Below, one piece after another: positions 1 through 33,489 of a stretch of 33,489 nucleotides of DNA (positions are counted from its first letter, which is position 1; every line of letters begins with the position of its first letter). The notes beneath the pieces are model-generated. The model was given only the letters and a program-made list of their open reading frames with translations. It ran no database searches and was not told the DNA's origin. This DNA comes from Gammaproteobacteria bacterium (GTDB lineage Bacteria; Pseudomonadota; Gammaproteobacteria; Eutrophobiales; Eutrophobiaceae), in contig JANQJZ010000041.1 of assembly GCA_028281365.1 (NCBI GenBank), forward strand, positions 1 to 33,489. The letters are read 5' to 3'. A program made the translations under genes and the position numbers.

Positions 1-95
1 GTAGACATCAATTCTTGTGTTAAAGAACTAAACCAGCGCCAGGACTGGTTTAAAAAAATCGTTTTGCCTATTGACAGACAGGGGTCATATAGATG

Positions 96-551
96 TTAGG
101 TGACCTTTCCCCAAGCAGCAGCCATCAAATCAAACCCCTGCTGCCAACCTTCTTCACTAGCACAAGTGGAACCAGGTAAAAGTGTTCGTAATTCGCTTGC
201 AATATCCTCACCGGACTGCACAAACGTGACAACACAACCCGTCTCTTCTGGAATAATTGTAATGGAAATGATGTCACTGTTCGGTGAAAACTGCGGCATC
301 GCATATGTATACTGGAGTCGATGAGGACGATCAATTTCTAGGTACTCACCAGTCGCCGTATACACTGTTTCTTCTTCTCTACGAATGATTGTCCAACGAC
401 CGCCGACTCGTAAGTCAATGTCAAAAGTCGTCTGATCCGTCCACCACACGCGCATCGACTCCGGCTTTGTGAATGTATCGAATACGACTTCCGGTGCAAC
501 GTCGAACTTACGGACAATTCGTAGAGAGGGCGTTTCTATAGCTTTAGTCAT
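96..551 (-). CDS. SRPBCC / AHSA1-family protein (cassette gene)
   Basis: A 151-residue protein with the features of the AHSA1 branch of the START/SRPBCC superfamily: an N-terminal strand with VRKFDVAPEVVFDTFTKPE, then VWWTDQ and GGRWTI, and a C-terminal helix with EEGWQQGFDLM. Family members form a helix-grip fold with a hydrophobic cavity; the ligand here is unknown. The open frame can be extended upstream to 602, but that extension lies inside the attC site. I therefore chose the ATG at 551, which begins 21 bases into the cassette. The stop codon TAA lies inside the terminal core ACCTAAC (95-101). Base composition appears more GC-rich than the neighbouring cassettes, which fits independent acquisition. 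Confidence 0.8.
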   Translation of the reverse strand: MTKAIETPSLRIVRKFDVAPEVVFDTFTKPESMRVWWTDQTTFDIDLRVGGRWTIIRREEETVYTATGEYLEIDRPHRLQYTYAMPQFSPNSDIISITIIPEETGCVVTFVQSGEDIASELRTLLPGSTCASEEGWQQGFDLMAAAWGKVT

Positions 552-571
552 ATTGTTCGGTGTTATTTGTC

Positions 572-634
572 GCCTAACGGTTGAACTCGCGGGTACGAGC
601 ATTGCAAGCGTCCGTGTGGAGTGATTGGTTATGC
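572..634 (-). other. attC recombination site 1
   Basis: A 63-bp site. On the minus strand it runs from core GCATAAC (634-628) to a perfect GTTAGGC core (578-572). Its flanks are nearly identical to those of the site at 1075-1135: the plus strand of both carries GGTTGAACTC on one side and GTGGAGTGATTGGTTA on the other. The stop codon of the hicB gene is inside the GCATAAC core. Confidence 0.85.
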
Positions 635-841
635 AGCGACTTCGATGATTTCGATGCTGGAGGCAGGTTCGGGAATGCTCTCACCATCTTCCTTGAGACC
701 TTGAATATGGAATTCTATTGCTTCGTGGATGAGCCGTAAGGCGTCTTCTCTGGTTTTCCCAGCGGCAATACACCCAGGCAAATCAGGCACATAGGCCCCA
801 TAGCTGGATTCGCCTTTTTCTATTACGACTGCGTATTTCAT
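629..841 (-). CDS. hicB: HicB-family antitoxin
   Basis: A 70-residue protein of the short HicB type: MKYAVVIEKGESSYGAYVPDLPG with the conserved Y-x-P-D-L-P-G turn, followed by a T-x-E-D-A helix and EAIEFHI. HicB antitoxins have a partly degraded RNase H-like fold and block the cognate HicA ribonuclease. This form lacks the C-terminal helix-turn-helix or ribbon-helix-helix extension of longer HicB proteins, so DNA-binding autoregulation is not evident. It sits 10 bases downstream of hicA on the same strand and in the same cassette. Its stop codon overlaps the attC core, so the cassette contains the pair and almost nothing else. Confidence 0.9.
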   Translation of the reverse strand: MKYAVVIEKGESSYGAYVPDLPGCIAAGKTREDALRLIHEAIEFHIQGLKEDGESIPEPASSIEIIEVAA

Positions 842-851
842 AGAATTAATC

Positions 852-1040
852 TCATTTCTTTAACCCAGATTGTTTAAGTATGGCATTTAAAGTGCCTTTT
901 GGCACCTCAATGCTGGGTTTACCAGCGACCGTCACAGTGCCTGATTTTATTGGATGTTTATGTTGTCGATGGCTACCTCTGGCTCTAACCGGATACCAAC
1001 CATCTTCTTCGAGCATTTTGAGTAGTTCCTTTACTTTCAT
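852..1040 (-). CDS. hicA: HicA-family mRNA interferase toxin
   Basis: A 62-residue HicA toxin with a double-stranded-RNA-binding-like fold. The N-terminal helix MKVKELLKMLEEDGW leads to the G-S-H motif (His24, the catalytic histidine of the family) and then to T-V-x-G-K-P-S and a C-terminal helix GTLNAILKQSGL. HicA enzymes cleave mRNA and stop growth until neutralised by HicB. The toxin gene is first and the antitoxin second, the usual hicAB order. The start ATG at 1040 lies 41 bases inside the cassette. No strong ribosome binding site is visible. Confidence 0.92.
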   Translation of the reverse strand: MKVKELLKMLEEDGWYPVRARGSHRQHKHPIKSGTVTVAGKPSIEVPKGTLNAILKQSGLKK

Positions 1041-1074
1041 ATTACATAAATTTATCTATAGCTTATTCGTCGCT

Positions 1075-1135
1075 GCATAACGGTTGAACTCATGGGTGCC
1101 GCTTTGCGGCGTCCATGTGGAGTGATTGGTTAGCT
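1075..1135 (-). other. attC recombination site 2
   Basis: A 61-bp site. On the minus strand it runs from AGCTAAC (1135-1129) to GTTATGC (1081-1075). Between the cores is an imperfect palindrome: ATGGGTGCCGC and GCGGCGTCCAT on the plus strand form a stem with a TTT loop, and two unpaired bases interrupt the outer stem. Unpaired extrahelical bases are the hallmark by which integron integrases recognise the folded attC strand. Confidence 0.88.
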
Positions 1136-1894
1136 GGCTTTGATATTATAAAATTTAATTGCATTTTCTGAGAATACTTTTTTTGCCGCATTTGGTCCCA
1201 ATGTATCAGAAATCAATGGAATATCTGAATTTTGAAAGGCTGTAGACGCTCTTGTCGAAGGCAAATCTGTGCCAAACATTAATGAATCTGGATGAGTATT
1301 ATAGATTTCTCTAATTGCTTGAGCAGGATCAAAATCTATTCGGCCAAACCCCGTTGCTTTCACTTTAACGCCTTTTTCGACTAACATTAATAAATTTTTG
1401 AAGCCTGATTTTTTAAGACCAAGATGATCGATGCTAACAGCAGGAAGTTTATTTATTGTTATTGATAGTTCAGATAAATCCTCCGAATTTAGATAAAGCT
1501 CAACATGCCAGCCAACAAGCTCATAAATTCGATTTGCCATTGTTTCTAAGTATTTTATTGATTCTGAACCTCCTCGATACAGGTTGAATCGAACACCAGC
1601 AATGCCTGATTTGTTCAAGTTTATTATTTCATCGTCAGTTACTGTATGAGATAGATTAAGGATGCCTTTGAAGTTAATGCCTAATTTATCTATTGCTGCT
1701 AACAGGTAATCTTGGTTATATGCTTGAAAAGAGCCAGAAACAATTACGCCCCCTAAAATATTAAACTCAGATAATCTTTCGCGATAGTTCTCGGCCGTAA
1801 ATGATTCTGGAATAAAGCCATTATTACTTACCAGCGGGAAATTTTTGTCAATGATATGGAGATGACTATCAAAGATTTCAAGTTCATAAGTCAT
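1130..1894 (-). CDS. amidohydrolase-family protein, 2-pyrone-4,6-dicarboxylate lactonase-like (cassette gene)
   Basis: A 254-residue protein of the amidohydrolase-2 (LigI-like) TIM-barrel family. It has the N-terminal metal or substrate motif D-S-H-L-H (His11, His13) in the first strand, a G-V-R-F-N strand near the middle, S-I-D-H-L-G, and a C-terminal M-F-G-T-D-L-P strand whose Asp is the usual catalytic residue. Members hydrolyse lactones or related C-O and C-N bonds; the substrate here cannot be told. It fills its own cassette (1081-1920): the start codon is about 26 bases from one boundary and the stop codon is inside the other core. Codon use looks more AT-rich than in the SRPBCC cassette. 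Confidence 0.82.
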   Translation of the reverse strand: MTYELEIFDSHLHIIDKNFPLVSNNGFIPESFTAENYRERLSEFNILGGVIVSGSFQAYNQDYLLAAIDKLGINFKGILNLSHTVTDDEIINLNKSGIAGVRFNLYRGGSESIKYLETMANRIYELVGWHVELYLNSEDLSELSITINKLPAVSIDHLGLKKSGFKNLLMLVEKGVKVKATGFGRIDFDPAQAIREIYNTHPDSLMFGTDLPSTRASTAFQNSDIPLISDTLGPNAAKKVFSENAIKFYNIKAS

Positions 1895-1914
1895 AAGTAA
1901 AATTTTCTAAAGAC

Positions 1915-1977
1915 AGCTAACGATGGAATTAACGGGCGTACCGCTTAGACGCGCCCTGGTTAAATAAGTTGTTAGGT
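1915..1977 (-). other. attC recombination site 3
   Basis: A 63-bp site. On the minus strand it runs from ACCTAAC (1977-1971) to GTTAGCT (1921-1915). Its interior can fold through TTAAC-GGGCG pairing with CGCCC-TGGTTAA. Its sequence between the cores is unlike sites 1 and 2, so the array contains at least two attC sequence types. Confidence 0.85.
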
Positions 1978-1996
1978 TGCCTTAATAGATAAAAAA

Positions 1997-2293
1997 TCAT
2001 GTGACGATAAACCTATGTAAAAGATAAAGTAACGGGCCAAATGAACCCATAAAAATTGAAATTATTATATAAATTGTAACCCAGACTAACGAAATACCAA
2101 CTTCTATTGCATCATACACCATGATGATGCATAGGATTGTGATTGCGATGTATAAGTCGACGGCAACTTGACGGCTTGGCCCCGTTTTTAAAATGCTACG
2201 ACAAAACGCCATATAACCTCCTGCTTTGCGGCCAACATAAAAAGTATAAATGCCAAATGCAATAATGACTAAAATAAGAAGGGCTTCAATCAT
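1997..2293 (-). CDS. small membrane protein, DUF2834-like (cassette gene)
   Basis: A 98-residue protein with three probable membrane segments at roughly residues 2-20, 45-66 and 70-92. The C-terminal segment ends in G-S-F-G-P-L-L-Y-L-L, which resembles DUF2834 membrane proteins of unknown function; that match is from memory and moderate. An acidic residue (Asp46) sits at the start of the second segment. It is the only gene in the cassette 1921-2335, beginning about 42 bases inside the boundary. Function unknown. Confidence 0.65.
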   Translation of the reverse strand: MIEALLILVIIAFGIYTFYVGRKAGGYMAFCRSILKTGPSRQVAVDLYIAITILCIIMVYDAIEVGISLVWVTIYIIISIFMGSFGPLLYLLHRFIVT

Positions 2294-2329
2294 ATTGTTA
2301 TTTGTTATTCAAATTAATTTCAAATGGCA

Positions 2330-2336
2330 GCCTAAC
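2330..2336 (-). other. cassette boundary core site (GTTAGGC)
   Basis: The plus strand GCCTAAC is a perfect GTTRRRY core on the minus strand. It marks the upstream edge of the first cassette in reading direction. Beyond it (2337 onwards) there is no clear second core or palindrome within 100 bases, so it could be the attI end of the array or a degenerate site. Confidence 0.6.
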
Positions 2337-2366
2337 AGTATATTAACGAGTCGATTGTCGGATAAT

Positions 2367-2395
2367 ATTATATAGAGGATTTGAAACAAGCATAA
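2367..2395 (-). promoter_or_regulatory. candidate promoter reading into the cassette array
   Basis: On the minus strand a perfect -10 hexamer TATAAT (2372-2367) lies 17 bases after a weak -35 TTATGC (2395-2390). The predicted start near 2360 is about 25 bases before the first cassette boundary, the position of a cassette promoter (Pc). Inference from sequence only; AT-rich DNA yields chance -10 boxes. Confidence 0.35.
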
Positions 2396-2464
2396 TGGAA
2401 AACTCTTTATTATAAATTTGAAGTATAATAACTACTTATTTCAATTAGTTATCTTTTATCAAAT

Positions 2465-3235
2465 ATGTTACTTAATTTTCAGGAATACGGCCGTGGTAGG
2501 CCTGTTATTATCTTGCATGGTTTATTTGGTTCTGCGCGTAACTGGCAAGGTATTGCACGAAGCCTGGGAAACTCCCATTACATCATTACGCCTGATTTAC
2601 GTAATCATGGACAATCACCGCATGTTGATGACATGTCTTATATTGAAATGGCAAATGATGTGATCACGATTATTGATAAATTAAATCTGGAAGATGTCAT
2701 TCTGATTGGTCACAGTATGGGCGGCAAAGCTGCCATGACGGCAGCGTTAAACTATCCGGATCGATTTTCTGCAATAGTTGTGGTTGATATTGCACCTGTA
2801 GACTATGAACACAACTTCAGCATATTGGTTAATGCAATGAATTCATTATCGCTACATACTTTAAAATCCCGTACGGAAGCGGAAACAGAATTAAAGAAAA
2901 CTATTAATGAATTAGGTGTTATTCAATTTATATTACAAAACCTTGTCCGGGCAGGAGATAGTTTTCAATGGCGGCTTAACCTGGAAGGAATTACTAATAA
3001 TCTGGATTCACTACTTGAATTTCCGAAAGAACTGGAAAGCTTTTCCTGTCGTTTACCAACCCTTTTTCTTGGTGGCGCTGAATCTGATTACATCTTGAGT
3101 AACCACAACCCCAGGATATTTCAATATTTTCCTGCTGCGGAAATTACCATGGTCGATGGTGCCGGACATTGGGTACATGCTGAAAAACCAAAGGAATTTT
3201 TAAAAGAAATTAATACCTTTATAAACTGTGTATGA
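2465..3235 (+). CDS. ybfF: alpha/beta hydrolase, YbfF-like esterase
   Basis: A 256-residue alpha/beta hydrolase. The oxyanion region is V-I-I-L-H-G-L-F-G-S near residues 14-23, the nucleophile elbow is G-H-S-M-G-G with Ser84, and the catalytic His is in G-A-G-H-W-V-H-A-E near the C-terminus. The string L-R-N-H-G-Q-S-P is typical of YbfF/ABHD11-type esterases, which act on short acyl esters or thioesters; the natural substrate is uncertain. It is the first chromosomal gene to the right of the cassette array and divergent from it. A TATAAT at 2424-2429 could serve as its -10. A weak terminator and 61 bases separate it from argG. Confidence 0.85.
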   Translation: MLLNFQEYGRGRPVIILHGLFGSARNWQGIARSLGNSHYIITPDLRNHGQSPHVDDMSYIEMANDVITIIDKLNLEDVILIGHSMGGKAAMTAALNYPDRFSAIVVVDIAPVDYEHNFSILVNAMNSLSLHTLKSRTEAETELKKTINELGVIQFILQNLVRAGDSFQWRLNLEGITNNLDSLLEFPKELESFSCRLPTLFLGGAESDYILSNHNPRIFQYFPAAEITMVDGAGHWVHAEKPKEFLKEINTFINCV

Positions 3236-3248
3236 CTATTGATAGTTT

Positions 3249-3279
3249 CGCTCCAACCGCTAGAATGAGCGCCTTTTTT
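3249..3279 (+). terminator. weak terminator-like hairpin between ybfF and argG
   Basis: CGCTC (3249-3253) pairs with GAGCG (3267-3271) around a 13-base loop and is followed by CCTTTTTT. The stem is only 5 bp, so termination is probably partial; it could also act as a leader structure for argG. Confidence 0.4.
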
Positions 3280-3296
3280 ATATTTGAAAACAATTA

Positions 3297-4508
3297 ATGA
3301 GCAAGACAAACATAAACAAAGTTGTTTTAGCCTACTCTGGTGGACTGGATACCTCGGTTATTCTTACCTGGTTGAAGGATACCTATGATTGTGAGGTGGT
3401 GACCTTTACGGCTGATATCGGCCAGGGCGAAGAAGTCGAACCGGCACGGGCAAAAGCTGAACAACTCAGTGTGAAGGAAATATACATTGAAGACCTGACC
3501 GAAGAATTTGTCAGTGACTTTGTCTTTCCCATGTTTCGGGCCAATACTATTTATGAAGGTGAATATCTGCTTGGTACTTCGATTGCCAGACCATTGATTG
3601 CCAAGCGCCTTGTAGAAATTGCGAATGAAACCGACGCGGATGCCATTGCGCATGGCGCAACGGGTAAAGGTAATGATCAGGTTCGATTCGAACTTGGCGC
3701 GTATGCATTAAAACCCGATATAAAGATTATTGCCCCCTGGCGAGAATGGGACTTAAACTCACGGGAAAAATTACTTGATTATGCAGAACAAAATGGGATT
3801 CCGGTTGAAGCCAAAAGAAAGACCGGCTCACCCTATTCTATGGATGCTAACCTGTTACATATCTCTTATGAAGGTGGCGAACTGGAAGACCCCTGGTTTG
3901 AACCTGAAGATTCCATGTGGCGTTGGACTGTTTCTCCTGAAACTGCGCCTGATGATGCAGAGACTATTGAACTTGAATTCAAACAAGGTGATCCAGTTGC
4001 GTTAAACGGTAAATCATTATCTCCCGCTGCCTTACTAAAGACGCTTAACGAGTTGGGTGGCAAACATGGTATTGGCCGGGATGATATTGTTGAAAATAGA
4101 TACGTCGGCATGAAATCTCGAGGCTGTTATGAAACACCTGGTGGAACAATCTTATTAAAAGCGCATCGTGCAATGGAATCATTAACCATGGACCGCGAGG
4201 TCATGCATCTTAAAGATGAATTAATGCCTCGATATGCAGAGATGATCTACAACGGTTACTGGTGGAGTCCGGAAAGAAAAGCCCTTCAAACTTTAATTGA
4301 CGAAACCCAAAAACCTGTCAACGGTACTGTTCGTTTAAAATTATTTAAAGGTAACGCCATCATTACGGGTCGCAAATCAACGACAGATAGTTTGTTTGAT
4401 GAATCGATTGCTACTTTTGAAGACGATGCTGGTGCTTATAATCAAAAAGATGCAGAAGGCTTCATTAAACTCAATGCATTACGTCTAAAGCTTCAATCGA
4501 AAAACTAA
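3297..4508 (+). CDS. argG: argininosuccinate synthase
   Basis: A 403-residue protein, full length for the shorter bacterial ArgG type. It catalyses ATP-dependent joining of citrulline and aspartate to argininosuccinate, the penultimate step of arginine synthesis, in the cytoplasm. The ATP-pyrophosphatase P-loop S-G-G-L-D-T-S is at residues 14-20. Family strings [14 protein letters not shown] and the W-R-E-W-D region follow. The protein ends with a C-terminal oligomerisation helix. The ATG start has no strong Shine-Dalgarno sequence. The gene is followed by a good intrinsic terminator and appears to be a single transcription unit. Confidence 0.97.
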
Positions 4509-4521
4509 TCATATCGATAAG

Positions 4522-4544
4522 GCGTTTATCTAAAACGCTTTTTT
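4522..4544 (+). terminator. intrinsic terminator of argG
   Basis: GCGTTT (4522-4527) pairs perfectly with AAACGC (4533-4538) around a 5-base loop and is followed directly by six T residues. It lies 13 bases after the argG stop codon. Confidence 0.8.
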
Positions 4545-4565
4545 AATTCCCTTTATTTATCTCTT

Positions 4566-4585
4566 TATGTGAAATATTTCACATA
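4566..4585 (+). promoter_or_regulatory. CRP-type binding site 1 (perfect 20-bp palindrome)
   Basis: TGTGA-AATATT-TCACA (4568-4583) matches the CRP/Vfr consensus TGTGA-N6-TCACA exactly, and symmetry extends to 20 bp (4566-4585). It lies 123 bases upstream of the GTG start of the GGDEF-EAL gene and shortly after the argG terminator. Confidence 0.65.
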
Positions 4586-4609
4586 GATTACGGTATTAAC
4601 TCATCACAG

Positions 4610-4625
4610 TGTGAACGTTGTCACA
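4610..4625 (+). promoter_or_regulatory. CRP-type binding site 2
   Basis: TGTGA-ACGTTG-TCACA matches TGTGA-N6-TCACA exactly. Its centre (4617.5) is 42.0 bp from the centre of site 1 (4575.5), four helical turns, so both sites face the same side of DNA. If site 2 acts as a class II site at -41.5, transcription would start near 4659, and the hexamer TATGCT at 4647-4652 would be the -10. Confidence 0.65.
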
Positions 4626-4707
4626 AGCATAATTTCATATTAAATATATGCTTTAACCAGTAAAGAATATAGAAAATTATAATAGCGGTAATTTAAAGGT
4701 TAATAAC

Positions 4708-7155
4708 GTGTCTACTGAAAATTTATATGAGAATAATCTTGAGATTCAAATCCCGACAGAACAGAATGGGCTTGAATATCATGAACAATCATTAGTTCAT
4801 CCTGCTGAAAACAGTAATCGGGATCTGCACTACCTGTACCAACTGGCACCTTCAGGTATTATTCTTTCTATTGTTGCAGCTGTTCTGGTGTTTTGGTTTA
4901 TCCTGCCTGCAGTACCGGACTACTTATATATTCCCTGGTTAACATTCGTACTTTTAACCGCACTGGTTCACACACATATCGTAAAGGAATTTACCAAACA
5001 CAAGAATACAATACATATTAATAATCAGTGGGCAATCTACAATACATTTATAACAGGCGTAACTGCATTAACTTTCAGTGTAGGCTATTTACTTTTTTTA
5101 CCTTTACTTGATGGTTTTACACAAATTGTTTTACTGCTGATCCTGGCAACGATGACAGTCGCTTACTTACCAATCCTGTCTGTCTTTTTGCCTTCCTATA
5201 CCATATTAATATCGGCTTTTATTATTCCTCTCGTATTCTGGATATATTCCTTACCGCCTGAAACAGCTTATCCAGCTGCGGCATTACTAACTATAAGTTA
5301 TTGTACATTACTGGTCGCGGCAGCTTATTATTCGAAAACGTTACGCGAAATATTCAACCGAACAGGACTGGAAAACAAAAAAGTTAAGGTTCTTTATGAC
5401 ATTATTGAAAAATCCAGGTTACTTAACGACAAGTTAAAAAAAGAGATAGAAGAACAGGCAACAAGCAAAGAAAAAGTTTTTCATCAGAAAGAACTTGCGG
5501 AAATCACGTTACAGTCTATCGGTGAAGGGGTTATTTCAACAGACGCATTTGGAAAAATAAAATATGTTAACCCTGTCGCAGAGGTCTACATCGGTAGAAC
5601 GGCTAATGAAATAAAGAACAAGCATCTTTTATCCATAGTCAAACTTGTCGATAAACCAAGTAATCTGGAATTACTCGATCCGGTCAAACAATGTCTGGAT
5701 TCTGGTTGTCCGGTATCCAGTAATGAAAATTCTACACTAATTCGACGAGATGGACTGGAATACGCTATCGACTATAACACGACACCGATACTCGATAAGA
5801 ACAAACAAATAACCGGTTCTGTCATGGTTTTTCGGGATGTTACAGAAAAAAGAAACATGGAAAGAAATCTGGATTGGCAGGCAAAACATGATCCTTTAAC
5901 CGGCTTAATTAACCGTCGTGAATTTGACTATCGTCTGAATAGGATAATCACCAAGGAGAATGATTCCAATCGTGTACATGCGTTTTGCTATATTGACCTG
6001 GATCATTTCAAGCTGGTTAATGACAGTTGCGGTCATCAGGCAGGCGATGAACTTTTACAAATGATTGCAAATCGTTTAAAGAAAATAACACGTGATACAG
6101 ATACCCTGGCCCGGCTTGGCGGCGATGAATTCGCGATTATTATGTACAGTTGTAACCTGGATAAAGCGAAATTAATTGCTGAAATATTTCGTGAAGAAGT
6201 ATTTAAAACACGCTATCAATGGCATGAAAAAACTTTTACGGTATCTGCAAGTATTGGCATCGTACCATTGGATATTTCATCAGAAAATATTACCGAAATA
6301 AGAAGAATGGCGGATACCGCCTGTTATAGGGCTAAACGTGCTGGCGGCAACCGCGTTGAAATCTATGATCCTGATATTGCCGAAAGAAACGAGAATAACA
6401 GTGAATTAATATTATTACAGGATATTCAAACTAATATTGATAAGGAAACCTTCAAATTATTTACACAGAAAATAAAACCGCTGGATGATTTCAATGACAT
6501 TATCTTTCATGAAGTTCTCCTTAGAATGATAAAAGATAATGATGATATATTGACCGCAAATCAATTTATCCCTTTGGCCGAAACCTATCATATGCTTGAC
6601 CGGATTGATCAATGGGTATTCAAGGTCATCATGGAAATGATCGCTTATGGAAATCCGTTGTTTAATGAAGCACACATGATAAGCATGAACTTGTCACAAC
6701 AATCTATTATTAATGGTAAATTTATAAACTACGCCACCGAAATGTTCAGTGACTATGATATTCCTGCAGGTAATATCTGTTTTGAGGTTAAACAACCTCA
6801 ATTTTATGGAAATATGGAAAAGTTTAAGAGCTTTATTACACTGATGAAACGTCAAGGCTGCCGAATCGCGCTGGATGAATTTAATTACAACTCCACAAGT
6901 GTAAAAACTGTAAAAGGTTTATCAATCGATTACATAAAACTGGATGCGAGACAATTCCCGCAACTAAATAAAGAACAGGATTTCAATTATCAATTAGTCA
7001 ATTGCATTAATGAAATAAATCACCTGGCTGGTGCTCAAACGATAATGAAATGTGTTGAAAACGAAGAAGTTATAAATATGTATTACGATTTAGGTATTGA
7101 TTATGTACAAGGTTGCGCAATTTTGGCGCCTCAACTGGTAAATAATACCGGTTAA
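4708..7155 (+). CDS. membrane PAS-GGDEF-EAL protein (cyclic-di-GMP turnover)
   Basis: An 815-residue protein. About six hydrophobic segments span residues 48-210, followed by a coiled-coil-like stretch (220-260), a PAS domain (about 262-385), a GGDEF domain (about 390-555) and an EAL domain (about 570-812). The GGDEF motif is intact at 471-475 and is preceded at exactly five residues by an inhibitory R-D-T-D site, so it is probably an active, product-inhibited diguanylate cyclase. The EAL domain is degraded: E-V-L at 602-604 is kept, but the usual D-D-F-G is D-E-F-N (723-726) and A-E-G-V-E has become M-K-C-V-E, with Lys781 replacing a metal-binding Glu. Phosphodiesterase activity is therefore doubtful and it may bind c-di-GMP instead. 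The GTG start has AAAGGT upstream. Two CRP-type sites precede it. The gene ends 3 bp from the convergent antiporter gene. Confidence 0.93.
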   Translation: MSTENLYENNLEIQIPTEQNGLEYHEQSLVHPAENSNRDLHYLYQLAPSGIILSIVAAVLVFWFILPAVPDYLYIPWLTFVLLTALVHTHIVKEFTKHKNTIHINNQWAIYNTFITGVTALTFSVGYLLFLPLLDGFTQIVLLLILATMTVAYLPILSVFLPSYTILISAFIIPLVFWIYSLPPETAYPAAALLTISYCTLLVAAAYYSKTLREIFNRTGLENKKVKVLYDIIEKSRLLNDKLKKEIEEQATSKEKVFHQKELAEITLQSIGEGVISTDAFGKIKYVNPVAEVYIGRTANEIKNKHLLSIVKLVDKPSNLELLDPVKQCLDSGCPVSSNENSTLIRRDGLEYAIDYNTTPILDKNKQITGSVMVFRDVTEKRNMERNLDWQAKHDPLTGLINRREFDYRLNRIITKENDSNRVHAFCYIDLDHFKLVNDSCGHQAGDELLQMIANRLKKITRDTDTLARLGGDEFAIIMYSCNLDKAKLIAEIFREEVFKTRYQWHEKTFTVSASIGIVPLDISSENITEIRRMADTACYRAKRAGGNRVEIYDPDIAERNENNSELILLQDIQTNIDKETFKLFTQKIKPLDDFNDIIFHEVLLRMIKDNDDILTANQFIPLAETYHMLDRIDQWVFKVIMEMIAYGNPLFNEAHMISMNLSQQSIINGKFINYATEMFSDYDIPAGNICFEVKQPQFYGNMEKFKSFITLMKRQGCRIALDEFNYNSTSVKTVKGLSIDYIKLDARQFPQLNKEQDFNYQLVNCINEINHLAGAQTIMKCVENEEVINMYYDLGIDYVQGCAILAPQLVNNTG

Positions 7156-7158
7156 TAC

Positions 7159-8376
7159 CTAATTGCCTAATCTTTTCAATAAAAGTGGCATCGTAATGGT
7201 TTGTACAAACAACGTAAAGATTACTACGCCATAGGCGATTGATTGAATTGTGTACCAGTAATCCAGGCTTAAAGGTAAAGAAAGCGCTAACGCGATAGTT
7301 ACCGTACCTCGTACCCCACCCCAAACAAGAATAGTTTGTTGCTTAAACGGTACTTTCTCAATACCGGGTAGTAAAGAAATCAATGGGAATGCCCCTACAA
7401 TCGAGAGACATCGTGCCAGAGTAACTGCAGCAATGCCGATCAGGATGGCTAACCATTGATCTACAAACATACTCAATGTGATCGTGACTCCCGCCAACAA
7501 AAAGATTAATGATTCGGCTATCCTGGATAAAAACTGCCAAAATTGACTGGCAAAAGAATTTTCAGATAAGCGCTCTTCATTACAAATACCAATAACGATT
7601 CCACATAGAAGGACAGCGATGACGCCTGAAAAATGTAAAATATCCTCAGCAAGGATAAATGCTGTATAGGCACTGATGACACTGACTAGTACAAAAGCCT
7701 GTTGCGTTTTAAGTACCTTTAATAATAAACATGCAACAAAACCTACTAACCCGCCTGCTAGTAAGCCACCAAAAAACACCTCGGAAAAACGATAAAACAC
7801 CATACTAAAACCGGTTGCTTCATGACTACTTGTAGCAAGCACAATAAATATTGAAAATAAAACAATTGCAGTCGCATCATTAAAAAGACTCTCTCCCTCC
7901 AGCAACATACGTAATCGCTCCGGTGCATCTGCTTTTTTTAATAATGATATTACCGCAGCGGGATCTGTCGCAGATAATAATGCGCCGGTTATTAACGCTG
8001 CTATCCACGGGAATCCAGGCGGGTGATTAATTGCATAATAAACACCTGCAGCAGTAATAACAGCGGATAAAACCATTAATGGCAAGGCCATGATTAAAAT
8101 TGGTAAAAGATTTTTCCAGAGCAATTTAATATTAATTTCTATTGCCGCTTGAAATATCAGGATTGGTAAGATGATATAAAAGATAATTGTCTTAAAATTA
8201 TGCCAGCGTATCCCTGTGTCAATTTCAAAAACATGAATTGTAATTTCTGAACCAATAAAACCAAGGACTACCAGGATAATGGTAAAAGGGATGTGAAGCT
8301 TATTTACTAACGGTTCAATAAGCTCGGCAAGTAACAGCAGGATAATAAAGAACAGAATTGCATTAGTAGTGAGCAT
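7159..8376 (-). CDS. CPA1-family Na+/H+ antiporter
   Basis: A 405-residue inner-membrane protein with about 12 hydrophobic segments. Family motifs are A-T-D-P-A-A-V at 136-142 and E-G-E-S-L-F-N-D at 160-167, where Asn166-Asp167 form the ion-binding ND pair of NhaP/NHE-type exchangers. It has no large C-terminal regulatory domain, so it is a minimal NhaP-like exchanger. It probably expels Na+ (or K+) in exchange for protons for pH and salt homeostasis. It is separated from the doxX gene upstream by 80 bases containing a hairpin at 8404-8433, so it could be read from the hvf operon or have its own promoter. Confidence 0.9.
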   Translation of the reverse strand: MLTTNAILFFIILLLLAELIEPLVNKLHIPFTIILVVLGFIGSEITIHVFEIDTGIRWHNFKTIIFYIILPILIFQAAIEINIKLLWKNLLPILIMALPLMVLSAVITAAGVYYAINHPPGFPWIAALITGALLSATDPAAVISLLKKADAPERLRMLLEGESLFNDATAIVLFSIFIVLATSSHEATGFSMVFYRFSEVFFGGLLAGGLVGFVACLLLKVLKTQQAFVLVSVISAYTAFILAEDILHFSGVIAVLLCGIVIGICNEERLSENSFASQFWQFLSRIAESLIFLLAGVTITLSMFVDQWLAILIGIAAVTLARCLSIVGAFPLISLLPGIEKVPFKQQTILVWGGVRGTVTIALALSLPLSLDYWYTIQSIAYGVVIFTLFVQTITMPLLLKRLGN

Positions 8377-8403
8377 GAGAGTAACCGGTATTTAAATTCC
8401 CGC

Positions 8404-8433
8404 CCTGCCTTTGAATACTTTACTAAAGACAGG
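8404..8433 (-). other. hairpin between doxX and the antiporter gene
   Basis: CCTGCCTTT (8404-8412) pairs with AAAGACAGG (8425-8433) with one mismatch around a 12-base loop. No T-run follows on the minus strand, so it is not a classic terminator; it could be a processing or attenuation structure at the end of the hvf-like operon. Confidence 0.35.
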
Positions 8434-8456
8434 ACAGGTTAATAATATCTTTATTG

Positions 8457-9092
8457 TTACGTTTGTCTGAATTTTTGTGCTAACCAATAATCGAGACTGA
8501 CGTATTTACCTCCTCCCATAACTAATAAAGCCAGTAATATGATGAAATAAGTAGCCGCCCATTCAATACCATTATTAGATACAATAAAATTACCATGTTC
8601 CGTCAACCAGCTATAATTTCCGTGCTCTCTTAAAATATCTTTAGCGCGACTAAGCCTTTCAATAGCTTCACCTGCATTTGCAGCGGCATGTGGACTTGAT
8701 AAATCATGAACAGCTTGCCAACCATACTGCCAATGAACTGTAACAGCAGCGACAATCATGGTGAACATTAAAGGAATTGATATCCAACGAGTTGCCAGCC
8801 CTAAAGCTAGAAGAATCGCACCAAAATATTCTGCACCCCACGCCAAGAATGCCATTAAATCAGGAAGAGGCATCCCAAGTGATTCACCAAACCACCTCGA
8901 TGTATGTTTCAATCCTTCTATAGGATTCAAAGTTCCATTTTCAGCAAATGGGTTCCATTTGTTATTACTCGCAACCCAGAATACAGGGACAATATAAATT
9001 CTAAGTAGTAAAGGGCCAATAAACCCTACTGCTTCAACTATCTTATTAAGAAGATCTTGAGCCCAATTCATTAAATTAATTATGCTAGTCAT
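8457..9092 (-). CDS. DoxX-family membrane protein (HvfD-like)
   Basis: A 211-residue DoxX-family protein with about four membrane segments: residues 20-40 with L-L-R-I-Y-I-V-P-V-F-W-V-A-S-N-N-K-W, 82-103, 107-124, and 178-195. A long, partly charged loop (about residues 130-170) lies between the third and fourth segments. DoxX proteins are often encoded at the end of MNIO/DUF692 RiPP operons, where the member is called HvfD in Haemophilus; their role there is unproven, with quinone-linked electron transfer or export suggested. GAGG lies nine bases before the ATG start. It is the last gene of the hvf-like operon, 27 bases after the FMN/Fe-S gene. Confidence 0.8.
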   Translation of the reverse strand: MTSIINLMNWAQDLLNKIVEAVGFIGPLLLRIYIVPVFWVASNNKWNPFAENGTLNPIEGLKHTSRWFGESLGMPLPDLMAFLAWGAEYFGAILLALGLATRWISIPLMFTMIVAAVTVHWQYGWQAVHDLSSPHAAANAGEAIERLSRAKDILREHGNYSWLTEHGNFIVSNNGIEWAATYFIILLALLVMGGGKYVSLDYWLAQKFRQT

Positions 9093-9119
9093 TATTGTAA
9101 CCTCTTATTGTTAACAATA

Positions 9120-10619
9120 TCAGTTTGCGGGTTGTACATCTGGATGTAATTCATTTAGTGCAACAGACAACCCATTTTCTGTTACAACCCGGGCATGAAA
9201 ACGTTTTAATTGTCTGGGTGATTTAACACCACAGGAATGAGCAATGATCCCAACTTCTTTCACCATGTTTTTTGCATAGTTCATTACCCGGATTGCTTTA
9301 TTTTCAGGGTTAAGACCTTTTTGTAATTTTTTATTATGCGTTGTTATACCAGTTGGACAGGTATTCTTATTACATTGCAATGCCTGGATACAACCCAGTG
9401 CAAACATAAAGCCACGTGCTGAAGTGATAAAGTCTGCACCCATGCAAAGTGCCCAGGCAACATCTGTAGGAGTGATTAACTTACCCGAACTGATTACTTT
9501 TATTCGATCACGTAGACCATGTTCATTTAATTTATCAATGAGTAAAGGCAAGCTTTCACGCAACGGCAAACCAACGTCATCCATTAACGGCATGGGCGCT
9601 GCTCCGGTACCACCATCGGCACTATCTACAGTTATAAAATCAGGCGCACTTTCAACACCGCGTTCCTTTATTTCGATAAATAAATTGTCTAACCAGCCAT
9701 ATGCACCGATAACTGTTTTAAACCCAACGGGTTTACCACTAACATTTCGAATTCGTTCGATTACGTCTAACAGGTCGGTATTACTATTAATATCAGTATG
9801 GCGGTTTGGACTAATCGCATCTGAACCTTCCGGGATACCACGTATGTTCGCAATTTCTTTGGTTACCTTGCCACCGGGTAATATGCCACCTTTGCCTGGC
9901 TTTGCTCCCTGACTCAGTTTTATTTCAAACATTTTGACTGCATCATGGGCCGCCACTTCCCTGATCCTATCGTCGTTTAAATTACCTTCGAGGTCACGAA
10001 CACCATTCTTGGCTGTACCAATCTGAAAGACGATATCCGCACCACCTTCCAAATGATATGGTGATAACCCACCTTCACCGGTATTCATCCAACAACCTGC
10101 CATACGTGCACCTTTGGATAAGGCTAATACAGCCGGTTTGGAAATCGCGCCGTAACTCATACCTGAGATATTAAACAATGATGGTGTTGTATATGGTTTG
10201 TCAGTATGTGGTCCAATTGTTACCGGCACGGGCTCAACGGCATCCTTGCCCAGAGTAGGAAACGGACAGTTTACAAATAACACTGTTCCTGGTGGACTTA
10301 AGTCCCTGGATGAACCAAAGGCAATGGTATTATCAACATTCTTTGCAGCGCGATAGGCCCACGAACGTTGTGCCCGGTTGAAAGGCATTTCCTCACGATC
10401 CATTGCAAAGAAATATTGTCTGAAGAATTCTCCCAGATGTTCAAAATAATACCTGAAGTGACCGACGACAGGATAATTACGTCTTATTGCAGATTTTGTC
10501 TGAGTAATATCAAGCATAAAAACAATAATTATTACAAGAACTGCCAGTCCAATAATAAAAATAAATAAAGCGGCCATTACTTCCAAGAAAATAAACAGCC
10601 AATGCATGTCCTCAAACAT
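9120..10619 (-). CDS. membrane-anchored FMN-binding glutamate-synthase-like protein
   Basis: A 499-residue protein with an N-terminal hydrophobic segment (about residues 7-40) followed by a GOGAT central/FMN-binding domain (GltB2-like). Visible family strings are I-S-G-M-S-Y-G-A-I-S, N-T-G-E-G-G-L, K-L-S-Q-G-A-K-P-G-K-G-G, D-S-A-D-G-G-T-G-A-A-P and the cluster motif C-x5-C-x4-C at Cys410, Cys416 and Cys421, which binds a [3Fe-4S] cluster in glutamate synthase. The glutaminase domain is absent, so it is not a complete glutamate synthase. It is likely an FMN/Fe-S oxidoreductase of unknown substrate facing the cytoplasm. AGGTGG lies eight bases before the ATG. It sits between the HvfC-like gene (83-base gap) and the DoxX gene (27-base gap), which suggests a role with the modified peptide. 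Confidence 0.85.
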   Translation of the reverse strand: MFEDMHWLFIFLEVMAALFIFIIGLAVLVIIIVFMLDITQTKSAIRRNYPVVGHFRYYFEHLGEFFRQYFFAMDREEMPFNRAQRSWAYRAAKNVDNTIAFGSSRDLSPPGTVLFVNCPFPTLGKDAVEPVPVTIGPHTDKPYTTPSLFNISGMSYGAISKPAVLALSKGARMAGCWMNTGEGGLSPYHLEGGADIVFQIGTAKNGVRDLEGNLNDDRIREVAAHDAVKMFEIKLSQGAKPGKGGILPGGKVTKEIANIRGIPEGSDAISPNRHTDINSNTDLLDVIERIRNVSGKPVGFKTVIGAYGWLDNLFIEIKERGVESAPDFITVDSADGGTGAAPMPLMDDVGLPLRESLPLLIDKLNEHGLRDRIKVISSGKLITPTDVAWALCMGADFITSARGFMFALGCIQALQCNKNTCPTGITTHNKKLQKGLNPENKAIRVMNYAKNMVKEVGIIAHSCGVKSPRQLKRFHARVVTENGLSVALNELHPDVQPAN

Positions 10620-10702
10620 ATATTGTCCACCTGGTGTTATATTTTTTATTCTGCTTGCTTCACAAGCAAAGATACGATAGTTCTAATTGACTAATTAATC
10701 GT

Positions 10703-11479
10703 TTACCTGGTTCCTAATACAACATCTTTGGTTCGAAAGTCATTTAGTATTTCCAGACCACCCTGAATAACAATATCTGGATCAGGGTGATTGAGCTGTT
10801 CTGCGATAGAGATAAGAATTTCTTTACCGGACTTTTCATTATTATTAGTTAACTCTTCAATTAACTTTGCTGAAACCGGGTTTAATTCCATAAATCCCAT
10901 CTCATAATTCCGATCACGATAAACAATTAAATAAGTTGGCAGATCCGGTTTCTCATCAGGGAGAAAATCCGGACTAAGCCTGTGAACCGGCCATTGATAA
11001 GCCAATGGTATAACTAATGGACTAAGTTGAGGTATGCCTTTTAGTAAATCACCTTCCTGATCAATTCCATCGAATGAAATTTGCCGTTGATCCAGCATTA
11101 ACTGGGACTCAATCCATTCATAATGTGCTAACTCAAAATAGAATTCAGGATCATTGTCACTATCCCGTTCTGATTCCAGATAGTTTAGAAACTCGAGCGG
11201 CATTTTTGGAAAATACGGTGTATGGGAAATATGACGATTGACATAATCACGTATCATTTTGTGCCAATCATCGTTCCTGGTTATCTTTCGTAACACAGGA
11301 AAACTGTTTGCAATAAAACTTTCAATGTTGCGATAGATTAAATCCGCATAGATCGCTACACGTCGCTGTTCAATTCCTTCCGGGGCCGGTGCATTATCAG
11401 GATCACGCATATGCCTGGTGAAGGCATACTGGATATCTTTAAACGAATCAGGCTTTGTGTTGCTTTGTGATCTTGTCAT
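10703..11479 (-). CDS. DUF2063-family RiPP partner protein (HvfC/BufC-like)
   Basis: A 258-residue protein. The N-terminal DUF2063 domain has the typical R-R-V-A-I-Y-A-D-L-I-Y-R-N-I and S-F-P-V-L-R-K-I strings. A C-terminal region contains A-Y-Q-W-P-V-H-R-L-S and ends in a helical D-I-V-I-Q-G-G-L-E-I-L segment. These proteins bind the precursor peptide and are required by the adjacent DUF692 oxidase. I chose the ATG at 11479; the frame can be extended to a TTG at 11494. Either way it overlaps the end of the HvfB-like gene (32 bases for the ATG), which implies tight translational coupling and equal amounts of the two subunits. Confidence 0.88.
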   Translation of the reverse strand: MTRSQSNTKPDSFKDIQYAFTRHMRDPDNAPAPEGIEQRRVAIYADLIYRNIESFIANSFPVLRKITRNDDWHKMIRDYVNRHISHTPYFPKMPLEFLNYLESERDSDNDPEFYFELAHYEWIESQLMLDQRQISFDGIDQEGDLLKGIPQLSPLVIPLAYQWPVHRLSPDFLPDEKPDLPTYLIVYRDRNYEMGFMELNPVSAKLIEELTNNNEKSGKEILISIAEQLNHPDPDIVIQGGLEILNDFRTKDVVLGTR

Positions 11480-12311
11480 CGTCTTCGACAGCAAAACTGG
11501 ATTGAATAGATTTGATTTTATCTACTTCAATTAATAATTCTTCAAGGGGTGGTATGTTGAAGTCTCTCTCTAACAAAGTCGGGAATACGCCAAAATGTTC
11601 GTAGGCCTTTTCAAGCAGTGTCCAAACCGGATCTATTACATCTGCACCATGTGTGTCGACCCGGAGATCTTCTGCTTCATTATAATGTCCAGCGATATGT
11701 GCATAAGCAATTCGTTTGCCCGGTAATGCTTTCATATACTCTTCCGGATCGTAACGATGATTAATGCTATTCACATAGATATTATTTATATCTATTAGTA
11801 AATCGCAGTCCGCTTCTTCCAGGACTGCGTTAACAAATTCTATCTCTTGCATTTCCTGGCCGGGCGCAGCGTAATAGGAGACGTTTTCTATCGCCATACG
11901 TCGACCAATAATATCCTGAGTCTTTTTTATTCTATCTGATACATAGTTTACCGCTTCTTCGGTAAACGGGATGGGCATGAGATCATAGAGATGGCCATCA
12001 TCGGCACAATAGCTTAGGTGTTCGCTATAACAACGTATGTTATGAGTATCGATAAATTGTCTGACTTTTCTCAAGAAAGGTTCATCAAGCGGTGCGGGAC
12101 CACCAAGGTTCAGGGACAAACCATGACAAACAAAGGGAATCCTTTCATTTATAGATTTAAACAAATGACCATAACGCCCACCGACATCAATCCAGTTTTC
12201 GGGCGCAACTTCCATAAAGTCAACCTGGTCTGGAAAATGATTTGCGGCGGTACCAATAAAGGCCCGCCGCAAACCGAGACCCGTACCATGTACTGGGTAA
12301 TTTTTTGTCAT
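11448..12311 (-). CDS. DUF692 multinuclear non-heme iron oxidase (HvfB/BufB-like)
   Basis: A 287-residue DUF692/MNIO protein with a TIM-barrel fold. Likely metal ligands follow the family pattern: His63 in C-H-G-L-S-L, Glu97 in S-E-H-L-S, Glu142-Asn143 in I-E-N-V-S, Asp174 in I-D-I-N-N, His205 and His209 in A-H-I-A-G-H, Asp219 and His221 in V-D-T-H-G, and Glu248 in L-E-R-D. MNIO enzymes use two or three iron atoms and oxygen to modify cysteines in precursor peptides. HvfB of Haemophilus is reported to convert the Cys of EGKCG motifs to oxazolone-thioamide groups that bind copper. It starts 27 bases after the precursor gene, with no clear ribosome binding site, and overlaps the HvfC-like gene. 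Confidence 0.93.
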   Translation of the reverse strand: MTKNYPVHGTGLGLRRAFIGTAANHFPDQVDFMEVAPENWIDVGGRYGHLFKSINERIPFVCHGLSLNLGGPAPLDEPFLRKVRQFIDTHNIRCYSEHLSYCADDGHLYDLMPIPFTEEAVNYVSDRIKKTQDIIGRRMAIENVSYYAAPGQEMQEIEFVNAVLEEADCDLLIDINNIYVNSINHRYDPEEYMKALPGKRIAYAHIAGHYNEAEDLRVDTHGADVIDPVWTLLEKAYEHFGVFPTLLERDFNIPPLEELLIEVDKIKSIQSSFAVEDDDKITKQHKA

Positions 12312-12338
12312 AATGACTGGATAAGTGTTTTTAGGTTA

Positions 12339-12671
12339 TTAGCTGCCGCACTTACCTTCGCCACACTTACCTTCGCCGCCTTTATCGCCGCACTTACCTT
12401 CACCACATTTACCTTCGGCTTTCTTATCACCACACTTACCTTCGCCGCATTTACCTTCGCCGCCTTTATCACCACACTTGCCTTCGCCGCATTTACCTTC
12501 GCCGCATTTACCTTCACCATCACCATGTTCAGCAACCATATAACCATTACCGATTTGAGTAGCAGTAAAAGGATTATCAGCGGCATTTACAACAGGGCTT
12601 GCAGATAGCGAAATTGCAAACGTAGTTCCAAGCGCAACAGCTATAGGATTAAGTTTATTTTTATCTGACAT
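12339..12671 (-). CDS. RiPP precursor with nine EGKCG repeats (HvfA-like)
   Basis: A 110-residue protein. Residues 1-30 form a signal peptide (basic start, hydrophobic core V-A-L-G-T-T-F-A-I-S-L, cleavage after V-V-N-A). A leader-like segment follows (31-52, with F-T-A-T-Q-I-G-N-G-Y-M-V-A). Residues 53-109 are a core of nine EGKCG motifs in groups of 3, 2, 2 and 2, separated by DKGG, DKKA and DKGG. All nine cysteines are in these motifs. The frame opens at 12698, but the ATG at 12671 has a near-perfect AGGAGGAACGAAAG in front and gives a clean signal peptide. The protein probably enters the periplasm after cytoplasmic modification by the DUF692/DUF2063 pair, as in hvf/bufferin systems. Copper binding is inferred by analogy. 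Confidence 0.92.
   Translation of the reverse strand: MSDKNKLNPIAVALGTTFAISLSASPVVNAADNPFTATQIGNGYMVAEHGDGEGKCGEGKCGEGKCGDKGGEGKCGEGKCGDKKAEGKCGEGKCGDKGGEGKCGEGKCGS
12345..12515 (-). repeat. tandem 15-bp repeats encoding EGKCG units
   Basis: Nine copies of a 15-bp unit (minus strand GAAGGTAAGTGCGGC-like) encode the EGKCG motifs, interrupted by three 12-bp spacers. On the plus strand this reads as runs of GCCGCACTTACCTTC. It is protein-coding low complexity, not a CRISPR array. Confidence 0.95.
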
Positions 12672-12938
12672 CTTTCGTTCCTCCTGGAGGGTTGACAATA
12701 AAAATAATACCTTTCAGGTACTATCAGTTTGTTAAATTGTACAATTCAACGCTAAAGATATATTGAGATATAAATGGTTTCCTGGAAAAAATTACTAGAC
12801 CCCTTTATATCCCTACACAGGTTAATTGACTAAGCCATGCTGGAAAAGTTTCTTTTTCAAACAAAAACCCTGTTAATGAAGTTAAATTATAAGTATATGA
12901 ATTTAAAGAAAATTTAAGTCCCTTGTTAAATAATTCAG
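12672..12938 (-). other. intergenic region between lysS and the hvf-like operon
   Basis: These 267 AT-rich bases carry the ribosome binding site and probable promoter of the hvf-like operon. They contain the palindrome at 12731-12750 and a small TTTCC-T-GGAAA palindrome at 12778-12788. I see no convincing ORF or strong terminator after lysS here. Confidence 0.6.
12731..12750 (-). promoter_or_regulatory. palindrome upstream of the hvfA-like gene, candidate operator
   Basis: The central 12 bases AATTGTACAATT are a perfect palindrome and symmetry extends, with one mismatch, to GTT...AAC over 20 bp. It is 60-79 bases upstream of the start codon, overlapping a weak TTGAAT -35 with GATAGT 18 bases later. 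The regulator is unknown. Confidence 0.4.
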
Positions 12939-14432
12939 TTATTCATTTAGCGGGCGCATATGGGGAAACAGAATGATGTCCCGAATCGATGCGGAATCTG
13001 TTAGTAACATGACTAATCTATCGATACCAACACCCTCGCCCGCTGTTGGCGGTAAGCCATACTCCAGAGCAGTGATATAGTCATCATCATAATGCATAGC
13101 CTCTTTATCGCCTGCTTCCTTTTCTTCTACCTGTTTACGAAATCTTGCCGCCTGATCTTCCGGGTCGTTTAACTCGGAGAAACCATTGGCAATCTCACGG
13201 CCACCAATAAAGAATTCAAACCGATCTGTAATAAACGGATTTTCATCATTCTTTCTGGCCAGGGGTGAAACCTCGGTTGGGTATTCTGTGATAAATGTGG
13301 GTGACAAAAGATTTGATTCAACTGTCTTTTCAAATATCTCAATCTGGATCTTGCCAAGCCCAAAACTGTCTTCAACCGGGATATCCAGTTTATCAGCAAC
13401 TTTTCTAATACTTTCCAACGATTCAAGATCAGTTGCTGATATTGAATCATTATGCTTAAGGATAGATTCAAACACCGTCATCCGTTCAAACGGTTCGGCT
13501 AAATCATAACTTTGTCCCTGATACTCTATAATATTGTTACTGTTAATAGACATTGTCATGTTACGTAACATATCTTCGGTCAGGTTCATTAACTCTTCAT
13601 AACTCACGTAGGCTTGATAAAACTCGAGCATCGTAAATTCAGGATTATGTCTTGGTGATAAACCTTCATTACGAAAGCTTCGGTTTATCTCAAAAACTTT
13701 TTCAAATCCGCCGACTACCAGACGTTTCAAATAAAGTTCAGGTGCAATGCGCAAGAACAATTCCATATCGAGACTATTGTGATGGGTAATAAACGGCCGG
13801 GCTGTGGCACCTCCAGGTATGACATGCATCATCGGTGTCTCTACTTCCAGGAACCCATGTTCTTTTAAATAATCCCGAATGAAATCGATTACCTGTGATC
13901 TGACCTTAAAAGTTTTCCGTGTCTCTTCATTCATAATCAGATCAACATACCGTTGACGGTAACGCATTTCCTGATCAGTGAGACCATGAAATTTTTCCGG
14001 CAGGGGCTGTAAAGATTTGGTCAACAGGACGATTGAATTAACATGAATACTTAATTCGCCTTTATTCGTCTTCATCATTGTGCCTGTCGCACCAATGATG
14101 TCACCTATATCCCATTTCTTGAACTCTTCGTTATAGACACCTTCAGGTAAATCATCGCGACGCACATATATTTGTATCTGACCAGACATGTCCTGGATAT
14201 GGGCAAACGATGCCTTACCCATGATACGACGCGTCATCATTCGGCCGGCTATTGAGACCTGAATTGATTCAGACTCCAACTCTTCCCTGGTTTTACCGCC
14301 ATAGCCTTCTACTAAATCCCGAGCTAACGAGTCTCTTCTAAAATCGTTCCTGAAGGCATTACCAGACTCGCGTAATGCGTTCAATTGTTCGCGACGTTGC
14401 GCAATTAGATCATTCTCGTTATTTTCTGACAT
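12939..14432 (-). CDS. lysS: lysyl-tRNA synthetase (class II)
   Basis: A 497-residue class II LysRS. The N-terminal OB-fold anticodon-binding domain (about 60-155) has I-S-I/V-A-G-R-M and I-Q-I-Y-V. The catalytic core has motif 1 around F-L-E-V-E-T-P-M-M, motif 2 [15 protein letters not shown], and motif 3 [10 protein letters not shown] near the end. It attaches lysine to tRNA-Lys. It lies 137 bases downstream of prfB on the same strand, as in E. coli, but here the gap contains a repeat hairpin that could uncouple the two. Confidence 0.97.
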
Positions 14433-14483
14433 CTTGTACCACTGTAGTTATTTTTTTGTATTTAAAAAACCTGATTCTGAAGT

Positions 14484-14571
14484 GTGAAGCGTGAAAAGTG
14501 AAGCGTGAAAAGTAAAAACCTCAAATTCTTGCACTTGAATCTATTTTCGTTTCACTTTTCACCTTTCACTT
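14484..14571 (-). repeat. GTGAA-type repeat hairpin between prfB and lysS
   Basis: Two tandem 14-bp copies of GTGAAGCGTGAAAA (14484-14497 and 14498-14511) are complementary to the TTTCACTTTTCACCTTTCACTT-type arm at 14550-14571. Together they could form a long hairpin that begins within the prfB stop codon. On the minus strand the hairpin is followed after about 15 bases by a six-base T run (14463-14468), so it may attenuate transcription into lysS. Confidence 0.6.
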
Positions 14572-15668
14572 ACAAACCTGACTTTAAACTAGCCTCAATA
14601 AAGCGGTCCAGGTCACCATCAAGTACTGCCTGTGTGTTTCCCGTTTCCACGCCTGTTCGCAGGTCCTTAATGCGCGATTGATCCAGCACATAAGAACGAA
14701 TCTGGCTGCCCCAACCTATATCTGCCTTGGAATCTTCCATGGCCTGCTTTTCTGAATTTAATTTCTGCATTTCCAGTTCGTATAATTTAGCCCGCAGCTG
14801 CTTCATTACATGATCTCTATTTTTATGTTGAGAGCGATCATTCTGACATTGAACCACAATACCGGATGGAATATGGGTTAACCTGACTGCAGAGTCGGTT
14901 TTATTGACATGTTGACCACCTGCTCCACTGGCACGGTAAGTATCGATACGAAGATCAGCCGGATTAATATCGATTTCTATACTGTCATCAATTTCCGGGG
15001 AGACAAATACCGAGGCAAATGATGTATGGCGCCGGTTACCGGAATCAAAAGGTGATTTTCTAACCAGTCTGTGCACGCCTGTCTCTGTCCGTAACCAACC
15101 GAATGCGTAATCACCAACATATTGAATAGTGGCACTCTTGATACCTGCAACTTCTCCGGGAGATACTTCTATGATTTCTGTCTTAAAACCGTGTTGTTCT
15201 CCCCAACGTAAATACATCCTTAATAACATATCAGCCCAATCCTGAGCTTCGGTTCCTCCAGAACCGGATTGAATATCCAGATAAGCATTATTCGCGTCCA
15301 TTTCACCGGAAAACATACGGCGAAATTCAAGCTCGGCTAAATGTTGTTCGTGCTGATCAAGATCATTAACTACCGAGTTAACAGTCTCTTCATCACTTTC
15401 TTCTTCTGCGAGTTTTAACAGCTCAAGAGAATCATTTAGAGACTCCTCCAGTTTGGCTATTGTATTGACAACATTTTCAAGAGAGGCCCTTTCCTTACCT
15501 AATTCCTGGGCCTGTTCGGGATTGTTCCAGATATCTGGTTGCTCTAATTCTCTCTGTACCTCGATCAACCTTTCCGATTTCTGGTCGTACTCAAAGGTAC
15601 CCCCTTAGCGCCGTGACGCGCTCCTGCATATCATTTATACGGTTTAGGAGTGGATTGATCTCGAGCAT
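14570..15668 (-). CDS. prfB: peptide chain release factor 2 (programmed +1 frameshift)
   Basis: RF2 recognises UGA and UAA stop codons and releases the finished protein. The reading frame begins at ATG 15668, runs 25 codons to an in-frame TGA (15593-15591), and continues in the +1 frame to 14570, giving about 365 residues, the same length as E. coli RF2. The main frame contains the stop-recognition tripeptide S-P-F (V-R-K-S-P-F-D-S-G) and the peptidyl-hydrolysis motif [11 protein letters not shown] start in the second frame alone (15568) would lose the N-terminal helix. RF2 controls its own level: slow termination at the internal UGA favours the frameshift. Confidence 0.96.
15591..15605 (-). 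promoter_or_regulatory. prfB: prfB +1 frameshift signal
   Basis: On the minus strand AGG-GGG-TAC-CTT-TGA-G contains the internal Shine-Dalgarno-like AGGGGG, the slippery CTT codon and the poorly terminating TGA, differing from the E. coli site only at TAC for TAT and G for C after the stop. Confidence 0.95.
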
Positions 15669-15785
15669 ATTTAATATTACCTGAATAAAAAAAATTGCGC
15701 ATTCTACTACAGGCCTATAAAGCTTGATAGTCACATGAATGAAAGAATCAGCGATGAAACAAACTTGATACAGATGAAGAATTAA

Positions 15786-15958
15786 CTACTTTTTTGAATC
15801 CATCTGATTTGGGTTTCGCATTAAAAAAGTAATACACTCATGGGCAGGTACAGGTTTGCCTAAAGATAAGTTTGCATCTTTACTCTGATTTACATCTTCT
15901 ACTAAAGCGCTTCCTGCGATTTCCAGTGCCGCATACTTTGGCGCTAAATCTGAACATT
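15786..15958 (-). pseudogene. small ORF after recJ, apparently broken by one extra base at its start
   Basis: The recJ stop codon overlaps an ATG (TAATG, ATG at 15958-15956), but that frame stops after 25 codons. If one T is removed right after the ATG (ATGTTCAG to ATGTCAG) the frame becomes an uninterrupted 56-residue protein. It begins M-S-D-L-A-P-K-Y-A-A-L-E-I-A-G-S, contains L-S-L-G-K-P-V-P-A-H-E-C-I-T-F-L-M-R-N-P-N-Q, and ends at TAG 15788-15786. The composition looks protein-like and the coupled start fits an operon gene. Either the gene is inactivated, or there is a sequencing error in the TT pair. I do not recognise the family. Confidence 0.45.
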
Positions 15959-17684
15959 AGAGCGGTTCAATGTATTCCATAACCAACTGGAGCGTCCTGT
16001 TGCCACGAAATTCATTGATGCACAGACGGTAAGTGGAGCGAATCTGTTCAGGGTTAAATGGCCAATCTTCATCAGTAGTATTAAAGGCAATCGCATCCAG
16101 TACTTTTTCATTATCTGATTGTAGCTTCAATTTCAGGTGATTATTCCCGACGATACGACGATCCAATATTTTGAATTGTCCTTCAAACAAAGGTTCTGGA
16201 AACGCTTGACCCCACGGGCCCGCTTCCTGAATGGCATGAGCCAGTTGTAAAGTGAGATCATTGGCTGATAACTCGCCATCGGTAATATATTCATCACAAA
16301 TATCTTCTGAAAAAATCCCCTGGCCTAGCATTTTATTAAAACAGCTTGAAAACTTTTCAAAATTTGATGCATGTATCGTCAACCCGGCAGCCATGGCATG
16401 CCCGCCGAAGGTCAGGATTAAATCGGGATAATGCCGGGTGATCTCTTCCAATAGATCACGGATATGTAAACCGTTTATTGAGCGTGCAGATCCTTTTATG
16501 ATTTCATTGCTTTCATTTGCGAATGCTATAACCGGCCGATTAAATGTTTCTTTGACTTTGGCTGCTAGTATACCAATGACACCCTGGTGCCAATCAGGGT
16601 TATATAAACTAATACCATGTGGTATCTCTCCCGATGCACTCTTTAAAATTTTATTCAATTCATTTGATGCCTGTTCCTGCATTTCACCCTGTATTTGTCG
16701 ACGTTCCTGATTAAGTTCATCAAGTTTTTCTGCGATTTCTTTTGCAACCTGTTTATCATCTGTCAATAGACATTCTATACCCAACGACATATCCGTTAAG
16801 CGACCCGCTGCATTCAACCTGGGTGCAACAGAAAATCCCAAATCACTTGCAGTCAACGTTGGTAATGAACGTCCCGCTTGATTTAATAACGCAGATATTC
16901 CAACGATGCATTTGTTATGTTTAATAAGTTTTAATCCATACGCGACCATGATCCGATTATTTTTATCAAGCGGGACAACATCTGCAATTGTGCCTAAAGC
17001 AACCAGATCCAGTAACTGCGCCAGATTCGGTTCAGTTATTCCATTTTGTTCAAACCATTTCTGTTCTCTTAAACCTGCCCGCAATGCCAACAACATATAA
17101 AATACCACCCCGACTCCAGCCAGGTTTTTGCTTGGAAATTCGTCACCAGATAGTTGCGGGTTAATAATGGCATCGGCCTCTGGTAACGATTCACCAGGTA
17201 AATGATGATCAGTAATTAAAACCTTTAAACCATTTTGTTTTGCATGCTTAACACCTTCTATACTTGAAATACCATTATCAACAGTAATTATTAAATCCGG
17301 ATCATAGTCCAGCGCAACATCAACAATTTCAGGGGTTAATCCATACCCATATTCAAAGCGGTTTGGTACAACATAAACAATATCTTCCACGCCCATCATG
17401 GATAGACCGCGAATGGCCAGTGCGCAACTTGTTGCTCCATCGGCATCAAAGTCAGCGACAATTAATAGTCGTTTTTTCTGATCGATCATCTCTTGCAATA
17501 TAGCTACTGCTGAATCGATCCCTTTGAGTGAGTGAAAAGGTATTAATCCGGCAAGTGAATAGTCCAATTCTTCCGTACTTAAAACATTTCTTGACGCAAA
17601 GATACGTCTTAAAACAGGATGAATATCTTCAGGAAGGTTGATCTCGTCAGGAACAGGCCGACGTATTATCTTTTTTGATATCAC
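15957..17684 (-). CDS. recJ: single-stranded-DNA-specific 5'-3' exonuclease RecJ
   Basis: A 575-residue RecJ, full length (E. coli 577). The DHH phosphoesterase core has V-A-D-F-D-A-D-G-A with Asp78, Asp80 and Asp82 as Mn2+ ligands, V-D-N-G near Asp136, and the signature D-H-H at 159-161. The DHHA1 domain includes F-G-G-H-A-M-A-A-G-L-T, and an OB-like C-terminal domain ends L-Q-L-V-M-E-Y-I-E. It degrades single-stranded DNA in recombination and mismatch repair. The start is GTG at 17684, six bases after the stop of the upstream gene, so the two are probably co-transcribed. The recJ-prfB-lysS order is typical of gammaproteobacteria. Confidence 0.96.
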   Translation of the reverse strand: MISKKIIRRPVPDEINLPEDIHPVLRRIFASRNVLSTEELDYSLAGLIPFHSLKGIDSAVAILQEMIDQKKRLLIVADFDADGATSCALAIRGLSMMGVEDIVYVVPNRFEYGYGLTPEIVDVALDYDPDLIITVDNGISSIEGVKHAKQNGLKVLITDHHLPGESLPEADAIINPQLSGDEFPSKNLAGVGVVFYMLLALRAGLREQKWFEQNGITEPNLAQLLDLVALGTIADVVPLDKNNRIMVAYGLKLIKHNKCIVGISALLNQAGRSLPTLTASDLGFSVAPRLNAAGRLTDMSLGIECLLTDDKQVAKEIAEKLDELNQERRQIQGEMQEQASNELNKILKSASGEIPHGISLYNPDWHQGVIGILAAKVKETFNRPVIAFANESNEIIKGSARSINGLHIRDLLEEITRHYPDLILTFGGHAMAAGLTIHASNFEKFSSCFNKMLGQGIFSEDICDEYITDGELSANDLTLQLAHAIQEAGPWGQAFPEPLFEGQFKILDRRIVGNNHLKLKLQSDNEKVLDAIAFNTTDEDWPFNPEQIRSTYRLCINEFRGNRTLQLVMEYIEPL

Positions 17685-17690
17685 AGTGTC

Positions 17691-18719
17691 TTACTTTGTC
17701 TTACTTTTAAATGAATACAGTGTTTTTGTTTTTTTCCAGAATTTAAAGCGGGAAACTTTTTCTAAAATAATTGATTCTTTTGTCGTTTTTATATTTAACT
17801 GATCCAAGTCACTCCCTTTAAGTGCATTTACCAGTGGTTTAAACCAGTTTTCTTCATATTGCATTAAGGCCTCTAACCACCCTTCCAAATCATGATAATA
17901 ACTATAATTTTGAAATGCATTTATAACGATTAACCCATTAAAACTGGTCCCGGTCTTTTCAATTTCATTATAATTCTCCGGCAATTCGGTAAACGGTGTT
18001 GCAGCAATCATGGCCAGGCCTTTTGCCAACATCTCGTCACTACTAATAAATGACCACTGACGATCAATGATCTTCGGTAATTCACCATAGCCCCAGAACC
18101 AGACACTGTTAATTGGTAATGCCTTTTCCTGTTCACGTCTTTGATTAACATCCGAATTATGCAGGGTCATCTGAATATCGTTCATCAACTGGATTAAATT
18201 AATACGATCATCGCCAATTGGCATAAACGGTAAAATATCCTGACCGACGATTGAATCAAGTGGCGTTGTTTCAAATTCCAGTCCGGCATTCATTTTCAAA
18301 TACCATCGATAAGGTACCGGCACTTCTAATTCAAGCTCGTAAGGCTTCAATAAAAAATTAATATCTGCTGCCAAAGCCAATGCATCACGTTGATTTAAAA
18401 TAAACCGGTTATTGTCGATCAAGATCAAACCATCACGATCTGCACTGACATGAACAGGATCGGCACGCAACCAGAAACCATCAGGATGCTGATTATCATC
18501 ACTTAAACGTGATACGGCAGCGATTGGGAGATCAGACTCATTATTCTGATTTAAACCAAATAATTGACATAGACCATAACTCGGTGACAGTTCATTATGC
18601 GATTGATACTCAGCTCTTGACAAAAGCCAGTTTAGGCAAGGCAGGTCTGGTAAATCATCAGGATGAATCGCAATGTCCGGACCAAATAAACCTGGAATAT
18701 AGACCGTTAAATTACGCAT
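17691..18719 (-). CDS. uncharacterised protein upstream of recJ (possibly phosphoglycerate-mutase-like)
   Basis: A 342-residue soluble protein with no signal peptide. It begins M-R-N-L-T-V-Y-I-P-G-L-F-G-P and contains L-P-C-L-N-W-L-L-S-R-A and F-W-L-R-A-D-P-V-H-V-S-A-D-R-D. The W-L-R-A-D-P-V-H string is characteristic of a proteobacterial family that, from memory, is annotated as uncharacterised or as a phosphoglycerate-mutase-like member of the alkaline phosphatase superfamily. Catalytic metal ligands of that superfamily are not obvious to me, so activity is uncertain. The C-terminus is strongly basic (K-F-W-K-K-T-K ending K-S-K-T-K). It is tightly linked to recJ (6-base gap) and lies downstream of thrC. 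Confidence 0.6.
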   Translation of the reverse strand: MRNLTVYIPGLFGPDIAIHPDDLPDLPCLNWLLSRAEYQSHNELSPSYGLCQLFGLNQNNESDLPIAAVSRLSDDNQHPDGFWLRADPVHVSADRDGLILIDNNRFILNQRDALALAADINFLLKPYELELEVPVPYRWYLKMNAGLEFETTPLDSIVGQDILPFMPIGDDRINLIQLMNDIQMTLHNSDVNQRREQEKALPINSVWFWGYGELPKIIDRQWSFISSDEMLAKGLAMIAATPFTELPENYNEIEKTGTSFNGLIVINAFQNYSYYHDLEGWLEALMQYEENWFKPLVNALKGSDLDQLNIKTTKESIILEKVSRFKFWKKTKTLYSFKSKTK

Positions 18720-18792
18720 GCATAATCATCCCGCTAATGACATGATGATTTTCCATTAATAATGAGATGCATTAACCATCTCATTTGTAGCA

Positions 18793-19917
18793 TTACATAT
18801 TTTCCAGTATTGCTGATTTAACTTGTCCCAATTCTGCTTCTACCTTAACAACAGGAGCAGTGCTTTGTTTAATCGCCGTATCGGGATCTTTTAAACCATG
18901 TCCGGTCAAGGTACAAACAATGCAACTATTTTCCGGGATCTTTCCCGATTGGATATCTCGCATTGCACCGGCTAATGATGTTGCAGAGGCTGGTTCACAA
19001 AATACACCTTCTTTTTCTGCAAGAAGTTTTTGTGTGGCAAGTATCTCTTTATCTGTACACTCATCAAACCAGCCACCTGATTCTTCGTGAACCTTCCAGG
19101 CATAATCCCAGGATTGTGGATGACCGATTCGAATTGCAGTCGCGATGGTTTCCGGATTATCTACCATTTCACCACGAAGAAAAGGTGCCGAACCACTGGC
19201 CTGGTAGCCTAGCATAGTTGGAACTTTTTCTGTGACAGATGATTTGTCATATTCTTCCAAAGTATCATTATAAAAATAGTCACTTAATTTACCTGCATAT
19301 TCACTGTAACCAATCCAATGTGCGGTAATATTGCCGGCGTTACCTACCGGTAAACAATGAAAGTCTGGTGCCCTGCCCAGTTCCTCAATGATTTCATAGG
19401 CGGCTGTTTTTTGTCCTTGTAATCGGTAGGGATTTATTGAATTAACGATCGTAACGGGTGCTTCATCTGCAACTTCTTTTACCAAACGCATGCCATCATC
19501 AAAATTCCCCTTGATCTGAATAACAACTGCACCTTCCATCATGGCTTGTGCGAGTTTTCCCTGTGCAATCTTGCCATCAGGAATTAATACAAAAGCCGTA
19601 ATACCAGCACGGGCTGCATAGGCAGCAGCGGAGGCAGAAGTATTTCCGGTCGAGGCACAGATGATCGCCTTTGAACCCTTCTCTACCGCTTTTGTGACAG
19701 CCATTGTCATGCCGCGGTCCTTGAATGAACCGGTCGGGTTTAAGCCTTCATACTTTACATAGATATCAACATTCTTACCTAGCGAGTCAGGAATATTATG
19801 TAGTTTAATTAATGGTGTATTACCTTCACCTAAACTTATTAATCTGGTGTCATCATGTACCGGTAAACGATCACGATAACGTTCTATTAATCCGGTATAT
19901 CTTTGTCGAAATGTCAC
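18793..19917 (-). CDS. thrC: threonine synthase
   Basis: A 374-residue PLP enzyme of the short threonine synthase type. It converts O-phosphohomoserine to threonine. The PLP lysine is Lys66 in N-P-T-G-S-F-K-D-R-G. The phosphate-binding glycines are in P-V-G-N-A-G-N-I-T, and S-T-G-N-T-S-A-S-A contacts the substrate. The start is a GTG at 19917 preceded at seven bases by GGAG; a nearby ATG is out of frame and stops at once. It follows hom on the same strand by 66 bases, giving the last two enzymes of the homoserine-threonine branch with only thrB missing between them. Confidence 0.95.
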   Translation of the reverse strand: MTFRQRYTGLIERYRDRLPVHDDTRLISLGEGNTPLIKLHNIPDSLGKNVDIYVKYEGLNPTGSFKDRGMTMAVTKAVEKGSKAIICASTGNTSASAAAYAARAGITAFVLIPDGKIAQGKLAQAMMEGAVVIQIKGNFDDGMRLVKEVADEAPVTIVNSINPYRLQGQKTAAYEIIEELGRAPDFHCLPVGNAGNITAHWIGYSEYAGKLSDYFYNDTLEEYDKSSVTEKVPTMLGYQASGSAPFLRGEMVDNPETIATAIRIGHPQSWDYAWKVHEESGGWFDECTDKEILATQKLLAEKEGVFCEPASATSLAGAMRDIQSGKIPENSCIVCTLTGHGLKDPDTAIKQSTAPVVKVEAELGQVKSAILENM

Positions 19918-19983
19918 AACATTTCTCCGTGAAACGTGAGAAGTTTCTTATAGCCAATGTTCATTTCCATATCGTTGTACACT
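19918..19983 (-). repeat. GTGAA/TTCAC repeat hairpin between hom and thrC
   Basis: Immediately after the hom stop codon the minus strand reads AAGTGAAGTG, and about 40 bases later AACTTCTCACGTTTCACGG, which can pair with it in part. The motif and its position at a stop codon resemble the repeat between prfB and lysS. The distal arm also carries the GGAG ribosome binding site of thrC. Confidence 0.4.
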
Positions 19984-21297
19984 TCACTTAAGACTTTCCA
20001 TGCGAATGCGCATGACTTGACCTTTAATCGCATCCAGTTGCTCTATCTTTGCAATCGCATTATTCATATTTTTCTCTTTTATTCTTTGTGTCAGGAAAAT
20101 AATAGGAACATGCGATGCACCTTCTGCAGGCTCTTTTTGCAATATCGCTTCAATACTTATTTCTGAGTCACCTAATATTTGAGTGACTTCCGCCAAAACG
20201 CCGGGTCGATCTACAGCATTCATGCGCAAGTAATACGCTGTTTCAATTTCTTCCATTGGCAGGATATTAATGTCAGATAAAGCATCCGGTTGAAATGCCA
20301 GGTGTGGAACACGATTCTCCGGATCTGTGGTTAATGCACGTACAACGTCAACGACATCGGCTACAACAGCAGAAGCCGTTGGTTCAGATCCTGCACCGGC
20401 ACCATAATATAAAGTTGGTCCCACAGCATCACTCTTAACCAATACCGCATTCATCACACCATCAACATTGGCAATTAAACGACGTTCCGGAATTAATGTT
20501 GGATGAACACGTTGTTCAACACCGCCATTTATTTTACGCGTTATTCCAATATGTTTGATCCGGTAACCGAGTTCACCCGCATACTGCACATCCTGTTGTT
20601 CAATTTTTGTGATACCTTCGGTATATGTTTTATCAAACTGCAACGGCATACCGAATGCGATAGAACCAAGAATTGTTAATTTATGTGCTGCATCGATACC
20701 TTCAATATCAAATGTTGGATCGGCTTCGGCATAACCTAATGCTTGTGCCTCTTTAAGTACATTTTCAAAGTCGCGTCCCTTGTCACGCATTTCCGTCAGT
20801 ATATAGTTACCGGTACCGTTAATAATTCCGGCGATCCATTCTATTTGATTCGCAGCCAAACCTTCACGTACTGCTTTGATTATAGGAATACCGCCGGCTA
20901 CGGCCGCTTCAAATGCAACAGTAACACCTTTCTCCTGCGCAGCAGAAAAGATTTCATTACCATGTAAAGCAATGAGTGCCTTGTTAGCCGTGACAACATG
21001 CTTACCATTTTCTATGGCTTTTAATACCAGTTCCTTTGCTGGTGAATAACCACCAATCAATTCAATAATTATTTCTACATCAGGATTATCGACAACAGCA
21101 AAGGCGTCATCAGAAATAGTATCGACCTGATCCAGACCTTGAATCAAATCTGGATCGTATTCTTTCGCTGCTGCATGTGTAATCCTGATCCCACGCCCTG
21201 CGCGACGTGCAATCTCAACTGCGTTACGTGTTAAGACACTGACAGTTCCACCACCGACAGTACCTAAACCAAGTAGTCCTATTTTTACAGGTTCCAT
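19984..21297 (-). CDS. hom: homoserine dehydrogenase
   Basis: A 437-residue monofunctional homoserine dehydrogenase. It reduces aspartate semialdehyde to homoserine with NAD(P)H. The N-terminal Rossmann motif is G-L-L-G-L-G-T-V-G-G-G-T-V. The catalytic domain contains V-T-A-N-K-A-L-I-A and G-I-I-N-G-T-G-N-Y-I-L-T-E-M. The C-terminal ACT domain (about 355-430, Y-Y-L-R-M-N-A-V-D-R-P-G-V-L-A-E) usually mediates feedback by threonine. It lacks an aspartokinase fusion. It lies 57 bases after the alaC-like gene and precedes thrC on the same strand, a common gammaproteobacterial arrangement. Confidence 0.97.
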   Translation of the reverse strand: MEPVKIGLLGLGTVGGGTVSVLTRNAVEIARRAGRGIRITHAAAKEYDPDLIQGLDQVDTISDDAFAVVDNPDVEIIIELIGGYSPAKELVLKAIENGKHVVTANKALIALHGNEIFSAAQEKGVTVAFEAAVAGGIPIIKAVREGLAANQIEWIAGIINGTGNYILTEMRDKGRDFENVLKEAQALGYAEADPTFDIEGIDAAHKLTILGSIAFGMPLQFDKTYTEGITKIEQQDVQYAGELGYRIKHIGITRKINGGVEQRVHPTLIPERRLIANVDGVMNAVLVKSDAVGPTLYYGAGAGSEPTASAVVADVVDVVRALTTDPENRVPHLAFQPDALSDINILPMEEIETAYYLRMNAVDRPGVLAEVTQILGDSEISIEAILQKEPAEGASHVPIIFLTQRIKEKNMNNAIAKIEQLDAIKGQVMRIRMESLK

Positions 21298-21354
21298 TTT
21301 TAATTTTCTTTCTCTATATATTTATACATTAAGTAATTCGTTTTGATCGATTGT

Positions 21355-22581
21355 CTAGTCTCCGTCTACGGACTCTGTCACCTCTTCTTCATCCTGTTCC
21401 GTTTTCTCTTCTCTTAACATTACACGGATAGATCGAATCGCCTGACGAGTACGATGTTCATTTTCGATCAATGCAAAGCGTAAATAATTATCCCCATAAC
21501 TACCAAAGCCAATACCTGGTGACGCTGCTACCTTTGCTTCAATTAATAATTTCTTTGAAAATTCGAGTGACCCCATTTTTTTATATTGTTCAGGTATCGG
21601 TACCCAAACAAACATTGTTCCTTTTGGTTTTTCAACCCTCCAACCTGCTGAATTAAGACCATCACATAACACATCACGTCGACTTCGATACATATCGCGT
21701 ATATCAGCAACACATTGCTGATCTTCTTCAAGTGCAGTAATTGCAGCAATTTGAATTGGAATAAACGTCCCGTAATCCAGATAAGATTTTATTCTGGCAA
21801 GCGCGTTAACTAATACAGGATTACCCACCATAAACCCTACACGCCAACCCGGCATATTGTAACTTTTAGACATGGAAAAAAACTCAACGGCGATATCCTT
21901 TGCACCGGGGACTTGTAATATGGAGGGTGCGGTGTAACCATCAAAGACGATATCAGCATAAGCCAGATCCTGAATGACCCAGATCTCATGCTCTCGTGCT
22001 ATTTCTATGATCTTTTCAAAAAAGTCCAGTTCGACACATTGTGTTGTTGGATTACTTGGAAAATTAATCAACAGCATCTTCGGCTTCGGCCAGGAATCGC
22101 GTATTGCCTTTTCTAACTCTTCAAAAAAATCGATATCCGGACCAATTGGTACATGGCGTACATCTGCACCGGCGATGACAAACCCAAATGGATGGATTGG
22201 ATAAGCCGGATTCGGGACTAAAACTGCATCTCCACGATCACATACCGCTATTGCAAGGTGTGCCAGCCCCTCTTTTGAACCCAGGGTCACGATTGCTTCG
22301 GATTCAGGATCAAGTTCGACGTCATAACGCGTCCTGTACCAATTACATATCGCACGACGTAATCGGGGTATCCCACGGGAAATTGAATAACGATGGGTAT
22401 TGTCTCTTTTCGATGCCTCAACCAACTTATCGACAATATGCATGGGGGTCGGCTGGTCAGGGTTGCCCATACCAAAATCAATAATATCCTCGCCACGATG
22501 GCGAGCATCCATCTTCAATTCATTGACAATATTGAAAACGTAGGGAGGTAAGCGATTAATACGTGCGAATTCTTCGTTCAA
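21355..22581 (-). CDS. alaC: AlaC-type PLP aminotransferase
   Basis: A 408-residue fold-type I aminotransferase. The PLP lysine is Lys239 in [12 protein letters not shown]; Asn177 (P-S-N-P-T-T), Asp205 and Tyr208 (I-Q-D-L-A-Y-A-D) complete the cofactor site. The [10 protein letters not shown] string is typical of AlaC, a glutamate-pyruvate (alanine) transaminase. Automated annotation sometimes calls these LL-diaminopimelate aminotransferase, so the substrate is not certain. The last 20 residues are acidic ([10 protein letters not shown]) and look like a disordered tail. It heads the hom-thrC group and is divergent from the nitrilase gene across 108 bases. Confidence 0.9.
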
Positions 22582-22689
22582 TTTCGACTTTAAACCTTTA
22601 AAAAAGCGGAGATTATACGGTATACACCAATATCGATACAGAATTGTTTAATTCTATCTGGAGCCCTTCCTGTCCCGTATAATCGGATA

Positions 22690-23502
22690 ATGATTAATGC
22701 TGCTGTTATCCAAATGGTATCAACCGATAGTGTTGAAGAAAATCTTGAAGTAAGCCGAAATTTGATCGAAGAAGCTGTTTCCAATAACGCATCTTTTATC
22801 TCCCTGCCGGAAAACTTTCCATTTATGGGTAAGGAAGATATTGATCGACTTGAAATATCAGAACCACTAAATAATGGCCCCTTACAATCGTTTCTTTCCG
22901 GGCAAGCCAGTAAACACAGGATTTGGTTGTTGGGCGGTACTATACCAATTCAGTCCAATAGTCCCGATAAGGTCTTTGCAGCGAGTTTTTTGTACAACCC
23001 TGATGGTAAATGTATTGCACATTACAACAAAATTCATTTATTTGATGTACTTGTTAACGAAGCAACAGATGAATCGTATATGGAATCGAATACTTTCGAG
23101 GCCGGCGATAAGCCGGTTGTTGTAAAAACAGATTTTGCTAATGTTGGCTTATCGATTTGCTACGACTTGCGTTTCCCTGAACTTTACAGAAAGATGCACA
23201 ATAGTAACGTACAAATCATTACCGCACCTTCGGCATTCACGGCAACTACCGGAGAAGCACACTGGGAATCCTTAATCAGGGCCCGGGCTATTGAAAATAT
23301 GTGTTATGTCATTGCGCCTAACCAGGGTGGTACACATGTTAATGAACGCCAAACCTGGGGACATAGTATGATTGTTGATCCCTGGGGTAATATCCTGGCA
23401 CAGCTTGAATCGGGGCCAGGTATAGCAGTCGCAGAGATTGATCTTGAGCAACAAGCCAGACTTCGTAATTCATTCCCAGCATTACAACATATAAAGATTT
23501 AA
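22690..23502 (+). CDS. carbon-nitrogen hydrolase (nitrilase superfamily amidase)
   Basis: A 270-residue nitrilase-superfamily protein. The catalytic triad is Glu41 (L-P-E-N-F), Lys114 (Y-N-K-I-H-L-F-D) and Cys157 (S-I-C-Y-D-L-R-F-P-E). The pattern matches the NIT1/YbeM branch, whose members remove deaminated glutathione, a metabolite repair role. It is located 100 bases upstream of tldD on the same strand, an association seen in many gammaproteobacteria. The ATG start lacks a strong Shine-Dalgarno sequence. Confidence 0.9.
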   Translation: MINAAVIQMVSTDSVEENLEVSRNLIEEAVSNNASFISLPENFPFMGKEDIDRLEISEPLNNGPLQSFLSGQASKHRIWLLGGTIPIQSNSPDKVFAASFLYNPDGKCIAHYNKIHLFDVLVNEATDESYMESNTFEAGDKPVVVKTDFANVGLSICYDLRFPELYRKMHNSNVQIITAPSAFTATTGEAHWESLIRARAIENMCYVIAPNQGGTHVNERQTWGHSMIVDPWGNILAQLESGPGIAVAEIDLEQQARLRNSFPALQHIKI

Positions 23503-23602
23503 ACTAAACTTATTAGTTATTCACTATAAACAGCATTAATATTTTAAATTACCTATAAATGATAAAAACTGAATTCTAATTATTATAAACTGTCAATCTA
23601 AT

Positions 23603-25045
23603 ATGACTAATGCGCTAAAAATTGCCGAGTCCAATCTACTTACTAATCGCGGTTTGGAAATTGATGACGTTCAAAATACTTTGGACCATGTCATGCTTTC
23701 TTCAATTGATCAGGCTGATTTATATTTTCAATCGTCTTATTCCGAATCCTGGGTATTGGAGGATGGAATTGTTAGAGAGGGTTCTCATAATATTGATCAA
23801 GGCGTAGGTGTGAGGGCTATCAGTGGAGAAAAAACCGGTTTTGCCTATTCAGATGAAATTATTCTTCCGGCATTAACCCAGGCGGCTTCTGCTGCAAGAT
23901 CTATTGCCAGTCATGGTGATAATGGCCATCTTCAGGCATGGCATAAAACCAACACACCTGTACTTTATAGTGATGTTAACCCTATTGATTCAATAAATGC
24001 TGAAGAAAAGGTAAATCTGTTAAAACAGCTTGATCAAGCAGCACGTAAAAAAGACACCAGGGTTAAACAGGTTATGATCGGTTTAACCGGTTCGCAATCC
24101 ACAATACTCGTCGCTAACAGCGAAGGCATGCTTACTGGAGATGTGCGGCCATTAGTAAGATTAAATGTTAATGTTATTGTTGAAGAAAATGGGCGCATTG
24201 AAAAAGGTGGTTCCGGCGGTGGTGGTCGTTTTGGTTATGAATATTTTTTAACTGATGATATGGCAATGTCTTATGTTAATGAAGCTATCGAGCAGGCTTT
24301 AATTAACCTTGAGTCAGTCGCTGCACCTGCAGGCAGCATGCCTGTAGTACTTGGCCCGGGTTGGCCAGGCATTTTGTTACATGAAGCTATTGGCCATGGT
24401 CTTGAAGGAGATTTTAATCGTAAACAAACTTCTGCGTTTTCCGGGCGCATTGGCGAACGCGTTGCATCTCCCGAGGTTACTGTTGTAGATGACGGTACAA
24501 TTGAAAACCGCCGGGGATCATTAAACGTTGACGATGAAGGCACTCCGACTTCTTCAACAACATTAATTGAACGCGGAATATTAAAAGCTTATATGCAGGA
24601 CAAACACAATGCACGTTTAATGGGAGTTGCACCTACCGGTAATGGACGCCGTGAATCCTATGCACATTTGCCAATGCCGCGTATGACCAATACCTATATG
24701 CTTAATGGTCAACACAATCCGGAAGATATTATTGCGTCAGTTGATAACGGCATCTATGCAGTACAATTTGGCGGTGGTCAGGTTGATATCACTAATGGCA
24801 AATTTGTTTTTAGTGCCAGTCAGGCCTACAAGATTGAAAACGGTAAAATTACATCACCTGTTAAAGGAGCTACGATTATTGGCAATGGACCAGATGTTTT
24901 AACTCGTGTCAGTATGGTCGGCAATGATATGGCTTTAGATTCAGGTATAGGTACATGTGGCAAGGATGGACAATCTGTCCCGGTTGGTGTGGGACAACCG
25001 ACAATACGAATTGATGATATTACCGTTGGTGGAACGAGTACCTAA
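23603..25045 (+). CDS. tldD: metalloprotease TldD
   Basis: A 480-residue TldD. The zinc-binding motif H-E-A-I-G-H is at residues 260-265, followed by G-L-E-G-D-F and a conserved G-x-x-x-D-D-E-G-T-P region. With TldE (PmbA, not in this window) it forms a heterodimeric protease that trims unfolded peptides and matures some RiPPs, such as microcin B17, and helps degrade the CcdA antitoxin. It is convergent with, and overlaps by 4 bp, the MFS transporter gene. A RiPP operon is encoded about 11 kb away, but no direct link is shown. Confidence 0.96.
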
Positions 25046-26199
25046 TTATTTTTTTGTAATCCCATCCACGCAATAACAACACCAAATGCACTTAATAGTG
25101 CAGCAAATAGAAAAGTCTGCATTGAACCTATTGAGTCCCAAAGATATCCACTGATTAAACTTCCTAATGCTAAACCAGCACCAAAACTAATACTACTATA
25201 GAGAGCCTGACCTCTCCCCTGATGCTGATCTTTAAATTCCTTATGAATATATTGAATCGCAACGGCATGATAAACACCAAAACTTGCCGCGTGCAAACTT
25301 TGAGCTATTAATAAAATAAAAACATTGTCCACAAACCATGCGATTAATAGCCAACGTATAGTCGTCAGGATTAATGTTGATATCATTAGAAGACGTAAAT
25401 TATATTTGCTAATTACACGATGAATAAATACATAAATAATTACCTCGGCCAGTACTCCCAGTGCCCATGCTGTTCCTATAAAACTGTTTGAATATTTGTG
25501 TTCTTCAAGATAAATGGAAAAAAACGTGTAATACGGACCGTGACTGGCCTGCACAAGAAAACAAACTATTAGTAACGCAATGACATGTCGTTTAAAAATT
25601 ATTGATTTAAAACTGGCATCGTTATTTATATCATTCGATGATGAAATTTCCGGGATAAATAAACTATGTATCCAGACCAAACACATTGAACCAATTAATA
25701 TCGGTAATAAAAACTTTATAGGGTTTTGATCAAAAAATTGCCCTAAAGCGAGAACTGCGATAATAAAACTTATTGAGCCCCAGATTCTTACAACAGTATA
25801 ACTATTACTTTCGTCTCCCAGATGGGAAAGTGTTACTGCTTCTATTTGGGGTAATGCTGCACTCCAAAATATAGAAAAGATAAAGAGAATAATAAACAGC
25901 GTCCAAAAATCATTATAAAAAAGTACGAAACAGAAAGATAACATTGAAAATAAAGACGTATAACGAATAATCTGTATTCGTTTACCGGTATGATCAACAA
26001 CCCAACCCCAGATAAAAGATGAAAAGATCTTTGTAACAACAACAATTGCAGAAAGTATACCGATCGCTTCAGCATCCATTCCCAGTGACTTCAGGTATAA
26101 CGACCAGTACGGCATAAAACCGCCGACTGTTATAAAAAAAAGAAAATAGAACCCTGACAGCCGCCAGTACGGCACTCCCTGCCAATTAGTCTTCAACAT
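25042..26199 (-). CDS. MFS transporter (HcaT / MFS_1-like)
   Basis: A 385-residue major facilitator protein with 12 hydrophobic segments. The loop after segment 2 contains [10 protein letters not shown], the usual MFS motif A region. The early [20 protein letters not shown] and [10 protein letters not shown] strings fit the MFS_1-like family that includes the 3-phenylpropionate transporter HcaT. The substrate cannot be deduced. Its 3' end overlaps the tldD stop codon on the opposite strand, and it follows aroC with 126 bases between. Confidence 0.85.
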
Positions 26200-26242
26200 T
26201 TAAATATTGCTAAAAAATAGAGATTTTGTTTGAGAATGCGGC

Positions 26243-26303
26243 GCAGGGTTTTTGAGAAGCGGAGTTAACAGAAACAGTTAATGAGCATCGCAAAAAACGC
26301 TGC
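26243..26303 (-). other. long imperfect hairpin between aroC and the MFS gene
   Basis: The minus strand halves GCAGcGTTTTTtG..GC..TAAC and GTTA..GC..CAAAAACcCTGC pair with a few bulges around a 7-base loop. No long T run follows. It could be a weak terminator after aroC or a dispersed palindromic element. Confidence 0.4.
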
Positions 26304-26325
26304 AACAATATTATCGGACAAAATA

Positions 26326-27426
26326 TCATTTTTTAGTTGGGGGAATAGTAGGTGTTTCAGATTCAACATCAGCACACTGTGCACGATGTCTTAGCGCATG
26401 ATCCATTAAGACCAAGGCTAACATTGCTTCAGCGATAGGTGTTGCACGGATGCCAACACAAGGATCATGCCGGCCTTTAGTAACAACCTCAGTTGCTTCT
26501 CCAGATTTATCAATAGTCTTACCCGGCAAACGAATACTTGAAGTGGGCTTAAGTGCAATACTGACAAGGATATCCTGGCCTGAAGAAATTCCACCCAATA
26601 CACCACCGGCATTGTTTCCAATAAATCCTTCCGGAGTCATTTCATCACGGTGCTCGGTTCCTTTATGTTCAACACAATTAAACCCTGCACCAAGTTCAAC
26701 ACCTTTAACGGCATTGATACTCATCATCGCTTTGGCAATATCCGCATCTAACCGATCAAAGATAGGTTCGCCCAAACCTACCGGAACATTTTCTGCAACA
26801 ACATTAATTCGTGCCCCAATAGATTCACCCTCTTTTCTTAATGCATCCATATATTCATCTAATTCAGTAACACGATCAGGATCGGGACAGAAGAAGGCAT
26901 TATTTTCCACCTCACCCCAATCCTTGTGTTCAATGCTTATCGAACCCAATTGCGAAAGATAACCACGGATGATTAGACCAAACTTTTCCTTTAAATACTT
27001 TTTTGCTATCGCACCGGCTGCAACACGCATACAAGTCTCACGGGCAGAAGCACGACCACCACCTCGATAGTCCCGACGTCCATATTTTTGTTGGTAAGTA
27101 TAATCGGCATGTCCAGGCCGAAACATGTCTTTAATATTTCCATAATCCCTGGATTTTTGATCTTCGTTTTCTATTAACAGGCCTATCGGTGTACCTGTAG
27201 TGACTCCCTCAAATACACCCGACATAATTTTAACAGCATCTGATTCTTTTCTTTGCGTCACATGCCTTGATTGTCCCGGTTTACGTCGATCCAGATCATG
27301 CTGCATATCAGCTTCTGCCAGCTCTAATCCAGGTGGACAACCATCGACCACACAAATATAACCGGGGCCATGGCTCTCACCGGCACTGGTAACTGTGAAG
27401 ATTTTTCCGAATGTATTTCCTGACAT
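26326..27426 (-). CDS. aroC: chorismate synthase
   Basis: A 366-residue chorismate synthase, normal length. It uses reduced FMN to convert 5-enolpyruvylshikimate-3-phosphate to chorismate, the last step of the shikimate pathway. Signatures are the N-terminal [14 protein letters not shown], the R-R-P-G-Q-S region, the [10 protein letters not shown] and [14 protein letters not shown] strings, and the C-terminal R-H-D-P-C-V-G-I-R. It is divergent from the thioredoxin-like gene across 109 bases. Confidence 0.98.
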
Positions 27427-27535
27427 GGCGCGCTATTGTATACGGGAACGACCATATCGTACATGTCGAACTATTAATAAGCACATTGAGTCTATTATTG
27501 TATTTACAAATATATTTACCTATAAATAAGCCATC

Positions 27536-28051
27536 ATGAAACGCATACTTTTTATATTACTGCTATTTTCAGTAACGCCTTCGATCAAGGCAGATGTCCT
27601 CGATATGCGTCTGGTGAATATTTCAGGTACAGATGAACCAATGAGTGATTACATTGGTAAAGGGAAATGGGTTGTGGTAAATGTCTGGAGCCCAAGCTGT
27701 AGCGCTTGCGTTATCGAGCTACCGACAATCAAAACATTTATTGAAAGAAACCCGAATATCCCTGTAGTAGGAATCACATTGGATTTTCCAAGTTTTGCTT
27801 ATGGGAAACTTGATGTGTTACAGGATTTTGTTAGGGAAAATCCGCTGGATTATCCCTTATTTCTAGCCGATATAAACCAGGCATCGGAATTGATCGGACG
27901 TTGGTTGGTAGGGATTCCACTCATTGCAATCTATCACCCTGATGGCCGACCACTTGTGCGTTGGCCGGGTATTGTTGAAATCGATCAAATTGAAGACTAT
28001 ATAAAAAACTACAAAGAAGAATCAGACCCTTTATCTATTGATTTTGAATAA
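27536..28051 (+). CDS. secreted thioredoxin-like (TlpA-type) protein
   Basis: A 171-residue protein with an N-terminal signal peptide (residues 1-19, M-K-R-I-L-F-I-L-L-L-F ending S-I-K-A) and a thioredoxin fold. The active site is W-S-P-S-C-S-A-C with Cys55 and Cys58, and the cis-proline loop is V-G-I-P-L-I-A-I-Y. The layout fits a periplasmic TlpA/ResA-type thiol oxidoreductase. The client is unknown; such proteins reduce cytochrome c or copper-protein cysteines. It is convergent with dxs, with an 11-base gap. Confidence 0.88.
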   Translation: MKRILFILLLFSVTPSIKADVLDMRLVNISGTDEPMSDYIGKGKWVVVNVWSPSCSACVIELPTIKTFIERNPNIPVVGITLDFPSFAYGKLDVLQDFVRENPLDYPLFLADINQASELIGRWLVGIPLIAIYHPDGRPLVRWPGIVEIDQIEDYIKNYKEESDPLSIDFE

Positions 28052-28062
28052 ATAATATTACA

Positions 28063-29958
28063 TTAAGCACTACTTACTTTCTGTTCTCGCTCTGACTCAT
28101 CCAATTGTTCAATAACAAACTTTAGAATTCCTTCATAATCCAGACCTGCATCACGCAGCATATCATCTCTGGAACCGTGCTGAATTAATCTATCAGGTAA
28201 TCCATAATTAGTAATCCGTTGTTCTATACCATGCTCAGCAATTACCTCATTAACCGCCGCACCCGCCCCGCCCTGTACGACATTTTCTTCAACAGTAATG
28301 ATTAATTCATGTTCACCACACATATCAAGTATCAACATTTCATCTATTGGCTTTACAAAACGCATATTAACCAAACTTGTATCCAGTTCTTCAGCAATTC
28401 GTTCACACGGTTCAACCATTGTTCCAAAAGCAAGAATCGCAATATTTTTCCCTCTTCGCCTCACCTCACCTTTACCAACAGGTAATGCTGTTATCTCTTG
28501 CTGTACTTCTACACCAGGACCTGTACCACGTGGATAACGAACTGCTGCGGGTTGGTCAAGTTGAAAACCCGTATATAACATCTGCCGACATTCATTTTCA
28601 TCTGCAGGTGCCATTACAACCATATTTGGCAAGCAGCGCATAAAACTCAGGTCATAAGCACCATTATGTGTAGGACCATCGGCACCCACACAACCGGCAC
28701 GATCTATGGCAAATAGAACAGGTAAATTTTGCACAACGACATCATGTATTAATTGATCATAAGCACGTTGTAAAAACGTGGAGTAGATAGCTACTACCGG
28801 TTTTAAGCCATCACAGGCCATTCCAGCTGCAACAGCAACACTATGTTGCTCGGCAATAGCAACATCAAAATATTTATCCGGATGTTCTTTTTCAAAACGT
28901 ACAAGCCCTGACCCTTCCCGCATTGCCGGCGTAATAGCTGCAAAACGATGATCCTGATTAGCCATATCACAAGCCCAATCACCAAATACTTTACTATAAG
29001 TTGGAGCTACTGATGGCTTGGTTGATGGAATAATACCTTTATGTGGATCAAATGGTGTCACACCATGATATTTAACCGGATCGTCTTCCGCTGGAGCATA
29101 GCCTTTACCTTTTTTAGTAATAATATGTAAAAACTGTGGTCCATCGAGTTCCTTTATATTTTTCAACATGCTGATGAGTACCGGCAGGTCGTGTCCATCA
29201 ACCGGACCGATATAATTAAAACCAAATTCTTCGAATAATGTTCCTGGAACTATTAAACCTTTAACGTGTTCTTCGGCACGTTTCGCTATCTCAAGGGCAT
29301 TAGGAATATTTGATAATACTTTTTTACTGCCTTTGCGAACGCTGGAATAGATCTTTCCTGATAATAATTGTGCAAAACGATTTGATAATGCGCCAACATT
29401 GGGTGAAATAGACATATTGTTATCATTCAAAATAACCAGTAGGTCACTATGTTGAGCACCAGCATGGTTCAAGGCTTCAAAAGCCATACCGGCTGTTAAA
29501 CCACCATCACCGATTATTGCGACACATTTACGATCAGAACCGGTACGCGCAGCCGCTATTGACATCCCCAGTGCAGCCGCTATTGATGTACTTGAATGAC
29601 CAACACCAAAAGTATCGTATTCACTTTCATCACGTTTTGGAAATGGTGCCAATCCATCCCATTGACGAATAGTATGTAGTTTATCTTTTCTACCCGTCAG
29701 TATTTTATGAATATAGGCTTGATGTCCCACATCCCAGACCAGGCGGTCTTCAGGTGTATTGTATAAATAATGCAGGGCCACAGTGAGCTCTGCAGCTCCC
29801 AGGCTGGCTGCAAAGTGTCCCCCACTTTTACTTACCGAATGCAATAAAAAAAGCCTGAGTTCCTCAACAACCTGTACTAATTGTGACTCGGGAAGTCTTC
29901 TTAAATCTGCAGGACAATTTATTTGGTCAAGAAGTGGTGTGTTTATATCGTTATTCAT
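28063..29958 (-). CDS. dxs: 1-deoxy-D-xylulose-5-phosphate synthase
   Basis: A 631-residue thiamine-diphosphate enzyme. It condenses pyruvate and glyceraldehyde-3-phosphate in the first step of the MEP isoprenoid pathway. Motifs: [10 protein letters not shown], the thiamine-binding [15 protein letters not shown] with following N-D-N-x-M-S-I, and the catalytic-glutamate segment [13 protein letters not shown]. The frame has a GTG at 29961 directly before the ATG at 29958; I chose the ATG. It is divergent from hpnH across about 220 bases, which places precursor supply next to hopanoid modification genes. Confidence 0.97.
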
Positions 29959-30177
29959 CACTTATAGACTGAAAAAGATGACATTATGAATAGTGCCCAG
30001 GCACCATGCAAGAAGAACGCGTAATTAGATTCTGAATGCTGTTTGGATAAGAATAATTCTAATTTATCGGGACACGGGCTGTACATTTACCTATACATCA
30101 CTTAATCTAACGGGCTATCAAAAAATCATCAAAAACTGACAAAATTTCAATTATTTCAATAATCTGGAGCCTTTTTT
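29959..30177. other. divergent dxs / hpnH intergenic region
   Basis: About 219 AT-rich bases that must hold promoters for both directions. I could not pick convincing -35/-10 pairs. A GGAG eight bases before the hpnH ATG is a good ribosome binding site. A short inverted repeat GTGCC-CAG-GCAC occurs at about 29994-30004. Confidence 0.5.
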
Positions 30178-31308
30178 ATGGGAGTGCCTTTAATACAGCA
30201 GTACCGGGTAGGTAAATATATCCTGGGGAAAAAGTTACGTGGTGAAAAAAAGTACCCGTTAGTCTTGATGCTGGAACCTTTATTCCGTTGTAATCTGGCT
30301 TGTGCTGGCTGTGGCAAGATTGACTATCCAAAAGAAATTCTTGATAAACGTCTTAGTTACGAAGAATGCATGCATGCCATCGATGAGTGTGGTACACCTG
30401 TCGTTTCTATCGCAGGAGGTGAACCATTGATCCATAAGGAAATGAATCAAATTGTGAACGGCTTTATTGAACGTAAAAAATTCGTTTATCTATGCACAAA
30501 CGCCTTGTTGTTAAAAAAACATATCGATGAATATACACCTTCCCCTTATCTGACTTTCTCTATTCACCTTGATGGTAATCGAGAACGGCACGATGCTTCT
30601 GTCTGCCTTGATGGGGTATTTGATAAATGTATCAAAGTCATCAAATTAGCTCGTGAAAAAGGCTTTAGAGTCACAATTAACTGCACTCTGTTTCAGGGAG
30701 AGACTGCTGATGAAATAGCAGAATTTATGGATATGGCAATGGAGTTAGGTGTAGAAGGCGTCACTATTTCACCGGGATACAGTTATGAACGTGCACCTAA
30801 ACAGGATGTGTTTTTGAAAAAACGCGAGAGTAAGCAGCTTTTCCGTGACGTTTTTAAACTGGGTATCGGTAAAAAGTGGCGTTTTAACCAATCATCTCTT
30901 TATCTGGATTTTCTTGCAGGCAACCAAACATATGAATGCACTCCATGGGGCAACCCTACGCGCAACGTTTTTGGCTGGCAAAAACCCTGTTACTTATTAG
31001 TTGGTGAAGGTTATGCACCAACCTTTTCTGCTTTAATGAAGGAAACTGAATGGCAAAACTATGGTACAGGTCGAAATCCAAAATGTGCCAATTGCATGGT
31101 TCATTGTGGTTATGAAGCTACAGCAGTCAATGACACAGTGAATCATCCGCTAAAAGCACTTAAGGTATTTTTAAACGGACCTAAAACAGAAGGAGAAATG
31201 GCACCTGAATTACCTGTATTGTATGATGATGATGTGGTAAGTAAACCCAGGTTAGTTGCCGAAATTAAACCAATCAGTAGCTGCGGAAGTAATAAACAAG
31301 TCGCTTAA
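30178..31308 (+). CDS. hpnH: adenosyl-hopene transferase HpnH (radical SAM)
   Basis: A 376-residue radical SAM protein. The cluster motif is C-N-L-A-C-A-G-C (Cys38, Cys42, Cys45), followed by a S-I-A-G-G-E-P-L SAM-binding strand and a C-terminal cysteine-containing region (C-A-N-C-M-V-H-C-G-Y). The N-terminus M-G-V-P-L-I-Q-Q-Y-R-V-G-K-Y-I is characteristic of HpnH, which joins a 5'-deoxyadenosyl group to diploptene to begin extended (C35) hopanoid side-chain synthesis. It is co-transcribed with hpnB, whose ATG overlaps its stop codon (TAATG). Squalene-hopene cyclase (shc) is not in this window. Confidence 0.95.
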   Translation: MGVPLIQQYRVGKYILGKKLRGEKKYPLVLMLEPLFRCNLACAGCGKIDYPKEILDKRLSYEECMHAIDECGTPVVSIAGGEPLIHKEMNQIVNGFIERKKFVYLCTNALLLKKHIDEYTPSPYLTFSIHLDGNRERHDASVCLDGVFDKCIKVIKLAREKGFRVTINCTLFQGETADEIAEFMDMAMELGVEGVTISPGYSYERAPKQDVFLKKRESKQLFRDVFKLGIGKKWRFNQSSLYLDFLAGNQTYECTPWGNPTRNVFGWQKPCYLLVGEGYAPTFSALMKETEWQNYGTGRNPKCANCMVHCGYEATAVNDTVNHPLKALKVFLNGPKTEGEMAPELPVLYDDDVVSKPRLVAEIKPISSCGSNKQVA

Positions 31309-32420
31309 TGGATATTACATTCCTGACATTTTTGTCAGGGTTACTCATCTGGTTAGCAATTCTCATCTTCCCTTGGCGTCCCTGGAGTACGCGTGAATCA
31401 CTTGATAGTCAATCAGAACTGAGATTGGATCTGTCTGATGTAACTGTACTTATCCCTGCCAGGAACGAAGCATTAAATATTATCCAAACACTTTCGGCAC
31501 TAAAAGATCAAGGTAATAACCTAAGCGTTGTAATAGTTGATGATCAGTCAACTGATAATACTATCCCGTTAGCTGAATCTGCTAAACTTGATAATTTATT
31601 AATCATAAAAGGTAGTGAGTTACCTGAGGGTTGGAGCGGTAAACTTTGGGCTCTTGAACAAGGCAGGCAATATGTAAAAACATCTTATCTCTTGTTATTA
31701 GATGCGGATATTCTGCTACAACCCGGACTTGTCTCAACCTTACTAAAAAATGCGCAACAAAATAGCCTGCAAATGATTTCATTAATGGCGCATCTGAAGA
31801 TGCAATTCTTTTGGGAAAAATTATTAATGCCTGCGTTTATTTTCTTTTTTAAATTGTTATATCCATTTCATCTTTCAAACAACCCCAGGTATCCAATTGC
31901 CGCTGCTGCTGGAGGCTGCATCCTGCTTGAAAAAAATATTATTGACGAATTAGGTGGTTTCGCTTGTATCAAGGATGCTTTGATTGATGATTGTTCCCTG
32001 GCAAAAAAAATTAAACAAAAGGGTTTTAATACGTGGATTGGCTTAACCCATTCAGCAATAAGCATTCGAAATTACAAAACCCTCTCATCCATTTGGAAAA
32101 TGGTTGCAAGGACAGCATACACACAATTAGCATATTCACCGTTCCTTCTGCTGACCTGTACTATATTAATGTTGTTCGCTTTTGTACTACCATTGCTGGC
32201 ATTATTACAAATGGGGAATGTTATTGTGGTTTTAGGTTTAGTGACTATTCTCTTACAGACAATATGTTACCTACCAACCTTACAATATTATTCAATGTCA
32301 CCAATTTACGCAGTTTGCTTGCCTTTAATAGGTATTCTTTATTTAATAATGACCTGGACTTCGGCCATAAATTATTATTTCGGGAGAGGTGCCAGCTGGA
32401 AAGGACGTCATTATCAATAA
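31308..32420 (+). CDS. hpnB: hopanoid-associated glycosyltransferase HpnB
   Basis: A 370-residue family 2 glycosyltransferase. An N-terminal hydrophobic segment (about 2-22) precedes the GT-A catalytic domain with V-T-V-L-I-P-A-R-N-E, the nucleotide-binding V-V-I-V-D-D-Q-S-T-D-N-T, and the metal-binding L-L-L-D-A-D. Three or so C-terminal membrane segments (about 275-350) follow. Members next to hpnH are called HpnB; the sugar transfer step is inferred from context rather than proven. It overlaps hpnH by one base and is 76 bases before hpnM. Confidence 0.9.
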   Translation: MDITFLTFLSGLLIWLAILIFPWRPWSTRESLDSQSELRLDLSDVTVLIPARNEALNIIQTLSALKDQGNNLSVVIVDDQSTDNTIPLAESAKLDNLLIIKGSELPEGWSGKLWALEQGRQYVKTSYLLLLDADILLQPGLVSTLLKNAQQNSLQMISLMAHLKMQFFWEKLLMPAFIFFFKLLYPFHLSNNPRYPIAAAAGGCILLEKNIIDELGGFACIKDALIDDCSLAKKIKQKGFNTWIGLTHSAISIRNYKTLSSIWKMVARTAYTQLAYSPFLLLTCTILMLFAFVLPLLALLQMGNVIVVLGLVTILLQTICYLPTLQYYSMSPIYAVCLPLIGILYLIMTWTSAINYYFGRGASWKGRHYQ

Positions 32421-32496
32421 AAATCTGCAACATTTTTGGCAAACGGGTATCTAACTTTTTGACATTAGAATATGCTAAACAGATAGGCTGTAATAA

Positions 32497-33129
32497 ATGA
32501 CTGGAATTCACATGACAAAAATTATTTTGCGAAAGGTATGTCTTGGACTAATTGTAATACTGACCAGCACAGTCGCAACGGCTGAAACTGAAAACGACCC
32601 ATCAATTGTAATACCGGTTAACGAATTACACCAAAGCCTGCTTACTATAATGCAGAATGCTGAATCATCCAGTTTTGATGAACGCTATAAACTCATGGAA
32701 AAGACAATAAATGATACCTTTGAAACACCAATAATTTCCCGAGTAATTCTGGGAAGGTACTGGAAATCCCTGGATGAACAACAACAAACCGATTTCATTA
32801 ATCTGTTTAATCGGTTAACAATTTCAACTTATGTTAATCGGTTTGATTCATATAACAATCAGAGTTTTAAAACACTATCTATTGAACCGATGAAGAAAAA
32901 TCGCTTTATGGTCAAGACAGAATTGATATCTGAAGAAAAAACCGTTTCTTTGAATTATATTTTACAAAATATTGATGATCAGTGGAAAATAATCAGCGTC
33001 ATTGCTAATGGTGTCAACGATCTTTCCCTGAAACGGGCCGAATATTCTTCTGTCATAAAAGACCGGGGATACAGCGCTCTAATTGCGAGCATCGAAGAAA
33101 AAATCAGTGACTTACATCCCAAAAACTAA
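32497..33129 (+). CDS. hpnM: MlaC/Ttg2D-type protein HpnM
   Basis: A 210-residue protein with an N-terminal signal peptide (to about A-T-A-E near residue 30) and the MlaC/Ttg2D fold: Y-K-L-M-E-K-T-I-N-D-T-F, I-S-R-V-I-L-G-R-Y-W-K-S-L-D-E-Q-Q, F-I-N-L-F-N-R-L, and W-K-I-I-S-V-I-A-N-G-V-N-D-L-S-L-K-R-A-E-Y. MlaC proteins are periplasmic lipid shuttles; this variant is called HpnM when found with hopanoid genes and may carry hopanoids or phospholipids. A second ATG at 32512 gives a more usual signal peptide (M-T-K-I-I-L-R-K) and may be the real start. It is followed by mlaA. Confidence 0.88.
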   Translation: MTGIHMTKIILRKVCLGLIVILTSTVATAETENDPSIVIPVNELHQSLLTIMQNAESSSFDERYKLMEKTINDTFETPIISRVILGRYWKSLDEQQQTDFINLFNRLTISTYVNRFDSYNNQSFKTLSIEPMKKNRFMVKTELISEEKTVSLNYILQNIDDQWKIISVIANGVNDLSLKRAEYSSVIKDRGYSALIASIEEKISDLHPKN

Positions 33130-33222
33130 ATAGTCACAATATTAAAATTGTCTCATTGATTAAGGTATGTCAATATTTGCCCGATACGCTTTAAAAGTAC
33201 AGTTTCAAATGAGAGGGAAAAA

Positions 33223-33489
33223 ATGATTGGACGGCAGCTTTACAGGTTATCAAAATATTTGTTAATAGTTGGTTTACTGCTGGTTGCCACAGGATGTGCA
33301 ACTACACAGACTGCTGATGGTGAAATTAACGAAGACCCTATCGAGCCGACTAACCGTGTCTTTTTTAATATTAACGAGACTCTGGATAAACATTTCTTAA
33401 AACCTGTTGCTGAAGGTTATGTGGCAATTACACCGGTACCTGTTAGAACGAGTATCACGAATTTCTTCGATAATCTGACCTATCTCAAT
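33223..33489 (+). CDS. mlaA: MlaA-family lipoprotein (partial, cut by window end)
   Basis: The first 89 codons of an open frame with GAGAGGG before the ATG. A lipoprotein signal ends in L-V-A-T-G-C with Cys25 as the lipidated residue. The mature start contains D-P-I-E-P-T-N-R-V-F-F-N-I-N-E-T-L-D and P-V-A-E-G-Y-V-A-I-T-P-V-P-V-R, the MlaA/VacJ signature. MlaA sits in the outer membrane and removes phospholipids from the outer leaflet, passing them to MlaC. It follows an MlaC-type protein (HpnM), so the two could act as partners. The C-terminal part lies beyond the window. Confidence 0.93.
   Translation, partial: MIGRQLYRLSKYLLIVGLLLVATGCATTQTADGEINEDPIEPTNRVFFNINETLDKHFLKPVAEGYVAITPVPVRTSITNFFDNLTYLN

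Follow-up and report, generated by a model that had tools for sequence, protein, structure and literature searches.

A membrane-anchored glutamate-synthase-like protein is a recurrent accessory gene of hvf clusters in gammaproteobacterial genomes

The window analysed here is a stretch of 33,489 nucleotides from a gammaproteobacterial genome of the family Eutrophobiaceae (assembly GCA_028281365.1, contig JANQJZ010000041.1). Its minus strand carries genes in the order hvfA-hvfB-hvfC-GSL-hvfX-CPA1 antiporter (Table 1), separated by 27, -47, 83, 27 and 80 nt, respectively; GSL denotes a glutamate-synthase-like protein that lacks a glutaminase domain. The presence of a KCG-repeat HvfA together with HvfB, HvfC and the DoxX protein HvfX identifies the locus as an hvf/oxazolin MNIO RiPP cluster. 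HvfA scores above the cut-off of the KCG-repeat domain model NF050137 (55.5 bits) and below that of the full equivalog model NF050188 (52.6 bits, cut-off 95). The antiporter, which also belongs to the hvf unit of the window and was absent from the first-pass annotation, does not reach the cut-off of any ion-specific NCBIfam model.

Table 1. Features of the hvf operon in the window (minus strand; positions are those of the window)
Feature	Coordinates	Strand	Basis or remark
HvfA precursor, (E)GKCG repeats, signal-peptide-like N-terminus	12339..12698	-	NF050137, NF050188; ATG near 12671
HvfB, MNIO (DUF692) RiPP maturase	11448..12311	-	NF003818, 444.6 bits (cut-off 360); PF05114
HvfC, RiPP-recognition-element partner protein (DUF2063)	10703..11494	-	NF050145, 285.4 bits (cut-off 142); 47-nt overlap with hvfB
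Gap of 83 nt between hvfC and GSL; holds the GSL ribosome binding site	10620..10702	-	Simple scan
GSL, glutaminase-less glutamate-synthase-like FMN/[3Fe-4S] protein, membrane-anchored, 499 aa	9120..10619	-	PF01645; structure matches; residues kept
GSL N-terminal membrane anchor, residues 2-39	10503..10616	-	Hydropathy and predicted helix
HvfX, DoxX-family membrane protein, 27 nt 3' of GSL	8457..9092	-	NF050144, 205 bits (cut-off 80); PF07681
CPA1-type cation/proton antiporter, 80 nt 3' of hvfX	7159..8376	-	PF00999, 208 bits

The first-pass annotation had placed the GSL gene between hvfC and the DoxX gene, in line with both, and had credited it with a strong ribosome binding site. The same-strand positions of the neighbouring genes and the sequence AGGTGG-ACAATAT-ATG, in which AGGTGG stands 7 bases 5' of the start codon, bear this out, and a simple scan of 10620-10702 found no terminator-like or promoter-like site. 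The core set named in that annotation, HvfABCD, needs correction, as the described set consists of HvfABC and HvfX, the DoxX protein being named HvfX and not HvfD (PMC13419390).

Like the hvf/oxazolin (EGKCG) MNIO clusters of Pseudomonadota (PMC12452194, PMC12668002, PMC13419390), the window presents HvfA, HvfB, HvfC and HvfX in order on one strand; unlike them, it adds GSL and the antiporter. Published MNIO surveys describe a four-gene core, further conserved genes being rare; those consulted here mention DoxX and a few uncommon redox genes (oxidored_molybd, ferric reductase), but neither a GSL-like protein nor an antiporter. The copper-induced gigPABT operon of Cupriavidus metallidurans is similarly composed of a precursor, the metal-binding GigA, a DUF2063 protein and a DoxX-like protein, and as described it contains neither GSL nor an antiporter, in contrast to the window (PMC10304878). 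We found no report of a GSL-hvf association in the open-licence literature, so its absence there is not proof.

Other features of the window were also noted. A perfect dyad, TACCTGAAAGGTA, occupies positions 12707-12719, 49 nt 5' of the hvfA ATG; it was considered as a copper-type operator and rejected, being absent at that place in all linked relatives examined. A gene for a PAS-GGDEF-EAL protein (4708-7155) converges on the antiporter gene, with 3 nt between their ends. Far from the hvf operon, at 23603-25045, lies a gene for a metallopeptidase of the PmbA/TldD family, which matures some other RiPPs.

The minus-strand open reading frame at 9120-10619 is real and begins with ATG. The sole Pfam match across the 499 residues of its product is the Glu_synthase domain (PF01645; 301 bits, E 1.5e-89, residues 143-465; cut-off 20.4), and no glutaminase domain was found. 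The cluster motif C-x5-C-x4-C ([3Fe-4S]) is formed by C410, C416 and C421, and residues 2-39 form a long hydrophobic helix (best 19-residue hydropathy 3.5), with a comparable N-terminal stretch in 143 of 144 relatives. The FMN domain, the cluster motif, the missing glutaminase domain and the membrane anchor had all been proposed in the first-pass annotation, and all of them stand.

Both by sequence and by fold, the solved structures nearest to GSL are glutamate synthases. The top fold match of the GSL model (pLDDT 86.8) is 1ofd, a glutamate synthase with bound 2-oxoglutarate. Examination of the alignment with 1llw, on which the Synechocystis positions were counted, shows that E182, K234, Q237, K240 and R260 of GSL correspond to E903, K966, Q969, K972 and R992 of the Synechocystis ferredoxin-dependent glutamate synthase, which we take to be residues of its 2-oxoglutarate/FMN site. 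All five are kept in GSL and, like the three cysteines, are invariant across 41 aligned relatives that cover two subfamilies. GSL thus shares with the glutamate synthase large chain (GltB, Fd-GltS) the FMN barrel, the cluster motif, the 2-oxoglutarate-site residues and the best sequence and fold matches; it differs in its single membrane anchor, its size (about 500 against about 1500 residues) and the lack of the N-terminal glutaminase, so that no glutamine-derived ammonia is channelled. Elsewhere in the same genome lies a distinct GltB-type open frame (1523 aa), which makes GSL an extra paralogue. It falls in the loosely named stand-alone "FMN-binding glutamate synthase family protein" group (PF01645), which has the same domain layout and includes MgsC-type and YerD-type proteins. 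From these other stand-alone proteins it is set apart as a membrane-anchored, mainly gammaproteobacterial clade with recurrent neighbours of its own, namely hvf genes, the CPA1 antiporter and a thiamine (TPP) enzyme with an aldehyde dehydrogenase (ALDH). We know of no activity for this subfamily. Glutamate synthase releases ammonia in its glutaminase domain, and the addition of this ammonia to 2-oxoglutarate takes place in front of FMN (PMC8097209); lacking that domain, GSL must draw on free ammonia or on an amine, unless it works in the direction of 2-oxoglutarate.

The recurrence of the GSL-hvf arrangement was assessed in 185 genomes of the class, which contain 75 GSL genes (at least 52% identity, that of the window included), with flanks of about 8.5 kb inspected on either side wherever the contig was long enough. 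Most frequent around them, in each case on the strand of GSL, are the antiporter, HvfC, HvfX, the aldehyde dehydrogenase, the thiamine-dependent enzyme and HvfB. A further 80 named loci were added and near-identical copies dropped, giving 148 non-redundant GSL loci. In 47 of these, hvfB, hvfC or hvfX lies on the same strand within 9 kb (hvfB or hvfC in 34), and in 8 the hvf genes are on the opposite strand; the antiporter is found in 35, and the thiamine enzyme or aldehyde dehydrogenase in 42. In the 31 genomes that have both genes, counting from coordinates gave 15 GSL-HvfC pairs no more than 5 kb apart, where chance would give about 0.15; kinship of the genomes inflates such a probability. 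The first-pass annotation had allowed that the link would probably be fortuitous if confined to this genome; these counts reject a unique or chance arrangement and establish the link as real. In a more distant subfamily (38-46% identity), one HvfX neighbour was seen among 26 loci.

A neighbourhood shared through the frequent landing of a widespread, housekeeping-like gene beside hvf, or through inheritance from one ancestor, with no functional coupling, would account for the roughly two thirds of GSL loci that have no hvf neighbour and for the mild co-occurrence of GSL and hvf at the genome level (odds ratio 2.0, p 0.026). It would also fit the rnf-nth genes beside 19 of the 51 hvfC loci that lack GSL, which look like an inherited position. 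The excess of close pairs speaks against this explanation, as does the diversity of the linked loci: they display more than 30 distinct scored gene orders (some distinct only through contig ends), among them ABCGXN, ABCXGN, ABGXC, AGXBC, GXNBC and ABCtdGXN, with the strand kept. On the tree, linkage was gained or lost 17-21 times, many branches being weakly supported; the independent tree pairs with support that bear on hvf linkage versus NHE or TPP co-variation are few. The varied orders and repeated changes argue against a single inherited accident, and we consider mere neighbourhood improbable. Same-strand GSL-hvf linkage recurs in gammaproteobacterial genomes beyond chance, and GSL is a recurrent accessory gene of hvf clusters.

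GSL is an optional and not a core member of these clusters, since fewer than half of the hvfC loci carry it: in the class sample it is present at 15 of the 66 hvfC loci above the cut-off. The 51 loci without GSL have HvfX in 27 cases, rnf-nth in 19, the thiamine/aldehyde enzymes in 3 and the antiporter in 1. The antiporter accompanies 25 of the 47 hvf loci with GSL against 1/51 without (p 3e-9), and the thiamine/aldehyde enzymes 15/47 against 3/51 (p 0.001). The antiporter and the thiamine/aldehyde pair therefore track GSL, and rnf-nth tracks hvf. The latter was considered as a GSL partner supplying ferredoxin and set aside, as it is not specific to loci with GSL. About 19 of the 51 hvf clusters without GSL (L245-L295) directly follow rnf-nth, a chromosomal position shared by many families. 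Other arrangements were also observed: one locus (L088:1588-11741) has, on a single strand, two hvfB/hvfC sets flanking the thiamine enzyme, the aldehyde dehydrogenase and GSL, and in Ca. Thiodiazotropha and Ctena symbiont genomes (L190, L195, L199, L201) opposite-strand HvfB-type genes lie on both sides of a thiamine enzyme and GSL pair.

The first-pass annotation had suggested that GSL might be paired with DoxX, and gene order supports this pairing. Of the 41 hvf-linked GSL loci that have HvfX, 40 have it as the next scored gene (other open reading frames lie between the two at locus L113), and in hvfBC loci HvfX is found more often with GSL (28/34) than without it (27/51; p 0.006). Moreover, GSL and HvfX occur together in two near-complete genomes, G137 and G146, that have no HvfB. 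The possibility that GSL-linked HvfX proteins form a separate clade was rejected: the label is clustered on the tree (14 changes versus 21.8 in shuffles), yet does not define one clade.

These counts would also suit a role of GSL and HvfX as a membrane electron-transfer pair serving the peptide pathway, an electron-donating role having been raised in the first-pass annotation; the pair might hold the iron cofactor of HvfB in its active, mixed-valent form, reduce the thiols of HvfA, or exchange electrons between quinone and the copper peptide. In this regard, HvfBC in vitro needs a reductant for a reduced cofactor and thiols (PMC13419390), and for GigT, a DoxX relative encoded by the copper-induced gig operon, a transfer of electrons to the quinone pool has been proposed (PMC10304878). 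However, DTT suffices as that reductant (PMC13419390), HvfABC works with no GSL present, both in E. coli and in vitro (PMC12668002, PMC13419390), and most hvfC loci (51/66) do without it. The GSL-HvfX pair is also present in G137 and G146, which have no HvfB, and a plain electron carrier would not need the fully kept 2-oxoglutarate site. We regard this role as rather unlikely.

The first-pass annotation had further proposed that GSL may be an extra tailoring enzyme. Such an enzyme would act directly on HvfA by means of its FMN. Its position in the operon would agree with this, as would one locus of G137 (L079:7804-10657), where GSL and HvfX come directly after an HvfA rich in KCGEGKCGG repeats; the search of this genome, which is 99% complete, turned up neither HvfB nor HvfC. 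Nevertheless, GSL has no peptide-recognition domain, its small-molecule site is intact, most GSL genes have no HvfA or MNIO gene anywhere near them, and its close relatives instead adjoin 2-oxoglutarate-type enzymes. The formation of the HvfBC product without GSL, in vitro and in E. coli, where HvfBC modifies HvfA (PMC12668002), argues against an essential tailoring role. The proposal is thus weakened, also by the many hvfC loci that lack GSL, and we consider it very unlikely.

The thiamine enzyme linked to GSL matches NF006187, a model named for acetolactate synthase (705 bits, cut-off 509). Residues of the type H385, K386, M410, D462 and Y465 line the Microcystis 2-oxoglutarate decarboxylase (PMC10418658), and among 39 linked enzymes they are present in 32, 37, 37, 37 and 37, respectively. 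The acetolactate synthase of this genome itself, read by eye, has Q at the K386 position and N at the D462 position. As a lead, the linked enzyme would resemble a 2-oxoglutarate decarboxylase, the sole control for the comparison being that acetolactate synthase. The linked aldehyde dehydrogenase matched no specific model over cut-off. The cyanobacterial bypass comprises a 2-oxoglutarate decarboxylase and a succinic semialdehyde dehydrogenase (PMC10418658, PMC5160925), and the thiamine enzyme beside many GSL genes is similar at the checked residues and adjoined by an aldehyde dehydrogenase. It differs in the name of the matching model, and the pair is absent from the window.

The intact site, the fold match and the TPP/ALDH neighbours would place GSL in 2-oxoglutarate/glutamate chemistry. 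Because the 2-oxoglutarate-site residues are kept and the antiporter, TPP enzyme and ALDH are neighbours, a 2-oxoglutarate/glutamate redox enzyme is favoured over peptide tailoring. In the explanation that we prefer, and which we hold to have about an even chance of being correct, such an enzyme is part of an optional stress module of the hvf operon, co-expressed with the copper peptide. Here we infer the cofactor loading, reaction, direction, electron partner, co-transcription and stress role of GSL. The cytoplasmic barrel would bind FMN and a [3Fe-4S] cluster and would turn 2-oxoglutarate and free ammonia (or an amine) into L-glutamate or catalyse the reverse; the cluster would exchange electrons with a partner that is ferredoxin-like or lies on the membrane side, possibly HvfX. 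GSL, HvfX and the cation/proton antiporter would form the optional module, expressed together with the copper-binding peptide made by HvfABC, and may keep glutamate supply and proton balance going when copper or acid disables the ordinary Fe-S glutamate synthase. In Bacillus subtilis, glutamate synthase activity is down 87% under Cu(I) (PMC4554457), and the acid tolerance of a Castellaniella isolate is critically dependent on glutamate synthesis (PMC12915299).

Several observations stand against the preferred explanation. GSL has a [3Fe-4S] motif of its own and so may withstand copper no better than ordinary glutamate synthase does. A full-length GltB-type frame is already present in the genome, the genes next to GSL include none for a dedicated electron partner or ammonia donor, and, as noted, the window lacks the TPP/ALDH pair and most GSL loci lack hvf neighbours. 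In a bolder version, which we consider doubtful, a family of copper-peptide operons would bring along a membrane-anchored glutamate synthase of its own that uses free ammonia, together with an antiporter and, in some genomes, a bypass from 2-oxoglutarate to succinate that needs neither CoA nor lipoate. As a set, these would circumvent copper-poisoned Fe-S and lipoyl enzymes, with GSL and HvfX as a membrane redox unit. If true, copper-peptide operons would possess a metabolic arm of copper defence.

An accessory GSL module thus recurs in about a quarter of the hvfC loci of the sampled class. It provides a testable partner for HvfX, and its linkage to hvf opens a large, unstudied group of stand-alone glutamate-synthase-like proteins to genetic analysis. 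The concrete hypothesis that arises links copper-peptide production with 2-oxoglutarate/glutamate metabolism and pH homeostasis, and suggests that copper buffering may in some bacteria be tied to the metabolism of glutamate and 2-oxoglutarate.
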